NCBI GenBank assembly: GCA_009841255.1
Contig: VXMD01000004.1
Location: 1-64,000 of the forward strand
Reading direction: 5' to 3'
Length of the DNA: 64,000 nt
DNA from: Candidatus Poribacteria bacterium
GTDB lineage: Bacteria; Poribacteria; WGA-4E; WGA-3G
Position numbers and translations under genes: made by a program. The notes under the pieces were generated by a model. That model was not told where the DNA came from and did no database searches. It was given only the letters and a program-made list of their open reading frames with translations. This document shows, in pieces, positions 1 through 64,000 of this stretch; the stretch's first letter is position 1; every line of letters starts with the position of its first letter.

Positions 1-79
1 CGAACCTTCTCTTAACTTTGCGAAATTGTGGTCTAAATAAGCGTATGCACTTCATTTCCTTTCTCATGAATGTGATTTG

Positions 80-109
80 TTGAGGCTGGTCAACGTTTAG
101 TTCTATAAT
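80..109 (+). promoter_or_regulatory. Putative sigma-70-type promoter of dnaK
   Basis: A perfect TATAAT at 104-109 lies 18 bases after TTGAGG (80-85), a 4/6 match to the -35 consensus. The predicted start would leave a leader of about 100 bases before dnaK. I looked for a CIRCE operator (TTAGCACTC-N9-GAGTGCTAA) and saw none, so heat-shock control by HrcA is not supported here. Confidence 0.4.
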
Positions 110-214
110 CTATTTATGAGATAGACTTTAAAAGAAATTCTTTTGATAGGTATATATGGATTGTAGGCACGGTGTGCCTACTTTGAAACTGTTAACATAA
201 AGGAGTGTTTAGAA

Positions 215-2155
215 ATGAGTAAAGTCATTGGAATTGATTTAGGTACAACGAATTCATGTGTGGCTGTTCTGGAGAGCGGCGATGCTAAGGTGATTGAAAA
301 CACTGAAGGAAACCGAACGACACCCTCAATTGTTGGTTTCACCAGCGACGGGGAGCGTCCCGTCGGACAGGTTGCAAAGAGACAAGCTATCACGAATCCA
401 CAAAATACAATCTTTTCGATTAAAAGGTTCATGGGACGGAAATATAACGAGATCAGTAACGATGCTGACCGTGTGTCTTATGAATTAAAAGCAGATAAAG
501 ATGGCGATGTCGCTGTAAATATTGAGGGCAAGGATTACTCTCCGCCCGAAATCTCCGCTATGGTGTTGCGGAAGATGAAAGAGACCGCCGAGACATATCT
601 CGGAGAGGAGGTCACGAAAGCGGTTATTACCGTTCCCGCTTACTTCAACGATTCCCAACGTCAGGCGACAGCCGATGCCGGTAAAATCGCTGGGTTAGAA
701 GTCGAACGGATTATCAATGAACCGACTGCCGCCTCCCTCGCTTACGGATTGCAGAACGAAGGTGATAAAAAGATCGCCGTCTATGACCTCGGGGGTGGCA
801 CGTTTGACATCTCGATTCTGGAAATCGGGGATGGTGTCTTTGAGGTGAAAAGTACCAACGGGGATACACACCTCGGGGGTGATGACTTTGATCAGGTGGT
901 TATCGACTGGATGGCGCAAGAGTTTCTCAGTAGCCAAGGGATCGATCTCCGCAACGATCCGATGTCTCTGCAACGTCTCAAAGAAGCGGCGGAGACAGCG
1001 AAGTGTGAGCTTTCCAGTACGCAACAGACCGATATTAATCTGCCTTTTATTACCAGCGATGCCAGCGGACCGAAGCACCTTAACTTGACACTCACCCGCG
1101 CAAAACTGGAACAAATTACAGATAGCCTCGTCCAACGGTCGCTCGGACCGTGCCGACAGGCGCTGGCGGACGCTGAAATGCAACCCGCCGATATCGATGA
1201 GGTTATCCTCGTCGGTGGACAGACACGCATGCCGAAGGTTCAGGAAGCCGTACAACAACTCTTCGGTAAAGAACCGCACAAGGGGGTCAATCCAGATGAA
1301 GTCGTCGCAATTGGGGCGGCTATCCAAGGTGGCGTGCTCGCCGGGGACGAAGAAGTCAAAGACATTCTTTTATTGGATGTTACACCGCTCTCGCTTGGAA
1401 TTGAGACACTCGGTGGCATGTTCACACGGTTAATTGACCGGAACACCACAATTCCTACGAAGAAATCAAATATCTTCACAACGGCGGAGAACAATCAGAC
1501 CTCCGTTGATGTACATGTCCTCCAAGGTGAACGGGAACAGGCGGTTTACAACAAAACCATCGGACGTTTCCGTTTGAGCGAGTTACCTCCTGCACCGAGA
1601 GGGATCCCACAGATTGAAGTGACGTTTGATATTGACGCAAACGGCATCCTCAACGTGTCTGCTAAGGATACCGCCACCGGTAAAGAGCAGAAGATTACCA
1701 TTACGGCGTCCTCTGGACTTTCCGATGCTGAGATCGATCAGATGGTGAAAGATGCCGAATCGCACGCCGAAGAGGATAAGCAGAAACGTGAGGAAGTTGA
1801 GACTCGCAACCGTGCGGATTCCATGGTCTACGAGACGGAGAAGAACCTGAGCGAGTTCGGTGACAAGGTGGACGACGCTTCTAAGGAGAAAGTGAACGCC
1901 GCTGTTGCCCGTGTTAAGCAGGCATTAGAGGCGGACAACCATGCCGAGATCCAAGCTGCGACAGAGGAATTAACACAGGTTTGGCATGAGGTCTCTGCGC
2001 AGATGTATCAACAGACAGCCGATGTGGATCCCGGAGCTGCTGCAGGAGATCCGTCCGCTACTGAAGCGACGACCAACCCCAACCCCGCGGATAGCGAGGT
2101 CGTTGACGCTGAATATGAAGTCGTCGACGAAGATGAGAAAAAAGATCAGAAGTAG
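215..2155 (+). CDS. dnaK: Chaperone protein DnaK (Hsp70)
   Basis: Cytosolic ATP-dependent Hsp70 chaperone that folds and protects proteins with DnaJ and GrpE. At 646 residues it has the usual full length. The ATPase domain shows the N-terminal phosphate loop [13 protein letters not shown] (residues 6-18), [10 protein letters not shown] near 143-152, and the second phosphate loop [10 protein letters not shown] near 189-198. The linker-like [10 protein letters not shown] follows near residue 390, then the substrate-binding domain with a helical lid and an acidic tail resembling the usual EEVD-type end. The start has a good ribosome site (aaaggag, 11 bases upstream). No grpE or dnaJ is adjacent; a separate J-domain protein lies at 54046-54867. 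The gene looks intact and typical. Confidence 0.98.
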
Positions 2156-2167
2156 ATAAATATACGA

Positions 2168-2216
2168 ACAACCTGAGTGTCCTTTTTTATAAATTGGCTT
2201 GGGACATTCAGGTTGT
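2168..2216 (+). terminator. Rho-independent-type hairpin after dnaK
   Basis: A 15-base stem (2168-2182 with 2202-2216, one mismatch) starts 12 bases after the dnaK stop. The loop is T-rich. The tail after the stem is only weakly T-rich, so this may act as a terminator or as a 3'-end-protecting hairpin. Confidence 0.6.
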
Positions 2217-2263
2217 CTTGATTGTATCATAGTTAACCCAAGTTAATACTAACAAATTTTGGG

Positions 2264-2290
2264 ATTTTTGCTTGGGTATTTCTGCGGATT
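2264..2290 (+). repeat. Shared core of a dispersed repeat (TTTTTGCTTGGG...)
   Basis: The stretch TTTTTGCTTGGGTATTTCTG recurs nearly unchanged on the opposite strand in both 118-bp repeats near 15.48 and 15.64 kb, and again at 28.38 kb inside a MITE. It lies in the gap between dnaK and the paired-palindrome leader. Confidence 0.6.
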
Positions 2291-2316
2291 TCAATATGGT
2301 TCTTTAGGCACTTCCC

Positions 2317-2346
2317 CACCCCGTAGGGGTGCTATGTCTATAGAAA
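2317..2346 (+). repeat. Palindrome-ATG repeat, copy A
   Basis: A 6-bp palindromic stem CACCCC-GTA-GGGGTG is followed by GCTATGTCTATAGAAA. The right arm AGGGGTG sits 2 bases before an ATG, so it can act as a ribosome-binding site. Copy B starts exactly 50 bases downstream. Related copies lie at 26680, 26740, 63093, 63143 and 63525. Confidence 0.85.
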
Positions 2347-2393
2347 ATGGCTCACACGAGCAATCGCACCCCGTGGGGGTGCTATGTCTATAA
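2334..2393 (+). CDS. Possible 19-codon leader ORF spanning repeat copies A and B
   Basis: Starting at the ATG inside copy A, an ORF of 19 codons runs through copy B and stops inside it. The peptide begins MSIEN and ends HPVGVLCL. An ORF with the same length, same first five residues and same last eight residues is found at 63110-63169. The match partly follows from the repeats themselves, but the 50-base spacing that keeps frame is preserved at both loci. Translation is not proven; this is offered as a candidate leader peptide. Confidence 0.35.
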   Translation: MSIENGSHEQSHPVGVLCL

Positions 2394-2396
2394 AAG
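2367..2396 (+). repeat. Palindrome-ATG repeat, copy B
   Basis: Second copy of the pair, with CACCCC-GTG-GGGGTG followed by GCTATGTCTATAAA. Its ATG at 2384 opens an 18-codon ORF that stops at 2440, overlapping the start codon (2430) of the next gene by 11 bases, an arrangement that would allow translational coupling. Confidence 0.85.
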
Positions 2397-2429
2397 ATCG
2401 AAACTTGCGAAGTATAAAGGGGAATAACA

Positions 2430-2720
2430 ATGGCTACTAAACATAACAAAACAGCCCAACAAATTGCCGAAAATAAAGGTGCTTCCTATAATAAGGGACC
2501 GGGTCCAGATATCAAGACCTCCCGTCAAACTATTGAAGTGGAAACGTCTAACACTATTGGAGATGCTGGTCGTCAACTTCAGGGACACAAAGGACCCGTC
2601 TATGTTGCAGTTGCAGATGACAAGGACATTCCTAAGGCTGTGGATCGTTACAAGGGCACAACCATTGGGGTTATGGATTCTTCAGGCACGGTTGTAAAAT
2701 CTTCATCCCGCAAAAGATAA
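2430..2720 (+). CDS. Small hydrophilic protein of unknown function (96 aa)
   Basis: I do not recognise this protein. It is 96 residues long, rich in Lys, Asp, Thr and Gly, without a signal peptide or membrane segment, and ends in a basic tail (SSSRKR). The middle (near residues 55-85) reads like a compact alpha/beta domain, with VYVAVADD and TTIGVMD as likely strands. The start is supported by a strong ribosome site (AAAGGGGA, 6 bases before the ATG). It lies behind the paired-palindrome leader, in the same layout as the 86-aa gene at 63207, although the two proteins are not similar in sequence. Coding is likely because of the strong ribosome site and balanced composition. Confidence 0.7.
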   Translation: MATKHNKTAQQIAENKGASYNKGPGPDIKTSRQTIEVETSNTIGDAGRQLQGHKGPVYVAVADDKDIPKAVDRYKGTTIGVMDSSGTVVKSSSRKR

Positions 2721-2763
2721 TCTGACTTTGAAAATAAGGGTTGTTTACCGTGGTAGATTGATA

Positions 2764-2889
2764 ATGAATGAAAAAGAAACGCGTATCAGAAATATAGATC
2801 CACTGCTAAAAGAGTCCGGTTGGAGCGACTCGAACAACCCGGACGTGCCATCTTTTAAGCGTGAGCATTATATCAGGATCTCGGTTTAG
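2764..2889 (+). pseudogene. N-terminal remnant of a type I restriction-type R subunit
   Basis: A 41-codon ORF reads MNEKETRIRNIDPLLKESGW at its start, which matches the characteristic N-terminus of HsdR/EcoEI-like helicase-nuclease subunits (family knowledge: M-N-E-x-x-T-R-x-x-x-I-D-P-x-L-x-x-x-G-W). The intact protein would be many hundreds of residues, so this is a fragment. Just after its stop, 2895-2907 carries the 13-base string GGTCTAAATTTCC, identical to the right end of the IS3-family element at 9648-9660. Loss of the gene through insertion and deletion of such an element is a reasonable inference. Confidence 0.45.
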
Positions 2890-2894
2890 ACAGG

Positions 2895-2907
2895 GGTCTA
2901 AATTTCC
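2895..2907. repeat. Relic of an IS3-family terminal repeat
   Basis: GGTCTAAATTTCC is identical to part of the right terminal repeat of the complete IS at 8431-9665. The following bases (atagcacc) diverge from the intact end (ggtggca). No transposase remnant remains beside it. Confidence 0.4.
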
Positions 2908-2922
2908 ATAGCACCTATCACG

Positions 2923-4389
2923 TTATGCAGGGTAGGTGCTTTCTTCTTGCAACACCTTATAGATTTCGACCATAGCAAGCGTATCGAGTTTGCAGTAGGC
3001 TCTCAAACGTCGATGCCATTCTTGCTTTTCAGTTTCACTATTTGCACTGAGCATCAAATTCCAAACCGCTGGCGCGTCCCCGCCCTCTTGAATGTCTAAA
3101 GTCTTATAGGAAAGCGAAGGCACTAATACAGGAAGGACCGACTTGAGGGATTTAGACCCACAGAAATCGGGGTGTTCGTAGTGTTTTCTAATGACCGTCA
3201 GTTGATCCCAAAGTCGTTCAATGATTGATTGAAGTGCCGAAGCATATTCGGGAAAAGATGCAGCCAGATTTATGAGTATCCGACGTTCAAAAGATAGATT
3301 GTAAACGACTATGGAACCGCGGTCAGAAATGTGCGAGAGCAGAGATTTCAAGAGTAACGGGCGTGGATCGGTCGTATCGGTATGCAGGTATTCATGATGG
3401 GTAACCGCACCGTCGGCGTGAAGGACATGACAACTGTACTGGAACGGGAATTCTTCGTGTACCTTGAAGCCATCGAACCTTGGGATCGCGGGTCTATCGG
3501 CTTCAAAATCGAGAAAATGGATCGGATATTGCAAAGTTGCTAACACTTGTCGGATTGCTACTCCGTCGATGGCGGGTTTATTTTCGAGAACGCTATCCAC
3601 ATAGATGCGCTGCGCTGGTGTCAGCGAGAAATCTGCGGGGAGATCGGAGAGGCGAAAAATACCATTTTCTGCCAAAGCAGTCGCTTCTGGATCCGTGATT
3701 TTCGGAATAGTGAAAACCGAATTTTTAGGCACAAACGCCCAACACGGGGCCTTGAAGGCGCATCTATCGGGTCGGTTACATAGACTTTTCCCAATCAGGA
3801 CGCTTGGTTCGGTATCCCTCTTGCGGATCGTGTTGAACGTTGATAGATAGTCGGGGACTCTTTGTTCTAATAAATTAACCGCACCCGTCACATCTTCACC
3901 AACAAACAGATTCGACAAATCTGGATAAACGCACGCGTCGTTGAGGAGTATCAAGTGCGTAGCAGAGATCGGTATATGACATGTATCCAATATGTACTTT
4001 TGTAAAGCCAAGTTCAGGAGATATTCCTTTTTGAATTTCTTCGATGCTCTAATGTCAATGATTCGCCATCCGTTTCCGTATTTTTGGAGGATATCGCATC
4101 GGACGAAAGTGCCATTTGAACGGAAGGCAGCATTGAAGAGACAGGATTCACCACGACGCATTGCGATTTGGGTGTGTCGGACAGCAACATCAGGGGCTTC
4201 AGTCTCAATAGGCACACCCGCTGGGAAGTACGAGTAGGCGAGCGTTTTTACCGCTGCGTGTTCATCGAGAAGTCGCTGTTGGTATAGGGAGGGAGACAGT
4301 GCTTTTTCGGGGTGTTTTTCTTTGTACCAGAGCCGTTTGAGACAGTGAATACCGTCCAAATACTGTGCTGTTGTGAGATCGCTTGGCAT
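2923..4389 (-). CDS. DUF2779-family protein, predicted nuclease
   Basis: A 488-residue protein recognised as DUF2779-like. The N-terminal half resembles the Cas4/RecB-type PD-(D/E)XK region often found in this family (CLKRLWYKEK near residues 16-25, then Asp-rich strands and a Cys cluster near 205-225). The C-terminal half carries three motifs of a DEDDy-type 3'-5' exonuclease: IHFLDFEAD near 291 (DxE), VVYNLSFERR near 362 (NxxFE), and YCKLDTLAMV near 470 (YxxxD). The exonuclease assignment is my inference from these motifs. It stands alone between the restriction remnant and mdh. A small GC hairpin lies upstream at about 4417-4436. Confidence 0.75.
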   Translation of the reverse strand: MPSDLTTAQYLDGIHCLKRLWYKEKHPEKALSPSLYQQRLLDEHAAVKTLAYSYFPAGVPIETEAPDVAVRHTQIAMRRGESCLFNAAFRSNGTFVRCDILQKYGNGWRIIDIRASKKFKKEYLLNLALQKYILDTCHIPISATHLILLNDACVYPDLSNLFVGEDVTGAVNLLEQRVPDYLSTFNTIRKRDTEPSVLIGKSLCNRPDRCAFKAPCWAFVPKNSVFTIPKITDPEATALAENGIFRLSDLPADFSLTPAQRIYVDSVLENKPAIDGVAIRQVLATLQYPIHFLDFEADRPAIPRFDGFKVHEEFPFQYSCHVLHADGAVTHHEYLHTDTTDPRPLLLKSLLSHISDRGSIVVYNLSFERRILINLAASFPEYASALQSIIERLWDQLTVIRKHYEHPDFCGSKSLKSVLPVLVPSLSYKTLDIQEGGDAPAVWNLMLSANSETEKQEWHRRLRAYCKLDTLAMVEIYKVLQEESTYPA

Positions 4390-4510
4390 TGATACCCCTT
4401 GGAATGATGAAGGTTAGACGGGCACGAAGCCCGCCTCTTGATTGTGTTCAGGGGTTCTAAGACGCAGAACGAAGTTCTCGGTCGGGATATTCGGGCTATC
4501 GGAAGGTTAC

Positions 4511-5437
4511 TTAGTACCCCAATAACTCGATACCTTCCCGATAGGTCGCCGCGGAATGCTGTAAGGACCCGAGTTCGTCATCCGTTAATTCGATTTCGAG
4601 AATCTCTTCTACGCCGTTTCCACCGAGTTTAATCGGAACGCCAATATACAGATCGTCGATACCGTATTGTCCGGTGAGATGTGCGGAGCAGGGCAGCAGC
4701 CGTTTCTTATCGAGGATGATCGCCTCTGCCATCTGTGCTAATGAGGCACCGGCGGCATAGTAGCCACTCGTTTTGAGGAGGTTAACGATTTCGGCACCGC
4801 CGTCGCGGGTCCGTTGCGCCATTGATTCGATGCGATCTTCCGGGATAAGCTGCGGGATCGGGATACCGTTGACGGTGGTATAGCGCGGGAGTGGGACCAT
4901 TGTATCTCCGTGTCCACCGAGGACGAGCGCATGGATGTCTTCCATGGAGACACCGAGTTCGAGCGAGATGAAATAGCGGAACCGCGCCGAATCCAACACG
5001 CCTGCCTGTCCGACGACGCGATGTGAAGGGAAGCCTGAGACTTTCCATGCATGGTAGGTCATGATGTCGAGCGGGTTGGTGAGCATCATGATAATGCAAT
5101 CTGGCGACTGTTTCACGACGTTTTCTGTGACGCTGCCGACGATATTAGCGTTCGTTTGCAACAGATCTTCACGCGTCATCCCCGGTTTCCGTGGGGAACC
5201 CGATGTGATGATGACTAAATCGGAGCCTGCGGTTGCTGTATAGTCCAGATCTCCGTCGATTGCGGCATCGAACATCTCTACGGGACCCATTTGTGCCATG
5301 TCCAATGCCTTACCTTGTGGGATCCCGTCTACGATATCTATCATAACGACATCCCCGAGTTGTTTTTGTGCGATCAGGAACGCCGCTGTTGCGCCAACAT
5401 TCCCCGCACCGATAACACTGATTTTTTTTCTTGCCAC
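4511..5437 (-). CDS. mdh: Malate dehydrogenase (LDH-like, NAD-dependent)
   Basis: Oxidises malate to oxaloacetate with NAD in the citric acid cycle, in the cytosol. The nucleotide-binding glycine motif GAGNVGAT is at residues 10-17, with Asp ending the second strand (VMIDIVDG) as expected for NAD. Substrate-binding Arg residues sit in SPRKPGMTR and LDSARFR, and the catalytic His is in GGHGDTMVP. I chose the GTG at 5437 instead of the ATG at 5449. A GGAGG overlapping the ATG lies 5 bases before the GTG, and the resulting N-terminus (MARKKISVIGAG) is the family norm. Length 308 is typical. No other citric-acid-cycle gene is adjacent. Confidence 0.93.
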   Translation of the reverse strand: MARKKISVIGAGNVGATAAFLIAQKQLGDVVMIDIVDGIPQGKALDMAQMGPVEMFDAAIDGDLDYTATAGSDLVIITSGSPRKPGMTREDLLQTNANIVGSVTENVVKQSPDCIIMMLTNPLDIMTYHAWKVSGFPSHRVVGQAGVLDSARFRYFISLELGVSMEDIHALVLGGHGDTMVPLPRYTTVNGIPIPQLIPEDRIESMAQRTRDGGAEIVNLLKTSGYYAAGASLAQMAEAIILDKKRLLPCSAHLTGQYGIDDLYIGVPIKLGGNGVEEILEIELTDDELGSLQHSAATYREGIELLGY

Positions 5438-5593
5438 TTCTGCCTCCATTTTGATCTATTATTCTGAGAATATTTAGCAGGACTCACGCCGATAGAGATG
5501 GAGATGCGTAAGCCACCTATACTAATTATACTCGGAAATCTGAAAATAATCAAGCCTCCAATAGTTTTCAGTGCTCAGTTACCGCTCGTCAGT

Positions 5594-5680
5594 GGAACGA
5601 TCCTAAACATTCGGTTCTCTTAGCGGATATTTTCCACCTCTATTCCATCCTTCTTCCAACCTTCCCTTCTGATTGCTTTT
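5594..5680. repeat. About 87-bp dispersed repeat, copy 1
   Basis: The run from ggaacgatcc to gattgctttt is about 90% identical to 11521-11609. A diverged relative appears to be embedded in the DUF4340 coding sequence near 19955-20035. It is polypyrimidine-rich on the plus strand with repeated TTCC units, and shows no coding potential itself. Nothing else was seen in 5450-5711. Confidence 0.8.
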
Positions 5681-5711
5681 CGCAATGAGTAGATACGGGC
5701 TTGGTTAATTT

Positions 5712-6335
5712 CTAATTCACAAAAAATCTGATAATACTCAACAGAAACGATTTTTTGAGATACAACGACAATATGGTATTCACTATTGATATGAAGGCGA
5801 TAAGGTTAGAAAGGAAATCTTTGATTTTTCTTGGAGTAAGACTGATAATTGGGATCATATCAAATATAGTAGACACACCTTTTTTTAGAAGATATATGGG
5901 GTTGATAATTTGAGATCGGATTTTTTCCATTATATCTTTAAAAGTGCCGATATTCAGAATCAGCATATTCTCAACTTTTTGGCATATTATGGTAAAATCA
6001 TGGCATTCAAGCATAACTATATCGCTAATTGTATTTACAATGTCTGTTGAAATTCTTAACACTGGATCGTATGTTGTCATACGAGTAATACTTTCTGATT
6101 TGATTTTCACAGCATTTTCAAGAAGATAAATGCTTAATTCAGGGTTAACACCTTTGCCTTCCTCAACATTGTTATGGAATTCTACTAATGCCTCCCTATA
6201 TTTACTCAACATCTCTATTTTCGCTCTGTACGTGTATAATTCATATAAACAATAACAGAAACCTAATGTAGCAAAACCGAACAATACCCATACGTGCAAT
6301 GGCAATACATTCAAAAATGGCATAAACATTCTCAC
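5712..6335 (-). CDS. Membrane-anchored protein of unknown function
   Basis: I do not recognise a family. The 207-residue protein has one clear membrane segment near residues 12-34 (LHVWVLFGFATLGFCYCLYE), then a largely helical, charged middle. Two moderately hydrophobic stretches follow near 155-205 and could be amphipathic or membrane-associated. Base composition is visibly more AT-rich than the flanking mdh or IS genes, as in the three genes that follow, which suggests acquisition by transfer. It is on the same strand as the cassette at 6501-8284 but separated by 165 bases, so it may or may not belong to that unit. Confidence 0.6.
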   Translation of the reverse strand: MRMFMPFLNVLPLHVWVLFGFATLGFCYCLYELYTYRAKIEMLSKYREALVEFHNNVEEGKGVNPELSIYLLENAVKIKSESITRMTTYDPVLRISTDIVNTISDIVMLECHDFTIICQKVENMLILNIGTFKDIMEKIRSQIINPIYLLKKGVSTIFDMIPIISLTPRKIKDFLSNLIAFISIVNTILSLYLKKSFLLSIIRFFVN

Positions 6336-6500
6336 AATAAAATTGTTTCGCTATTAGTAGTTTCGGATATAAGGACTTGACAAAATTCTGAAAAAAAATC
6401 GCAATTAATAGTTTCAGAAATTGTAAAGAAAAAGGAATCTGGCGTGGGGCGTTGGAATTGTCACGATTGCAAGGCAAGTTTCAAGGTTACTTGTGGGACT

Positions 6501-6977
6501 TCAGTTCTTTTTATGTGCAATATCAGTAGGAGGAACTAAAGGCCCCATTGCCCAGCCTCTCATGTTTGCAATATCAGCAAGATCTTCACGAAATCTCGCG
6601 CGCTTATTTTTAGTATTTGGGTGAGGTTTTAGTAAAATCAAAGAGTGTGCGATATTTCCATATTCTGGCTTATATTTTACATATACATCATGACCGTCTA
6701 CATTTACTTTATTACGTATATCTCCAGCGATAAGCAATATAATTCCATCTGTGTCACATGTCCGGGTCTCTGTAGGATCAAAATTCCGATTGCAAGCTCT
6801 ATCAGTAGACGGTTGGCGGGCTTTATCCAAAAAAGCATAAGGAGTTACTTTTAGCACGCCTGACATATCATAGTAATATTTACGCTCATTAGGATGTGCG
6901 TTTTCATTATGTATTGGAACTCTACGATAAAGTTTCTCATTATCTTCAATTTCACCATGTTTAATATTATTTGTCAT
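6501..6977 (-). CDS. Cassette protein 3, unknown function (YRRV...SxDRA type)
   Basis: A 158-residue hydrophilic protein with no membrane segment. Visible landmarks are LYRRVPIHNENAHP near 16-29, VTPYAFLDK near 44-52, PSTDRAC near 55-61, then an alpha/beta stretch (ILLIAGDIRN) and NIAHSLILLKP near 117-127. In general outline this matches small proteins found in many bacteria beside W-x-G-x-G proteins such as its upstream neighbour; that comparison is from memory. The start codon overlaps the end of the preceding gene by 11 bases, so the two are probably translationally coupled. Function unknown. Confidence 0.65.
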   Translation of the reverse strand: MTNNIKHGEIEDNEKLYRRVPIHNENAHPNERKYYYDMSGVLKVTPYAFLDKARQPSTDRACNRNFDPTETRTCDTDGIILLIAGDIRNKVNVDGHDVYVKYKPEYGNIAHSLILLKPHPNTKNKRARFREDLADIANMRGWAMGPLVPPTDIAHKKN

Positions 6978-7620
6978 TAATTAACCATTTCCATATCAAT
7001 ATGCAGTTTTCATCATCAAGATTGCCTTCTTCAGACTGCATATCATCGACTGAAGTTAGTTTTTTTCTATATGTTGAACTATTACTTCCTATATGAATGT
7101 ATAATGATTTGTGTCCGTTATACCATCCCATACAAATACAGCCGTCTTCGTCACTGTATATAAATGGTTCAACCCACACACAATTTGCCTCATCTAATAT
7201 ATTTAAAAATGACGATATGAATGATTCGGCTTTTAATTTTGTAGACTGCTTTGGTTTTTCTAATCCGTACCCCTCCCAATCGTATTCAGATTCTACAAGT
7301 AATCTCAAATCTTTATATATTTTCTCTAAACGATTATCTATAATTTTGGGTCTGTAAAAGTTTAAGTTTTTGGGCTTAATAAGCACACCATAAACATTTA
7401 CTGGATAATCAGTTTCAGGCAAAATATTTTTAAATACAATGATTCTATCTTCAGGAGAATCATTGCGAAAAAAGGTGTCAATATTAGCAGTGTTACTATC
7501 ATCTAGCCATTCGGATTGTTTTTTGTGTATGTTCACATTAGCAGGTGTAGGGAACTGCCCCTGCACAGTTAATGTATCATGTGATGTTTGCGGATGCGGT
7601 GTTGAGTGAATGCCTATCAT
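6967..7620 (-). CDS. Cassette protein 2, unknown function (W-x-G-x-G type)
   Basis: A 217-residue soluble protein. The C-terminal half shows a recognisable pattern: DWEGYGLEKPKQSTKLKAES near 119-138, a helix (FISSFLNILDEA), then PFIYSDEDGCICMGWYNG near 156-173 and alternating strands (SLYIHIGSN). This W-x-G-x-G...P...A helix followed by DGxIxxxW recurs in small bacterial proteins of unknown function often paired with the type encoded just downstream (memory-based). The N-terminus (about 90 residues) is poorly conserved in appearance. The stop of the upstream gene is 1 base before this start; the downstream gene overlaps by 11 bases. AT-rich composition. Confidence 0.65.
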   Translation of the reverse strand: MIGIHSTPHPQTSHDTLTVQGQFPTPANVNIHKKQSEWLDDSNTANIDTFFRNDSPEDRIIVFKNILPETDYPVNVYGVLIKPKNLNFYRPKIIDNRLEKIYKDLRLLVESEYDWEGYGLEKPKQSTKLKAESFISSFLNILDEANCVWVEPFIYSDEDGCICMGWYNGHKSLYIHIGSNSSTYRKKLTSVDDMQSEEGNLDDENCILIWKWLINDK

Positions 7621-7621
7621 T

Positions 7622-8284
7622 TTAATCCTCCAATTCTAATCCATAAGTTTCTGAGATAATCTTTCTAGATTTTTGTTCTAATATATGCATAGAATTTTCA
7701 GATATGCACTTCTCAAACTGGATAAAATCTTCAATATCAAAATGAAAGTTAAATTTGAGATGAAATATATCAGTAGTAGGATCAATCTCAATATTAACAT
7801 TAATTTTTAGATTATCCAGATTAAATCCGAAATTATATCGTTCAAAAGTAAGTAATTCATAAAAACGATTGCGACTATTTATTTGATTTAATCCTATGGT
7901 ATCTATAACATTATCAATATTGCCATCCTGAGTAAATGTAAAGTTTGCACCATATCCTGTAACAATAGTATTTATTGCACCTTTGAATATTTTTAAAGCA
8001 GATGATTCCAAAACAGAAAAATCTTCACACTCATCCAAATGGAAAGTCAATATTCCATCAGTAAATATGAGTTTAAATCCTCTGTTTTTAAAGGATATAG
8101 TAAGTGGAGAAAGTCTAATTGAATGAGTATCACTCATCTCAACAGAGATTTCGACCTTTTCACCCTCTTTATTTGAATCTCTATTTGAATCCAAGAAATT
8201 ATTGCTAAGCCATTTAGGACTAAAAATGTTGGCATTCCATCCACCTAATATAACGAGTGAACTGGAATTATAGTCTAATTTCAT
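7622..8284 (-). CDS. Cassette protein 1, unknown function
   Basis: First gene of a tight three-gene unit, 220 residues, predicted soluble and beta-rich. Near residues 10-30 it has SLVILGGWNANIFSPKWL, and the C-terminal 50 residues read LKFNFHFDIEDFIQFEKCI followed by a helix. The overall outline is distantly like the sporadic TIGR04255 family, but I would not assign it. No catalytic motif is evident. The cassette is bounded upstream by about 145 bases without genes and then the IS3 element, and is AT-rich, consistent with a mobile accessory island. A toxin-immunity or defence role is possible but unsupported beyond context. Confidence 0.65.
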   Translation of the reverse strand: MKLDYNSSSLVILGGWNANIFSPKWLSNNFLDSNRDSNKEGEKVEISVEMSDTHSIRLSPLTISFKNRGFKLIFTDGILTFHLDECEDFSVLESSALKIFKGAINTIVTGYGANFTFTQDGNIDNVIDTIGLNQINSRNRFYELLTFERYNFGFNLDNLKINVNIEIDPTTDIFHLKFNFHFDIEDFIQFEKCISENSMHILEQKSRKIISETYGLELED

Positions 8285-8463
8285 AAGGGCATTCCTTATT
8301 ATTCATTGATTATCAACACCATTTAATTTTATTTTAAAGTCTATCATAAAAATTATAGTTTGTCAAATTATAGGCACATAAGCACAGAAAAATCATGAAA
8401 TCAATACCTACAACGCTATTGAGATGAAGTGCCACCCTTTATTTAGACCAAAATTTAGCAAAG

Positions 8464-9306
8464 TTAAGATAAGGTTTTTCGTTGAAATTCGAGAGGTGTC
8501 AGATACCCTAACGCCGAATGTGGGCGTTTCTGGTGATACACCTGTCTGATAAACTGCCCGATGCGTTCTCGAGCCTCGGTAATATCCTCGTAGTCGTTGA
8601 GGTGAACTTCTTCCTCCTTCAGCGTTCGGATCAACCTTTCGGCATATCCGTTCTCCCAAGGATGCCCGCGACGTGCTAATGAAATCTGAATACCATGTGC
8701 TTTGAGCGTCGAGATATAAGCTGTTGAAAGATACTGCACGCCTTGATCGCTGTGATGGATCTCTGGAGACCCGTTTTCAAAGAGTGCTTCTTGTAGCGGT
8801 TTCAACGTCAGAGATGTATTCAAATGTGGACTGACCTGCCATCCCCTGATCATTCGGGTGAAGATGTCCATGAGCACAGCGACATAGATGAAACGTCTCT
8901 TGAGACGGACGTAGGTAATATCGCCTACCCAGACTTGATTCTCTCGAGAGATCTCAAGGCTCTGAACTCTATTGCCCCAAGGCTGTTGACCTTCAAAGGA
9001 TCTCGTGGTTTGACAGACGCGTTTCACCGAGACTGAGAGGTTCTCTTCTTTCATCAAGCGGGCAACACGTTTATACCCGGCGGTGTATCCTTGACGCAGT
9101 AGCATCTTTGTGATACGCCGATACCCATACGTCGGATACGCCGCCGCTAACTGCTGTATTTCAACTCGCAAGATGTCTTCAGACGGTTCGCTTTTGGGTT
9201 GATAATAGAAGGTGCTCTTGTTGAAACCCAGCACCTCGCAAATCTGACGCACCGAATACGTCTTGCGCAACGTCTCAACGACGTGTCGCTGTTGAGATGG
9301 ATTCAA
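8464..9306 (-). CDS. IS3-family transposase OrfB (DDE integrase core)
   Basis: 280 residues. It has an N-terminal HTH_21-like region with VCEVLGFNKSTFYYQ-like sequence near 18-34 and the rve integrase core. The catalytic acidic residues are visible: Asp in VWVGDITYV near 126, Asp in IHHSDQGVQYLS near 191, and Glu in NGYAERLIRTLKEEE near 222-236. The nominal start is TTG, but the natural product is probably an OrfA-OrfB fusion. A run of seven A then G (minus strand, 9331 down to 9324) lets ribosomes slip -1 from the orfA frame (caa aaa aag) into the orfB frame (tca aaa aaa ggc). Confidence 0.93.
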   Translation of the reverse strand: MNPSQQRHVVETLRKTYSVRQICEVLGFNKSTFYYQPKSEPSEDILRVEIQQLAAAYPTYGYRRITKMLLRQGYTAGYKRVARLMKEENLSVSVKRVCQTTRSFEGQQPWGNRVQSLEISRENQVWVGDITYVRLKRRFIYVAVLMDIFTRMIRGWQVSPHLNTSLTLKPLQEALFENGSPEIHHSDQGVQYLSTAYISTLKAHGIQISLARRGHPWENGYAERLIRTLKEEEVHLNDYEDITEARERIGQFIRQVYHQKRPHSALGYLTPLEFQRKTLS

Positions 9307-9591
9307 TCCAACAACGTCAATGCCTTTTTTTGAATTTCCAACGCCAGCGTCAACCTCCCAACGAGTTGCTCAAGTTGAGCGATCTGCTCGCTGGAAGCAT
9401 CGGAGTGCTTCTCTGGAGATTCAAAAAAGGTTTCGGCATTTTCAAGAAATTGCCGTTTCCAAGTTGAGACTTGGTTTTCGCTGAGGTTATGGCGGAGGAC
9501 CCCACAGTTCCGCCTGTGAACTTTCACCGCTAAGGGCCTCAAGCACAACTTCTGCTTTAAACTTAGCAGTGAATTTTCTGCGTTTTGCCAT
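9303..9591 (-). pseudogene. IS3-family OrfA, broken by a frameshift
   Basis: The first part (MAKRRKFTAKFKAEVVLEAL...) starts at 9591 and reads the expected helix-turn-helix up to SSQAEL. The rest (RHNLSENQVSTWKRQFLENA through a leucine-rich coiled coil ending ALTLLD) is in another frame. The break is at about 9495-9505, where the sequence reads aactgtggggtcctccgcc. The wild type probably encoded SQAELCRRHNLS. Unless the sequence contains an error, this copy cannot make OrfA or the OrfAB fusion and is likely immobile without help. Confidence 0.8.
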
Positions 9592-9668
9592 CGGAATGCT
9601 CCTTTCAAATAGATTGTCATTGTAGCACAATCTTATATTAGAGAGTGGTCTAAATTTCCGGTGGCAGT

Positions 9669-9909
9669 ACACGGTTTACCCACTCGTCTGGACCTTTCCC
9701 GAAATCCTTTTAGAGCAGTTATTCTTCTAAGCTTCTACAACATTAAACTTTACTTCATGGGCTTCCAGTTTTTCTGCTTGGAATCTGTTATTTATAGCGA
9801 TTCATACATTCATTTCATTATCCTTTATGGTAGGGTGCGTTCGATTTTAGCACGTAGGTTGGGTTGAACGAAACAAGTAAAAGCATCTGTATCAAGGGTA
9901 ACGATCGTT
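9669..9909. other. Intergenic, nothing recognised
   Basis: About 240 bases between the IS3 element and the next gene. It is AT-rich and holds no convincing ORF, RNA or hairpin; the 68-codon plus-strand ORF starting in the IS end is not credible. Confidence 0.5.
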
Positions 9910-10317
9910 TCATGTCTTGAAACGATTCAAAATTTGCGTTAATCCTTCTGGTATCTCACCGCGCTTGATTCTAATTTGGAGATGTGCACTTGCGAGATAC
10001 TCCTGTCCTTCTCGTTTGTCAACACCAACGATAGGCGCCGCTGTGATGTGCATTTCATCTGAAAGCTCTAATGCAAAGTTGAGCGCAACAAAGTCTGGCA
10101 GCCACGCCGTTAGAATCTCGCAAACCTCTTGTGCGATAGGCGAGGTTTCGGATTGCAACTCGGTGTCCTCATAGAGAGTAAATCGGATCACCGCGATTGC
10201 CCAATCCTGTATGAGCGCACGAGCCGTTTCTACTTGTAGCGTTGCACTAAAATCGCCATTCGTGCTATCTTTTGTCGCATCGCAGGCTATCAGTCCCGTT
10301 TTGAGCCGTTCGAGCAA
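9910..10317 (-). CDS. Protein of unknown function downstream of a VapBC-like pair
   Basis: 135 residues, acidic, predicted alpha/beta, not recognised. The start is TTG at 10317 (LLERLKTGLIACD), inside the last codons of the antitoxin-like gene; the reading frame is closed by a stop 21 bases further upstream, so it cannot extend much. Strands such as DWAIAVIRFTLY and EMHITAAPIVG are visible. The overlap with the upstream gene implies co-transcription with the toxin-antitoxin pair. It could instead be the displaced C-terminal part of a longer protein, but no frameshift signature is obvious. Confidence 0.5.
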   Translation of the reverse strand: MLERLKTGLIACDATKDSTNGDFSATLQVETARALIQDWAIAVIRFTLYEDTELQSETSPIAQEVCEILTAWLPDFVALNFALELSDEMHITAAPIVGVDKREGQEYLASAHLQIRIKRGEIPEGLTQILNRFKT

Positions 10318-10553
10318 CGCAATGATCTGCGGTCCTTACCTGCTGCTTTTACACGATCTATTACAAATTCAAGATGTTCGGCTGTAACACTGAATTCGAG
10401 GTATTGCGGCGGCGAAGCGTACTTCTTACCTTTCCGCTTTTCTTCTGCTTCGATCTCTTTTAGATGTTCAAAGAGGTCCCGCACATCCTTGAATTGGGCA
10501 TTGTATTCCTCTTTGATGCGGTAGCATTCTTCGAGGATAGGATCGGGTTTCAT
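10290..10553 (-). CDS. Putative antitoxin of a PIN-domain toxin-antitoxin pair
   Basis: 87 residues. The N-terminus MKPDPILEECYRIKEEYNAQ matches small proteins commonly encoded beside VapC-like PIN toxins of the IETxVVSY type (family knowledge). The body is a charged helix that could wrap the toxin. Its ATG overlaps the toxin stop by 4 bases (ATGA-type overlap), so toxin and antitoxin are translated together with the toxin first. The last 15 residues are Arg- and Ser-rich and overlap the next gene. Confidence 0.65.
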   Translation of the reverse strand: MKPDPILEECYRIKEEYNAQFKDVRDLFEHLKEIEAEEKRKGKKYASPPQYLEFSVTAEHLEFVIDRVKAAGKDRRSLRCSNGSKRD

Positions 10554-11044
10554 AAGTTTACCTCAATGAGTTCTGTAGGTGTGCAAATAATCGTGGCTCG
10601 AAAACCGTTGTCCCTACAGACCTGTTCAATATGATAACGCTTATGCACGTTCGCAATATGTTTATAGTTCCACGTTGCAAGATATTCAATATTATGGACC
10701 GCTGCAATCGCTATATGTGTTGCATCCGCCTCAGCGTTTCGCGGGACTGCTCCGGTATCCAGTAAATTTTGCGTAAGATTTGAAATTGAGCCTGACATTG
10801 GCAATCTGGTTAGATCTGATATAAGGTTGAGTCGATGCCGAGCAGCTTCTGCATCGCTACCCCTAATTTCGGAAATAGTTGTAGGCGAAATTACGAATTC
10901 AAATTTGTCAGCGTGTTCATACCAAAACGGTCGAGTCGCTTGTTGACGAGTGGCTATGGTTGCATTTCGACTGAGACGCGCAGCAAGGTAACTTACAACT
11001 GTAGTCTCAATGTAGACTTTCGGTTTTCTGTCTGTGGATAACAT
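10550..11044 (-). CDS. PIN-domain RNase toxin, VapC-like
   Basis: 164 residues. The PIN fold is indicated by KVYIETTVVSYLAARLS near 9-25, where the first acidic position is Glu, a central acidic residue in SEIRGSDAEAAR near 63-74, and EADATHIAIAAVHNIEYLATWN near 104-125, then YKHIANVHK. Members of this PIN subgroup are predicted endoribonucleases that cleave RNA and are held inactive by a partner (family knowledge). It is first in an overlapping unit with a putative antitoxin and a third gene. Autoregulation is likely for such units, but I see no clear operator upstream. Confidence 0.8.
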   Translation of the reverse strand: MLSTDRKPKVYIETTVVSYLAARLSRNATIATRQQATRPFWYEHADKFEFVISPTTISEIRGSDAEAARHRLNLISDLTRLPMSGSISNLTQNLLDTGAVPRNAEADATHIAIAAVHNIEYLATWNYKHIANVHKRYHIEQVCRDNGFRATIICTPTELIEVNL

Positions 11045-11185
11045 CGCAAAATTGGATTTTTCTGGGTATCTTCCCCAAATAAAGGATATAGGTATATTAC
11101 CCTAAATATTGGGAAATGTCAAGTTTCCGCTGAAAATCAGTTATCAGTCCTCGGTTAATACCATGACTTAGCAACCGCAGAAATT

Positions 11186-11289
11186 TATAGTGGATCCGAA
11201 AAATAAATAGACATTCGCCCCTGCCCTGGTAGGCGAGGTTAGAAACCTCGCCGGTGCAGAGTGTTCTATTAATTCTAAACTTTACTATA
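11186..11289. mobile_element. IS630-related MITE, 104 bp
   Basis: Ends read TATAGTGGATCCGAAAAATA and, on the other side, TTAATTCTAAACTTTACTATA. The right end is almost identical to the right end of the IS630-family element at 50228-50248, and the outer TA at each side fits the usual TA target duplication. It contains no gene, only a central hairpin (GGCGAGGTT at 11232-11240 pairing with 11244-11252). Confidence 0.75.
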
Positions 11290-11349
11290 AAATCTGCTGT
11301 ATATAGCGCAGTATCAAGACTCATAACCTATACTGAAATCCCAGACCTG

Positions 11350-11382
11350 AAACGCCCGAGGTTTAGCGCACCTCGGGCGTTT
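11350..11382 (+). terminator. Perfect GC-rich hairpin with T run
   Basis: A 13-base perfect stem AAACGCCCGAGGT/ACCTCGGGCGTTT (11350-11362 and 11370-11382) has a 7-base loop and T-rich 3' flank on the plus strand. No plus-strand gene is visible upstream, so it may end an unseen transcript or serve as insulation ahead of the sigma factor. Confidence 0.45.
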
Positions 11383-11389
11383 TGTAGTT

Positions 11390-11687
11390 AATCGAGAAAG
11401 TTGCACACACGACTGTGGTTGCCATCTTCACTTTTTTCAGATCATGCACATTTTCTGCGAAAAGAAGGAGTCTTTAAGAAGTGGTTAAGTGCGTGCTTAG
11501 TGCCAATTTTTACACCCATAGGAACGATCCTGAACATTCGGCTCTCTGAGCGCATATTCTTCCTACCTCTATTCCTTCCTTCTTCCAACCTTCCCTTCTG
11601 ATTGCTTTTTCCATAATTTTTTGCATTTTTCTGAACCTTTTGACGATAACGCTTCCTCTATGCCCGAATCCAAACCGGTTATCGCTC
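11390..11687. other. Intergenic stretch with dispersed repeat copy 2
   Basis: About 300 bases upstream of the sigma factor. It contains copy 2 of the 87-bp dispersed repeat at 11521-11609 (compare 5594-5680). Otherwise I see no gene, RNA or clear promoter. Confidence 0.7.
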
Positions 11688-11764
11688 ATGGATAATGATA
11701 TAGCAACAACTGAAAGTTTAGTTCGGCGGCTCCAGACAGGGGATGATAGACCCCTCACCTCAAT

Positions 11765-12253
11765 GTGCTGATGGAACACTACAATCCACGTATCTGGCCA
11801 TTGATTCTTGCAGAATCCCGGAACTACCGAGATGCCGAGGAAATCCTACAGGATACTTGGCTGGCAGTCTGGGAGAATATCGGTGGATTGCGGGATGTAA
11901 GCAGTTTCAGCGGATGGTTACGGAAAATCGCCTATAACCAATGCAGGCGATATTACAACAGCGCATACCATTCGCAAGGCGAACGTCCTTACGAAGATGA
12001 GGCGTTGAAATATCACGCTGATCGAGAATCTGCCATGCTCCTTCGCGAAGAGGAGTTAAAGGCGGACGCGATTGAAACAGTAAAACACCTACCAAGCAGT
12101 CCCAAATATATGCGTGAGGTTGCTGTCCTGTTTTATCTCGACAACATGCCAATAAAGAAGATTGCGGAAGAACTTGAACTGCCGCTTGGCACGGTCAAGC
12201 GCAAACTTCATGAGGCACGCGGACTCCTCCGTAAGGAGTTCAGCGTGAAGTGA
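11765..12253 (+). CDS. ECF-type RNA polymerase sigma factor
   Basis: 162 residues as read from GTG. Region 2 is visible as DAEEILQDTWLAVWENIGG near 23-41 followed by WLRKIAYNQCRRYY. Region 4 is visible as IKKIAEELELPLGTVKRKLHEAR near 132-154, a helix-turn-helix for -35 recognition. The expected first helix is missing in this frame but is readable just upstream in another frame: ATG at 11688 gives MDNDIATTESLVRRLQTGDD before a stop. The original gene was therefore probably 11688-12253 with a one-base change near 11755-11770. No anti-sigma gene follows; the next gene is a small secreted protein. Confidence 0.85.
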   Translation: MLMEHYNPRIWPLILAESRNYRDAEEILQDTWLAVWENIGGLRDVSSFSGWLRKIAYNQCRRYYNSAYHSQGERPYEDEALKYHADRESAMLLREEELKADAIETVKHLPSSPKYMREVAVLFYLDNMPIKKIAEELELPLGTVKRKLHEARGLLRKEFSVK

Positions 12254-12369
12254 GTGAAAGTAGCGGTGGCTGGTTGGATTGTGTTTTGGATTTAGAACAT
12301 ATTTTTGTTTTTGATCCTCGTCATGTTTTGACGCAAAACTTAATTTCCAAACTAAAGGGAGAATTTACG

Positions 12370-12696
12370 ATGCATAAACATTTAGGACTAGCAGCATTGG
12401 CTATACTCATTGCGTTTCTCTTTTATCCTGCTACAATGGCATACGCGCATCTAACTTGGGGTAGTCATCAGCACGATGAAGACGATCCAAATAATACTAC
12501 ATGGGGGGACGCTCTAAATTCGTGGAGTGAGTTTTTCGCACCGGTAACTAAGCCGATAAAGGACACTATCGCTGCGTTTCAACATAGTACGTACACTGAA
12601 AGTACTCCATACTACACTGTAAGTGATATAGGTGGAGGTTTTTATCGTTGTAGTTGCGGTGTGAGTTATAGTTATTATGATTCCCACAGTCATTAA
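12370..12696 (+). CDS. Small secreted His-rich protein, unknown function
   Basis: 108 residues from the ATG at 12370, which has a strong ribosome site (AAAGGGAGA); an upstream GTG at 12250 would add 40 unlikely residues. A signal peptide is clear: basic start MHKH, hydrophobic AALAILIAFLFYPATMAYA, with cleavage likely after AYA. The mature part begins HLTWGSHQHDEDD and ends with a Cys pair (CSCGVSYSYYDSHSH). The His and acidic content hints at metal binding, which is inference only. It follows the ECF sigma factor by 116 bases and may be one of its targets. Confidence 0.65.
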   Translation: MHKHLGLAALAILIAFLFYPATMAYAHLTWGSHQHDEDDPNNTTWGDALNSWSEFFAPVTKPIKDTIAAFQHSTYTESTPYYTVSDIGGGFYRCSCGVSYSYYDSHSH

Positions 12697-12727
12697 TCCT
12701 GCACAAGACGACCGATGATTCCGACAG

Positions 12728-12772
12728 AGATAGGCAGTCAAGAATTTCCTGACGGACTTTGACTGCCTATCT
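12728..12772 (+). terminator. Rho-independent-type hairpin
   Basis: A perfect 14-base stem AGATAGGCAGTCAA/TTGACTGCCTATCT (12728-12741 with 12759-12772) lies 31 bases after the small secreted protein. The 3' flank is weakly T-rich. It would separate the plus-strand sigma unit from the convergent minus-strand gene. Confidence 0.65.
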
Positions 12773-12774
12773 AT

Positions 12775-13038
12775 TCATGGACGAAAAATGATCGCTGCCA
12801 AATACATGCATGCCAACAATAGAAAAATAGCGACGATGTGAAACCAAAGTTTGTCCATCCCAATTTTTTGCATCAACCATGCCATACACGCCCAAACGAT
12901 CCCAACTGAACCGCCCATTTGTAACAAATATGCCTCATCAACACTGCGCAAAGTTGCTCCAATAAAATACATCAGTAAACAAAGGTCAAACACCCTTTCT
13001 CGCCTGCGTTGACTACTCGTTAAAATGCGAAATTTCAT
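12775..13038 (-). CDS. Small membrane protein, unknown function
   Basis: 87 residues from the ATG at 13038, chosen because GGGAGGG lies 6 bases upstream; a longer frame to 13146 has no ribosome site. The start is basic (MKFRILTSSQRRRERVFDL), then hydrophobic segments occur near 19-35, 43-57 and 64-84, giving a probable 2-3 pass inner-membrane protein. No family recognised. It converges on the sigma-factor unit, with the shared hairpin at 12728-12772 between them. Confidence 0.6.
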   Translation of the reverse strand: MKFRILTSSQRRRERVFDLCLLMYFIGATLRSVDEAYLLQMGGSVGIVWACMAWLMQKIGMDKLWFHIVAIFLLLACMYLAAIIFRP

Positions 13039-13490
13039 AACACCCTCCCGATAATTAATAAAGTAAAATTTTGATACCGAATATGTTGGAATCAACCTAC
13101 ATAAGTGATATACCGAATTTCTAGACCCAACCGGAGCATTGTTCATAGCGGATCATCTTCTGAGTTGAGATCTTCCTTCAATGAGGGTGAAATTTCGTGA
13201 AAAGGTTCAGAAAAACGCAGAAATTTCTTGCATCGGGCTGACAGAATTCTCTACCACCACCATTTCTTACGTTCTGATGGAAGCCGCTGCCACTGTCATA
13301 TCCGCCAAGAGAGGAGTCCTGCGGCAATAACACCTAATATCACGTTTTACCACCCTTCATTAAATTTCATTTGTTTGGTTGGAAGATGGGAAGGTAGAAA
13401 GGCTGGGAGCTTCCACGCTTCCAGCCTTCCCTTTTTTCTCTCTGATTCGGAGGACTGGGGGAGCTGTCTTCCAGCCTTCCATTCTGCAGA
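13039..13490. other. Intergenic with GGAAGG-rich hairpins
   Basis: The 450 bases hold no convincing gene. At 13377-13436 there is a purine-rich run with an inverted repeat (AAGGCTGG pairing with CCAGCCTT) followed by CCCTTTTTTC, and a second CCAGCCTTCC at 13471-13480. The composition resembles the dispersed TTCC/GGAA repeat at 5594 and 11521. Confidence 0.5.
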
Positions 13491-14420
13491 TTAAGCGTGC
13501 CGAGGTCCCATCGCAAGGGTAGGATCGTCACCAAGGTTTTCGAGGAGCCATCCGCGCAACGGCACATCGTCTTCGGAAGGAACGTAGCGTCCGTTGTTTC
13601 GGGTGGCGGCGCCGAGCAGTTGCCGCCGGATCGCATCGCACCGATCATAGAGCGGTTCAACCGTCATCTCGTCTTTGGGACGGATCCAACGGTAGCCGTA
13701 ACCGTAGAAGAGTGCCTTCCGAGTCATTTCTGAATTGTTTGGACTCCGCGAGTGCCAGAGGCGTCTATCGAACAGAACGGCGGTTCCGGGTTCCACGCAG
13801 ACCGGCATCGCATCGTCAGGCACATCGTCTGCGGTGGCTTCGCGAGGATCTCGTGCAATTTCCGACAGTGGAACGTCCATATCCGACTTTAGATGGCTGC
13901 CCGGGCGGATGTAGAAGTTACCGCGTCCCGGTTCAGAGACATCCGTGAGGAAATACGCCACTTTCAGGGACAAACGCGGGCGTGGATCGGTTTCCAACTC
14001 GATGTTAACGCGTCCACTGTCTTGGTGCCATTCCAACCACCCTTCGCCTTCCTCAGCATCCGGCGCGGCTGGCGGTTTAACGTGCATATGGGCGTGGTAG
14101 AGATAGATATTCCATCCCAAAATTCCCCAGACTTTCGGTAATGTCGTCGGAAAATCAACGAGGTTCAGGAGCGCGTCGTCGGCACCTAAGAAGTCCGACC
14201 AACCCCACTGTGAACCGGGTTGTGCTCTACCTGAAGCGAGTGATTTGTTGTGCAACGTGTCCACAGCGTGGACGAGTTGTTCCCGCATTTCATCAGAGAG
14301 CGCGTTCGGAACGTATAGGTAGCCTTTTTTTTCGAAGTGCGTGCGCTCCTCTTCTGTAATGAGGTGCGGAAGATACTTCTCAGGCGAAGCTTCCATGCCC
14401 ATCTTAAGAATTTCTTTCAT
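13491..14420 (-). CDS. Phytanoyl-CoA dioxygenase (PhyH)-family oxygenase
   Basis: 309 residues. Members are Fe(II)/2-oxoglutarate-dependent oxygenases that hydroxylate small molecules in the cytosol. The metal-binding HxD is at H132-D134 (WLEWHQDSGR), the distal His is near 223 (LWHSRSPN), and a conserved Arg for 2-oxoglutarate follows near 234. RGNFYIRPGSH near 166-176 is a typical core strand of the double-stranded beta helix. The substrate cannot be predicted. The neighbour downstream of its start is a sugar-phosphate-isomerase-like gene on the same strand, 70 bases away, and the two may be co-transcribed for breakdown of an unusual metabolite. Confidence 0.88.
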   Translation of the reverse strand: MKEILKMGMEASPEKYLPHLITEEERTHFEKKGYLYVPNALSDEMREQLVHAVDTLHNKSLASGRAQPGSQWGWSDFLGADDALLNLVDFPTTLPKVWGILGWNIYLYHAHMHVKPPAAPDAEEGEGWLEWHQDSGRVNIELETDPRPRLSLKVAYFLTDVSEPGRGNFYIRPGSHLKSDMDVPLSEIARDPREATADDVPDDAMPVCVEPGTAVLFDRRLWHSRSPNNSEMTRKALFYGYGYRWIRPKDEMTVEPLYDRCDAIRRQLLGAATRNNGRYVPSEDDVPLRGWLLENLGDDPTLAMGPRHA

Positions 14421-14490
14421 GGTAAATTCTCCTTGATTGCGCCGTTACATTTCTAACGCATCGGGCGTGACTATACAAACATGGGAGCGA

Positions 14491-15354
14491 TTACCGAACA
14501 AACTCCGCGAGGAATTCGCGGGAGCGGCGCAGACCGTCCGATTCTGATTCCCACGTTCGCCAATACCGGTAATCTTCAAGTTCTACACTGACAATGCCAT
14601 CAAAACCCTCGTCTTCCAAGCGTTGAACCACTCTCAGCCAATCCACGATCCCATCGCCAGGGATCGTATAACGCCACCAATCTTCACCGAAACCTTTTGG
14701 GGATTGAAAGCTCGGTCCCAAATTGCCGTGTAGGTAGAGTGCCTCTTCGTCGAAGGCGGTGTCCTTCCCGTGGACGTGTTTAACGTAGGATGCGAATTCG
14801 TTCAGTGTTCGTAAATAATCGATACCGATTCTGACGAGGTGTGATGGGTCGTAGTTGAGTCCTAATCCTGGGGAGTCACATTCCGCGAACATCGCACGCC
14901 ACATCTCCGGTGTACAACCGAGCGCAGGATAGGCGGGACCCGGACCAGGCCATCCCTCTACCGCTATGGTTACACCTTTAGAGGCGGCGAATTCAGCGAT
15001 AGGTGGGACGGTTTGCTTCCAGATGTCAAAGTTTTTTTCTCTGCCGAGACTGGCATCTTCCGGCACAAAGACGCAGAACATGATATGGACGTCATTGTCA
15101 GCGGCGGCTTCAATGGCGGCTTTCGCTGCCGAAGCACCCGCTCTCTGTTTAGATTTTTTCGTGCTGAGTAGATCGCTGACACCCGGGAGATCCGCAGAAC
15201 CGATCACAAGACCGGCATCTCTCGCTGTTTGGACGATTTCAGGGGTCGTTTCTCCAATGTCAACGGCTTCAAACCCGTTATCCGCACACCACTTGCAAAA
15301 ATCTGCGAAGGGTAGTTGTCGAGCGGTTCCGGGAATACGTAATCCTATTTTCAT
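14491..15354 (-). CDS. Sugar phosphate isomerase/epimerase-like TIM barrel
   Basis: 287 residues of the xylose-isomerase-like (AP endonuclease family 2) fold. The chain starts MKIGLRIPGTA with GFEAVDIGETTPE near 29-41 as an early strand. Metal-binding candidates follow the family pattern: Glu in IAVEGWPGPG near 150-159, Asp/His in LNYDPSHLVRIG near 187-198, His in VKHVHGKD near 212-219, and a late Glu in IVSVELEDYRYW near 255-266. The exact substrate is unknown; such proteins act on keto- or phospho-sugars and inositols. It probably shares a transcript with the PhyH-like gene. Confidence 0.85.
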   Translation of the reverse strand: MKIGLRIPGTARQLPFADFCKWCADNGFEAVDIGETTPEIVQTARDAGLVIGSADLPGVSDLLSTKKSKQRAGASAAKAAIEAAADNDVHIMFCVFVPEDASLGREKNFDIWKQTVPPIAEFAASKGVTIAVEGWPGPGPAYPALGCTPEMWRAMFAECDSPGLGLNYDPSHLVRIGIDYLRTLNEFASYVKHVHGKDTAFDEEALYLHGNLGPSFQSPKGFGEDWWRYTIPGDGIVDWLRVVQRLEDEGFDGIVSVELEDYRYWRTWESESDGLRRSREFLAEFVR

Positions 15355-15460
15355 CTTTTTAACTATGGTCCTCTGAGCATCGCTCCCTGTGCAAGCCTAT
15401 AGCGGCTTGCAGGACAATGTTTCGCGATGGTTTCTGGTTAAGTACAAAAGGGTTTCAGGA

Positions 15461-15578
15461 AACCCAAAGGGGTAGCCTGCAACAATACGCAGAAATGCCC
15501 AAGCAAAAACACGCAGGCGGATATACGGGGATAAGGTTATTTGTCCAATTACCCTAACCGAACCGCAAGGAATCATTA
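15461..15578. repeat. 118-bp direct repeat, copy 1
   Basis: Begins aacccaaaggggtagcctgc and ends ccgcaaggaatcatta. The second copy at 15618-15736 is identical except for about two changes at the left edge. Both contain GGCGGATATACG and the CCGAACCGCAAGGAATCATTA end that recurs near 50.28 and 50.40 kb and before the DUF1015 gene. Confidence 0.92.
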
Positions 15579-15617
15579 GTAGTCAGGAGTTAGCAATTGG
15601 TTAAGAGATTTTCGTTA

Positions 15618-15736
15618 AACCCAAAGCGGATAGCCTGCAACAATACGCAGAAATGCCCAAGCAAAAACACGCAGGCGGATATACGGGGATAAGGTTATTT
15701 GTCCAATTACCCTAACCGAACCGCAAGGAATCATTA
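15618..15736. repeat. 118-bp direct repeat, copy 2
   Basis: Near-perfect copy of 15461-15578, separated by 39 bases. Its right edge touches the radical SAM gene: the TAA stop of that gene (minus strand, 15736-15734) lies inside the final TTA of the repeat. The whole 15355-15733 gap is made of these repeats plus short flanks; no gene was seen. Confidence 0.92.
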
Positions 15737-16954
15737 AAATCCCATGAGTCCGCAGCATCGGCGGCAGACAGGCATCGGTCCATCATTACTCACAGACTTC
15801 CGAAATTTCATCGCCTTCTGGTTATTCCACATATCCACAACCTTATCCGTCTGGATATTACCGATGGTGTAGTCGTGGTAATCGCGACAGAGACTCACAT
15901 CCCCGTTGCTATCGATCTCCATCGTCATGTAGATGCTAACACACTGGTTGTATCCAAAAGTTTGATTGTGATCTGTATAATAACGTTGGATCTCACCGCG
16001 TGTGTTGAGTCGTGGCATCATAATAGGCGGGCAACGTTGCTGTTCGTCGGCAAGGCTTTCCATCTCTTCAAAGCGATCCAAGATGACCCCGTGATCGAAG
16101 TCTTTCCATGTGCCTATCCAACCGTAATGGGTTTGCGGTTTAAACCCGAAGCGTTTCTCGAAATCTTCTGTGTGTTCCTGCGCCGATTCAGAATCGATCC
16201 ACCACGTCAAATAGAAGATTTGCGCGTCCGCGTATTGACTGGTGAATTTATAGAGATCTACGACAACGTCGATGTTATACATCGTAACGCAGCTGAGTGG
16301 AATAATATAAGGAAACTTTATATTCCGTTTCTCTTTTGCTTCATTAAGCGTTTCTAATGCCGCCTTGACATCTTTGAAGTTGTCGTAGTTTGGTGTTAGA
16401 CCCGGACGTTGCGTATTGTGAATTTCCTCGTTCGGTCCATCAACACTCAAATAGATAATTTTACAGGTTTCCAGAATATCGTCGGCGCGTCTGGCGATGT
16501 TCGTCGCGTTGCTCACGAGGGATATCGGCATGCCTCGTTCTTTGATGTAGTGCATCAATTCGATGATGCCCGGATAAAGCATGGGTTCACCGCCCCAGAT
16601 GTACCACACGGGAGACCAGCCTGCGTCCACAATCTGATCCACAAGGTTTTTATACACTTCAACGGGAACCTCGCGCTGCTTAAGTTCTTTCATGGACTTG
16701 CCGAGCAGGTATCCGTTATCGCCCCATTGTCCACAGGAATGGCAACGAAGGTTGCACATATCGGTAATACGGAGGCTCACCAGTTGGATGGCGTCGCCTC
16801 TGCCGTGTTTGGCACCGAGTGGGTGCCGCCAGTTGAAACTTTCCTTGGCAAGTTGATAGCGAACGAACTTGCGGGAGGTATCCCAATCTTCCGACATAGC
16901 ACTGGCGAGTTCATTGACAAAAAATCGTGGTGAGATTCGACTACGTAGTGCCAT
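15734..16954 (-). CDS. Radical SAM protein with SPASM-like C-terminus
   Basis: 406 residues. The [4Fe-4S] radical SAM motif is CxxxCxxC at C67, C71 and C74 (ITDMCNLRCHSCGQWG). GGEPMLYPGIIELM near 120-133 is the GGE motif for SAM binding. The C-terminal 80 residues carry further Cys (SLCRDYHDYTIG, then VCRRCCGLMGF at the very end), a SPASM or twitch-type auxiliary cluster site. Members modify peptides, sugars or cofactors; the substrate is unknown and no precursor-peptide gene is seen beside it. The N-terminal 50 residues precede the core and lack a signal. The gene end abuts the 118-bp repeat. Confidence 0.9.
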   Translation of the reverse strand: MALRSRISPRFFVNELASAMSEDWDTSRKFVRYQLAKESFNWRHPLGAKHGRGDAIQLVSLRITDMCNLRCHSCGQWGDNGYLLGKSMKELKQREVPVEVYKNLVDQIVDAGWSPVWYIWGGEPMLYPGIIELMHYIKERGMPISLVSNATNIARRADDILETCKIIYLSVDGPNEEIHNTQRPGLTPNYDNFKDVKAALETLNEAKEKRNIKFPYIIPLSCVTMYNIDVVVDLYKFTSQYADAQIFYLTWWIDSESAQEHTEDFEKRFGFKPQTHYGWIGTWKDFDHGVILDRFEEMESLADEQQRCPPIMMPRLNTRGEIQRYYTDHNQTFGYNQCVSIYMTMEIDSNGDVSLCRDYHDYTIGNIQTDKVVDMWNNQKAMKFRKSVSNDGPMPVCRRCCGLMGF

Positions 16955-16978
16955 TAATGCTCCTTTATTGGTTATCAG

Positions 16979-17416
16979 TTATCGGTTTGCCTCGCAGTGA
17001 GAGTTTTCAGTTTCCGGCTTTACGAGTGTAAGTGCCGCGGAATTCAGGCAGTAACGTTTACCCGTTGGCGGCGGTCCATCGTTGAAAACGTGTCCGAGGT
17101 GTGCATCACACCGGCTACAAACCACTTCGGTGCGCGGCATGAAAAAAATACTGAAATCCGATTTCGTCTCAATGGATTCCGCGGAGACAGCGTCCCAGAA
17201 ACTGGGCCACCCTGTTCCTGAATCGTACTTCGTCTCGGAACTGAAAAGTGGGGTTCCGCAACAGATACAGTGATAGGTGCCTTTCTCTTTGCAATCGTGG
17301 TATGCTCCTGTAAAGGCGCGTTCTGTCCCTTTCTTCCGGGTTACCTTATATTCTTCCGGTGAGAGTTGTTCTTGCCACTCTTTTTCCGATTTAATGACTT
17401 TTTCGGTTTCCCCCAT
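16979..17416 (-). CDS. msrB: Peptide-methionine (R)-S-oxide reductase
   Basis: Reduces methionine-R-sulfoxide in oxidised proteins. It is 145 residues, full length for MsrB. The structural zinc site is visible as C50/C53 (CICCGTPLF) and C100/C103 ([12 protein letters not shown]). The catalytic Cys is C123 in [17 protein letters not shown] near 67-74 forms the active-site wall. The start has a fine ribosome site (AAGGAG). The last residues (NSHCEANR) are encoded by a run, ctcgcagtgagag, that also occurs in the intergenic repeat at about 26702-26714, so the tail may derive from a repeat insertion. msrA is not adjacent. Confidence 0.95.
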
Positions 17417-17501
17417 TTTTTGCTCCTTCTATGAATGTGGTGGATTTCCTGCATCAATACTATACTACATTCTAAAAAAAAGCGCAAGCGTGTTTTGAAA
17501 C

Positions 17502-18719
17502 TTAACCAAAGTCTTTCGGTTTTACAGTCCCTAAAACCCGACATTTCGTCGCTGATAGAATTTCATAGCGCACCCCACCCCAAGTGATTTTGCGTTGGAA
17601 TACGGCATAGAGAGCGTTGATGCCTCCGAGAAATAGCGAAACTGAAGTGACATAAGAGGTTACGCCGATTGTCTCTCGCATTTTTGGCATTTCGCGGAGC
17701 CACTTTGGTAGGTTCCTGGCATAAAGCCTGTAACCAAATGCTTCCAGAAACGGGATGAAGACAATCGGGAGAAGTCCGTCCCGATAAAATAGGAGTGGAA
17801 TCATTCCGAACACAAAGAGACCTTTCGGTAGACATACGATGAGACTCGCGAGCCACTGCGTCCAAAGTCCCATATGGAAGGTCATAATCATCTGGCGATT
17901 CGTAAATTCGACGATCTGTTGCCACGTGCGATTGGATGTACGTGTGACCGCTACGCAGTCTGGGACGAAGTGGACCTTGTGTTTAACATCTTTCATTGCC
18001 AAGGTTGTATTGTGATCTTCAATCGTTGCCTCCTCCCAACGTTGAAGGATACGTGCCTTCTCGAGCATCTCGCGTCGGAAGGCATTAGAACCGCCCCACA
18101 CCATTGAGAACCGATGATCGCCTTGGAAACTCATCTGGAAGTTTACCCATATCGCTTCCACAAGAGAGGCAATGTTCCATGTCTGTGGAAAATAGAACCG
18201 TCCACCCACAGTTGTGCCTATGTCTGTTTCTTGGAGCGGATTCACAAGCAGCGTTAGCCAATCCTCTCGGGTGGCGACATCGGCATCTACAAAGGCGATG
18301 ACTTCGATATCGTCTGGAAGTTTTTCTATCGCTGTCATGAGGTTCTGCACCTTTTGTGAACGTGGAAGATTGTTCTCAATGATATTCGGTGCTAACAACA
18401 CATGTGCATGCGGATGTGTTTCAGCAATTTCGCACAAGTGAGGATAAGAAACGTCGTGTCCTATCTCCGTTTTCTGATGTGTGACGAAGAAGATTTCATA
18501 CTCGCCTGCATAATCTTGATGCAACAGGCTTTTGGCGTGTTCCGCTGTGTCGGCATCCCATCCGTAATGCGGGGCGATGATTGCTACTTTTGGGGTATAG
18601 TCAGGTCGATCCGCCCGACGTTCACGCCGAGCGTACCGAAAGGATCTGCTAATAATCAGCAGTTCGATGATAACGAAAAAGTAAGCGGTTAGGATAATGT
18701 ACGTCTGCATAGGGTTCAA
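17502..18719 (-). CDS. Membrane glycosyltransferase, family 2
   Basis: 405 residues. One membrane segment at the N-terminus (YIILTAYFFVIIELLII), a GT-A catalytic domain and three or more membrane segments after residue 285 (ASLIVCLPKGLFVFGMIPLL and following). Catalytic landmarks are VAIIAPHYGWDAD near 45-57, the metal-binding DxD as AFVDADVATR near 141-150, TVGGRFYFP, and the acceptor-binding acidic pair in ATIEDHNTT near 230-238. TNRQMIM near 272 stands where the QxxRW-like motif is expected. This is the layout of processive or ceramide-type transferases (CESA/HpnI-like). It starts 4 bases after the DUF4340 gene, so it belongs to that operon. Confidence 0.85.
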   Translation of the reverse strand: MNPMQTYIILTAYFFVIIELLIISRSFRYARRERRADRPDYTPKVAIIAPHYGWDADTAEHAKSLLHQDYAGEYEIFFVTHQKTEIGHDVSYPHLCEIAETHPHAHVLLAPNIIENNLPRSQKVQNLMTAIEKLPDDIEVIAFVDADVATREDWLTLLVNPLQETDIGTTVGGRFYFPQTWNIASLVEAIWVNFQMSFQGDHRFSMVWGGSNAFRREMLEKARILQRWEEATIEDHNTTLAMKDVKHKVHFVPDCVAVTRTSNRTWQQIVEFTNRQMIMTFHMGLWTQWLASLIVCLPKGLFVFGMIPLLFYRDGLLPIVFIPFLEAFGYRLYARNLPKWLREMPKMRETIGVTSYVTSVSLFLGGINALYAVFQRKITWGGVRYEILSATKCRVLGTVKPKDFG

Positions 18720-18723
18720 TCTG

Positions 18724-20631
18724 TTAATATTCCGAGGTTCGGAGCAGTGCGAGTGTTGTTTTCAGTTTCGGAACGAGTTCCGTATTGAGCAGGAAAATTA
18801 AATTCGGTTCATGTTGAAGTCGTGCGTAGAAATGTCCGGATGCCGCTGTCTGGTTTCCAACTTGCAAGGTATACACCTTCTGATTTCGCAATTCGACGGT
18901 CAGTTGGAGCTGCGGCGTGCTAAAGCCTGTAACTGCATCAGTGAGTGCAGGTTCGCTCCGTACATAAGCGTCTGCCTTCAGATCGTCGAGTTCGTAGATG
19001 ATGGCGTTAACTTCTACGTTGTTTGCATCTTCTTTCACCGGCGCGGTGAGTCGCCAGTTGGTGCCAAGACGTTGGCAGGTCAACGATGCTTCTCCGTGCA
19101 AAGTGAGCCGAATCGCGTCGTCAATGTGGAAATTAAGAACCTGTTTATCTCTTAACCATGCCGAACCGAGCGAAATCTTGTCGATTAAGGCACGTTCAAC
19201 ACGGGCGACTTGATCGGATTGCTCGGCTTTAACGTAGATGGTTCCGTCTGTGGTATCGTCTCCTATGTGTAGCACCACTGGTTTTTCTTCACCGCGTTGC
19301 GTAAAGGCAACCTCGATTGACGGGGACGCTAAGCCGTAGGACGCAAGGTTTTTGACAGGAGTCTCAACGAAAGCCGCCGCTTCAAGCGAATCTACACCGA
19401 AAAGCAGGTCGTCCACCGCCTTCGCGTCCGCCCGTACGGGCTGGGTTACCCAGCCCCTACCCGCCGGCGTTTGCAATTCCCAGACGTTATCATAGTTCTT
19501 TGTACAGACAGTGATTTCCTGATTCTGTGTGATTTCGATGCGAATCGTATCGATACGTTGAAAGTCTATAACCCTTTTATCACGCAGATCCAAAACAGAC
19601 TTATTGAGGAGTTCATAGATGTCATCGCTGACGGTGTAGATAGCCTTTTGGTGAACGGATTTGACATAGCGCCTTCCCTGAGTCCCGTTTTCTAACGGAA
19701 CTTCTGCGCCGATGTCAAGTGCGTAGGTGTGGTTTCCATCTGTAAGTTTTATCTCGATGCGCGGTGTATCTAATCCGGTCTTTTCTAATTGTGCTGGCGT
19801 ATTCGCGTCTGCTTCGTCTGCTTCAAATGTTGACACTTGCAATGAACGCAATTCCGAAAGAATATCTTCAATTTTGGGGGTGTCTGCTTTTGCTTCGATT
19901 GGGTGTGTGACGTGCCATGCCCCATCTCTCTTTTCGCAATGAAGGGTTTTATAGGTGTCGGCTGTCGGTCGTCGGATTCCCTCTCTTCCATCCTTCCTCT
20001 CTTCCATTCCAGTCTTTTGTCGATTGCTATTCCCGCCTGCAGCTCTGGATGCCAACGCAATGTTAGACACCGTGTCCGGGTTGAACTGAATAACCGACCG
20101 GTCGCGGAGATCTGTCGGAGATTTCGTCAGATCGTCAAGCGCACTGGATTCGATCAGAAAGATATGTGCTTCGGATTTCTCTTTGGCATAGACAGAAAAG
20201 TTAATTGTTTTTTTACCAATAGAAAGGGTTACTGCTGGTGATGCCTGTTCTGTCCACAGCGAGAGGGTTATGCTGGGTGTATCCAGCCCGTATTGGGTCA
20301 ACGCTGTGACCTCAAGCGTCTGCTTAACGCGTTTATTAAGGATGTCATCTAACATTCGGTTCACTTTTTCGCTATCTGCATCCGCCTGAAATGGGCTTTT
20401 GAGGCGCCAGTTCCCCGTTGCGTCTTTTACCAATTTCAGATCTTGATATGCCGTATCCGAAAACGTGACTTCCATCTGCTGAACCTTTTCTCTCATTATA
20501 CCATAAGCCTGATGGATCGGCGGCTTTTCGTTTGTTAGGGTTGGCTCTGGCGATTGTTGGAAAAATAGAAAATACGCGCCTGCGATGCCTGCAAGGATCA
20601 CAATGATGATAAGGGTTGTCCTGAAATTCAC
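18724..20631 (-). CDS. DUF4340 multi-module membrane-anchored protein
   Basis: 635 residues. One N-terminal anchor (LIIIVILAGIAGAYFLFF), the rest extracytoplasmic. Four DUF4340-like modules can be aligned by their shared W-x-[LV]-x-x-P-[FIV]-x-A-x-A pattern (WRLKSPFQADAD, WHVTHPIEAKAD, WELQTP...PVRADAK, WRLTAPVKEDAN). Module 3 has an 8-9 residue insert (AGRGWVTQ) and module 1 an insert of about 30 residues before TLHCEKRDG. Both inserts are encoded by sequences typical of intergenic repeats (see findings). The gene starts with GTG overlapping the stop of the GldG-like gene. Family context: accessory of GldFG-type ABC systems; biochemical role unknown. Confidence 0.85.
   Translation of the reverse strand: MNFRTTLIIIVILAGIAGAYFLFFQQSPEPTLTNEKPPIHQAYGIMREKVQQMEVTFSDTAYQDLKLVKDATGNWRLKSPFQADADSEKVNRMLDDILNKRVKQTLEVTALTQYGLDTPSITLSLWTEQASPAVTLSIGKKTINFSVYAKEKSEAHIFLIESSALDDLTKSPTDLRDRSVIQFNPDTVSNIALASRAAGGNSNRQKTGMEERKDGREGIRRPTADTYKTLHCEKRDGAWHVTHPIEAKADTPKIEDILSELRSLQVSTFEADEADANTPAQLEKTGLDTPRIEIKLTDGNHTYALDIGAEVPLENGTQGRRYVKSVHQKAIYTVSDDIYELLNKSVLDLRDKRVIDFQRIDTIRIEITQNQEITVCTKNYDNVWELQTPAGRGWVTQPVRADAKAVDDLLFGVDSLEAAAFVETPVKNLASYGLASPSIEVAFTQRGEEKPVVLHIGDDTTDGTIYVKAEQSDQVARVERALIDKISLGSAWLRDKQVLNFHIDDAIRLTLHGEASLTCQRLGTNWRLTAPVKEDANNVEVNAIIYELDDLKADAYVRSEPALTDAVTGFSTPQLQLTVELRNQKVYTLQVGNQTAASGHFYARLQHEPNLIFLLNTELVPKLKTTLALLRTSEY
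19438..19456. repeat. Palindrome inside the DUF4340 coding sequence
   Basis: GGGCTGGGTTACCCAGCCC is a near-perfect palindrome that encodes the extra residues of module 3. It looks like a captured intergenic hairpin. Confidence 0.7.
19955..20035. repeat. Diverged dispersed repeat inside the DUF4340 coding sequence
   Basis: The TTCC-rich run followed by GATTGCTATT parallels the end of the 87-bp repeat at 5594 and 11521 (TTCC runs then GATTGCTTTT). It encodes the low-complexity Arg/Glu/Gly segment that has no counterpart in the other modules of the protein. Confidence 0.5.
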
Positions 20632-22223
20632 GCGTCCTCTCCTTTACGACGTTGCCACCAAACGATGAGTCCAGCAATAAAGACGATTGAAGGTATCAGG
20701 AAGACAGATGTTATCTGAACTAAACGAATATCGTGGACGCGCATTTGACGCAACGTTTGCCCCTGTAAGTCGATAGGACGGATGGCGATCAGATCTTCCT
20801 CTAATGTCAGCCAATTGACTGTAGATAGAAAGAGGTCACGGTTTGCCGCTCGAAAAGCGGCATTCACTGCGAAATCTGAGTCCCCAAAAACGACAATCCG
20901 GGTTGGACTGTATGCGGCGTTCTCATCGTTATTTTGCTCGATTTTTTGCTCAGCAGCGACAGCAATGGATACCGGTGGAGGCGTGTCTGCACCGTGTGTA
21001 TAGGTAAACGTTCCGCTGAAAGTTCCATCCGTGCCGCGTTGCTTTTCGCCCCAACTGTCGCCTGTGCCACCAATCGTCTTGGCAAGTGATTTGACACTGA
21101 GGTTCGACGCTCTGTCTTCTATAGGTGTGACAGAACGGGTCGCAGGAAATGCTACGGGGTCTCTCATCGCACGCGTAATCTCGTGCAATGCAAATCCTGG
21201 GACCGGTGCGGTAGGTCCGAACAGTGGGACGAACTGGGTTTCGTCGATAACGAGATCGTTTCCGATCACAATTCCCCATCTCCGCATGAGTCCGACGAGT
21301 CCTCTATTTCCATCTTCTGCAGAAGTTACCGATGGATCGAGCATCAGGAGCAATTTTCCGCTGCGCTTCAAGTATTTTGCGACTATGTCAATTTCAGTGC
21401 GCGTCAATGGCGTTTCTGGACCGGCGATGACAAGTAACTCACAATCTGCTGGGATGTCTGCTTCTGTCAAGAGCGAAAGGGAAAATGCCGCATAGTTCTG
21501 ATTCTCTAACTCTGTCCGCACTTCACTATATCCATCGTTGTTGAAGTCACTGATTTCATGTTCTTTGTGACCCACAAGGAAATAGACGCTTTTCGTTTCA
21601 TCTCGGATGAGTTTAAGAATTGCGCTCGTAAATTTCTGTTCCTCAACAGCCGTAACCTTTTCGTGCCGGTCTTCACTGTCGAAAATGATCGTTCCATCGT
21701 ATCTCAGTTGATACTTGTCGCTCAGCTGAAGGTCGACGTAAGGATTTTTAAATGAGAAGGTTACAAATTCGGTTTCTCGCTGGTACAACTCCAACATATC
21801 TTTCGCACGAGCGGCTGACTGTGAGGTGTCGTCGCTGAAAAACGCTATAACCTCGATTTCTTTTTTAAGGTCTTTGAGAACGGTCCGCGTTTGCTCCGAA
21901 AGCGTGTACAGCTGCAACTTCGTTAAATCCACTTTTTTATCGAACCGCTGGATAACAATAGCATTGATAAAAACCACGATACCGATAACCCCAACGATAC
22001 TCAAAGCGACGTTCGCTCCGTAACGCGCTTGGCGACTGATGAAGAAATTCGTGAAATCCTCAAATCGCACGCGTGCGAAAATGGCGAGTGAGACGAGTGC
22101 TAGCAAGAGACAGATCCAAAAAATGAGCCGCGCTTGAAACACCCAACTCGCAATCGCAATAAAACTGAAGATGAGCGTCAGAAAACCGAGGACTGGACCT
22201 GTAACCCTTTTGTTGGCTTCCAT
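20628..22223 (-). CDS. GldG-like ABC transporter accessory protein
   Basis: About 531 residues from the ATG at 22223. I prefer this start because GGAGATAGAA lies just before it and the upstream permease stops 3 bases earlier; an ATG at 22235 is the alternative. Two membrane segments lie in the first 70 residues (FLTLIFSFIAIASWVFQARL, LIFWICLLLALVSLAIF), a third near 83-105 and one at the C-terminus (SVFLIPSIVFIAGLIVWW). Between them is an extracytoplasmic IFT52/GldG-like domain (VYFLVGHKEHE near 205, LLVIAGPETPLT near 257, LLMLDPSVTS near 283). It is known as a partner of ABC-2 permeases in gliding-type or uncharacterised export systems. Confidence 0.88.
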   Translation of the reverse strand: MEANKRVTGPVLGFLTLIFSFIAIASWVFQARLIFWICLLLALVSLAIFARVRFEDFTNFFISRQARYGANVALSIVGVIGIVVFINAIVIQRFDKKVDLTKLQLYTLSEQTRTVLKDLKKEIEVIAFFSDDTSQSAARAKDMLELYQRETEFVTFSFKNPYVDLQLSDKYQLRYDGTIIFDSEDRHEKVTAVEEQKFTSAILKLIRDETKSVYFLVGHKEHEISDFNNDGYSEVRTELENQNYAAFSLSLLTEADIPADCELLVIAGPETPLTRTEIDIVAKYLKRSGKLLLMLDPSVTSAEDGNRGLVGLMRRWGIVIGNDLVIDETQFVPLFGPTAPVPGFALHEITRAMRDPVAFPATRSVTPIEDRASNLSVKSLAKTIGGTGDSWGEKQRGTDGTFSGTFTYTHGADTPPPVSIAVAAEQKIEQNNDENAAYSPTRIVVFGDSDFAVNAAFRAANRDLFLSTVNWLTLEEDLIAIRPIDLQGQTLRQMRVHDIRLVQITSVFLIPSIVFIAGLIVWWQRRKGEDA

Positions 22224-22225
22224 TT

Positions 22226-22951
22226 CTATCTCCATTTTGAGGATTCAATGGACTTGAACGTCGCAAATAAGCAGACACATGTGAAACTGACGTAGTAGAT
22301 AACGTCTTTCAAAAGGATAATACCGCGTGAGAAATCTCGGTAGTGTTCAGGAAGCGACAGGTAACTCAGGAATCTCGCTATCGGTCCACCACGGACTGAG
22401 AGCGCGCCGATCACCCATAATGTGATGAGGATGCCGAAACTCGTCAACGCCGCAACGAGTTGGTTTTTACACATCGACGACATCAGCAAGCCTAATGCTA
22501 GGAAGGAGGAACTGATGAGGATGATGCCGAGATAACCGCTGATCAAAAGTCCGCTGTCTAAATACCCGAAACGTTGGGTGAGAAGCGGGAACAGAAGGGT
22601 CAAGCCAAGCATAATCAGCACCAAGGTGCAGCTCGCCAGAAATTTGCCGAGGACGACTTGTCCATCTGTGATTGGGGACGTCAGGAGCAACTCAATCGTT
22701 CCCGATTTCCGTTCCTCTGCAAAGAGTTTCATTGTCAACACCGGCGTAAAAAAGAGGAGAACAATCGCCATGTTCCCGAAAAGTGTTTCCATCACGTATC
22801 CACCCGTCCCGCCGACGTTGCTTGCGCTGATAAGCAGGATGGAGAACAGGAAACCCGAAATCGCTGTAAAAACAAAGCAGACGAAATAGGCGATCGGTGA
22901 GACGAAATAGGTATAGAGTTCTTTTGTGCAAACTGCAAGAATATTTCTCAT
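22226..22951 (-). CDS. ABC-2 type transporter permease (GldF-like)
   Basis: 241 residues with six predicted membrane segments, among them PIAYFVCFVFTAISGFLFSI, LFFTPVLTMKLF, LVLIMLGLTLLFPLL and LISSSFLALGLLMSSM. AEERKSGTIELLLTSPITDG near 79-98 is the cytoplasmic coupling loop typical of ABC-2 and GldF-type permeases. It lies between the chlorite-dismutase-family gene (3-base gap) and the GldG-like gene. The ATPase subunit that normally precedes the permease is missing from this locus, so either the ATPase is encoded elsewhere or the complex works differently. Confidence 0.9.
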   Translation of the reverse strand: MRNILAVCTKELYTYFVSPIAYFVCFVFTAISGFLFSILLISASNVGGTGGYVMETLFGNMAIVLLFFTPVLTMKLFAEERKSGTIELLLTSPITDGQVVLGKFLASCTLVLIMLGLTLLFPLLTQRFGYLDSGLLISGYLGIILISSSFLALGLLMSSMCKNQLVAALTSFGILITLWVIGALSVRGGPIARFLSYLSLPEHYRDFSRGIILLKDVIYYVSFTCVCLFATFKSIESSKWR

Positions 22952-22954
22952 TTT

Positions 22955-23695
22955 TTAATCGTTAAAAAATTGTTTCCGAACCTTTCCAACAAAGAAGGGA
23001 CCGAGGGATTCGATGTATTTCGTCGTCTGCTCCGTTTGACGCATATCCTGTATCAGGCGCGATAACGGATGTAAATCGGGACCAACCAATCCAATAACAA
23101 ATTCATTGTCATTCGTATCCAATCCGAAGCATGCAAGTCGGATGTCACTGGCGTATCCACCCGCGGCGTAACTGCGCCCCAGCAAGGCGTGTTCACCTAA
23201 GATACGACCCCGCTCACGGTGTTCAAGACGATAGAATTCAGGGTTTCGGCGCAGTGGATACCAAATCGCCCACGGAAAATCGGGATTCAGGACGTTTTGG
23301 AGCGGTCTGTTGAGAAGCCACGCCTCTAGATTCGGTTCTCTGCCGCTTGAATATGTTCGCCCTGTCATCGTCATTTCTGGACGATACGTAAGTTTCGGCG
23401 TATCCTGAGCCTTTACGAGTAGGCTGCGTGACGCCGCCATTAACGCCGCTGGATCTTCTGCAATGAAAAGCACACCGATCCCTGTGGGATGGTTTAGATC
23501 GTCGTATAGGACTGCGTTTAGGCTTCCTTTCTCAAGTGTTTTAAGGATCAGGCTATCATCGAAGCTCTCTTTAAAGACATGCAATTGGAAGAACAAACGC
23601 CGATCGCTCACCTGTGATTTTCCATCGATAGGCGCGCCGACTTCTTGGATATCCGGGGGTTCGGGACGCTGAGGTCTCTTTTGTTCAGTGTTCAT
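22955..23695 (-). CDS. Chlorite dismutase-family heme protein (HemQ-like)
   Basis: 246 residues. The C-terminal half has family hallmarks: YPLRRNPEFYRLEHRERGRI near 148-167, the proximal-His motif region EHALLGRSYA near 171-180, a strand (DIRLACFGLDTNDNEFVIGL), DMRQTEQTTKYIESLGPFFVGK at the end, as in the HemQ-type EMR...ARFGEFGSFFVG. HemQ members decarboxylate coproheme to heme; others only bind heme. The active-site Tyr position cannot be fixed from sequence alone. The Pro-rich first 25 residues are an extension. It is the first gene of the ABC-2/GldG/DUF4340/GT2 operon, not of a heme biosynthesis cluster, which is unusual. Confidence 0.85.
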   Translation of the reverse strand: MNTEQKRPQRPEPPDIQEVGAPIDGKSQVSDRRLFFQLHVFKESFDDSLILKTLEKGSLNAVLYDDLNHPTGIGVLFIAEDPAALMAASRSLLVKAQDTPKLTYRPEMTMTGRTYSSGREPNLEAWLLNRPLQNVLNPDFPWAIWYPLRRNPEFYRLEHRERGRILGEHALLGRSYAAGGYASDIRLACFGLDTNDNEFVIGLVGPDLHPLSRLIQDMRQTEQTTKYIESLGPFFVGKVRKQFFND

Positions 23696-23871
23696 ATTTT
23701 AATTGATAGGATCCTTGATTGCCCGCTACTTCGTTTGGACAGGTTCCCGATTATTATAAATGTTATCTCTAAAATCTCTGATGATTTATGTGATTGAGTT
23801 TCCATGATTATCGGGGGTTCTGTAATCATGGTAAGTCTGATAATCACAATAATCACAGTTCCGACTTTTAT

Positions 23872-25437
23872 TTAACGCGTTGCGGTATAGGAGTCACGAA
23901 TCCACTCTTCGAGGACCTGATCTGGATTTTCCAAAACAGCCTTTGGAAAGGTGAATGTGGATTGTCCTGTGTTCTGCTTAATGAGGTTTAGCCCGTGTTG
24001 ATAACTTCCCAGGAGTTGATCGCAGACCTGCTGGACTGTTTGTTCGTCTGCAATCGCACGTTCGCAAATAAGCACAGTCGCTTCAGCGTCGAACTGAATT
24101 TGCAATTGATGTTCTACGTAGAATTGTGCTTCATATCGACGAACCTGCTCACACATCACAGTCCTGCGGTTGTAGTCGGGTTCTTCGGTGATTCGCTTGA
24201 GTTGGACATCAGGTGCCTCGACAACTTCAGCGGTAACGACGAATTCCTTGACACCCGTGGAGGGGAGTTCAAATTTATAGTCGCGTAAAACCTTTTCGCA
24301 GACCGTCATTAAGGCACGCGCCCCGGTTTTTTGTTCAATGGCTTTTTCAGCGATCCGTCGTAAACCGCAGTCTGAAAATAGGGCAGTGATGCCGTACGCC
24401 CGAAAGGCGTTTTCGTATTGTCGGATAATGGAGCCTTCGGAGTGTTTCAGGATATAGAAAAGGTCATCTACACCGAGTTCCGTGCAAACAACGTGTACGG
24501 GGAGTCGTCCGATAAATTCAGGTTCGAAGCCGAAGTCGATGAAGTCTTTCGGTGTAACATTTCCAAGATACTGTGCTGTCCCGTCGGTTTGACTGGTAAT
24601 CTCAGCGTTGAAACCGATTTTACTTTGGTGCATGCGTTTCTTGATAATATCCGCTATACCCGTGAACGCACCGCTGATGATAAAGAGGATGTGCCGTGTG
24701 TTAATGACCTCTTTTTCGACCTTCCCGCTTTTCTGGAATTCCATGGCGGCACGCATCTGCGAGGCGACATCGTTTCCGCTACGCAGGTCGACTTCGGTTT
24801 CCTCCATCAATTTAAGGAGCCCAATCTGCACACCGCGCCCGCTCACATCCCGTCCGATGATATTTGGCGGTGTGGCGATTTTGTCCGCTTCGTCGAGATA
24901 GATAATTCCGTATTGCGCCAATTCGAGGTTGTCTTCGGCTTGCGTTACCAGTTCACGGATTAAGTCGTCAACGTTCGCACCCACGTAACCCGTTTCGCTG
25001 AATCGGGTCGCATCTGCTTTGACAAACGGCACGCCGATGAGTTTGGCGATGTGTCGGATGAGATATGTCTTACCAACGCCAGTGGGTCCAAGCATAACGA
25101 TGTTCTGTTTGGAGTAATCAGCATCCGCCGCAGTTGGATCTTCGTGGCATTCCCGGACGTGGTTGTAGTGGTCACAGACAGCGATAGCGAGTGCCTTCTT
25201 TGCCTCGTCCTGTTTGATGACATATCGATCAAGGTACTGCTTAATCTCCCTCGGTTTGAGGTCGAACTTCAGATCGAAAGTCTTTTTTGGCTCCGGTACT
25301 TCCGCTTCTGTTTCAGGCGAAGCTTCACTGGCAGATGCATTGATTAAACGGACACTGCCGCCATATTTCTGTTGTACGAATTCTTGGAATTCTTTTTCGA
25401 TTTCTTCGGGTGTAGGTATCTTCCTATTTGTGCTCAC
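23872..25437 (-). CDS. ClpX-like AAA+ unfoldase, no zinc domain, extended C-terminus
   Basis: 521 residues. Walker A GPTGVGKT (117-124), pore loop GYVG (150-153), Walker B IIYLDEAD (178-185), RDVSGRGVQIGLLKLME near 196-212 (ClpX signature), and sensor-2 GARALM near 386. The ClpP-docking IGF loop is present as SKIGFN near 272-277, so it may feed ClpP. Unlike classical ClpX there is no N-terminal Cys4 zinc domain; residues 1-55 are a charged lead-in. The C-terminus carries about 100 extra residues rich in Gln, Glu and Tyr after the small domain. No clpP is near. It follows the MetE-like gene by 18 bases and could be co-transcribed. Confidence 0.85.
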   Translation of the reverse strand: MSTNRKIPTPEEIEKEFQEFVQQKYGGSVRLINASASEASPETEAEVPEPKKTFDLKFDLKPREIKQYLDRYVIKQDEAKKALAIAVCDHYNHVRECHEDPTAADADYSKQNIVMLGPTGVGKTYLIRHIAKLIGVPFVKADATRFSETGYVGANVDDLIRELVTQAEDNLELAQYGIIYLDEADKIATPPNIIGRDVSGRGVQIGLLKLMEETEVDLRSGNDVASQMRAAMEFQKSGKVEKEVINTRHILFIISGAFTGIADIIKKRMHQSKIGFNAEITSQTDGTAQYLGNVTPKDFIDFGFEPEFIGRLPVHVVCTELGVDDLFYILKHSEGSIIRQYENAFRAYGITALFSDCGLRRIAEKAIEQKTGARALMTVCEKVLRDYKFELPSTGVKEFVVTAEVVEAPDVQLKRITEEPDYNRRTVMCEQVRRYEAQFYVEHQLQIQFDAEATVLICERAIADEQTVQQVCDQLLGSYQHGLNLIKQNTGQSTFTFPKAVLENPDQVLEEWIRDSYTATR

Positions 25438-25455
25438 GGTTGTGTATTACCTCTA

Positions 25456-26490
25456 TTAAGATGTTGTTCCGGTGAGTTCACGACGGACAATTTCAGTTCC
25501 AGCCACCATCGTTTTCAGTTTAGCCGCAGCCGCCCACCGTGCCGTTTGACTGAATCCGCAATCCGGTGTGATGGACAGTTTTTCGGGACGCACATGCTTG
25601 AGTGCTTCGCGGAGCAACGCTGCGACATCCTCTGGTGTTTCTACATAGTAGTTTTTGACGTCGATGAGTCCTGCCGCAAGTTCTTTATCGTTCGGAAATT
25701 CACTCCACAATCCGATTTCTGCCATCTCTCGGTTCGCGAATTCCAGGGCGAGTTGATCGAAATCCGCGTCTAAAATATACGGAAAAAGTGGACGATACGA
25801 ACGTTTGCCGACGGCTCTGCCGCGGTAATTGCCGAAACAGATGTGCAGTCCGATCTTTGCAGAGACACCTTCAACGGTATGATTGAAAAGTTTGACGAAC
25901 GCTTCAGGACGATCCGGATAAACGGCGTAAGAGGGTTCGTCTAACTGTATGAATTCTGCACCAGCGGCGACGAGTTGACGGAGTTCTGTGTTGATAATCT
26001 CTGCGCACGCGTAGGCAACCTCAAGCCGTTCTTTATAAATACCACCGGTCTGGATCCGTCCAGAAAGCGTAAACGGACCGGGGCATGTCACCTTGAGCGT
26101 TTTCGTCGTCTCGTTCTTCGCGAATTCAAACTCCGCGAGGATACCGAGGCCGTCAGGCGCAGCGAGCGGAACGGAGGGCAGCCATTTGCCGCGTTGATCG
26201 TGTCCGTCGGGTCCCTGTGTTCGGGGTGCTGGCAGTTGTTCTAGCCCGGTGAGCCGTTCATAGAAACCGAGCACGAAGTCTTGGCGGCGCATCTCACCCT
26301 CTGTGATAATGTCAACGCCGGCGCGTTCTTGGTCAGCGATAGCGGCGCGAACGGCGTCGTCGAAGGTCTCGTTAATGTCGGTTTCACCGAGTTCTCCGCG
26401 TCCGATTGCCTCTAACGTCACGCACAGCCAACTCGGTGGCGCGTAACTTCCGATAGTGCTGGTGGGTATCAAAATGTCCCTATCTTGCAT
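25456..26490 (-). CDS. MetE C-terminal-like (cobalamin-independent methionine synthase-type) protein
   Basis: 344 residues, the size of the catalytic barrel alone. Zinc ligands follow the family pattern: H and C in IGLHICFGNYRG near 212-223, Glu likely in the later strand, and the final Cys in ITPDCGFSQTAR near 307-318. IGSYAPPSW near 12-20 and GEMRRQDF near 64-71 are typical of the archaeal/short MetE-like group. The stand-alone C-terminal barrel may use a methyl donor other than polyglutamylated folate; many short homologs have unknown substrates. No cobalamin or SAM riboswitch was seen upstream. Confidence 0.85.
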   Translation of the reverse strand: MQDRDILIPTSTIGSYAPPSWLCVTLEAIGRGELGETDINETFDDAVRAAIADQERAGVDIITEGEMRRQDFVLGFYERLTGLEQLPAPRTQGPDGHDQRGKWLPSVPLAAPDGLGILAEFEFAKNETTKTLKVTCPGPFTLSGRIQTGGIYKERLEVAYACAEIINTELRQLVAAGAEFIQLDEPSYAVYPDRPEAFVKLFNHTVEGVSAKIGLHICFGNYRGRAVGKRSYRPLFPYILDADFDQLALEFANREMAEIGLWSEFPNDKELAAGLIDVKNYYVETPEDVAALLREALKHVRPEKLSITPDCGFSQTARWAAAAKLKTMVAGTEIVRRELTGTTS

Positions 26491-26764
26491 CAGACTCCTC
26501 TGTTTTTTACCTAATAGGTTCGCGAGTTCAATGTACTCTGATTTCCTTGTTTGTCTGTTTGTGATTTCCTAACCGTTTCCCTCCGCGTAACGCTTCTGTT
26601 GTGAATTTCTTCGCTGTAGGAGCGATTTTCCGATCGCGACTGCCTACCAAAATTTCTATCAGGGACAGAGCATTCTCCTCACTCCAGCGGAGTGCTATTG
26701 CCTCGCAGTGAGAGTAGAAAACGGTATGTCCAACGTCTGCACTCCAGCGGAGTGCTATGTCTGT
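26491..26764. other. Intergenic with two palindrome-ATG repeats
   Basis: Copies of the palindrome-ATG repeat lie at 26680-26700 (CACTCC-AGC-GGAGTG, ATG degenerated to ATT) and at 26740-26765 (same palindrome, then GCTATGTCTGTC and a stop). A variant of the TGTAGGAGCG repeat lies near 26616-26640 (TGTAGGAGCGATTTTCCGAT). No gene was seen. Confidence 0.75.
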
Positions 26765-28315
26765 CTAACCCCCAACATTTGCGTAGAAGAACGGCGGCAT
26801 CGTCAAGGCAACGACATCGTCTTCCCCAGAGATTTCTCGCGCCATCGCGAGCGCATCGTCTAAATTTCGCGCCCAGTCAACACCGAGCCGTTGCGCCACC
26901 CTCGGTTCCTTGGGACCGACGAGGATTACCTTCGCGAGATATTTCAACGGATACGTCGCCCAATACCAGACAGTGAACGGATGGAAACCGTGATGCGCGA
27001 ACTTGTTCCGATAGCAATCGATTAAATACGCGTCCTTTGCGTATTTTTCCTGAAATTTCTGTTGCATCTCAAAAGGTTCCGTCGTTTCAGCGAGCACCTC
27101 ATCGTAGAACTGTTTATAGGCGACGTGATACTCTTCGTGAAATATCTCATAGGTCGGGTTCATGATGATAACCACACCGTTCTTTTTGATGATGGGTTTA
27201 TTATAGAACCAGTTGAAAACGTAGCCCAAAATATCGCTTACCACCAAGACGGGGTTGATACGCGCATCGACGGCGTATGGACTCATATCGGGAAGTCCGA
27301 ATACCAACGTGCTGAACTGGCGTGGGATATCTATTGCCAACTGATCTTTCATTGATGTCAAGGTTCTTTCGTGAACGGCATCAATGTCGCCCACGTTGAT
27401 CTGTATCGGTTCGTAGTCCGTCCGGACGCTCTTAAGAATCGCGTAGCGTAGTGATTCGGGCAGTAGCGATAAGGTCGCCGGTGTGAAGGTTTTCAGTACT
27501 TTCTCTGCGATGTTGCAATCGCGGTTCGGTTTCCCGACGTAACGCAGATGGAATGGATAGATTGCCCCGTTCATCGCCGCTTCGAGCACCAAGATGGGTG
27601 TCTCTTTCTGGATAAGACGGCTCATTCGCTCGATACAGGCGTGCATGTGCGAACCCTCGGGTTGCATGACGTGCGGACTTTCTGATGTCATGTGCGGCGA
27701 GTGGTGCGGTGCGATGGAGTTATATGTCCCGAGACCCACCGCCACGGACTTGTGGCCACCATTGAGCGGAATCTGTATCATGTCAACGTAAATCACCAGA
27801 TCGGATTCGAGCACTGCCTTATCCGTCTCAACGATCTCGTCTTTCTCCGTGTGTCCCACGTAGGCAATCTGGTCGGCATCCTCTGCATCGAAATTTCGGA
27901 GTTGGTCTGGATAGAACTCGTCCATGATATCTTTTCCGAGCATATAGGCGAGTTCGTGTTCCTTCATCTTTCGATGCAACGCGACAGCACACATCAGTTG
28001 GATATTCTTTTTCTCCACGCCGTAGCTATAGAGCATCCTCAGAAGTGTCTCAATCATAATCTGCCGCATATCCGGCTTTTTGGTAGCGGGAAAGGGTTGA
28101 CAGTTATCGTCGAACAGGATGAGCACTTTGGAGTTGCCGTTGACGAGTTCACGGAGTGGGGGCATCTCAAGTGGGTTTTCAAAGGCGCGCTGTGTGTGTT
28201 CACCCAGTGCGGCGCGCTTGATTCCCGGCAGGGGAGGCTTCGCGTAGTAGACCTCTGAGGTGTCCGGCAATTTCGCGTTGATGAGATGGTTTCCGAAGTA
28301 AGTAAAATATTTCAT
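26765..28315 (-). CDS. LarA/DUF2088-like protein
   Basis: 516 residues. The region ILFDDNCQPFPATKKPDMRQ near 66-85 followed by VEKKNIQLMCAVALHRKMKEHEL near 99-121 matches the LarA nucleotide-binding segment, with the His of ALHRKM at the position of a catalytic His. IQIPLNGGHKSVAVG near 185-199 matches the region with the Lys that anchors the nickel-pincer cofactor in lactate racemase; the preceding catalytic His of LarA is not obvious. The protein is about 90 residues longer than LarA, with an unusual C-terminal domain. A 2-hydroxyacid racemase or epimerase role is inference. A MITE ends 1 base upstream of its start codon. Confidence 0.75.
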   Translation of the reverse strand: MKYFTYFGNHLINAKLPDTSEVYYAKPPLPGIKRAALGEHTQRAFENPLEMPPLRELVNGNSKVLILFDDNCQPFPATKKPDMRQIMIETLLRMLYSYGVEKKNIQLMCAVALHRKMKEHELAYMLGKDIMDEFYPDQLRNFDAEDADQIAYVGHTEKDEIVETDKAVLESDLVIYVDMIQIPLNGGHKSVAVGLGTYNSIAPHHSPHMTSESPHVMQPEGSHMHACIERMSRLIQKETPILVLEAAMNGAIYPFHLRYVGKPNRDCNIAEKVLKTFTPATLSLLPESLRYAILKSVRTDYEPIQINVGDIDAVHERTLTSMKDQLAIDIPRQFSTLVFGLPDMSPYAVDARINPVLVVSDILGYVFNWFYNKPIIKKNGVVIIMNPTYEIFHEEYHVAYKQFYDEVLAETTEPFEMQQKFQEKYAKDAYLIDCYRNKFAHHGFHPFTVWYWATYPLKYLAKVILVGPKEPRVAQRLGVDWARNLDDALAMAREISGEDDVVALTMPPFFYANVGG

Positions 28316-28316
28316 T

Positions 28317-28457
28317 TATAGTAAAACTTAGAATTAAAAATACATTTGAATAATATTGGGAGGCTTCGGTTTCCGTAGGGGGTTTTTGCTTGGGTGTTTC
28401 TTCGTAGGTCTCCTCGCCCGCCAAAGAGTGTCTCATTAATTTTTTGGACTTACTATA
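28317..28457. mobile_element. IS630-related MITE, 141 bp
   Basis: Ends TATAGTAAAACTTAGAATTA at the left and TTAATTTTTTGGACTTACTA plus TA at the right, matching the terminal repeats of the IS630-family element at 49337-50248. It has no transposase. It also contains the TTTTTGCTTGGG core at 28383-28394. Its left end sits against the start codon of the LarA-like gene. Confidence 0.75.
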
Positions 28458-29037
28458 AACGGATAAATCGTTCCTTGAGACGGTTTCAGTTGCTGTTCTC
28501 ACGGTTTGAAATCACCTATTTATTTTACCATAGTTTATGAGAATGTGCAAATTTTTATCGGATTTAGAGATTTCATATTGTAGTTGCCATGAGCAAATTT
28601 CGTGCCAGTTTAGATCGCATTATCACTGGCTTTCTTGACCAAAATTGCACTGCGTAGGGCAAATCTTATGTCAAGTTGCACGAAACGGTGCAGTTTTGGG
28701 AGAGAAAAAAGAGTAATAAACGGTAGCCAGTACTAATTATGAGTCCAACGATAATCCAGGGCAAGGATTATTGAATCTATTGAGGACAATTTTGGTTTGG
28801 GTCCCCGATGTTTCGTCAAAGCCGATGTAAACGGTTTCGCATTGCTACACTTCTATGGTATACTCTCAAGGTTCTCTGAAAACCGGAATAGCCGAAAGAC
28901 TCTCTTGTTTTTGTCTGACTTTTGTTGAAAAAAAGAGAACCGCCAACTTAGGTAAATGACGATTCTCTTATGTTGTAACGCTGTCTTGAGGTTGGGGAAC
29001 ACGCGCACGCGAATTGTAAGCGGTTTAGACGTGGATC
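28458..29037. other. Intergenic, no gene recognised
   Basis: About 580 bases. I see no ORF with coding character and no RNA gene. An imperfect inverted repeat (AGAGAACCGCCA near 28934-28945 with TGACGATTCTCT near 28957-28968) could be a weak terminator for a plus-strand transcript or a remnant of a mobile element. Confidence 0.45.
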
Positions 29038-29265
29038 CTAATCAGTGCGGACGATACACTCGGATCGCTTTGAGCAGTGGGGCTTGACGACGGCGGGGAC
29101 AATATCTCCATCTTCTCGTAACCCTTCAATATGAAACTCAATAGCTTCGGCAATCAATGCCTTGACTTCTTCCATCGTCTTACCAACAGCGATACATCCG
29201 GGAAGATCCGGAACAGAAGCACCGTAACTATTTTCACCCTTTTCAAAAATAACAACGTATTCCAT
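29038..29265 (-). CDS. HicB-like antitoxin-type protein (orphan)
   Basis: 75 residues. The HicB/UPF0150 fold is indicated by YVVIFEKGENSYGASVPDLP near 3-22 followed by GCIAVGKTMEEVKALIAEAI near 23-42. The family usually inhibits an adjacent HicA mRNA interferase. No HicA-like ORF is present on either side: downstream is a gene-free stretch and upstream is the DUF6785 gene. It also lacks a clear C-terminal DNA-binding domain. It may be a solitary family member with another role, or the remains of a TA pair. Confidence 0.8.
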   Translation of the reverse strand: MEYVVIFEKGENSYGASVPDLPGCIAVGKTMEEVKALIAEAIEFHIEGLREDGDIVPAVVKPHCSKRSECIVRTD

Positions 29266-29308
29266 AAGTTTATCTACCTTCTTAAAGGAAAAGTGTCATC
29301 TGTTTATA

Positions 29309-31312
29309 TCAACCGGGCAACAAGCGATATCCAATGCCAGTCATCAAACCGACAACGACCCAGATGCCGCCGATGAAGCACTCGCCTAACACAATCCCTA
29401 ACACAAAAGGACGGAGTTTACGGTAGAGCGTAACGCCTCCGAACTTCAGGACGGTGTATTTGAAGAGCCACCCGATGAAGAATGAACCCCAAAAACAGAA
29501 GGACGCATAACTCGTCATCAGGAGATATCCGATCGGGTGCAGTTTCCACCAGAGATAGTGGTGACGCATCCAGAGCATCCCGAACATCGTGGCACCGCCG
29601 AAGATAAACGAACCGAGTCGCTCCAATTCAATGCCGGTTGGGTTTTGGAGGATACTGGTGAGTCGGGTAAATGGGACGGTTGTAGAGATCATATAGGTCC
29701 AGTGTTGCAAGTTCACCGCACCGTGCGTATAGGCGAGGTCTAAGGAGGAGTAGTAAGAGACTCCCATCGCCAGGACGATTGCGATCCCCATCGCAAGCAG
29801 GAACGGACGTTGTTTGAGACGCAGCGGTTCTGCGAGTTTGAAGTTATTCATTACACCCGGCATCAGGATTTCCCGCATGTCGAACATCAGCACCCGTTCG
29901 TATGCGACCAGGGTCCAGCTCGGAGCGTTCACACGCGCACTGCCGAACAATGTAATCAGGAATTCACCCGGCAGGAAGGAATAGATAATAAACAGCAAAC
30001 CCCCGTTCGCAACCATCCACGTTCCCACTGTCGTGATGGCGAGGAAAATCCCGAGCATAACGAGTGCCACCCATACACTCATCCCTGCCATTCTGCATAT
30101 CAGGGTCAATAGCAGGATGCCAACGATTAAACCACCTACCGCCCAAACGTAAGGCAACGGTTCGTTCGTATCGTCGCTTACCCGTTTCCCGAAAATAGTG
30201 GCGAATGCCCGTCCGAAGTGGCGTTTGCCGATGAAGATGATGAATCCGATGAAGACGAGCAGTGCGCCCATCTGTTGGTTTTGGTGGAAGTTCCACTGAT
30301 TCACTTTCGAGCCTGTTGCGTAGATCAGCACTGTCTCCATCTTCCCGAGCATAAAGAAGAACCAGAAACTAAACGAGATTTCAAGGGTCAGCAGATAGAC
30401 GATAGCGACGATCGAAGGGTAGATAAACAGATGCACCGTGGGCCACCATCCCAGTGCCGATAACGGTTTTTCGGTGAAGAATTGGGCAATCGGGAAATCG
30501 AGGGGCGGTCTCGGAAAGGCTGGGAAGTACGAGTTCAGTCCTCTCAATCCGTGTAATATAACGGGTAAGGCAAAACCGAACCACATCAGTCGGGATCTGA
30601 AGAACCTATTCAGCAACGCGCCCCCTGAAGGCGATTGGAACATCTCCTGCGGCAATTGAACGATCGGAAACGTAAAACGTTCGTGCTCTACCCACTGTTT
30701 TCGAAGGAGTACTGTCCAGCAGATGGTGACGAAATAGAAGATCAGAACAAACGCACTCCACCCGACGATAGGCTTCAACCATGCCCGCCATGGAATCGAA
30801 TCGCCGTCCGGTAATTGTTCGTAGAAATAGAAAACCGCTTTCGGATCCTTCACGATCATCCAATCTGGAAGGTGCTGATGAAAGAGGGTAATCCACTCAT
30901 TTTCAGCGGTTGCGAAGTAGACTGGACTGACAGCGAGCGGAACGAGATAGCGCATCAATCCCGAGGACGGAATGCCCGATGCGACCACCATCATCCCCCA
31001 GATAATGAGCAGTTCGCCGGCTTGCAATTCGGCACCGCGTTTCAGTCGCTTCAGGAGCACATTGACAGTAAGGACAAAAACCAGCATCACAAAGACGACG
31101 GCGATCGGCAAGTGATTTCCTGCGAGATAGGTGCTACCGACATGAAAATCGTTATAGGGAGTGGCGATGCATTGGCATACCACGCCTCCCATACCGATAA
31201 GCACACTCCGTAGCGTGAGTCCAGTATGAGCAGGATAGGGGGTTTGTGGAAGGCTTTGAGAATGAGACGTGGTGGAAACTGTCATAGAAGGCGTGTATTG
31301 GTTGTTTAGCAA
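29309..31312 (-). CDS. DUF6785-type multipass membrane protein (paralog 1)
   Basis: 667 residues with about 14 hydrophobic segments, predicted inner-membrane. The N-terminal third has conserved-looking HVGSTYLAGNHLPIAVVFVM, then LQAGELLIIWGMMVVASGIP. The motif FRKQWVEHERFTFPIVQLPQ near 205-228 recurs almost unchanged in paralog 2 (40158-42044), as do the C-terminal GGVTLYRKLRPFVLGIVLGE region and the HPIGYLL segment. Members resemble OPT-like transporters in outline, but the transported substrate is unknown. The gene lies between an orphan HicB and a BrnTA-like pair and looks monocistronic. Confidence 0.85.
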   Translation of the reverse strand: MLNNQYTPSMTVSTTSHSQSLPQTPYPAHTGLTLRSVLIGMGGVVCQCIATPYNDFHVGSTYLAGNHLPIAVVFVMLVFVLTVNVLLKRLKRGAELQAGELLIIWGMMVVASGIPSSGLMRYLVPLAVSPVYFATAENEWITLFHQHLPDWMIVKDPKAVFYFYEQLPDGDSIPWRAWLKPIVGWSAFVLIFYFVTICWTVLLRKQWVEHERFTFPIVQLPQEMFQSPSGGALLNRFFRSRLMWFGFALPVILHGLRGLNSYFPAFPRPPLDFPIAQFFTEKPLSALGWWPTVHLFIYPSIVAIVYLLTLEISFSFWFFFMLGKMETVLIYATGSKVNQWNFHQNQQMGALLVFIGFIIFIGKRHFGRAFATIFGKRVSDDTNEPLPYVWAVGGLIVGILLLTLICRMAGMSVWVALVMLGIFLAITTVGTWMVANGGLLFIIYSFLPGEFLITLFGSARVNAPSWTLVAYERVLMFDMREILMPGVMNNFKLAEPLRLKQRPFLLAMGIAIVLAMGVSYYSSLDLAYTHGAVNLQHWTYMISTTVPFTRLTSILQNPTGIELERLGSFIFGGATMFGMLWMRHHYLWWKLHPIGYLLMTSYASFCFWGSFFIGWLFKYTVLKFGGVTLYRKLRPFVLGIVLGECFIGGIWVVVGLMTGIGYRLLPG

Positions 31313-31392
31313 GCGAAGTTTATAAAGGAGTCTGAGTTTCCTCTAATTCCCCCTAATGCTTTATCCCTTTCAAATTATGGGTGTTTTCTTCC

Positions 31393-31461
31393 GTTCGTAG
31401 TAGGGCAATTCATTGCCCGTTCTCACTGCGAAGCAGTGCGATAAATCGCACTACTACGAAC
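31393..31461. repeat. Multi-branched palindrome, 69 bp
   Basis: An outer perfect 11-bp inverted repeat, GTTCGTAGTAG (31393-31403) with CTACTACGAAC (31451-31461), encloses nested hairpins: GGGCAAT/ATTGCCC, CACTGC/GCAGTG and a short CGAT/ATCG. It lies between the DUF6785 gene and the BrnA-like gene. Confidence 0.85.
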
Positions 31462-31496
31462 CTACCATAAAATTCAAGATGGACAGGACACTGGTC

Positions 31497-31736
31497 TTAA
31501 GCATCAGAATCAATGTGTGGACAGACTTCGTTGCTTTCTTTAGTAAGCCGCATGAGAAATCGTAGTGCCTCGTTCACGGAAGCAGCGTCTGGAAATGCTT
31601 CAGCAACATCAGGTTCTAATTGGATGGCGGATCCACCAAATTGCTTCCGTTCGGGTCCCATTTTTCTCACTCGCAAACTCTTCAAGTCGTACTCTGGTCG
31701 TAGTTCGTCTTGGATTGTTGTCTTATCTTTCTTCAT
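31497..31736 (-). CDS. BrnA-like antitoxin
   Basis: 79 residues from the ATG at 31736, preferred because GAGAGA precedes it; a GTG at 31772 would add 12 basic residues. It begins MKKDKTTIQDELRPEYDLKS, the usual short lead of antitoxins paired with BrnT, then a small ribbon-helix-helix or helical C-terminus (SVNEALRFLMRLTKES near 52-67). It overlaps the BrnT-like gene end by 14 bases, so the two are co-translated with the toxin first. It would bind the toxin and repress the operon (family knowledge). Confidence 0.75.
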   Translation of the reverse strand: MKKDKTTIQDELRPEYDLKSLRVRKMGPERKQFGGSAIQLEPDVAEAFPDAASVNEALRFLMRLTKESNEVCPHIDSDA

Positions 31737-31995
31737 ACGTTTCTCTCTCTTTGCGTGTTGCTTTTCTGGCACTAATTAAGCGAATGGCATTACCGCGCTC
31801 GGTATATGATACGACTAATAGATGGTTCTGTGTTGATTGTCCAACAATAATATACCTCTGCTCATCATCAGAGTGGTCTGGATCATAAAAATCAATATAG
31901 AAGATATCGTCAAAAATGGTTCGCGCTTCGTCAAATGACACTCCATGTTTTGACAGATTAGATGCTGCTTTGTTTTTATCCCACTCAAACTCCAT
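31723..31995 (-). CDS. BrnT-like toxin (DUF497)
   Basis: 90 residues. The pattern FEWDKNKAASNLSKHGVSFD near 3-22 and YIIVGQSTQNHLLVVSYTER near 48-67, then IRLISARKATRKERETYEE, is the standard BrnT/DUF497 profile: a small RelE-like ribonuclease toxin that inhibits translation. The conserved His, Arg and final Arg/Glu residues are present. It is the first gene of a two-gene operon with the overlapping BrnA-like antitoxin. Confidence 0.9.
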   Translation of the reverse strand: MEFEWDKNKAASNLSKHGVSFDEARTIFDDIFYIDFYDPDHSDDEQRYIIVGQSTQNHLLVVSYTERGNAIRLISARKATRKERETYEER

Positions 31996-32000
31996 TGAAA

Positions 32001-33224
32001 TTATATCCGCAAGTCAAATACTGTTTTCACAGTCGCTGTTTTTCCGGTGTTCAGGGCTGTCTGGATAGCGCGTTTGTAATCTCGCAGTGGAAAGAGCGTG
32101 CTCACCAATGGACGCAAATGCGCTTCCATCTTTTGGAGGAGACGCATACCGAGCGTGAAGGTATGGATCTGTGCGTCGTTATGATTTTCGAGTCCGTATG
32201 TATAAGCACCCGTTACGCGCAGTTGTTTATACCAGATCGAAGTCCAGTCCACGTTTTTGGGGATCCCCGGCATACCGACCAAGATCACTTCGCCGCCTGC
32301 TCGGGTAAAACGGAGCGCGTCGTCTATGGTGACACTCGAGCCGATGCAGTCGAAGGTAACGTCCACACCCCCGACTAATACTTGTTGTCCTAATTCTGGT
32401 TGATGTGATGTCGCGCCTGTCAGTTCGCAGAACGCCGCATACCGACTGCTATTCGGTGATAGGATGTCATCCGCGCCGAGCTCGCTCGCCAATTGCTGTT
32501 GATGCGGATGTTTGGCGAAGATAATAATTCGGTTCCGATGTCCGAGGATCCGAAGGGCGGCGACGGTGAGAAGTCCAATCGTGCCACCACCGATGATACA
32601 GATGGTTGCTGTCCGGTCGGACGGGATTTTCAGAACGCCGTGTAACGCGCACGCAAAAGGTTCGAGGAGCACCGCGGTTTCGTCCGAAAGATCGTCAGGA
32701 ACGTGATGGAGTTGCGACGGATGCGCGAGAACGTATTGACTCCATCCGCCACCTGTATCTCGGCAATACCCCGTTTGAATCCCTTCAGAGATGTCGCCTT
32801 TTGTGATGTTTTCACAGTTGGCGAAGCGTTGGTTTCGGCATTGGTGACACGGCGGTGAAATCCCCCTCACCCGACACGACAATGCCGGTTCAATGACTAC
32901 CCTTGCACCAACAGAAAAGCCATCCACTGCAGCACCCGTCTCCGCGACTTCGCCGACGATTTCATGCCCCAGCACAAAGGGCGTTGACGTGAACGGCGAA
33001 AAGTAGGGACTCCCTTTTGCGGTGATTGTCGCTAAATCGGAGCCACAGATACCACTCAGTCGAGTTCTAACCTTAACCCATTCAGGCGTTGGCAGTTGTG
33101 GCTCCGGGATATCAACAAGGCGCGTGCAAGAGAATGGAGACGTATAAAGACTTCGCCACCGTTTCCCAAGATAGCGCATCGCCAGATAACGCGGGATGCT
33201 TTTGGTGTATTGAATGGCTTCCAC
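32001..33224 (-). CDS. Zinc-dependent alcohol/sorbitol dehydrogenase-like (MDR) protein
   Basis: 407 residues. N-terminal catalytic domain with RLSGICGSDLATI near 53-65 (catalytic zinc Cys), GHEIVGEVAETGAAVDGFSV near 86-105, and a Cys set around CRVRGISPPCHQCRNQRFANC near 116-136 for the structural zinc. The Rossmann domain shows CIIGGGTIGLLTVAAL near 209-224. Its extra first 45 residues contain two short Tyr/Arg-rich segments. The family oxidises alcohols or polyols with NAD(P); the substrate is not predictable. It lies 15 bases downstream of the DUF262 gene on the same strand, but a functional link is unlikely. Confidence 0.88.
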   Translation of the reverse strand: MEAIQYTKSIPRYLAMRYLGKRWRSLYTSPFSCTRLVDIPEPQLPTPEWVKVRTRLSGICGSDLATITAKGSPYFSPFTSTPFVLGHEIVGEVAETGAAVDGFSVGARVVIEPALSCRVRGISPPCHQCRNQRFANCENITKGDISEGIQTGYCRDTGGGWSQYVLAHPSQLHHVPDDLSDETAVLLEPFACALHGVLKIPSDRTATICIIGGGTIGLLTVAALRILGHRNRIIIFAKHPHQQQLASELGADDILSPNSSRYAAFCELTGATSHQPELGQQVLVGGVDVTFDCIGSSVTIDDALRFTRAGGEVILVGMPGIPKNVDWTSIWYKQLRVTGAYTYGLENHNDAQIHTFTLGMRLLQKMEAHLRPLVSTLFPLRDYKRAIQTALNTGKTATVKTVFDLRI

Positions 33225-33239
33225 AGTGCTATCTTGCCT

Positions 33240-35075
33240 CTATTGTGCTGAGGTATCTGGTGAATCTTCTCCGTCACGGATTACCTTTTTGCCCATTGCT
33301 TTCTCAATTACTTTAAGCAGTGCCTCCTTTCGGGTATTGAAGAAACCCCAAAAATCATCCTCACGGAGAAACTCGGCGGAGATAAGATGAGAAGTAAGTA
33401 TCTTCTCTACTTTCGCATCGTCTATATTTGCCGCTTTCATTTTTGACAAATACTTTGAAGGAGCCTGTCCACCTATGCTTTGATTTGTAGTTCGCGAGAG
33501 GACAGTTTTGTTGAAAATGCTCTCGGAATCGTTGGATTCAATACCGTTCCGTTTACACCAGTCGCTCGGGAATATATGATGAAGGTCAATATTGCTATCA
33601 GACGACACTTTGTTCTCAATAGGGGATCCTGTGAGAAAATCAAGGCATCCGCTACGCATACACATTGCAATAGCACCTTTGTATACTGCGCTGTGGCGGG
33701 TTTGAACCTCAAGCAATTTATCCGATTGGAAAGTTGCTTCTCGAATCGTTGAAGGTGAATCGGTTTCTTCTCTTAGCCAAGAGATTACTTCCGAAAAATC
33801 GTTAGCTATTTGAGCGACGACGGCACTAGCATACATCTCACCAAATACACCGCACCAGTACCAGCGAGAAATTTTTTGGTCTTTATTTACTTGTGTTTTG
33901 ACTACTTTGATGAGCTCTTCTTTTCGTGACTCGTCTAACTGGTGAGATTCTTCTGATATGATAGCTTCCTGGGCTAAATTAACGTCGGCGAGAATTGCTG
34001 CAAGGGTAGTGAGTTGAGTTTGGTAGGGGACATCTTTCGCTCTAAATATCTTTTCCTTACGCAAGAACTCAACCGCTTTAATAAAACCATCTTCAGTTAT
34101 ATCTGCCCATTTTTTATAGTCCTCCGCTGTCAACTGTAATATAGATCGTCGTGTACAACTGGCGGTTGCTATCTTCGGATTTGCCTTGGTAGAAAGTAGG
34201 GTAAGGGTCCTCAGAAAATGGGTCCTATTAAGGTCGCCCAGAACTGGATACTTTTTCAAACGTTTGGATCGTTTCTTCCAGTCCTCACGAAGTTGAAAGT
34301 TGTCTATAGCAAAGGCGACAGTAAGTAATTCAAATACCTTAAGTTCTACACCTCTGGTGTTTAACTTTTCAAATATTAAACAGACGGCCTTTCGCGGTGT
34401 GTCCTCGCGAAGACGAATAGTAGGCAGATTGTATTGTTTGAAGCATCCAATCACCTCACGATTGAAGGTATTGAATAACTCACGTTTAGAAGAATCTCCT
34501 TGCCAATAATCTTTGTATTCGTCTCCCCAATCATCTGAATCAAAGATTTTGTTGACTGGAAATATGGAATGTTCATATTCCATTTCGGTGGAATCGAGAT
34601 CGATAATTTCTCCAGACGCTCTTCGGACTCTGCGATTGTCCCTACAAGAAAGCACTGCCTTTTCGCGATCAATTTCGTCGCTAAGGCATTTTTCTATGTC
34701 AAAATAGTAATATCGAGTAACTCGTTCCTGCTTCTTGTTTAAAGTGTAAGCACCTCGTTTCGACTTTAGGGATTGAAATAAGGCTGTTAACCGTTGTTGG
34801 CCATCAAGGATGAGCGTATTAGAGGACTCTACAATGTTTGCCCGATTAACCCCTTCAACGAGTCTTGTAAGGGATTTTTTACCATCAACCGCAAGTGTCA
34901 GAACTGCTCCGATAGGGAAAGCTTGCGATACACTTGCCAAAAGACTTCGGATCCGGTAATCATCCCATATCCAGTCTCTTTGAAAGTCAGGAAGTTGTAT
35001 TCTTCCAGTTCCTATATCCGTGAGTATCTCGGAAAGCAAAGGTCTATCAATATTGAAGGTACTCATCTCTATCAA
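33240..35075 (-). CDS. DUF262/HNH (GmrSD-like) predicted defence nuclease
   Basis: 611 residues. The DUF262 ParB-like N-domain is clear: QLPDFQRDWIWDDYRIRSLL near 27-46, then LILDGQQRLTALF near 88-100 (DGQQR nucleotide-binding or NTPase motif). The C-terminal DUF1524-type HNH nuclease is visible as IDLHHIFPSDWCKRNGI near 495-511 followed by FNKTVLSRTTNQSIG with the conserved Asn. GmrSD proteins cleave modified (glucosylated) phage DNA; others act in different defence systems. No GmrD partner is needed as both domains are fused. A second in-frame Met at residue 4 is an equally good start. The Uma2 nuclease gene lies just upstream. Confidence 0.85.
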   Translation of the reverse strand: MIEMSTFNIDRPLLSEILTDIGTGRIQLPDFQRDWIWDDYRIRSLLASVSQAFPIGAVLTLAVDGKKSLTRLVEGVNRANIVESSNTLILDGQQRLTALFQSLKSKRGAYTLNKKQERVTRYYYFDIEKCLSDEIDREKAVLSCRDNRRVRRASGEIIDLDSTEMEYEHSIFPVNKIFDSDDWGDEYKDYWQGDSSKRELFNTFNREVIGCFKQYNLPTIRLREDTPRKAVCLIFEKLNTRGVELKVFELLTVAFAIDNFQLREDWKKRSKRLKKYPVLGDLNRTHFLRTLTLLSTKANPKIATASCTRRSILQLTAEDYKKWADITEDGFIKAVEFLRKEKIFRAKDVPYQTQLTTLAAILADVNLAQEAIISEESHQLDESRKEELIKVVKTQVNKDQKISRWYWCGVFGEMYASAVVAQIANDFSEVISWLREETDSPSTIREATFQSDKLLEVQTRHSAVYKGAIAMCMRSGCLDFLTGSPIENKVSSDSNIDLHHIFPSDWCKRNGIESNDSESIFNKTVLSRTTNQSIGGQAPSKYLSKMKAANIDDAKVEKILTSHLISAEFLREDDFWGFFNTRKEALLKVIEKAMGKKVIRDGEDSPDTSAQ

Positions 35076-35116
35076 TCCTTTCTCCGAAAATTGATGCCCT
35101 AATATTTGAAGGTTTC

Positions 35117-35701
35117 TTAAGGATCGCTATCAAATTTGACGCGTCTGTAGATGTGACGCAACGGTAGTTCACATCCGATAGACACAAGCAGCACGGCATC
35201 TTCAAGTCTCTGAAATTCTGTTGCTGTCCACTCAGGTTCCTGGCGACAATACTGCACCACCGCTGCGCTGTCCTGTGAAATCAGAATGTATTCCTGCAAA
35301 GTGTCAATCTGGCGATAGTGCGCGAATTTCTCGTCTCTGTCATACATTTCAGTGGAGGCTGAAAGGACTTCTACGATAAGCGTCGGATTGAGGAGCGTGT
35401 CAAAGACATTGTCCTCGGCCTGGGGTTCCCCACGAACAACGACAATATCTGGGTAAAAGTAAGATTCTGTTTGGGGAACTTTCACACGCAGATCACCCGT
35501 AGAGGCAACTTCACATTCCGAATCCAGCAATTGGTTGCTCAGATAGATGACTGTATCTAACGTGATGAAATTGTGTGCGAAACTGGCACCCGCCATCGCT
35601 ATTATCTCTCCGTTCACATATTCGCTTTTTGTTATCGCCTTCCGTTCCAATTCGAGGTATGTTTCAGGAGTTAAGTGAGTTGGTGCTGCTGTCGTTGCCA
35701 T
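35117..35701 (-). CDS. Uma2-family (DUF820) predicted endonuclease
   Basis: 194 residues from the ATG at 35701, which has AAAGGAGG at the correct distance; the longer frame to 35779 runs into a repeat. PD-(D/E)XK features: YLELERKAITKSEYVNGEII near 14-33, YFYPDIVVVRGEP near 90-102 (catalytic Asp) and PTLIVEVLSASTEMYDRDEK near 111-130 (ExK-like VEVLS). Uma2 proteins are abundant in cyanobacteria and related groups, and their role is uncertain. It ends 41 bases before the DUF262 gene. Confidence 0.88.
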   Translation of the reverse strand: MATTAAPTHLTPETYLELERKAITKSEYVNGEIIAMAGASFAHNFITLDTVIYLSNQLLDSECEVASTGDLRVKVPQTESYFYPDIVVVRGEPQAEDNVFDTLLNPTLIVEVLSASTEMYDRDEKFAHYRQIDTLQEYILISQDSAAVVQYCRQEPEWTATEFQRLEDAVLLVSIGCELPLRHIYRRVKFDSDP

Positions 35702-35738
35702 CTGACTGCCTCCTTTGCTGGTGTTTTCACCTGAACGA

Positions 35739-35767
35739 AAGGCGGGACGATAGAGAACGCCCGCCTT
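35739..35767 (-). terminator. GC-rich hairpin downstream of ATP sulfurylase
   Basis: AAGGCGGG (35739-35746) pairs with CCCGCCTT (35760-35767), 13 bases after the sat stop on the minus strand. Only a short T run follows. It could end the sat transcript or be one of the many repeat hairpins. Confidence 0.35.
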
Positions 35768-35779
35768 CAGATAAATCAC

Positions 35780-36976
35780 TTACGCATTTGCCTCGCTCTG
35801 GTAATACGCTGTCAAAATCTCCGCAACTTCGGGTCGTGAAATTTCGGGGGGGAGGGGTTCGCCAGCGGCGAGCATCTCACGCAATTTTGTCCCAGAGATC
35901 TCGAAATAATCGTCTGCATCGTGCGGGTAGTCGCTCATCATGATGATTGCATTGCGCTTTTTGCTCCAGACGGTGAAATCACCCCGGAAGATACCGATCT
36001 CTAAAGCATCTTCAGGGATTGTGTCGAAAATCTCCTGTGCATCGAATGCGCCGTAGTAGTCGCCTGCGCCTGCGTGATCGCGTCCGACGATGAAGTGCGA
36101 CGCACCGCAATTCTGACGGAAGACAGCATGGAGGAGTGCCTCTCTCGGTCCAGCATAGAGCATATCGAACCCGTAACCCGTGATAGAGACGGTATTTTCG
36201 GGGAAATAGTGTTCCACCATCGCACGGATGCAAGCATCACGAACAGCAGCGGGAATGTCCCCAGGCTTTAGCTTACCGAGCAGCATGTGAATCAGGATAC
36301 CATCTGCATTGACTGCCTCTTGTGCGATTTTGCAGAGTCCCTCATGGGCACGGTGCATCGGATTCCGGGTCTGGAAAGCGACGACGGTGTCCCATCCGCG
36401 CGCAGCGATGTCTTCACGAATCTCGACGGCTGTGCGGAAGGTGTCCGGGAAATCTTCTCGGAAATAGGAGTAGTTCAATACCTCGATCGAACCTGAAAGG
36501 ACAGTGTCTCCGACATTTGCAAAAGCCGGGACACCCGGGTGCTCAGGGTCAGCCGTTCCAAAGGTCTTTTCAATGAGAAGTTGTTTCTGTTCTGTTGAGA
36601 GTGTCTCGATTGCCGAAACCTTCATAACAGCAATCGGCGGATTGCCTTCGACGTTCGGATCGCGTAGCGCAATTCTATCGGCGTTCTTTACGGCATCCGT
36701 AAGCTGCGCCGATGGAACGATGTTCATCACGGGGACGGGCCAGAAGAGTCCATTCGACAGTTTCATATCCGTTGCGACGCTTGTTGCTTCAGCGATGTTC
36801 ATATATCCCGTGAGCGGTGTAAAGTACCCTGACGCTAGCATAACGGCTGATGCAGCGGCACCTGATGAAACAAGGATGGACGGAAGTTGTTCCGCTTCTT
36901 TGGTGAGTTCGGCACGTTGTGCATCATCCGAAACGTAAAGCGGTTTTAAGGTTTCGGCTCCATGTGGTTTAATCAT
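35780..36976 (-). CDS. sat: Sulfate adenylyltransferase (ATP sulfurylase)
   Basis: Makes adenosine 5'-phosphosulfate from ATP and sulfate, for sulfate assimilation or oxidation. 398 residues from the ATG at 36976, chosen because AAGGAGATAT lies just upstream; the extra 39 residues of the longer frame are translation of a GC-rich repeat. Active-site motifs are FQTRNPMHRAHEGL (the QxRN and HxxH loop) and VGRDHAGAGDYYG. The length fits the single-subunit prokaryotic/dissimilatory type without an APS kinase domain. No other sulfate gene is beside it; cysteine synthase is 22 kb away. Confidence 0.95.
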   Translation of the reverse strand: MIKPHGAETLKPLYVSDDAQRAELTKEAEQLPSILVSSGAAASAVMLASGYFTPLTGYMNIAEATSVATDMKLSNGLFWPVPVMNIVPSAQLTDAVKNADRIALRDPNVEGNPPIAVMKVSAIETLSTEQKQLLIEKTFGTADPEHPGVPAFANVGDTVLSGSIEVLNYSYFREDFPDTFRTAVEIREDIAARGWDTVVAFQTRNPMHRAHEGLCKIAQEAVNADGILIHMLLGKLKPGDIPAAVRDACIRAMVEHYFPENTVSITGYGFDMLYAGPREALLHAVFRQNCGASHFIVGRDHAGAGDYYGAFDAQEIFDTIPEDALEIGIFRGDFTVWSKKRNAIIMMSDYPHDADDYFEISGTKLREMLAAGEPLPPEISRPEVAEILTAYYQSEANA

Positions 36977-37002
36977 TTTTTTCTTATATCTCCTTTTCAA
37001 AA

Positions 37003-37036
37003 AAACGATTGTAGGGGCAGGTCTTGTGCCTGCCCA
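37003..37036. repeat. Hairpin repeat GGGGCAGG...CCTGCCC
   Basis: GGGCAGG and CCTGCCC pair around a short loop, upstream of sat. Its translation would give the spurious N-terminal extension of sat. Confidence 0.6.
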
Positions 37037-37047
37037 CATATTCTGCG

Positions 37048-39150
37048 TTATTTTTGTTGTATTTGTTCGACTGTACAGCCGTTCCAAATCCAAAAATGAT
37101 TTTTGTTGTTCCAGTCATCTTCGTGACGCACTCGGTCTTTAGGCGTAAAAATGACTTGGGTGAGGTGGCCCGCTGTGACTTCTACTGTATAGGTGTGTTG
37201 AAGCACTTCATCGTCTTCTGATATTGTCCGGTCCTTAAGGACTTGCGTTCCGTTTGCGAATAGATTGAGGGTATGCGTTGCATCTCCTCTGCCCGCAAAG
37301 GTGTTGGTTACGCGGTAGTTTCCATTGGGCAGGTCGAGTTTAAAGGCGGCATCTCTCTGAGCCCAAAGGCCATCCCGCGCGAGTGCTGTCATACTTCTGT
37401 TGCCTCGATAGCCTTCGTGCGGTGAACGTGTCTGCCATCCGAATTTACCGCTCTCATATTCTGTATTCGGTCCAATCGCATGGTGGTCTAAGGCGGTTAG
37501 ACTGCCGTTGGGTTGCATGTCGAAACGAATTATCAAATTCCCTTCTTCCGTCTTATTCCACAATTCAAGTATGGGTCCATCTGCTCGCTTTTTCCGATAA
37601 AGTTGGAGATGTTTGGTCTCGTGGATGATCTCGTGATCGGCGGTATACGCTCGAAATTCAGGCGTATCAGGCGGATACCACGCCACCACATAATCTACGG
37701 GTGCTTTGTGGTACCACAGATCGAGATAATCGCCAGGAGCGTTCTCATCGTTGCGGTTTACCGGGAAGTAATTGAAAGCGGCTTCGTAGTTTGACAAATG
37801 TGCCACATCCTCTGCGTATACTCCATAGAGTGCCATGTGATGGACAAACGGTGTGACGTATTCAATCTTTCCTAATGCATCAGACTTGTGCCAATCCTCA
37901 CTTCGAATCTGGTACGTCGTATGCGGTTCGATGAGATGTGTGCCCGATACCAATTCCGCAATCTCTGGCGCGATCCGTGCGTGGTCATACGCCGTCCTGC
38001 CAAAGTGGAGTAAGCTAAAAAAGACAAGGCACCCTGCGACAGCGGAACGCGGGAATTTATTCATATTCGGAATGAGTGCGGCTGCTAACATCGGTAGAAT
38101 ATAGAGGTGAATCCTATCGTTAATCCATCCCCCGGGGCCGTAGCTCCACGGTGCCCTAACGAACATATAAGTGAACAGGAACGCAATTAGCAGAAAAGCA
38201 TCCGTCCCTTTCACCCACTCCTTCCGGTGGATCCGATAACCGATGGAGAGGATAACGGCTATTCCTAACACAGTGAGGAGAAAATAATTGGCGGTAACAT
38301 GCCAGTCGTCAAAGTAGACGATCGATTTAACACCCCAAAAATATTCCCAAACCCATTCCAGACCGCGATGGTTGCCTTGTTGATGCTGTTTTGTACTCTG
38401 TAGGTAATAGTCTACCAGCACGAAGTACATCGGCACCATGTAGAGGAAGAAACGAAAGACGGGTTTCAGACTGAAAACAAACGTTTGCCACACTGCTGAA
38501 AATCTTTCACCACGCATTCGCCACGTGTCAGTTATCGCCGGGGCACCCCACAAACAACCGCCTGCGATAGAGATAGCTAAGACGACGAGACCATAAGAGG
38601 CGATGTGCGACAGATAGGTAAGCAGTAGCAACACGTAAAGCCAAGCCAAATGTCTTATCTGCATGTCGTCTTTGTGTTTCCACCAGAACCCTAAACTGAA
38701 GAAGAAGAACGATATGCTCAGTTGGAAATTGTAAAATCCCATATAGAGAAGGTAGTTGTAAGTGAAGGGAAAACCAAGCCAGGCATACACAGGGGGTTTC
38801 CCTTTCTCATCTTTATGGACGGCGCTAAAGAAGTAGAGGAAAGCGATCGGGACGGTGCCTATCGCGAGTGTAAGAAATACCTTCTCGGCAATGACGGGTG
38901 GGAACACGTAGAGGAATGCTAACAAAAAAATATGTGACAGCCAGTTCGGGAAGATCGTTATATTCAGTTCCCATGCGTTCCGCATCTGATAGTTTTCGTG
39001 TTTCCCATATTCTTTTAGCACCAAACCGTTGTAGACGTGGCTCGCACCGTCTTGAGAGGGGAAGTATGCAAATATCCAGAGTGGGAGAATGTGGAGTAAC
39101 AACAGCACCACAAATAGATGTTTCCACGACAAATTTCTCCAATTAAACAT
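37048..39150 (-). CDS. Large multipass membrane protein with C-terminal beta domain
   Basis: 700 residues. About ten membrane segments in residues 10-430 (HLFVVLLLLHILPLWIFAYF, YNFQLSISFFFFSLGF, LLLTYLSHIASYGLVVLAIS, FLLTVLGIAVILSIGY and others) resemble GT-C type glycosyltransferases, including an early FPSQDGASHVYNGLVLKEY with an acidic pair in the first external loop. Residues 540-700 form a soluble domain with carbohydrate-binding character (LPNGNYRVTNTFAGRGDATH, LNLFANGTQVL), similar in outline to malectin or alpha-L-rhamnosidase-type sandwich domains. No exact family recognised. A role in transferring or recognising sugars at the envelope is inference. Confidence 0.65.
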   Translation of the reverse strand: MFNWRNLSWKHLFVVLLLLHILPLWIFAYFPSQDGASHVYNGLVLKEYGKHENYQMRNAWELNITIFPNWLSHIFLLAFLYVFPPVIAEKVFLTLAIGTVPIAFLYFFSAVHKDEKGKPPVYAWLGFPFTYNYLLYMGFYNFQLSISFFFFSLGFWWKHKDDMQIRHLAWLYVLLLLTYLSHIASYGLVVLAISIAGGCLWGAPAITDTWRMRGERFSAVWQTFVFSLKPVFRFFLYMVPMYFVLVDYYLQSTKQHQQGNHRGLEWVWEYFWGVKSIVYFDDWHVTANYFLLTVLGIAVILSIGYRIHRKEWVKGTDAFLLIAFLFTYMFVRAPWSYGPGGWINDRIHLYILPMLAAALIPNMNKFPRSAVAGCLVFFSLLHFGRTAYDHARIAPEIAELVSGTHLIEPHTTYQIRSEDWHKSDALGKIEYVTPFVHHMALYGVYAEDVAHLSNYEAAFNYFPVNRNDENAPGDYLDLWYHKAPVDYVVAWYPPDTPEFRAYTADHEIIHETKHLQLYRKKRADGPILELWNKTEEGNLIIRFDMQPNGSLTALDHHAIGPNTEYESGKFGWQTRSPHEGYRGNRSMTALARDGLWAQRDAAFKLDLPNGNYRVTNTFAGRGDATHTLNLFANGTQVLKDRTISEDDEVLQHTYTVEVTAGHLTQVIFTPKDRVRHEDDWNNKNHFWIWNGCTVEQIQQK

Positions 39151-39180
39151 TATGTTCCCTCCGATACAGGGAAGTGCTGC

Positions 39181-39849
39181 CTAAGTGTGTACGTTCTCTC
39201 TAAAGTAAAGGCAGTGCTCCGTCAACGGACACCGTTCACATAACGGTTTTCGGGCGTCACAGATTTTTCTGCCGAAATAGATTAGGTTTATATGAAACGG
39301 ATACGCCTTATTCTTCGGTACAATCGGTGGTAGCAGTTGATGTGCCTTCTCCGCACTACAATTCGGTGGAATCAGTCCGAGGCGTTTGGAAATTCGCAGA
39401 ATATGTGTGTCAACTGGGAAGACCTCTCGACCACACGCGAAGGAGAGCGTAACGGATGCGGTTTTGATACCGATGCCTTTGTGTTGACACAGGAATGCTA
39501 AGGCTTCCTCTGTTTCCATACCGTGCATGAACGCCAGTGAGAGTTCCCCATGTTCGGCTTTGAGCCAGGTCAAGAAGTTTTTGATAGTCTGGCTTTTCTG
39601 TTCTCCGAGTCCAACGATCCGTATCGCCGCCTCTATCGCTTTGGCATCGGCGTGTAGCGCATCCTCCCACGTTGGGAACCGATCTTTCAGCACGGCATAT
39701 CCCTTATCACGGCTAACATCTGTCGTATTTTGTGACAGGATCGTTAGGATTAGGCATTCTAATACGTCTCCTGCACCTTCACGCGTCGGTACACCGAATA
39801 AATTTTCCAGGGCTTCTGATATAATTTCCGCTTTCTGCTGTAATTCCAC
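39181..39849 (-). CDS. nth: Endonuclease III (DNA glycosylase/AP lyase)
   Basis: Base-excision repair enzyme that removes oxidised pyrimidines. 222 residues. The helix-hairpin-helix GIGIKTASV (125-133) contains the catalytic Lys129, and the catalytic Asp147 is in FPVDTHILR. The [4Fe-4S] cluster site is canonical: C197-x6-C204-x2-C207-x5-C213. The N-terminal GDVLECLILTILSQNTTD is typical. Isolated gene on the minus strand; looks intact. Confidence 0.95.
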   Translation of the reverse strand: MELQQKAEIISEALENLFGVPTREGAGDVLECLILTILSQNTTDVSRDKGYAVLKDRFPTWEDALHADAKAIEAAIRIVGLGEQKSQTIKNFLTWLKAEHGELSLAFMHGMETEEALAFLCQHKGIGIKTASVTLSFACGREVFPVDTHILRISKRLGLIPPNCSAEKAHQLLPPIVPKNKAYPFHINLIYFGRKICDARKPLCERCPLTEHCLYFRENVHT

Positions 39850-39978
39850 TCGTTTCTTCCAAGAAATTGTGTTTTTAACATTATATCACAAACACAAAAA
39901 ATAGCAACGCCATTTTACAAATGGTTAGGGGCATTTAGTCCTTCCCTTGTAGATGCTACGATTCCCGACTCCTCCTAT

Positions 39979-40127
39979 CTTCTGTAGGAGCGAGTTTACT
40001 CGCGATTCTTCCCTATCTTCTGTAGGAGCGAGTTTACTCGCGATTCTCTCCTATCTTCTGTAGGAGCGAGTTTTACTCGCGATTCTTCCCTATCCTATCT
40101 TCTGTAGGAGCGAGTTTTACTCGCGAT
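39979..40127. repeat. Four-unit tandem hairpin repeat (TGTAGGAGCGAGT...)
   Basis: Four units of about 38-44 bp, each cttctgtaggagcgag followed by TTTACTCGCGATT and a short T/C-rich linker. Inside each unit CGAGT pairs with ACTCG. The unit core TTCTGTAGGAG also starts a variant at 61376 and 61416 (TGTAGGAGGGAACTCCGATT) and one near 26616. This fills most of the 39850-40157 gap; no gene was seen there. Confidence 0.9.
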
Positions 40128-40157
40128 CTCCCGTTCTTATCTGACCGCCAACAGCCA

Positions 40158-42044
40158 CTAAAAAAGGAACCGATACATCGGTTTATCAAGTATAACAGCG
40201 AGGAGACTCCAGAACGAACCAATTATGAACTCACCCAGCACAATGCCGAGAAAAAACGGAACCGCTTTCCGATGCAAGCGAATGCCACCGTATTTCAGCA
40301 CAAGCCATTTCAGCAACCATCCGACGAAAATGGAACCTACCATCGGATTGATCGCCCAACTTCCAGAGATAGCATAACCGACAGGGTGTAAATTCCACCA
40401 GATGAATCGCATCCGCATCGCGGCGAGGAGGAGCGTCAGGACGAATCCGAACGATGCGAAACCGATCGCAGGGATGTCCGGCGGTGCGGCGTAGGTGAGC
40501 CATGTCTCTAACCGATTAAAGGATTCTCTGCCAAAACTTGAAAAACCGCCCTCCGAGTAATACATGGACAGATATGCCCAGAATGATCCGAGCGCGCCCA
40601 GAGCAGAAGCCAGCATCATGAGCAGCGAAAACCGTCGCAGTGGAATATTGGCACCCTCCGCCAATTTAAAGCCCTCAAGCTGATGCGGCATGGCGTGTGA
40701 GCGGTGGGCGCGGTTCAGGCAATAGAGATAGGCGAACCCCGTTAGATTCACGGCTCCCAACCGACGAATCCCCATCAAGCGTGGCAACATTTCATCGGGT
40801 CCAATGAAGTGCAAGTCGTGTACGGGTGAACCGAGTTCGGCACGCAAACGTGTGATCGCCATTGCGATTGCGAACCAGATGGCGAAGTAGACGATGATGA
40901 TCCAAAAACTCATACCCATCTTGAGGCAGAATCCGACGATAAACGCCGCTGCACCGAGAAGCCCGATAACAATCAGGCGATATGAAATCGGTTCCTCTGC
41001 TTTTGGAGAAACGAGCTGTCGGACAACTCCCGCCAGATAGCGGCGACTCATCCAGATCGCCACGACACACAGTCCCAGATATGCACCGTGGGATTGTTCG
41101 GCTTCGTAGGGAAAACGCGGCAAGCCCCGCCACCCAGCAATGACGCCTAACAGCCGTTCTGCGCGCCAGATTAACCAGAATGCCCAACAGGAGAAGGAGA
41201 GATCCAGCGGTATAAAGAACGACAGTCCTACACCGAATGGGAAGACACCCAGCGGACTCCAACCGATACCGTTCCACGGACGTTCCGTAAAAATCTTTCG
41301 CAGGTCATATAATTTCCCGCCGAGACTCGGAACGACAGGAAACAGGAAGTTTAATCCGTTGATGATGTCGATGGAGACACCGATCGAGAGACCGAGCCAC
41401 ATCCACGGTGAACGAAAGAAATTACGGGTGCGTGTTGTCATCTCAAAGGGCAATTGGATGATGGGATAACTGAGTCGCTCTGATTCGACCCACTGCTTCC
41501 GAAAGATTAGACTGAGACAGAGCATGACCAGATGGATAGCCACGAGAAGGAGCGTCCACCACAGGATCGCCGGTAGCCAGGCGGTTAAGTAGCGCGATTC
41601 ATAGATACTTGCGAACCCGTTATAATAGCCATCAAGCACGCGTTTATCGCTGACAGCCAACCATTGTGGGATGTGCAGATGGAACAGGTTGGTCCAGTCG
41701 TTTTCCGGGGTTGCGAACCAGTGCGCATGCCCGATAATCGGCATGAGGACGAGAAATCGATCTACGCCTGCAAGCCCTGCCCCGACTGAGATACAGGTAT
41801 AAATGACGAGCAATTCGGCGCGATTGAGCACGAGCGCGTGATGCAAGCGGCGCAGAAGGAGTCCGATGCCCAGGAGGATTAAAATAGTGATAACGGCGTT
41901 GTAGAAAAGCGAGACCTGCGTCGGACTGCCACCGCCACGGATAATAGAGGCGGACACCCACCAACAATTGGCAGGTACTAACACGCAGACGAGGAAAATA
42001 GTGAATGGCCGAATTCTGAGATCTTTGGTCGGAACAGTGTTCAC
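40158..42044 (-). CDS. DUF6785-type multipass membrane protein (paralog 2)
   Basis: 628 residues with about 14 membrane segments, similar throughout to the protein at 29309-31312. Shared landmarks are HALVLNRAELLVIYTCISVG near 66-85, HWFATPENDWTNLFHLHIPQ near 112-131, FRKQWVESERLSYPIIQLPF near 190-209 and the C-terminal YGGIRLHRKAVPFFLGIVLG. Both are about 600-670 residues, which suggests an old duplication, and both are monocistronic on the minus strand. OPT-like topology; substrate unknown. Confidence 0.85.
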   Translation of the reverse strand: MNTVPTKDLRIRPFTIFLVCVLVPANCWWVSASIIRGGGSPTQVSLFYNAVITILILLGIGLLLRRLHHALVLNRAELLVIYTCISVGAGLAGVDRFLVLMPIIGHAHWFATPENDWTNLFHLHIPQWLAVSDKRVLDGYYNGFASIYESRYLTAWLPAILWWTLLLVAIHLVMLCLSLIFRKQWVESERLSYPIIQLPFEMTTRTRNFFRSPWMWLGLSIGVSIDIINGLNFLFPVVPSLGGKLYDLRKIFTERPWNGIGWSPLGVFPFGVGLSFFIPLDLSFSCWAFWLIWRAERLLGVIAGWRGLPRFPYEAEQSHGAYLGLCVVAIWMSRRYLAGVVRQLVSPKAEEPISYRLIVIGLLGAAAFIVGFCLKMGMSFWIIIVYFAIWFAIAMAITRLRAELGSPVHDLHFIGPDEMLPRLMGIRRLGAVNLTGFAYLYCLNRAHRSHAMPHQLEGFKLAEGANIPLRRFSLLMMLASALGALGSFWAYLSMYYSEGGFSSFGRESFNRLETWLTYAAPPDIPAIGFASFGFVLTLLLAAMRMRFIWWNLHPVGYAISGSWAINPMVGSIFVGWLLKWLVLKYGGIRLHRKAVPFFLGIVLGEFIIGSFWSLLAVILDKPMYRFLF

Positions 42045-42087
42045 CCTCTTTCAAGAAATAACTTTAATATTCTACATCATTTTTCCT

Positions 42088-43059
42088 CTATAGGCAAGTT
42101 TTTTGCTGGCGTTCTAATTTCTGTTTACAGTAGGAACACCAAGCGATGCTTGCCAGAAGACTCTCGACACTCATCACCCACACCCGTGAGAGGAGTGCCA
42201 TCAGTGTAGCGTTTGCAGGGGGTAGGCACAACGCTAACAAAACGCTCAAGATGCTTTCCCTGACACCTAGCCCACCAGGTGTCACCAGACTAAGAATCCC
42301 GAGGCTCCACGCCAACGGGTAGATACCTATTATCATCAGAAGATGGCTCAGTTGAGTCGGTCCTCCCATGCTTTTGAGAAAAAGAAAAAAGGCGATTCCA
42401 AAGTAACACCAAAGCAGAAGATACATACCGAGAAGACGGGGTGTTACCGCCAAGGAAAACAGGGACCGGGCCACTTCTTGAAATCCTTCCATTTTTCTGA
42501 AAAGAAAACCTTTGTGCAATAAGATCACAGCGACACATCCTCCGCCAATTATCATAATAACAAGTCCAATGAAGAACCGGGAGTTTTGGTGGAAAATTGC
42601 CCATCCATTGTGCAAAAGCGGGGTTGCTGATGGCGACAGCAAAACAGGCACTCCTATGCCGACACCGAGCGCGCACTGAAGCACTACGGATTGCAGAGTA
42701 CTGACGACCGCCGCAGTTTTCGAGAGTTTCAGAGGACGACAGAGAGCGATGATACTCGCAAACTGTCCGACTTTGCCAGGGAGGTATTTGCCTAATTGGG
42801 ACAGTTGGAAAAGCGTCCATCCGTCTTGAAAGGAGATTTGTGTCTGTGAGACAGAACAGTAAAGTGTCCTCCAGGGGTAAACCAACAGAGTCCGATAACT
42901 GAACAGGAGTCCAAGAGACGCTATCAACCACAAAGGTTGAAACGTTACCATTTCACCTTCCATAAGTGAAAGCATGCTATAGAGTCGCTTGATGAGGAAA
43001 AAAAGAATCGCCAGGGCGAAAAGCAGCTTTCCCCATTGTAGTAGACGTGAGTACTTCAT
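42088..43059 (-). CDS. Flippase-like membrane protein (UPF0104/LPG-synthase TM type)
   Basis: 323 residues with 7-8 hydrophobic segments. The conserved pattern SQLGKYLPGKVGQFASIIAL near 88-107 and the later LVTPGGLGVRESILSVLL near 262-279 is typical of the lysylphosphatidylglycerol synthase transmembrane/UPF0104 family. Members without the MprF catalytic domain are thought to flip lipid-linked intermediates. It is 200 bases downstream of the GT39 gene on the same strand, consistent with a shared role in lipid-linked sugar transfer. Confidence 0.85.
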   Translation of the reverse strand: MKYSRLLQWGKLLFALAILFFLIKRLYSMLSLMEGEMVTFQPLWLIASLGLLFSYRTLLVYPWRTLYCSVSQTQISFQDGWTLFQLSQLGKYLPGKVGQFASIIALCRPLKLSKTAAVVSTLQSVVLQCALGVGIGVPVLLSPSATPLLHNGWAIFHQNSRFFIGLVIMIIGGGCVAVILLHKGFLFRKMEGFQEVARSLFSLAVTPRLLGMYLLLWCYFGIAFFLFLKSMGGPTQLSHLLMIIGIYPLAWSLGILSLVTPGGLGVRESILSVLLALCLPPANATLMALLSRVWVMSVESLLASIAWCSYCKQKLERQQKTCL

Positions 43060-43258
43060 GTTTATTCCGGTGGGTGTTTGGACGCCTTGCTTTCAGCACA
43101 TGTCCTTCCAGTCGGGATATCAGTCCGATCACGAGTTCGCCCAATAACCCTATAGAAAGGAACTGCCCCTAAAATCATCATTCGTCATTTTAACAAATGA
43201 AGCCGTCGGGTCGTTCGGAAAGCACGGATACGCATGCGTTAGCAAACACGCTTTACAT

Positions 43259-44977
43259 CTAATTCTTCTCCGTTTCCACCCGGTAAATCCATGCAAGATC
43301 GATGCCATTAAGGGTGATAACATGTTCTAATGTTCCGCCTTTTACACCTTTCTGGGGGACCCATCCGATTTGTGAATCTCGAATATAGATGACTTCATAA
43401 TCGGTGAAGGGAAGTTTGTCGGTGTCAGAAAGGTAGTTCTTATTCGTACGGTATGTGCGTCCCTTAAAATAATATCGAAAGTATTCTGACCCGAGATCTG
43501 ACACTTGTACGCGGATATGTGCCGCGTTCGGCTTTTGGTTTAGATATTCTGCCGCGAGATACACACCAGAGGGGTCATTCACTGTGATAATTTTCGTAAT
43601 GTCCGTAACCTTCCAGCAAAGGTTATAGTAGGTGCCGTAATAGGGATGCAGCGCAAAAACAGGCAGGACTTGAAGAAAAAAGAAACTGAGGCATGAGATC
43701 GCAATGAACGCTGTTTTAAGCGCGGAAACTCGATCACGAAAACGGGCGGGAATTTGTGAAACACCAAATCGGAGTAGTTCCACAAAGCCGATCGCGGAGA
43801 GTATTTCTAACATTGGAAAGGTGGGTAACAGATACCGGGCGAACTTTTTATTTGTTAGGGAGAAACACACCGTGAAAAGGACAACACCAGAAGCAAGCGT
43901 GAGGACTATTTTGAATTGAGACGCTGCCTTATCTGAGTGTTTTCGCCGTTTCCAAAGGAACAGGCATCCAATAAATGCAAGAGGCAGCATCAACGGCGTG
44001 CTTTTGATAGTCAGTACGAACGGGTAGAACAGCCAGCCCGGGTCATTAACGACTTTTCCAAGAAAGAAGTGTTCTACCTCATGCAGAGTTATGATTGCCC
44101 AACCGACACGGTCAAATACGAGCCACACGGTTTGGAGTGAACGTATGCAGGTGACACTAAGTGCAGCGATAGAGGCCCAGAATGAAAAGTTTGTCAACGA
44201 GAGTGTCTTCTTTTTTATCGCCATAGATAATGCGTAGGTGCTACCAAATAGATAAACGCCGAAAATACCAAATGGAAGAGTCCAGAAAACGGGCCAGATT
44301 AAGATTGTGGTTATCGCAGCACAATTAAGGAAACAGAGACCCTCAGCGATGCCTGTCAAAAAACCGCCGTCGCGTTTTTCCTGATTATGGAAGCGGAGGA
44401 AGCAGATTGGAACCCATAACAAGAGAATTAGAGCATAACTTTTACTCGCTAGTGCTAATCCAAAAGTAATACCCGAAAAGGTAAGATAGTGATATCGTTG
44501 TCGATTTTGACAATAGAAGAGGAGCAGCAGCACCGTGAGTAGAATAAAAGTCGTGGCGAGTGCGTCTGTATGGACGCGTCGCGTCTGTGCTAAAAAGAAT
44601 GGCGAATAGGCAAGACACGCAAAACTCGCAAATGCCACCCATTTCTCAAAGAGTTGGTAGAGTAAGAAACAGGAGATACCCATGCCTAACCAGACAACGA
44701 TGCCAATAAACAAACGAGCATGAGCGAGATTTTCAACATCCACGCGCGGTAGCGCAAAAAAGGTCCGGAGCCCCGCAAGCCACATCGTGGTCACACCCGG
44801 GTGGTGGGCAATAAGCGTTTCGGAAAATTCCCTATGTTTCACAGCAGATATGAATTGAGCACTTCGGCGGAGCCACCGTGTTTCATCGCTTGCCCAGTGT
44901 GCCTCTAAAGAAAGGAAACGTGGTATGGCTGCTATCAGAAAAAGACAGAGACCTAAGAGAAGTATGCGTGTTTTCAT
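43259..44977 (-). CDS. Glycosyltransferase family 39 (PMT/ArnT-like)
   Basis: 572 residues, about 11 membrane segments. The first external loop has the catalytic acidic pair in HWASDETRWLRRS near 27-39, and AHHPGVTTMWLAGLRTFFAL near 57-76 is a family hallmark. The C-terminal ~150 residues are a soluble domain. GT39/GT83 enzymes transfer sugars from polyprenyl phosphates to protein or lipid A; the donor and acceptor are not predictable here. With the flippase-like gene downstream it forms a small envelope-glycan locus. Confidence 0.88.
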   Translation of the reverse strand: MKTRILLLGLCLFLIAAIPRFLSLEAHWASDETRWLRRSAQFISAVKHREFSETLIAHHPGVTTMWLAGLRTFFALPRVDVENLAHARLFIGIVVWLGMGISCFLLYQLFEKWVAFASFACLAYSPFFLAQTRRVHTDALATTFILLTVLLLLFYCQNRQRYHYLTFSGITFGLALASKSYALILLLWVPICFLRFHNQEKRDGGFLTGIAEGLCFLNCAAITTILIWPVFWTLPFGIFGVYLFGSTYALSMAIKKKTLSLTNFSFWASIAALSVTCIRSLQTVWLVFDRVGWAIITLHEVEHFFLGKVVNDPGWLFYPFVLTIKSTPLMLPLAFIGCLFLWKRRKHSDKAASQFKIVLTLASGVVLFTVCFSLTNKKFARYLLPTFPMLEILSAIGFVELLRFGVSQIPARFRDRVSALKTAFIAISCLSFFFLQVLPVFALHPYYGTYYNLCWKVTDITKIITVNDPSGVYLAAEYLNQKPNAAHIRVQVSDLGSEYFRYYFKGRTYRTNKNYLSDTDKLPFTDYEVIYIRDSQIGWVPQKGVKGGTLEHVITLNGIDLAWIYRVETEKN

Positions 44978-45082
44978 AAGTTTTTGTCTGGGGCTACAAG
45001 TGAAAGGTATCGTGCCAATAGAGAGTAGGCCGCCATGCCGTTTTCATCTTATACCATTTCCTATTGAAAATGTTTCAATAAA

Positions 45083-45120
45083 CGAACTCTTTTGTAGCAT
45101 AGGAGACCGTTAGCCTGTGC
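45083..45120. repeat. Variant of the TTTTGTAGCA hairpin repeat
   Basis: TTTTGTAGCATAGGAGACCG with an imperfect inverted repeat. It is related to the family at 52031, 53281 and 60371. The rest of the gap 44978-45178 holds nothing recognisable. Confidence 0.5.
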
Positions 45121-45178
45121 AGTCTTGTGGGGTCTTTGAAGCGATCTGTCAATCCAATATAATCTTTTAGAAATGGTA

Positions 45179-46444
45179 TTATTTCTCGAATCGGAGTGCT
45201 TCAATAGGGGTCAACCGTGCCGCCCGCATTGCTGGGTAGATCCCAAAAGTGATACCCATGAAGACTGAAAAGACAACCGATGTCAGCATCCACGACAAGG
45301 ACAGAACGACGGGCCATATCTCCACAATTGGTAGAATACGCACAGCAAGTCGTGCCATCCCATGTGCGGCGATCCACCCACCCGCGATACCCAAAACCCC
45401 ACCACACAAACAGAGGCAGATGGATTCCGTTAAAAATTGCCCAAAAACGTGAAACTGTCTGGCACCCACGGATCTTCGTAAGCCGATCTCGCGGGTTTTT
45501 TCACCGACAGAGACGAGACAGATGTTCATAATACCGATCCCGCTGACAAACAACGAAAACCCAGCAATGCTCCCCAAGCAAATTTTTATCATCTTTTGGA
45601 TGTGTTCCAGCCGTCTGACAGTCCGTTTCGGTATCCAATATGAGATGAAATCTTTGGTGCCCCGGTGTCTCTTACCGAGGACATCTCGGACAGAATCAAT
45701 CACACGATATACATCTGCGTCCTTGTAGAAAAAAACGTGCATCTGCTCAATATATCGGGTGCCAGAGAGGCGTTGCTGGTAGGTTGTTAATGGCACACAG
45801 ACGATGCTATCCAGCGAGGTGTAACTGCGAAGACTTCTACCTTTGGGTGCCATAATGCCGATGACGCGGCACCGGACCGGGGGTTGTCGCCAGCGGATTT
45901 TCATTTTCACTTCCTGCCCTAAGGCAGCTGCAGTGCCAAACAGGTACATAGCAGCTTCAGCACCGAGGACGCATACCTGTGCTGCTGTGTCAATATCCTC
46001 TTCTGAGAAAAAACGACCTTGTTGCACTTCCCAATTCATACCTACGGCATAATCTGCTGTCACGCCTTCTACAAAGGTCCGTGCTTGTCCACCGTGTTTA
46101 CTCGTGATGGTGCCTTGGTACCTACCGTTTTTCGGCAAAACGAACAAGACATCAGGACACTCTGCCTCAATCGCCTGAATGTCTTCAAGGGTATAGCGTT
46201 CAGTCGTGAGCCTCACCAATCGACCGCGTCTCCAAATAGAGTAGCGTGTCCTGAAACGGATTTGGTTGGCACCCCCCAGTTTTTCAATGTCTTTAGCGAT
46301 GAGAAGTTTCGCGCCGTCGCCGATTGCCATCATGCAGAGCACGCTCGCAATGCCGATGAAGATACCGAGTATAGACAATCCCGCTCGCAACCGGTTTTGA
46401 GCGAGATGTGAAATGCCCGTGGTGATAGCGTCATGAAGTTTCAT
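45179..46444 (-). CDS. FtsX/MacB-type ABC transporter permease
   Basis: 421 residues. N-terminal segment (LRAGLSILGIFIGIASVLCM), a periplasmic MacB-PCD-like domain (about residues 45-280), then three C-terminal membrane segments (IAGFSLFVSGIGIMNICLV, LCLCGGVLGIAGGWIAAHG, VVFSVFMGITFGIYPAMRAA). REIGLRRSVGAR near 315-326 is the coupling-helix motif of the FtsX family. MacB-type permeases export peptides, lipoproteins or antibiotics with an ATPase and often an outer-membrane partner. No ATPase gene is adjacent. It overlaps the WD40 gene by 14 bases, third in an operon with the Cys-rich secreted protein first. Confidence 0.9.
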   Translation of the reverse strand: MKLHDAITTGISHLAQNRLRAGLSILGIFIGIASVLCMMAIGDGAKLLIAKDIEKLGGANQIRFRTRYSIWRRGRLVRLTTERYTLEDIQAIEAECPDVLFVLPKNGRYQGTITSKHGGQARTFVEGVTADYAVGMNWEVQQGRFFSEEDIDTAAQVCVLGAEAAMYLFGTAAALGQEVKMKIRWRQPPVRCRVIGIMAPKGRSLRSYTSLDSIVCVPLTTYQQRLSGTRYIEQMHVFFYKDADVYRVIDSVRDVLGKRHRGTKDFISYWIPKRTVRRLEHIQKMIKICLGSIAGFSLFVSGIGIMNICLVSVGEKTREIGLRRSVGARQFHVFGQFLTESICLCLCGGVLGIAGGWIAAHGMARLAVRILPIVEIWPVVLSLSWMLTSVVFSVFMGITFGIYPAMRAARLTPIEALRFEK

Positions 46445-48467
46445 GATGGAAATAAGGCTTCATATCCCACAAGAGAATGGTACCATCAAAACTACCACTC
46501 GCTAAAAGTTTACCGTCCGGAGAAAAAGCAAGATCTTGAACATCAGTGGGATGCCCCCAAAATGCGGTGATATTCTCGCCAGTAGTAACATCATATAAAC
46601 AGATGGAAACTTTCTCGATCCCGTACCGCCACCAAGAACCGGCGGCGATATACTGTCCACATGGTGAGAATGCCAAAGTAAACTTTTTCCTATATTCTCG
46701 TGGGAGAAATATCACCATCACAGTTTCATAAGTCCTTGCGTCCCAAAACCAAATTTCGCCCTCCATACCTCCCGCAAGAAGCGATCCATCTGGGGAAAAT
46801 ACGACTATTTTCGGGACGGATCGTGGTTTGATGTCCTTTTTTAACCTGTTAAGGAACTTTTGAACGCGACGTGCATCACCTTTATATTTCGTCGTATCCT
46901 GCGGAAACGCCAAAGATAATTCTGTTATTGGTTTTCCACTGTCAACATCCCAGATATGAGCATTTCTTTCACGGTGTGCACTGACAAGGGTCCTGCCGTC
47001 AGGTGAAAACGCGATTGAAAGGATACAACCGGTTTCCTCCGTAAACATCCGGAGTTCATAGTCGTGCTTCACATCCCATACTCCCAATACTCCCTTAGAA
47101 TCCGAACTCACTAACAGATTGCCTTTTGGAGAGAACGCAACAGCATGGAGTTGTGTTTCATGTCCAATCAGTTCAGTAGGAGGAGCATCTGGCACGCCAA
47201 TATCCCACACTCTTACGATAGTATCATGGGAACTGACAGCCAGTTTGTTGCCGCAAGGTGAAAAATCAAGGGAAGACATTATACAAGTATGATCTTCTGC
47301 AAGGGTTACCTGTGGCACGAGCTTCTCAATATCCAATAATGTGACACCGTTATCCCAATATGCTGCCGCTAAAATGTTTCCATTTGGTGAAAACTTGACA
47401 GAACCACACGCATTAGTATGCCCACGAATAACGCGAGGTCGGACTCCAGGTTCGGCTATTTTCCATATTTGGATGTTATCTGTCTTAACAAGGACTAATC
47501 GCGAACCTTTGGGTGAAAAATCGATACGATACGGACGCTGCTCATTTTTCAAATGCCTGAGCACACTACCAGACTTGGCATCCCATACAGTGGTAGTGGT
47601 CCCACTCCGGCCAGCAGCATATAGCATACCATTCATTGAATAAATAAGTTTTGGATGAGAATTTGTGTATGTTGACAACACTGAAAAGCATGAGTTTTTT
47701 TTTCGAATGCATTTGTTAATGTCCCATTCATGCAAAATGCCCTTCTTATCTCCGGAGGCGATCCAATTGCCGCAGAGGGAAAAAACGATCTCAGCGACAG
47801 GAGCCGTATGTCCAGTGAGACAGACGATACGTTTTTCTCTCTCAATGTTCCAGACTGAAACGGTGTTTTCTGGTGTTGCATTGGCAAGGAAACTGCCATC
47901 AGGAGAAAAAACAAGTGGGACAAGATAACGGGTTCCCTTTTCGGGGGCATTTTCAACGGTCAGTTCCGCAACTAGCTTACCGCTTTGTACACGCCAAATG
48001 TAAATGGCACCGTAATCGACCCTGGAAGCAGCTAAGTATTGTCCATCTGGAGAAAAAGCGAGTTGGGAGGCCTCATGGTGTTGCCCCCCAACTTGGATCA
48101 TTGTAGAGGCATACTGTCGGTTGTTCACATTCCATATCTTAATATCCCCATCCCAATTGCCGGTGGCAAGTAAGGTGCCATCCGAGGAAAAGGCGACTGC
48201 AGAAACCAAACCACGTTCGGTGTCCAATAATGAAAGCGGGTTCATAGTAGTGATATCGTATAACCAGAGCCCTACCATACTTCCGATTGCGAGTAGCTTT
48301 TCATCTGCGGAAAATGCTATGCAAAGAGCAGTGCTTCGCCCTATGCGTGTTAGCACCTTATTCGGGAGTGCCCATGTGTTGACATCCGGACGTGCATATG
48401 AACTTTGGATACTTGTTGGTCTATCTCGATTTTCCACCCAATATGCCCTTTGGTAATGATAAGACAA
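46431..48467 (-). CDS. WD40 repeat protein
   Basis: 678 residues made of about a dozen WD40 repeats, each with the AFSPDG-type turn (LAFSPDGQYLAAS, VVFSPDGSLLAGG, LAFSPDGKLLASGSFDG) and terminal IWD/VWD. The repeats probably form two beta-propellers, one per 6-7 blades. It has no clear signal peptide; residues 1-45 are a non-repeat lead-in rich in Asn, Arg and Pro. A binding scaffold is the usual role. It is sandwiched between a Cys-rich secreted protein (11 bases upstream) and the MacB-type permease (overlapping), which suggests it works with that transporter. Confidence 0.9.
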   Translation of the reverse strand: MSYHYQRAYWVENRDRPTSIQSSYARPDVNTWALPNKVLTRIGRSTALCIAFSADEKLLAIGSMVGLWLYDITTMNPLSLLDTERGLVSAVAFSSDGTLLATGNWDGDIKIWNVNNRQYASTMIQVGGQHHEASQLAFSPDGQYLAASRVDYGAIYIWRVQSGKLVAELTVENAPEKGTRYLVPLVFSPDGSFLANATPENTVSVWNIEREKRIVCLTGHTAPVAEIVFSLCGNWIASGDKKGILHEWDINKCIRKKNSCFSVLSTYTNSHPKLIYSMNGMLYAAGRSGTTTTVWDAKSGSVLRHLKNEQRPYRIDFSPKGSRLVLVKTDNIQIWKIAEPGVRPRVIRGHTNACGSVKFSPNGNILAAAYWDNGVTLLDIEKLVPQVTLAEDHTCIMSSLDFSPCGNKLAVSSHDTIVRVWDIGVPDAPPTELIGHETQLHAVAFSPKGNLLVSSDSKGVLGVWDVKHDYELRMFTEETGCILSIAFSPDGRTLVSAHRERNAHIWDVDSGKPITELSLAFPQDTTKYKGDARRVQKFLNRLKKDIKPRSVPKIVVFSPDGSLLAGGMEGEIWFWDARTYETVMVIFLPREYRKKFTLAFSPCGQYIAAGSWWRYGIEKVSICLYDVTTGENITAFWGHPTDVQDLAFSPDGKLLASGSFDGTILLWDMKPYFHHETS

Positions 48468-48478
48468 ATTATAAATCT

Positions 48479-48949
48479 CTAACTACTTGGATAGGAACAG
48501 TCACCACCACATATCGGATCATCACCTGAGGAGTCACAATGCGAATTATCGGCACAAGGACGACCGTCTTCATTCTTGTTACAGTTTCCCTTACAGTCCC
48601 CCTCACCGCATGCGGTAATTACTGAACAATCATCTGGATCACAACTTGTACTGCCACAGTTATCTGTATGAACACACTCACACGGATCGTCGTCGACCCT
48701 ACGAGGTGTATCCGTGCCGTCCCTAGGAACATCAGTTCTTGTACTGCCACAACAACTCTTGGCTACTAATTGTGCAAGTACTCCGTCGGGAGCGATGGCA
48801 TCTGTGTTTCCGCCACAGCAACTTTTCTGTGTATCGGTTTTCGCAACAAAACCATCATACGTACCCGCGAAAACGAGTCCGCCAGCGAAGAGTAGGACGA
48901 TGAAGAGGCGTCCGAGTCCGAGCCGTTGGTTCAAAACATTTTTCAACAT
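48479..48949 (-). CDS. Cys-rich secreted protein, unknown function
   Basis: 156 residues. Signal peptide: LGRLFIVLLFAGGLVFAGTYDG. The mature part has 16 cysteines. Two identical-type motifs, KSCCGG and KSCCGS, occur near residues 43 and 65, then a Cys-rich, Asp/Asn-rich C-terminal half with 12 Cys in about 70 residues. It has the look of a disulfide-knotted extracellular domain and does not match a family I know. It is the first gene of the operon with the WD40 protein and MacB-type permease. A role as the exported substrate is a possibility only. Confidence 0.75.
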   Translation of the reverse strand: MLKNVLNQRLGLGRLFIVLLFAGGLVFAGTYDGFVAKTDTQKSCCGGNTDAIAPDGVLAQLVAKSCCGSTRTDVPRDGTDTPRRVDDDPCECVHTDNCGSTSCDPDDCSVITACGEGDCKGNCNKNEDGRPCADNSHCDSSGDDPICGGDCSYPSS

Positions 48950-49336
48950 TCTTAAATCCCCTTATGTTTCTTTTTTCAATTGCAGGAGATGCGAACTATA
49001 ATATCACTTCTCCTGCGGTTTGTAAACGACACTTATAACACGCACAACCCTCCTGATTGAAGGCACAGCATACACATTTGCCTGTTATTGAACATAAAAC
49101 TATTTTGATTTTACATCCTGAAAAAGTTTTTGTCAAATTGAATGTGAAAAACCTGTGAAAAAAATGTGATTTTTTTCAAAAAGTGTCTATTCTTAAAGAA
49201 GTTTACCGTTTTTTCTCTTTTTCCAGTTTCCGCGCCCCGAATTTAATTCAATAGCGTGCGATTTTCATATAGCAGGATTTTTTCGGGTTTAGATTGCCTA
49301 TTGAGACGAAGTGTGGTATAATCAAATGACAGTTTT
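48950..49336. other. AT-rich intergenic stretch
   Basis: About 390 bases with poly-A/T runs and no gene seen. It likely holds the promoter of the Cys-rich operon (reading leftwards), but no confident -35/-10 pair was picked. The IS630 element begins at its right edge. Confidence 0.5.
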
Positions 49337-50248
49337 TATAGTGACCTTTAGAATTAAAGAGACATTTTTTCTGTTTTATGATAAACTCTGTCTCTTATGG
49401 CATATTCAACAGATTTACGCAAACGCGTCTTAGATTTTATTCACACCGGTGGTAAAAAAGCCGAAGCCGCACGTCGTTTTTCTGTAGATCGCTCAACGAT
49501 TTACAGATGGTTAGGGGCTCAAGACCCGCTTGTGACCGAAAAACCGGGGCCCAAACATATGCGGTGTCTTGACGAGATGGCACTGAAAAAACATGTCGCC
49601 GATTTCCCGGACCTTACCCAAAATGAACGTGCTACACATTTTGGTGTTTCCGTATCTTCTATCGGTTATGGATTGCGCAAACTCGGCATCACGCGAAAAA
49701 AAAACACTCGGATACAGGGAGCGATGCGATAAACAACGCGAAGCATATCGTCAAACCCTCGCCGAGAAACGAGCCACCGGTAAAACAATAGTTTATGCTG
49801 ACGAGTGCGGTTTTCGTGCTGAAAGTTATAGACGCCATGGGTATGCCCCGAAAGGTGAACCTGTTTTCGGTTTAGTTTCAGGCACGAGGACCCGGACGAC
49901 GACGTTAGTTGCCGCACGCATCGGTTCAACTTTTACAATCCCGTGTTTGTTTGACGGAGGAAACCGTGATGCGGCGTGTTTCAATGCGTGGGTTGAGTCC
50001 TACTTATGTCCTCAACTTTCTCAGACGGATGTCGTTGTTCTTGACAATGCCAAGATTCACAAGACCCGTCGAACTCGGCAACTCATAGAAGCATCGGGAG
50101 CAGAGGTATTGTTTTTATCCCCTTATTCGCCCGATTACAATCCGATTGAACATGACTTTGCCAATATCAAACGCCTGCGTGAATACAATGCTGATATATC
50201 CATTGATGACGTTATAAACATGTATCATTAATTCTAAACTTTACTATA
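49337..50248 (+). mobile_element. IS630-family insertion sequence
   Basis: 912 bp. Terminal inverted repeats TATAGTGACCTTTAGAATTA (left, 49337) and the complement of 50228-50248 match at 18 of 21 positions, with TA at the outer edge as expected for the IS630/Tc1 TA target duplication. Two MITEs with the same ends lie at 11186 and 28317, so this element or a relative may mobilise them. Confidence 0.85.
49397..50231 (+). CDS. IS630-family transposase in two overlapping frames
   Basis: Frame 1 (49397-49732, 111 aa) encodes the helix-turn-helix part: MAYSTDLRKRVLDFIHTGGK, AARRFSVDRSTIYRWLGAQD, then LGITRKK. Frame 2 (open from 49593, expected to be used from about 49700 to 50231) continues RERCDKQREAYRQTLAEKRA. 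It then has the DDE catalytic set: Asp in TIVYADECGF, Asp in VVLDNAKIHK and Glu in SPDYNPIEHDF. A run of nine A (about 49695-49703) joins the frames. This is either a programmed slip or a one-base mutation; no stop interrupts either side of the slip site. Confidence 0.85.
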
Positions 50249-50277
50249 AATTATGGGCACCTAAAAGACGCTCTATT

Positions 50278-50310
50278 CCATCCTGACCGAACCGCAAGGA
50301 ATCATTAAAA
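50278..50310. repeat. CCGCAAGGAATCATTAAA repeat, solo copy
   Basis: CTGACCGAACCGCAAGGAAT followed by CATTAAAAGG. It encodes LTEPQGIIK in one frame, like the copies at 50398 (in the next gene) and before the DUF1015 start. Short related pieces (GGCGGATATACG) follow at 50355-50366. Confidence 0.7.
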
Positions 50311-50376
50311 GGAATAATTAAAAAACCAAACCCATAGCCCGTAAGCGTAGCGGAGGGCGGATATACGCAAAGGCAC

Positions 50377-52029
50377 ATGAAAGTTCTAATTTCCCTGACC
50401 GACCCGCAAGGAAACATTAAAAGAATCATTTTCATTAGTCTGATTGTTCTTATTGGGGTTATCATTGTGCTATCCATTATCTATCACCGAACCGCGATGT
50501 GGGAGCCGGAACAGCATCTTATCACGCTACTCCCCAAATCTCCAATTTGCTATTTGACGCTCAAGGACTTGAAAGGCGTGGTAGAAACTTTCAACCGCAG
50601 TGCTTTCGGAAAACAGACGGCTAACATGCCGGTTCTCACCGAGATTCAAAAGCAGCGATGGTGGAAACAACTCGTCTATCAGAAGCAGCTTTGGGAATAC
50701 GAAATGGGCGGAAAACTCGACCTGAAGACGGTCACCGGCTATTTTGGGGAGGAAGCTATCCTCGCCCTGTATCGACGTGAAGGAGAACTCTCGTTTCTAC
50801 TCATCAGTGCGGTCGGAGCACCGGAGAAACTGAGCATTGAAGCACTTACAGCAACGGATGCAATCAACCCACAATACGAACGGATCCAAACCGATTACAA
50901 CGGATTCACGATTAACACCATCATAGGGTATCCACGCAATTTTAGTTATACCTTCATCGGAAGAATTGGCATCTTAACCCTCGATCCCTTGTTATTAGCT
51001 GAGACGCTTGATCTCTATAGCGGACTTTCTGGCACAAAAACTGACCCGAAAGAGCAAGGATTCCTCGCTGAGCATCCCATGGCGATGGATATACAGACCG
51101 ATTATCATCAGGACAAAAGCACCGGATATGTAGATATGCAGCAGTTTACCCCTTTGTTCGATAGTATGCGTTCCGATGTCCTTGTTAAACAAATTTTAGG
51201 GGTATTTGGCGATTCAGGAGCTTGGGCGTTTAGCAACCGATATGAAGACGGGGTGATTGTATCACGACATCGATTCCGAAGGGGTATTGACACCAGCCGT
51301 TCCGAGCTTCCAACTGTAGATGCCTCCAAATCCTTCCTCACTTTCCCAGAACGCACTGCCTTTGTCGCTACGTTCCCCATTCTGAAACAGATGCAAGGAC
51401 TCTTCGGGGATATGGATCTCTCCCAAGTTTTGGGCACAGACTTAACTGTTCTGTTAGTTGCTCCCGATCCGGGTGAAGTATCGGTCCTTCCTTCGTTGGT
51501 TTTGCTGGCGCATGCGAAGGCTCCCGATGTCCTAAACGCGGTTTTAGGAATCGTGGAAGAAGGAAAGCCTACAATTGCCGGCAAGCCTCTCGAATTCTTG
51601 GAACCGCAGGATTACAAAGGGATCACACTGCAACCGCTGCAGCTCCGTCTCAATTTTCTGTTAGCGATTACAGGCGGATATGCGATCGTTAACGACTATT
51701 TCGTTTTGGGGACAACACTGGCGGGTTTGAGGTCTGTGATTGATACGACCACAGGTAATGCCCCTGTCTTGCAAGATATAGCATTCTCCCCAGGTAAGGG
51801 AGGTGTTCAAGCGTTCGTTCAACCAGAGCTGTTTGTGCCGGAATTGAAACGTTTCCTTCCGATCCTAACAGTGCTCCTTTCGCTTTCTGGACAGAAATTG
51901 GACCCGAAATTGACGCAAAGTATCACAGAAAACCTTTTTCCGCTGGAGTCCCTCGGTCCGATTTCTGCTGAAGTGGATGTGGGTGAACACGGTATGGATG
52001 CGGAGATTCGGATCGTTTTAGAGGAATGA
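50377..52029 (+). CDS. Membrane-anchored protein of unknown function (DUF3352-like)
   Basis: 550 residues. A signal anchor (RIIFISLIVLIGVIIVLSII near 16-35) then a large extracytoplasmic region with repeated Leu/Pro/Asp strands. LLPKSPICYLTLKDLKGVVE near 48-67 and a later FLTFPERTAFVATFPILKQM resemble the tandem half-domains of DUF3352-type proteins of unknown function. The first 15 residues (MKVLISLTDPQGNIK) are encoded by the CCGCAAGGA...CATTAAA repeat, so the true start is uncertain; no other ATG precedes the anchor. The hairpin repeat at 52031 follows directly and may stabilise the 3' end. Confidence 0.65.
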   Translation: MKVLISLTDPQGNIKRIIFISLIVLIGVIIVLSIIYHRTAMWEPEQHLITLLPKSPICYLTLKDLKGVVETFNRSAFGKQTANMPVLTEIQKQRWWKQLVYQKQLWEYEMGGKLDLKTVTGYFGEEAILALYRREGELSFLLISAVGAPEKLSIEALTATDAINPQYERIQTDYNGFTINTIIGYPRNFSYTFIGRIGILTLDPLLLAETLDLYSGLSGTKTDPKEQGFLAEHPMAMDIQTDYHQDKSTGYVDMQQFTPLFDSMRSDVLVKQILGVFGDSGAWAFSNRYEDGVIVSRHRFRRGIDTSRSELPTVDASKSFLTFPERTAFVATFPILKQMQGLFGDMDLSQVLGTDLTVLLVAPDPGEVSVLPSLVLLAHAKAPDVLNAVLGIVEEGKPTIAGKPLEFLEPQDYKGITLQPLQLRLNFLLAITGGYAIVNDYFVLGTTLAGLRSVIDTTTGNAPVLQDIAFSPGKGGVQAFVQPELFVPELKRFLPILTVLLSLSGQKLDPKLTQSITENLFPLESLGPISAEVDVGEHGMDAEIRIVLEE

Positions 52030-52030
52030 T

Positions 52031-52062
52031 TCGTTGTAGCATAAACTGTTAGTTTGTGCTAT
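52031..52062. repeat. Hairpin repeat TTGTAGCATAAACTGTTAGT
   Basis: TAAACT-GTT-AGTTTGTG hairpin, a copy of the family also seen at 53281-53311 and 60371-60402 (with CACAAACT/AGTTTGTG stems). Confidence 0.8.
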
Positions 52063-52068
52063 AAAAGT

Positions 52069-52206
52069 ATGGTCGGAAGCACGGGCGATACGTTGGTCCT
52101 CGTCGCCTCGGATCAACGCCTTTTCAGAGCCGCTCATGCTGAGGGATTGCAAATTTTTAATCCAGAGATAGATTCACAACAAACACTTGTATATTGGATA
52201 AGTTAA
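52069..52206 (+). pseudogene. C-terminal fragment of a PIN-domain protein
   Basis: A 45-codon ORF has GDTLVLVASDQRLFRAAHAE near residues 6-25 and GLQIFNPE after it, the typical last strand and helix of VapC-like PIN domains (S-D/A-D-x-R-L-x-x-A-A). The earlier two thirds of the domain are absent. The 5' edge coincides with the hairpin repeat at 52031-52062. It ends 3 bases before the next gene. Confidence 0.5.
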
Positions 52207-52209
52207 TAT

Positions 52210-53262
52210 ATGGAAACAAAGATTGGTATCGGCATCATTAGTTTCGCACATGGACACGCCAACGCATACTGCAACCAAATGCAGGCGTTTGACGACGTCG
52301 AACTCGTTGCGTGTTGGGACGATAACGTTGAACGCGGAAAAGCCGCCGCAACGCAATACGGCATGCGTTACTCACCACACCTTGAAAACGTTGTCAATCA
52401 CCCGGAGATTCACGCCGTTATCGTGACGTCTGAAACGAATCGACACGCAGAAATGGTAGTGGCAGCCGCATCGGAAGGGAAAGATATCCTCTGCCAAAAA
52501 CCGATGGCACTCACGTTGGAGGATTGCGACCGCATCGCCGAGATCGTCGAGAAAACAGGTGTGAAATTTATGATGGGTCATCAAATGCGGCGCGATCCAG
52601 CAAACATCGCCATGAAAGAACTCATTGACAGCGGTGTTCTGGGTAAAATTGGTGTACTACGTCGTCGACACTGCATCAACGCACTGTTTAGTGAAGCCTT
52701 CGTGACGGGACCCAGTCGCTGGCACATCGATCCGGAGAAGAACATGGGGATGTTCATGGATGATGCCTCTCACGCAACCGACTTTATCCACTGGATGCTC
52801 GGTAAACCGACAAGCGTTATCGCCGAAATTGATAACATCTTGACGGATGTCGCACCGGATGACACAGGATTGGCTGTCTACCGGTTCGCGGGTGGAGAGA
52901 TGGCAATTCTGCTGAATACATCTGTGACCCTCGCCGGGGAGAATACGACCGAAATCTACGGCGATGCAGGTGTCGTCATTCAGAACTATGGCGATGCACC
53001 TTCGTGCAATATCCCGCGTCCCGCAGATGCCGTCGCACTTAAGGTGTACACGCGCGATGAACCCTTGTGGCGAGATTTGGGGATCCCAATTCCGGAGGGG
53101 CATGGAGAACGGATTGGCGGCGTGCCGCGTCCCTTTATCGACTGCCTGAAGAATGATACAGAATCGGATGTCACGGTGGAAGATGGACGCGTTTCAGTGG
53201 AGATGATTTTAGGGGCATACCGCTCGGCACAGGAAGGACGACGCATTACATTCCCGTTGTAA
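52210..53262 (+). CDS. Gfo/Idh/MocA-family oxidoreductase
   Basis: 350 residues. Rossmann fold at the N-terminus (KIGIGIISFAHGHAN near 4-18), CQKPMALTLEDCDRIAEIVE near 97-116 with the family Lys-Pro, GHQMRRDPAN, and the C-terminal alpha/beta domain with HATDFIHWMLGKP. These enzymes oxidise or reduce sugars, cyclitols or their derivatives with NAD(P). The substrate is unknown. It is a single plus-strand gene converging on the SDR gene, with the hairpin repeat at 53281 between their ends. Confidence 0.9.
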   Translation: METKIGIGIISFAHGHANAYCNQMQAFDDVELVACWDDNVERGKAAATQYGMRYSPHLENVVNHPEIHAVIVTSETNRHAEMVVAAASEGKDILCQKPMALTLEDCDRIAEIVEKTGVKFMMGHQMRRDPANIAMKELIDSGVLGKIGVLRRRHCINALFSEAFVTGPSRWHIDPEKNMGMFMDDASHATDFIHWMLGKPTSVIAEIDNILTDVAPDDTGLAVYRFAGGEMAILLNTSVTLAGENTTEIYGDAGVVIQNYGDAPSCNIPRPADAVALKVYTRDEPLWRDLGIPIPEGHGERIGGVPRPFIDCLKNDTESDVTVEDGRVSVEMILGAYRSAQEGRRITFPL

Positions 53263-53280
53263 AACTTACGCAGGTGGCTC

Positions 53281-53311
53281 TTTTGTAGCACAAACTGTTA
53301 GTTTGTGTCAG
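53281..53311. repeat. Hairpin repeat TTTTGTAGCACAAACTGTTA
   Basis: Perfect stem CACAAACT (53289-53296) with AGTTTGTG (53300-53307), loop of 3. It lies between two convergent genes and could terminate both, though the T run precedes the stem on the plus strand. The SDR stop codon abuts the stem. Confidence 0.85.
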
Positions 53312-54042
53312 GGACTATTCCGACGCATGATACTCAGGATCTGACCCGTCATGCCGCTCGCAGGCGGTTGGGCGGCGAGGAAGAGTGCCGATGCTACAAC
53401 CTGCTCCGGCTCTTTCCACGGATCGCTTTGTGCTCTGAAGGTTCCCGCATTTTCCCAAGCCGGTTTTGAGAGTTCGGTTCTCACGGGACCGGGGATAAGC
53501 ACGTTCGCAATGATGCCGTCCTCCCAGACTTCTTCGGCGATCGCTTGGGTCAACCCGTGCAACGCCGCCTTCGAGGCACAATAGACACTGAGGTTCGCAT
53601 GTCCGACCTGTCCCATACCGGAGCCGACATTGATGATGTGTCCGCTGCCCTGCCGTTTCATGATCGGCAACGCTGCGCGACAACAACGCACAACACCCAT
53701 CACATTAATCTGCCACCCCTGCTCCCATTCCTCATCTGTGCTATCCAAAAAGAGACCTCGCGGATTGACACCGGCATTGTTGACAAGGATGTCTATCCGT
53801 CCGAACCGATCCACGGTTTTCTGAATAAGGTTTTCCACTTCTGTCTGGATGCGTAAATCGGTTGGCACGGTAAGCACGTCCCCACCCTGCTCGGTTATTT
53901 CTCTGGCGACTGCGTCGAGTTGTTCAGGACTTCGCGCGGCGATGACAATCCGTGCGCCTTCAGCAGCGTAAGCGATAGCGATGGCTCTGCCGATACCGCG
54001 CCCACCACCCGTGATAATAACGACTTTATCTTTCAGTTGCAT
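53308..54042 (-). CDS. Short-chain dehydrogenase/reductase (SDR)
   Basis: 244 residues. Cofactor motif TGGGRGIGRAIA near 11-22, NNAGVN near 87-92, and active-site NVGSGMGQ (Ser) with LSVYCASKAAL (YxxxK). NAD(P)-dependent oxidoreductase of the classical FabG-like type; the substrate is unclear. The stop lies within the hairpin repeat. The start is 3 bases after the J-domain gene stop, so both may be in one transcript. Confidence 0.92.
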   Translation of the reverse strand: MQLKDKVVIITGGGRGIGRAIAIAYAAEGARIVIAARSPEQLDAVAREITEQGGDVLTVPTDLRIQTEVENLIQKTVDRFGRIDILVNNAGVNPRGLFLDSTDEEWEQGWQINVMGVVRCCRAALPIMKRQGSGHIINVGSGMGQVGHANLSVYCASKAALHGLTQAIAEEVWEDGIIANVLIPGPVRTELSKPAWENAGTFRAQSDPWKEPEQVVASALFLAAQPPASGMTGQILSIMRRNSP

Positions 54043-54045
54043 GAT

Positions 54046-54867
54046 TCATTCCTTCGAACGGTGCCACATATTGATGAGGCGTGCGAGTTGTCCGCGGCTT
54101 GCCTTGATTTTACGCTCTAAATCCTTGGCGAGGGTCGTCAGCAGATCTGTCCCCGTTTTTTTTGCGTTTTCTACCTGTTGTTTCAGTTGATACGTGCGTC
54201 CTGCCCGGAGTCGGTTCATCTCAAATCGCAATTGGCTCGCCGCTCGGTTCAACCTTCGCAGTTCTGTCTGGAGTGCCCTTCGTTTCTCAAGGGCTGTTTT
54301 TTCAGGGACATGGCGTTCTGTTGAACCAAGGCTTAACCGCTCTAAGGTCTCGAGATCTTGTTCGTTGTAGGCGCGGTTGATGAGCGGCATGAGTTGTTCT
54401 CGTCGTTCCTCCTCTTTAGCATTCATAGTCTTGTCCGGATGATACCGTTTGGCGAGTTTGCGGTAGAGATCTTGTAGGTGTTTCGCCTTGGTATCTGGGA
54501 GTTTATACACTGGAGGTGTTGGTTCCGATTCATTTACCGCTTCGTAGGCGTCAACACGCGCGCGGCTCGCCCGGAAACAGGATTCCACCCGCGCTTCTAT
54601 CTCTTCTTCACTCACGTTTTCTCGACGCAGTTGCAAACGAAGACGGTACTCTTTCATTTCGAGTTCAACTTTGTCAAGTTCAAGATAGTGTCGGCTGATA
54701 TGCGCGTTGTAACGTCGCTCAAACACATTAACTTCTGATTTGAGCGTCTCAATTGCTATTGTGAGTTCTTCTACCTGTCGCTGTTTTCCTTCAATAGCCT
54801 CCAAGAGTCGAGCGGTTTCTTTTTCATCGGCGGTATTGATGTGAATTAAGGCAGCAGGTTTCATCAT
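54046..54867 (-). CDS. J-domain protein with coiled coils
   Basis: 273 residues. The J-domain signature is LYRKLAKRYHPDKTMNAKEE near 134-153 (HPD at 143-145), flanked by long charged helices: one of about 100 residues before it and one after it (RRLNRAASQLRFEMNRLRAG). Unlike DnaJ, the J domain is central and there is no zinc-finger or Gly/Phe domain. It likely recruits an Hsp70 such as DnaK at 215-2155 to a specific client. The first two codons are both Met. Confidence 0.8.
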   Translation of the reverse strand: MMKPAALIHINTADEKETARLLEAIEGKQRQVEELTIAIETLKSEVNVFERRYNAHISRHYLELDKVELEMKEYRLRLQLRRENVSEEEIEARVESCFRASRARVDAYEAVNESEPTPPVYKLPDTKAKHLQDLYRKLAKRYHPDKTMNAKEEERREQLMPLINRAYNEQDLETLERLSLGSTERHVPEKTALEKRRALQTELRRLNRAASQLRFEMNRLRAGRTYQLKQQVENAKKTGTDLLTTLAKDLERKIKASRGQLARLINMWHRSKE

Positions 54868-54989
54868 GAATTTCCTAAAACGTGATAAAATCGGCTCTGT
54901 AAGCGCGGTGTGATTTGCGGGTGTTCGGGCTTACGAAAATTGATGACCCGTGCGCGGCGGAAAACCGCGCCTGCGCGTCTGTCTGGAAG

Positions 54990-55349
54990 CTACTTTTTCC
55001 GGTAGGTAATACGTCCTCTCGTGAGGTCATAAGGAGAGAGTTCTACTGTCACCTTATCGCCGGGCAAAATCTTGATGAAAAATTTTCGCATTCTGCCGGA
55101 AATGTGTGCCAGAATCTGGTGCTTATTTTCCAATTCTACACGGAACATCGCGTTTGGTAAAGGTTCCACGACGGTACCTTCAACCTCTATTTTATTGTTC
55201 TTAACGGGGGTTTGCTCTTGGTCTTCAGTCTGAGCTTCCATATCCACGTTGGCATCAGCATCTCGTCGTTTTTTCGGTTTTGGCTTCCGTTTGCGGTTAG
55301 CCTGCCGCCCTTGCGGTCTTCTTGTATTTCCTGAAGGTCTGCGATTCAC
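54990..55349 (-). CDS. infA: Translation initiation factor IF-1 with N-terminal extension
   Basis: 119 residues from GTG at 55349, chosen because AAAGGAGATTTATACT precedes it; the longer frame to 55532 has no such signal. The last 68 residues are IF-1: [20 protein letters not shown] at 52-71, [19 protein letters not shown] near 82-100, and [11 protein letters not shown] at the end. The first 50 residues are an unusual extension: a very basic stretch ([20 protein letters not shown]) then an acidic Gln/Glu-rich segment. Normal IF-1 is about 72 residues. It binds the ribosomal A site at initiation. Confidence 0.85.
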
Positions 55350-55389
55350 AGTATAAATCTCCTTTTTACGGACTGCTAGCGTCCGAGTG

Positions 55390-56184
55390 TTATTCGTCGT
55401 CTTCGAGACGAAAACGTTTCCCTGTTTCGACAACAAGTTCTCGGAAATAATACGTAGCGCATTCCAATTGCGTTTCGGCGTCCGCTTTGTCCGTACTCGT
55501 TGAAACAAGGTCGACCGGCATCGTGTCTCCATCCGCTTCGCGGAGGGAAACGTATGCCTTTAGATAAACATCTGGGTAGCGTTCCATCACTTTCTGCATC
55601 AGTGGTGAAACTTCGGCTTCAAACATATTGACGTAAACCCGCGTCGTTGTAATTTCTGCGCGGTAACGTTCTGCGATTAAGGGTTGAATATGTGTTTCAA
55701 AAACTGCCTTCATTTCGCGCGGTGGACCCGGCATCATCATGAGTGTAGACGACTTGTGTGCTACACTGACGCAAGGTGCCCATCCTGCGGGGTTCTGCAA
55801 AACGATGGCGGTTTCGGGCACAGTCGCCATTTTTGTCAGCGCTTCGCTAATAACATCGTTTTCTGACATCTCGCGGCGTTTCCGATATTCGGCGATGGTT
55901 TCTTCGTCTACCACAGGCTTTGTACCGATGAGTGCGGCGACCACGTCAACGGTCATATCGTCCGGTGTCGGACCGAGTCCGCCCGTTGTCAGAATAAGCG
56001 ATGTTTCCCGCTCTATTGCCGAATCCAATGCCTCGGACATCTCCTCGCGGTTATCCCGTAACATTGTGACGCGCCGGAGTTCACCACCAATCTGAAGGAT
56101 TTGCTGCGCAATCCAATGGGCATTGGTGTCCTGAATCTGTCCAAGAATTAACTCTGTGCCGATCGAAAACAGTTCAATTGCCAC
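55390..56184 (-). CDS. CinA-like protein (MoaB/Mog domain only)
   Basis: 264 residues. N-terminal molybdopterin-binding-like domain as in CinA/Pnc[21 protein letters not shown] near 4-23, [20 protein letters not shown] near 62-81, and a C-terminal part with [20 protein letters not shown] near 150-169. The nicotinamide-nucleotide amidohydrolase domain of full-length CinA (about 150 more residues) is absent. COG1058-type domains hydrolyse ADP-ribose or FAD; activity here is unverified. It lies 15 bases downstream of the hydrolase gene and 40 bases upstream of infA, likely one transcript. Confidence 0.85.
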
Positions 56185-56198
56185 GCGACTCTCCTTAT

Positions 56199-57236
56199 TT
56201 ATAGGACCCGTTTGAGAAACTCGAACGCACCGATGCCGTGGAAACTATGCCCTGCCTCGAATACCTCAAGCCCTAATTTGTCTTCCGCATTGAAGAATTT
56301 GTAAATGGATTTTGCCTCGTTAACCGCAAAGCGGGTAGCTTCAATCGGGAAGATCGTGTCTTCCGTGCCGGATTCAACGAACATCGCGCGCGGTGCAATC
56401 AACCCCGCGATGTCGTACATCTCGGCATATTGTAGCACATTCGGTATGTAATTGTCTATACAGTGGCTGAGGCTTAGGATACTATCCCGAAATGTGTTGA
56501 AATAACCGCTCACAACCGCTGCTTTGACGCGTTCATCAATTGCGGCAGTGAAGAAGGTGGTTGTGCCACCCCCGGAAATTCCCATCACGCCGATGCGATT
56601 CATATCAACCTCTGGGCGCGTTGCTAAGTAGTCAAGAGCGCGCATGGCATCGTAAACCCGCCACCCTACCATCGTATACCCTAAAAGGAGTGCCGCACCC
56701 GCACTCGGTTGGCACGAGGAACTCCCGCCACCCTTCTCATGCGCGATGGGATCCCGGCGGTGACCAAACCCGAATTGTTCGATAGCAAGCACGGTATACC
56801 CGTTTGCCACACACTGGAGCGCAAAGTCGTTCTGATAACCACCATATTCTGCGCGCATGGTGCCATCTTCCTCGATGCCGACAATGTCATCTACACCGCG
56901 CCCGTGACCTGCTAAGCAGAGAATCACAGGCTTCGGGGTTGAACTGTCGAGAGGCTTGGGAGAAAGGAAGTACCCAAAAATATTGGCGTGTGGACGACTC
57001 TGAAACTGAACCGTCTCACGGAAATAGGTGGGAAATTCGCAAGAATCCAGAACTTGCGCTTGTAGGTTACACGGTTCCTGCGGAAAACCACCCACTAATT
57101 CGATAAGTTTTGCGCGCAGTTCACGCTGCCAGGCTTCTGCCTCTGTAATGCTCGCCGCTTGAAAGGCGAGTTGACGCGGTGTCTCCGCATATAATTGATG
57201 CGAAAATGCTAATGTATCTCGTTCCTGTTCATACAT
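56199..57236 (-). CDS. Alpha/beta-hydrolase (acetyl xylan esterase/DLH-like)
   Basis: 345 residues. Nucleophile elbow MGISGGGTTTFF near 219-230 with Ser222; the Asp is likely in ESGTEDTIFPIEATRF near 293-308, and the His in FEAGHSFHGIGAF near 325-337. VILCLAGHGRGVDD near 104-117 forms the oxyanion region and contains the HGR-type motif. GFGHRRDP and GYTMVGWRVYDAMRALDYLA further support the dienelactone hydrolase/abhydrolase-7 group. It probably hydrolyses carbohydrate or aryl esters. No signal peptide. Confidence 0.85.
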   Translation of the reverse strand: MYEQERDTLAFSHQLYAETPRQLAFQAASITEAEAWQRELRAKLIELVGGFPQEPCNLQAQVLDSCEFPTYFRETVQFQSRPHANIFGYFLSPKPLDSSTPKPVILCLAGHGRGVDDIVGIEEDGTMRAEYGGYQNDFALQCVANGYTVLAIEQFGFGHRRDPIAHEKGGGSSSCQPSAGAALLLGYTMVGWRVYDAMRALDYLATRPEVDMNRIGVMGISGGGTTTFFTAAIDERVKAAVVSGYFNTFRDSILSLSHCIDNYIPNVLQYAEMYDIAGLIAPRAMFVESGTEDTIFPIEATRFAVNEAKSIYKFFNAEDKLGLEVFEAGHSFHGIGAFEFLKRVL

Positions 57237-57280
57237 AGTCTCACCTTAAAAAATATCTTCCGTTTGGGATGTTTGCGACC

Positions 57281-58543
57281 TTATGCGTTCAACAAATTTA
57301 AGACCAATCCTGTTGCCATCTTCGGATAGAAATATGTGGATTTCTGGGGCATTGTTGATCCTGCCATAGCTACATCTAAGACCTGTTCAACGGGGGTCGG
57401 GTTCATCAGCAGTGCGACGCGGTCTGTTCCTTCTTTCACGTGTGCCACGGCATCATCTGTGTATGCGGTGTAACTGATATGTTCCGCCACTGTTTCAATC
57501 TGAAATAGATGCTTGATGAGGGTTTCTTGAACAAGCGTTACGTCCAATTGTTTGGCGGGCGTTGAATGCGGAATTAGTAGACGGTAGGTATCGTCTGCTG
57601 CGTACATCCCAACTGCAGACGATTTCCCTTTCATCGTGTCCAATTTTGCCATGAGGTTCGCTTGTGTGTCAATTTCATGCACCTCAAATACCTCTGGCAG
57701 TTTGGCGATGGCGTGTGCGATCCGATCTGCGTCGAGATTAGACAAGAGTCGATGAATCGCTAAAACCGCCAAACCCGGTGATTCCATTCTGACGAGGTTC
57801 ACCATCATGTAGTCGTAACCGCTGGAGGTGCCCTCTGAGGTCTTCTGAACCATTTCATCTCGAAAGGCGAGAGCGGTTTCATAGCGGTGATGTCCATCGG
57901 CAATCAGGAGCGGTTTGGTTGAAAAAAGAGCCTGAATTTCACGATTGCGTGCTGTGTCGTCTAAACACCACAGTTGGTGCGTACTTCCAAAGATCTCCGG
58001 ACAGTCAATCTGGGGTCGATTTTCATCGGTGAAACTTTCCAGGATCCGTTCGATATCCCCAGCCGGATCGGCATAGAGCAGGAAAATGGGACTCAGATTT
58101 GCGTGGCATTCCCGCATAAGATTGAGCCTGTCCGCCTTCGGTCCAGCGTGCGTTTTCTCGTGCGGTAGGATCACCCGATTTTCAAAAGGTTCCAGTTTCA
58201 CGAGTGCTATTAAGGCGCGACGCGTATAATTTTTGCCGTCAGGGGCATTAAAGGATTGATCGTAGATATAATAACGGGGTGTTGCGTCTCGGACGAGGGT
58301 GTTCTCTGAAATCCACTGATTCAGGTGTGCAGCAGCGCGGGTGTACTGGTTCTCATTGTCAGTGTCGTTCTTTTGCGGTTGGCTTAAAATTAAGCGGATG
58401 ATATTGACGGGATGGCGTGCCTCTAAAGCGACCTGTTCTTCAGATTTGATGACATCATAGGGCGGTGCTATGACCTTCTCAATGCCTTCTATCTGAGTCG
58501 TATTGTAGCGTAAGCCTCGAAACGGAATAACTGTTGTTTCCAT
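57281..58543 (-). CDS. DUF1015-domain protein
   Basis: 420 residues from the ATG at 58543. The ORF could extend to 58603, but the leading 20 residues (ending KPQGIIKN) come from a CCGCAAGG...ATTAAAA repeat that itself carries a ribosome site. The family start MxxxVIPFRGLRYN is intact. Landmarks: YDVIKSEEQVALEARHPVNI near 30-49, LPHEKTHAGPKADRLNLMRE near 118-137, LLIADGHHRYETALAFRDEM near 207-226. DUF1015 proteins are widespread and of unknown function; a related group is annotated as SerK-like kinases, an assignment not tested here. Confidence 0.88.
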   Translation of the reverse strand: METTVIPFRGLRYNTTQIEGIEKVIAPPYDVIKSEEQVALEARHPVNIIRLILSQPQKNDTDNENQYTRAAAHLNQWISENTLVRDATPRYYIYDQSFNAPDGKNYTRRALIALVKLEPFENRVILPHEKTHAGPKADRLNLMRECHANLSPIFLLYADPAGDIERILESFTDENRPQIDCPEIFGSTHQLWCLDDTARNREIQALFSTKPLLIADGHHRYETALAFRDEMVQKTSEGTSSGYDYMMVNLVRMESPGLAVLAIHRLLSNLDADRIAHAIAKLPEVFEVHEIDTQANLMAKLDTMKGKSSAVGMYAADDTYRLLIPHSTPAKQLDVTLVQETLIKHLFQIETVAEHISYTAYTDDAVAHVKEGTDRVALLMNPTPVEQVLDVAMAGSTMPQKSTYFYPKMATGLVLNLLNA

Positions 58544-58575
58544 ATTTTTAATTATACCTTGCGGTTTGTCCAGAT
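58520..58575 (-). promoter_or_regulatory. Repeat-derived ribosome-binding site before DUF1015 gene
   Basis: On the minus strand the sequence ACCGCAAGGTATAATTAAAA lies directly before AT-ATG. It matches the repeat ACCGCAAGGAATCATTAAAA found at 15.5, 15.7, 50.3 and 50.4 kb. AAGG sits 13 bases before the start codon. Confidence 0.55.
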
Positions 58576-58738
58576 TAATCTTCGGAACAGCATTATTCTC
58601 CATTTAATTTTGCCAGATCACTGATTGGAAAGTGATGGCAGCCTGCATTCTCACTGCGAAGCAGGCGCAGGCTGTGGATAAGCAAAGATCGCTATGAAAC
58701 GTATTGCTTTGGTGAACGCCTTGCGAATTCTTAAAAGA

Positions 58739-59668
58739 TTAATCCCATAATCTTGTGCTGAAGTAGCGTTCGCCAAGGTCATTAAAGACTGTAACAATAA
58801 TGCCTTCCTGAATTTCTTGGGCGACTTTATATGCACCGTAGAGATAACCACCGGAGGATTGCCCGACGAACCACCCGCGTCGTGCGAGCCGGCTGCACAT
58901 TTCGTGCGCATTTTCAATCGTCGCAGGAATCCGACAATCAATCACGGATTCGTCCAGGATTTCTGGAACGATGTCGTCTGGATGCCCGAGCGGTTTGAGC
59001 CCCTCAATACCCGGAAACGCCTCTGGTGAAATCGAACAGACTTGGATGTCTGGATTATAACTTTTAAGCCGTCTGCCGACACCCGTGATAGTACCGCCGG
59101 TCCCTACACCCGCGACAAAGTGCGTGAGGTTCCCACCGGTTTGATTCCAGATTTCGACACCTGTTGTTTCATAGTGGGCACGCCAGTTGTTGTCGTTGTC
59201 GTATTGTGATTTAAAAAAATACCGCTCAGGATCCGCTTCATAACGCCGATCAACTTCCCGTAACGCCTCATCGTAACCCAGAATGGCATCGGTATAGATG
59301 ACGTCTGCACCGTGGGAGTGGATGCGTTTTTTTCGTTCCTCACTGGCGTTGTCTGGGATCACAAGTTCGACTTTATAGCCGAGAGCCGCACCTATCATGG
59401 CATAAGCAATCCCTGCGTTGCCGGAGCTGGAATCGAGAATAACCTTCTCTCGTGTGAGTTCTCCCGATGCAATTGCCTCGGTGAGCATCCTTAACACCGG
59501 TCGGTCTTTGATCGAGCCTCCGGGATTGTAGGTTTCGATCTTCGCGTAGATGTCAACATTCGGCAACTCATCAGAAAAGATATCTATTTTGGCGAGCGGT
59601 GTCTGTCCTATTATCTGAAGCAGTGGATATTCTGAAAGATTCACCTTTTCAGGCTTTCGCTTGCTCAT
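58739..59668 (-). CDS. cysK: Cysteine synthase (O-acetylserine sulfhydrylase)
   Basis: 309 residues, fold-type II PLP enzyme that makes cysteine from O-acetylserine and sulfide. PLP Lys54 lies in NPGGSIKDRP. The substrate loop is SSSGNAGIAYAM (80-91; CysK has TSGNTG, so the Thr is changed to Ala). VAGVGTGGTITGVGRRLK near 174-191 is the phosphate-binding loop. The length and lack of a CBS domain fit CysK/CysM; the choice between them is open. The start overlaps the stop of the upstream gene by 4 bases. Confidence 0.9.
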   Translation of the reverse strand: MSKRKPEKVNLSEYPLLQIIGQTPLAKIDIFSDELPNVDIYAKIETYNPGGSIKDRPVLRMLTEAIASGELTREKVILDSSSGNAGIAYAMIGAALGYKVELVIPDNASEERKKRIHSHGADVIYTDAILGYDEALREVDRRYEADPERYFFKSQYDNDNNWRAHYETTGVEIWNQTGGNLTHFVAGVGTGGTITGVGRRLKSYNPDIQVCSISPEAFPGIEGLKPLGHPDDIVPEILDESVIDCRIPATIENAHEMCSRLARRGWFVGQSSGGYLYGAYKVAQEIQEGIIVTVFNDLGERYFSTRLWD

Positions 59669-60321
59669 GTGGTGTTCTTTATCCTACCTTTTATGTTTTT
59701 TGTGGCGGTTGAAGATGTTCTCAGTCGTTCGTACAATAAGCGTTCCATGTAAGTCTTCGCGGCATCTCCTGTTAACTGTCCATTGAGAATAGATGATACT
59801 TCAAATTCGGCTAACCTCACAGTTGGGTTGAGACCATGCAGGGGGGGTAGCCAGTCCCGAAACGTATCGAAGAAAGCGCGTTGCGCTGCGCGACCGTTCG
59901 TATACGGAAAATCCGCTGTGCGCCGCCGAAACCGATCCGGTCCTTTCGCAAGTGCTGCCACGTGATGTTGCCGACAAAACTGGCGGTATTTCCGCGGATC
60001 ATAAGCGAGTGGAATGTTCGCTGGATAAAACCGGAAAGTCTGCGCTCGATGGTGTGTAAAATGTTGAAGTTCGTCAAATTCAAAGATAAAGTGATACGGT
60101 TCTGGGAAATAGGCGTCGGGGATCAGGTAACCGTCAGCTTTCGCTGTTGTACTTTGCCAGTCCCCTTCTAATTCAGTGTAGAGTGCCATCACGGTATCGT
60201 AATGCTCACCGAAATCTTTGGATCGTGGTTTATTTCGAAGCCAGTCAAATTGGGTGCGGCGCTCTGCGGCTATTCCGAAGACCGCTTCTACCAGTGCGAT
60301 GATACCAACCTCTAACCGCAT
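59665..60321 (-). CDS. Predicted PD-(D/E)XK-like protein, unknown role
   Basis: About 218 residues from the ATG at 60321 (MRLEVGIIALVEAVF); the longer frame to 60381 begins in the TTTTGTAGCA hairpin repeat. The central stretch PDAYFPEPYHFIFEFDELQH near 89-108 with HFTHHRAQTFRFYP has the D...(E/Q)xK-like arrangement of restriction-type folds (Asp, then FEFDE). LAKGPDRFRRRTADFPYTNG later adds basic residues. This family assignment is inference. It overlaps cysK by 4 bases, so it is co-translated with it, which is an odd pairing. Confidence 0.6.
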   Translation of the reverse strand: MRLEVGIIALVEAVFGIAAERRTQFDWLRNKPRSKDFGEHYDTVMALYTELEGDWQSTTAKADGYLIPDAYFPEPYHFIFEFDELQHFTHHRAQTFRFYPANIPLAYDPRKYRQFCRQHHVAALAKGPDRFRRRTADFPYTNGRAAQRAFFDTFRDWLPPLHGLNPTVRLAEFEVSSILNGQLTGDAAKTYMERLLYERLRTSSTATKNIKGRIKNTT

Positions 60322-60370
60322 GAAGACCCCAAAGGTTTCTATTTTTAAATAGGGCTTACGGATGTTGCTC

Positions 60371-60402
60371 TTTTGTAGCACAAACTGTTAGTTTGTGTCA
60401 GG
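60371..60402. repeat. Hairpin repeat TTTTGTAGCACAAACTGTTA
   Basis: Same perfect hairpin (CACAAACT/AGTTTGTG) as at 53281, here ahead of the PD-(D/E)XK-like gene. Confidence 0.85.
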
Positions 60403-60487
60403 AGACCGTCTGCCTTTTTTTGGAGGCACCGTCTAACAAGGCATGCTGCGGTCAAACCTGTGTAAATTCTGTTAATTTTTATCAATT

Positions 60488-61294
60488 TTAGACAGGGGCG
60501 ATGTCGAGATCCTTCAGCGTCTCACCATTTGTGGCGTTAATTAAACTCGCAAGGTAGTCGCGGTCACGTTGGAGTGCTTCCAATTTGTTCTCACCGTGGA
60601 CGAACTCTACCTCCAAGTATCCATTATATCCCGCTCCGCTCAGCGTTTCAACGACTCGAGTATAATCTACCACACCGTCTGCAATGGAACACCCTTTTCC
60701 GGTTTCATCAAAATTTTGAGCGTGGACGTTTACGATATGTTCAGCGAGTTTTTCTGCGGCTATGTGGGGTTCATCGGCATCCGAGCGCGCAAGGGGTTGA
60801 TAGTAAGTTTGAAGCGAAGGCACACTCACACCTTCAATCGTTTCCAAGATGCTGGCAACACTATCGGTGAGATGGTTGTTATGCATTTCCAGGCCAAGTC
60901 GAATATTTCGGAAATTTGCCCACTGTGCGAGGCTCACCAATCGGAAGAGAATCAGGCGTTTATCAGAAGGCGTGATAGATTTGGAAGGACCGCCACCAGA
61001 CCAGATTCTGACGAGCTCGGTGCCTAATTCATGCGCGATTTTGAAGGCCGCCTCGAAATGTTTCTGGTGGAGATCCATCAACGGATCCACATAAGAGCCG
61101 AATGCGGAGATCGCTAAGCCCTTCCGGTGCGCCATATCCCTAACGTTTTTGACGTAATTTTCGTCGTAGTCCGCTGGTAAGTGTGGTGGTTTTCCCCAGA
61201 GTTCGATACCATCAAAGCCGTAGTCCGCCGCTATATTAATGACCTCTTCCAACGGTTTTTCCTGAAAGGCAATGGTGCATAAACCTAATTTCAT
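60488..61294 (-). CDS. Sugar phosphate isomerase/epimerase-like TIM barrel
   Basis: 268 residues. MKLGLCTIAFQEKPLEEVIN near 1-20, then YGFDGIELWGKPPHLP near 30-45. Metal-site candidates are Glu in RLGLEMHNNHLTDS near 130-143, His in HIVNVHAQNF near 186-195 and Glu in NGYLEVEFVHGENK near 225-238. The fold is xylose isomerase-like; substrate unknown. Similar in type to the gene at 14491-15354 but with low direct similarity. Confidence 0.85.
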   Translation of the reverse strand: MKLGLCTIAFQEKPLEEVINIAADYGFDGIELWGKPPHLPADYDENYVKNVRDMAHRKGLAISAFGSYVDPLMDLHQKHFEAAFKIAHELGTELVRIWSGGGPSKSITPSDKRLILFRLVSLAQWANFRNIRLGLEMHNNHLTDSVASILETIEGVSVPSLQTYYQPLARSDADEPHIAAEKLAEHIVNVHAQNFDETGKGCSIADGVVDYTRVVETLSGAGYNGYLEVEFVHGENKLEALQRDRDYLASLINATNGETLKDLDIAPV

Positions 61295-61374
61295 CGTTTT
61301 ATTCCCCTATTCCCTGTTCCTGTGTAAATAGGATACCACAGGTACAAACGGATTGCAAGAAAAGTTTACTATAC

Positions 61375-61447
61375 CTCTTCTGTAAGAGGGAACTCCGATT
61401 CCCGACAATATTGGCTCTTCTGTAGGAGGGAACTCCGATTCCCGACT
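61375..61447. repeat. Tandem pair of TGTAGGAGGGAACTCC repeats
   Basis: Two units of TCTTCTGTAGGAGGGAACTC followed by CGATTCCCGAC (the first has AAGAGG). They belong to the same family as 39979-40127 with a different hairpin body (GGAACTCC region). A third degenerate unit starts near 61450. No gene in 61299-61600. Confidence 0.75.
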
Positions 61448-61544
61448 CCTTCTTTTGTAAAAGGGATCTTCTGATTAAAACATCCAGCACAAAACAGGTA
61501 GAAAACTGATAATTGAATGGCTCTGTGGTCTATCTATGGCGTAC

Positions 61545-61573
61545 TTGACACAGTTTAGCAAATGTGATACCCT
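61545..61573 (+). promoter_or_regulatory. Putative modA promoter
   Basis: TTGACA at 61545-61550 is a perfect -35. After 17 bases comes TACCCT preceded by TGA, an extended -10 form with a weak hexamer. It lies about 42 bases before the modA start. No ModE-type operator was recognised. Confidence 0.4.
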
Positions 61574-61614
61574 TGTCAAGAGTTTTTTGGATTAACGAGT
61601 GTCTATGAAGGAGA

Positions 61615-62403
61615 ATGATGGTCCGAGTCATCAGGTTTTGTGTCGCGATTGGCGTGCTGGTGCTGTTTACGGTGCTTATAGGATGCACAAAGGAGAAGCG
61701 GGAACACACGGAATTGGACGTGTTTGCCGCAATCAGTTTAACGGATGCACTCACTGAAATTGGGACAGCATTCACAGCGGAAAATGGAATTAAGATCTTT
61801 TACAATTTCGCCGCCTCTACGACGTTACAACGCCAGCTCGAAAAGGGGGCGACAGCCGATGTCTTTATCTCGGCGAGTCCGCGCCAGGTCGTTGCTTTGG
61901 AAACAAATGGGCTGCTTGAAGTCGAGAGTCGCCGTGATCTGTTAACCAATCGGTTGGTGCTTGTCTCTGATGATACCGCTGGGTTTTCCGTGGAGACGCT
62001 CGCTAAGCTTGCTGTGCCTGAGATTGCGCGAATCGCGATTGGGCATCCAAATATAGTGCCTGCTGGCACTTACGCCAAAGAAGCCTTGACGCATTTTGAA
62101 TTATGGGAGACGCTACGTCCGAAGTTGATTTTCGGCGTGGATGTGCGCGCAACGCTCGCTTATGTCACCGCTGGAAACGTGGATATTGCCATTGTCTATA
62201 AAACGGATACAACACTGACCGAGCGTATAAAGGTGCTTTATCAGGTACCGACTGAAGCATATACACCCATTATCTACCCGGCGGTCATTCTGAAGAATAG
62301 CCTACGAAAGCAAGTGGCACATAAATTTATGACGCATCTTCATTCTATGGAGAGCGGTGAGATTTTTGAAAAGCACGGATTTACCTTTCTGGGACTAAAA
62401 TGA
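61615..62403 (+). CDS. modA: Molybdate ABC transporter, substrate-binding lipoprotein
   Basis: 262 residues. Lipoprotein signal with lipobox LIGC at Cys24 (RFCVAIGVLVLFTVLIGCTK), so it is anchored at the membrane outer face. The mature protein has DVFAAISLTDALTEIGTAF near 36-54, which forms the first part of the oxyanion pocket (Ser), and ADVFISASPRQVVALETNGL near 81-100 with the second Ser. VDVRATLAYVTAGNVDIAIV near 181-200 completes the ModA pattern. It binds molybdate or tungstate and overlaps modB by 4 bases. The first two codons are both ATG after GAAGGAGA. Confidence 0.93.
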   Translation: MMVRVIRFCVAIGVLVLFTVLIGCTKEKREHTELDVFAAISLTDALTEIGTAFTAENGIKIFYNFAASTTLQRQLEKGATADVFISASPRQVVALETNGLLEVESRRDLLTNRLVLVSDDTAGFSVETLAKLAVPEIARIAIGHPNIVPAGTYAKEALTHFELWETLRPKLIFGVDVRATLAYVTAGNVDIAIVYKTDTTLTERIKVLYQVPTEAYTPIIYPAVILKNSLRKQVAHKFMTHLHSMESGEIFEKHGFTFLGLK

Positions 62404-63065
62404 GGATTACCCCCGCCGAAGTTGCCGCCCTCTCTTTATCTATAAAAGTTGCGTTGCTCAGTCTTGTCATAATGTTCCCACCAGGGCTATTCGTCGGTTG
62501 GCTCCTTGCAAAACGTACATTCCCGGGAAAGGCATTCCTGAATACGCTTGTGATGTCTCCATTGGTACTGCCGCCTATCGTCAGTGGATATTTGCTCCTT
62601 ATCCTATTGGGCAAATACGGATTCATCGGTGGATTTATCTATCGAGTGTTCGGTATAGAGATTATTTTTTCACAGCTGGCTGTTATCAGTGCAGTCTCAA
62701 TCATCTCATTTCCACTGTTAGTCCGGGGAATTGTGACAGGGATGGAGTCTGTGCCGCTGGAGCTTGAAAACGCAGCACGGACACTTGGCGCCTCACCCTT
62801 GAAAGTGTTTTGGACGATCACATTCCCGCTTGCGCATCGCGGAATTATCGGTGGAACGATCCTCGGTTTCTCCAAAAGCCTCGGTGAATTTGGTGCCACA
62901 ATCATGGTGGCTGGGAACATTCCCGGCAAAACCCAAACGATGGCGTTAGCGATTTTCAGTGCCGTTCATCTCGGAGAGGATGCCTCTGTCTATCGATTGG
63001 TATTTATTTCAACCGTTGTTGCCTTCATCGCACTCTGGTTAACGGAACGGTTTACGCTCAGGTAG
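62400..63065 (+). CDS. modB: Molybdate ABC transporter permease
   Basis: 221 residues with five membrane segments (including VALLSLVIMFPPGLFVGWLL, FLNTLVMSPLVLPPIVSGYL, VISAVSIISFPLLVRGIVTG). The EAA-like coupling motif is ENAARTLGASPLKVFWTITF near 122-141 followed by PLAHRGIIGG. SLGEFGATIMVAGNIPGKTQ near 161-180 is a signature of ModB. Works with ModA and the ModC ATPase begun at 63542. Its ATG overlaps the modA TGA. Confidence 0.95.
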   Translation: MRITPAEVAALSLSIKVALLSLVIMFPPGLFVGWLLAKRTFPGKAFLNTLVMSPLVLPPIVSGYLLLILLGKYGFIGGFIYRVFGIEIIFSQLAVISAVSIISFPLLVRGIVTGMESVPLELENAARTLGASPLKVFWTITFPLAHRGIIGGTILGFSKSLGEFGATIMVAGNIPGKTQTMALAIFSAVHLGEDASVYRLVFISTVVAFIALWLTERFTLR

Positions 63066-63092
63066 GCACGCTTAAGGTTTTCAAACATTTCT

Positions 63093-63122
63093 CACCCCGT
63101 AGGGGTGCTATGTCTATAGAAA
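63093..63122 (+). repeat. Palindrome-ATG repeat, copy C
   Basis: CACCCC-GTA-GGGGTG followed by GCTATGTCTATAGAAA, identical to copy A at 2317. Copy D starts exactly 50 bases later. Confidence 0.9.
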
Positions 63123-63169
63123 ATAATGTGTTTAAGCAACTGCACCCCGTAGGGGTGCTATGTCTATGA
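63110..63169 (+). CDS. Possible 19-codon leader ORF spanning copies C and D
   Basis: From the ATG in copy C, 19 codons then TGA inside copy D. The peptide begins MSIEN and ends HPVGVLCL, as in the leader at 2334-2393; the middle residues differ. Translation is unproven. Confidence 0.35.
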   Translation: MSIENNVFKQLHPVGVLCL

Positions 63170-63170
63170 A
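63143..63170 (+). repeat. Palindrome-ATG repeat, copy D
   Basis: CACCCC-GTA-GGGGTG followed by GCTATGTCTATGAA. Its ATG at 63160 opens a 16-codon ORF ending in TGA at 63208-63210, which overlaps the ATG of the next gene (ATGA). Confidence 0.9.
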
Positions 63171-63206
63171 TAGGTGGCAACTCACGTCATATAAAGGAGA
63201 AGCGGT

Positions 63207-63467
63207 ATGAATTGGGGAATAGGCTTAATTTTCATTACTGTTATTGGATGTGTCCTGCTCGTCTGGTATCTGTGTCAGCGTTCCGAAAATGAGACTTCTG
63301 AGAATGAAGAGGTACCGGCTGATGACGGCTATGAGGACCTGCTTTTAACGGGTCTCATGCTCGAAGAAGTCTATGATGATAATCAGGATGCATCTGACGA
63401 TCAGGATTCTGACGGCTATGATGACGGATTCGACGGGGGTTATGATGACAGTGGTGGATTGGAGTAA
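63207..63467 (+). CDS. Small acidic single-pass membrane protein
   Basis: 86 residues. One membrane segment (GIGLIFITVIGCVLLVWYLC near 4-23) then a very acidic, Gly/Tyr-rich tail with Asp and Glu repeats (DGYDDGFDGGYDDSG near 70-84). No family recognised. The start has AAAGGAGA, 6 bases before ATG. It lies between modB and modC and behind repeat copies C and D. The acidic tail may face the cytosol and could bind cations, but this is a guess. Confidence 0.65.
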   Translation: MNWGIGLIFITVIGCVLLVWYLCQRSENETSENEEVPADDGYEDLLLTGLMLEEVYDDNQDASDDQDSDGYDDGFDGGYDDSGGLE

Positions 63468-63524
63468 CCCAACTTGCTACTAATGAATTCTACGCGTTTG
63501 AAGAACCTTTTTCAGCACGTTCTT

Positions 63525-63554
63525 CACCCCAGAGGGGTGGTATGTCTATAGAAA
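63525..63554 (+). repeat. Palindrome-ATG repeat, copy E, supplying the modC start
   Basis: CACCCC-AGA-GGGGTG then GTATGTCTATAGAAA. The GAGGGG arm sits 6 bases before the ATG that opens modC. Confidence 0.9.
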
Positions 63555-64000
63555 GTCCGAAAATCAGACTCGATTTCCGCAAAAGCCTCGGGAGTTTCAC
63601 CTTAGAGGTCGATTGCACGCTGGAAGCAAAGGTTTCGGCGTTTTTAGGCGTGTCTGGCAGCGGTAAAAGTACACTTCTCAATTGCGTGAGCGGCACGCTA
63701 ATGCCTGATGAGGGTGAAATCGCTTTTGGAGACGAGATCCTTTACGCCTCCGCCTCTAAAATTAATCTACCCCCGGAAAAGCGGCAGTTCGGCTATGTTT
63801 TTCAAGAGGGCTACCTTTTTCCCCATCTCACGGTTGCCCAGAACATCCGATACGGACAACCGAATCCACGAAAATCATCACCCGCAATAGATGTTCTCGA
63901 AATTGCCGAACTTCTCCAACGGTATCCGAAAGAACTCTCTGGTGGTGAACGTCAACGGGTGGCGGTCGCACGGGCACTCGCTATGGAGCCTCGGATGCTT
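63542..64000 (+). CDS. modC: Molybdate ABC transporter ATP-binding protein, cut by window end
   Basis: The first 153 codons are present; the gene runs off the window. Walker A is VSGSGKST near residues 39-46 (FLGVSGSGKSTLLNCVSG), the Q-loop is in GYVFQEGYLFPHL, and the ABC signature LSGGERQRVAVARALA is near 134-149; the Walker B follows beyond the edge. The context (modA, modB) and the ModC-like GYVFQEGYLFPHLTV support the name. The start ATG and the first codons (MSIE) are part of the palindrome-ATG repeat, so translation may be controlled by that hairpin. The only gap from the mod operon is the 86-aa gene. Confidence 0.93.
   Translation, partial: MSIESPKIRLDFRKSLGSFTLEVDCTLEAKVSAFLGVSGSGKSTLLNCVSGTLMPDEGEIAFGDEILYASASKINLPPEKRQFGYVFQEGYLFPHLTVAQNIRYGQPNPRKSSPAIDVLEIAELLQRYPKELSGGERQRVAVARALAMEPRML

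Follow-up and report, generated by a model that had tools for sequence, protein, structure and literature searches.

We analysed a 64,000-nucleotide stretch of a Candidatus Poribacteria contig, hereafter the window, which ends in a modB–modC region carrying short hairpin repeats; the elements, hairpins and genes located below in the modB–modC region and at copies A and B lie on the plus strand. The repeat CACCCCGTAGGGGTGCTATGTCTAT occurs at 63093 and 63143 (copies C and D; hairpins HP1 at 63093..63107 and HP2 at 63143..63157), 50 bp apart. They belong to an element at 63074..63189 that adjoins the modB stop codon and is a MITE, i.e., a non-autonomous transposon, now lacking its left end; its right end, GGTGGCAACTCACGTCA, lies at 63173-63189. 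An 86-aa gene follows at 63207..63467. Copy E of the hairpin repeat starts at 63525, 382 bp downstream of D, and is part of a further element at 63465..63556. There, the left half of a MITE (left end TAACCCAACTTGCTAC at 63465-63480, HP1 at 63525-63539) is joined to the gene for a modC-like ABC transporter ATPase (63542..64000, running past the window end), with the ATG of copy E at the start of modC; HP2 and the right end are lost.

The 50-bp spacing recurs at 2317 and 2367 (copies A and B), as originally predicted. Compared with the consensus ends of the family, the ~179 bp at 2234..2412 form a nearly complete MITE, with the left end TAACCCAAGTTAATAC at 2234-2249 and a degenerate right end, GATCGAAACTTGCGAAG, at approximately 2396-2412. 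Its HP1 at 2317..2331 reads CACCCC GTA GGGGTG and is followed by CTATGTCTATAGAAA, and its HP2 at 2367..2381, 50 bp from HP1, reads CACCCC GTG GGGGTG. The 96-aa ORF behind this element (2430-2720) gave no Pfam match and one partial, interrupted match in 37 relatives; it is possibly a young or horizontally acquired gene.

The original prediction also described a 19-codon ORF at both loci. Read from the first ATG, this ORF is present as MSIENNVFKQLHPVGVLCL at 63110..63169 and as MSIENGSHEQSHPVGVLCL at the A/B locus. The described ATGA overlap was likewise found: the ATG at 63160 opens 16 codons, and their TGA (63208-63210) overlaps the ATG (63207) of the 86-aa ORF. The overlap is present at the C/D locus only, not at A/B. 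A shared TATAAAGGxGA before the gene was seen at both loci (TATAAAGGNGA at 2413 and 63190); a third match lies at 46876 on the minus strand, and these three matches in the window compare with 0.09 expected by chance.

Distribution of the hairpin repeat

Both predicted loci are real; however, a picture of two loci is too small, as the hairpin family is genome-wide and genus-wide. Allowing up to two mismatches, the genome of the window, with 5.73 Mb in 87 contigs, gave 67 matches of the hairpin repeat (38 of them forward, 29 reverse); the reversed sequence, used as the control, gave none. The repeat was present in 36 of 36 searched genomes of the genus (its own and 35 others) and in the two genomes of one sister family; it was missing from most other families and nearly absent beyond. 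Among the 80 matches listed from the named sequence collections, all were Candidatus Poribacteria. The recurring unit is a doublet, that is, two hairpins in the same orientation at a distance of 49 or 50 bp, with a TATGTCTAT-like stretch behind each. The HP1–HP2 spacing was 50 bp in 52 and 49 bp in 44 of the 105 distinct pairs.

Anatomy of the element and its target duplication

The family ends are TAACCCAAGTTGCTAC and GTGGCAACTTGCGTTA; the former lies ~60 bp left of HP1, and the latter is its imperfect inverted copy past HP2. The end-to-end distance was near-constant, and complete elements mostly measured 154–158 bp, with some of 166–198 bp. An exact 7-bp target duplication, usually TANNNTA, flanked 27 of 58 elements, compared with a mean of 1.56 and a maximum of 6 after shuffling; duplications of 3–6 bp were at chance level in these 58 elements. 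A perfect duplication was absent from approximately half of the elements, as is expected of old copies. We also considered a 3-bp duplication with TA as part of the ends. In three elements, the outer dinucleotide was not TA, yet it was identical on both sides (AAGAATA in L036, ATTTATA in L074 and AATTATA in L098). This covariation indicates that the duplication comprises 7 bp, not 3 bp plus fixed TA ends, and the 3-bp reading was ruled out. The element of ~156 bp is too small for a transposase, and each genome contains dozens of copies.

An IS982-family partner

No autonomous partner was present among the end pairs of the collected repeat loci. It was found only in one single-contig genome (G022), at a locus (L222) reached by searching for the MITE ends in single-contig genomes. 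This locus contains two intact 925-bp elements with the MITE ends, flanked by the target duplications TATACTA and TATTATA. Both encode the same 284-aa protein, which scored 173 bits on NCBIfam NF033520 (IS982 family; cutoff 130) and also matched Pfam DDE_Tnp_1_3. Further IS982 copies of 925–927 bp with 7-bp duplications were present in relatives. The IS982 duplications (TATTATA, TATACTA, TATCTTA and TATATAA) are of the same kind as those of the MITEs. In addition, the genome of the window retains a decayed 609-bp IS982 copy (G000:C86:3796-4404), which is flanked left and right by TATTATA and whose transposase is broken. The terminal inverted repeats that define an IS982-type MITE are common to the short elements and to an autonomous IS982 element of the clade.

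Judging from sequence comparison, we put at approximately 95% the probability that hairpin repeats A/B, C/D and E are copies of a ~156-bp non-autonomous transposon (MITE) of the IS982 type, found genus-wide in Candidatus Poribacteria. An IS982-family transposase would act in trans on the TAACCCAAGTTGC.../...GCAACTTGSGTTA ends, and insertion duplicates 7 bp of the target. The module had been described as portable and unlinked to the gene behind it, and this description agrees with a transposable element having terminal inverted repeats, target duplications and an IS982 partner. This IS982-type MITE family, with its shared interior of hairpins, is new; we found no account of Poribacteria MITEs in the literature.

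Insertions at the modB–modC locus

ModC homologues were present in 37 of 38 genomes. The loci of 29 relatives contained no hairpin element at the modB–modC region, and in most of them the 86-aa gene occupies the modB–modC interval. Element C/D probably inserted upstream of the 86-aa gene, on its modB side, and lost its left end. In the relatives, modC mostly starts with ATGGCAGATAGT(C/A)CCAAAATC, encoding MADSPKIRL or similar. In the genome of the window, TAACCCAACTTGCTAC...HP1-GTATGTCTATAGAA runs directly into AGTCCGAAAATC; the codons ATG TCT ATA GAA derive from element E, and the native MADSPKIRL has become MSIESPKIRL. There is no further in-frame ATG, GTG or TTG between the upstream stop and the Walker A GTG of modC, indicating that element E supplies the start codon. 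Its ATG is the only plausible start codon of modC, one clear case of start-codon capture, and copy E contributes to expression in this way. A TAA in element E also doubles as the stop of the 86-aa gene. Comparison with the 29 relatives suggests that E landed before modC and that a deletion then fused its ATG and first codons to ModC. In some close relatives (L194, L198 and L207), TAACCCAAGGTG(C/T)T, which resembles the left end, is still present at this position; an older insertion is therefore likely, which each lineage has since remodelled in its own way.

A second dispersed repeat, CCTGACCGAACCGCAAGGAATCATTAAAA, was observed in the window at 15553-15581, 15711-15739, 50282-50310 and 50394-50422. 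A similar repeat stands directly before the modC ATG in L191-L194, L197, L198, L202 and L207 (e.g., AAGGAATAATTAAAAAATGG), where it apparently acts as a ribosome-binding site.

The leader reading of the hairpin and mini-ORF

The original prediction argued for a portable regulatory module. As a cis-regulatory leader, the hairpins and the translated mini-ORF would act by attenuation or translational coupling and be kept by selection wherever they occur. The 19-codon ORFs at both loci, the ATGA overlap at one of them, the compensatory change in the hairpins and the sense-oriented placement of some elements immediately before genes would all be consistent with this. However, the frame is not conserved, since 49-bp spacings are roughly as frequent as 50-bp ones. 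When the spacing is 50 bp, a frame opened at the first ATG passes across HP2, in most cases ends at CTA TGT CTA TRA, and has exactly 19 codons in 17 of 23 such elements; with 49-bp spacing, the ORF has from 5 to more than 31 codons. The 19 codons common to both loci thus follow from the 50-bp spacing and the element sequence, and the ORF is a by-product with no sign of peptide selection. The orientation of elements between genes was near random (95 toward and 80 away from the downstream gene, approximate counts from a simple ORF caller), and the element is absent before the 29 orthologous modC genes. Complete elements with IS982 ends pointed toward the gene in 37 of 60 cases and away in 23, again approximate counts from the simple caller; complete elements could be inserted or retained slightly more often in the sense direction. 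As elements land in intergenic gaps both ways round, some of them will resemble leaders.

The conserved block is accounted for by the transposon ends and the target duplication. TATAAAG is the start of the target site, so that TATAAAGGxGA falls at the insertion junction, beside the gene-proximal ribosome-binding site. AGGAGA resembles a native ribosome-binding site of the gene, as AAGGAGAAA is found at this position in several relatives that lack the element. Element letters and native letters together make up the 16-codon ORF of the ATGA overlap, and the corresponding A/B ORF ends elsewhere. The window gave no Rfam match, so that a known RNA family was rejected, as was unusual stability of the predicted folds (z -1.1 to -1.7). 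A sigma-54-like reading of TGGCAACTTGC was dropped on inspection because the spacing was wrong. We therefore consider a selected leader very improbable. A single recent segmental copying event, which the original prediction named as its own refuting case, would explain why two places in the window are built alike. However, the copies are scattered over the genome and the genus, with target duplications of their own in flanks that are unrelated, and similarity between the loci ends at the element ends, without the identical flanks beyond the repeats that such copying would leave; its probability is close to nil.

The doublet in other MITE families

Covariation of the palindromes, which the original prediction had proposed to model, is evident. 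Using the anchor TATGTCTATAG alone, we found a perfect 6-bp stem upstream at 168 of 226 sites, compared with a mean of 46 and a maximum of 66 for re-dealt 3' arms. The stems include CACCCC, CACTCC, CACGCC, TGCTCC and CGCTCC, among others, each with its matching partner; that is, the hairpins are kept by compensatory change. They are conserved far better than passive filler, suggesting that the interior of the element probably does something.

The doublet was also present in elements with other ends. Those with ACTAAAGTTTGGACAATTT ends (13 with the core) showed 6–7-bp duplications in 5 of 15 cases, and their full-length counterparts encode an IS701-family transposase (195 bits, cutoff 170). Those with GGTGTGTAAANNTTTTGGC ends (11 with the core) showed 9-bp duplications, offset by one, in 4 of 11 cases, and the full-length elements encode an ISKra4-family transposase (235 bits, cutoff 205). 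The doublet was absent from all autonomous copies examined. In one relative (G002), the HP2 stem was CACGCC in 16 of 16 IS701-type, 7 of 7 ISKra4-type and 1 of 2 IS982-type elements, and in 0 of 71 elements in all other genomes; as copies within a family are not independent, these counts amount to two or three parallel shifts. Each shift is a paired double substitution, with two matching substitutions. Such a concerted change could result from recombination between MITE masters or from a trans-acting hairpin-binding factor.

One possible but doubtful reading is that the doublet is an independent module, either trans-recognised or self-spreading, which rides in Poribacteria MITEs of three or more transposase families (IS982, IS701 and ISKra4) and whose stem 'dialect' shifts per genome as compensatory substitutions affect several of these MITE families together. 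That the doublet is itself a mobile or trans-recognised unit, like REP/RAYT or IS200/IS605-type single-strand hairpins, with the MITE ends as its vehicle, seems slightly less probable and would add to the MITE explanation, not replace it. Its occurrence inside three kinds of ends, its absence from the autonomous copies, tandem arrays with a 49/50-bp unit, such as the eight copies of L103, and the G002-specific stem change across families argue for such a unit. However, we found neither a precise boundary of the doublet nor a target site or a transposase dedicated to it, recombination spreading it between MITE masters would look alike, and just one of the two IS982-type pairs in G002 shows the stem change.

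Several further repeat arrangements were observed. The L103 array (minus strand, 6209-6573) consists of 50-bp units, and a CRISPR reading of it was rejected because the spacers are identical. L127 (minus strand, 6340-6560) has units of 49–51 bp, and L012 (5914-7000) has longer periods. Four ISKra4-type MITEs (L173, L185, L018 and L084) measure 270–300 bp and carry hairpin units on both strands as an inverted pair. Short tandem repeats with internal palindromes at 39970-40127 in the window (38–44 bp, TGTAGGAGCGAGTTTACTCGCGATT) and 61375-61446 (40 bp, CTGTAAGAGGGAACTCCGATTCCCGAC) probably belong to other repeat families.

Implications and comparison with known systems

Reading the repeats as MITEs removes a spurious regulatory-leader claim and accounts for the recurring "MSIE" start motif before unrelated Poribacteria genes. 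It also reveals a transporter ATPase gene whose apparent start codon is provided by a transposon fragment, an arrangement that gene callers and orthology tools may misread. One and the same doublet, with concerted changes of its stem, occurs in MITEs belonging to three transposase families, and the question arises of what unrelated parasites gain from such an interior.

REP sequences and REPINs, with their RAYT (Y1) transposases, are numerous, dispersed, palindromic, compensating extragenic hairpins of genome-specific sequence. The Poribacteria hairpins are likewise dispersed, palindromic, compensating, extragenic and genome-specific; however, their doublets are direct repeats 49/50 bp apart and lie within DDE-transposase ends and target duplications. 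MITEAba12 of Acinetobacter is similarly described as a non-autonomous, IS-derived bacterial MITE (PMC6382973), of another family and organism. The MITE of the Cardinium endosymbiont cOegib, of ~240 bp, is derived from its own IS982-family element (PMC9769881). It resembles the present family in its many short repeats without a transposase, whose inverted repeats are near those of an IS982-family element of the same genome (PMC9769881). In contrast, the Poribacteria element measures ~156 bp, and its doublet, absent from the IS982 copies examined, is common to MITEs of other IS families.
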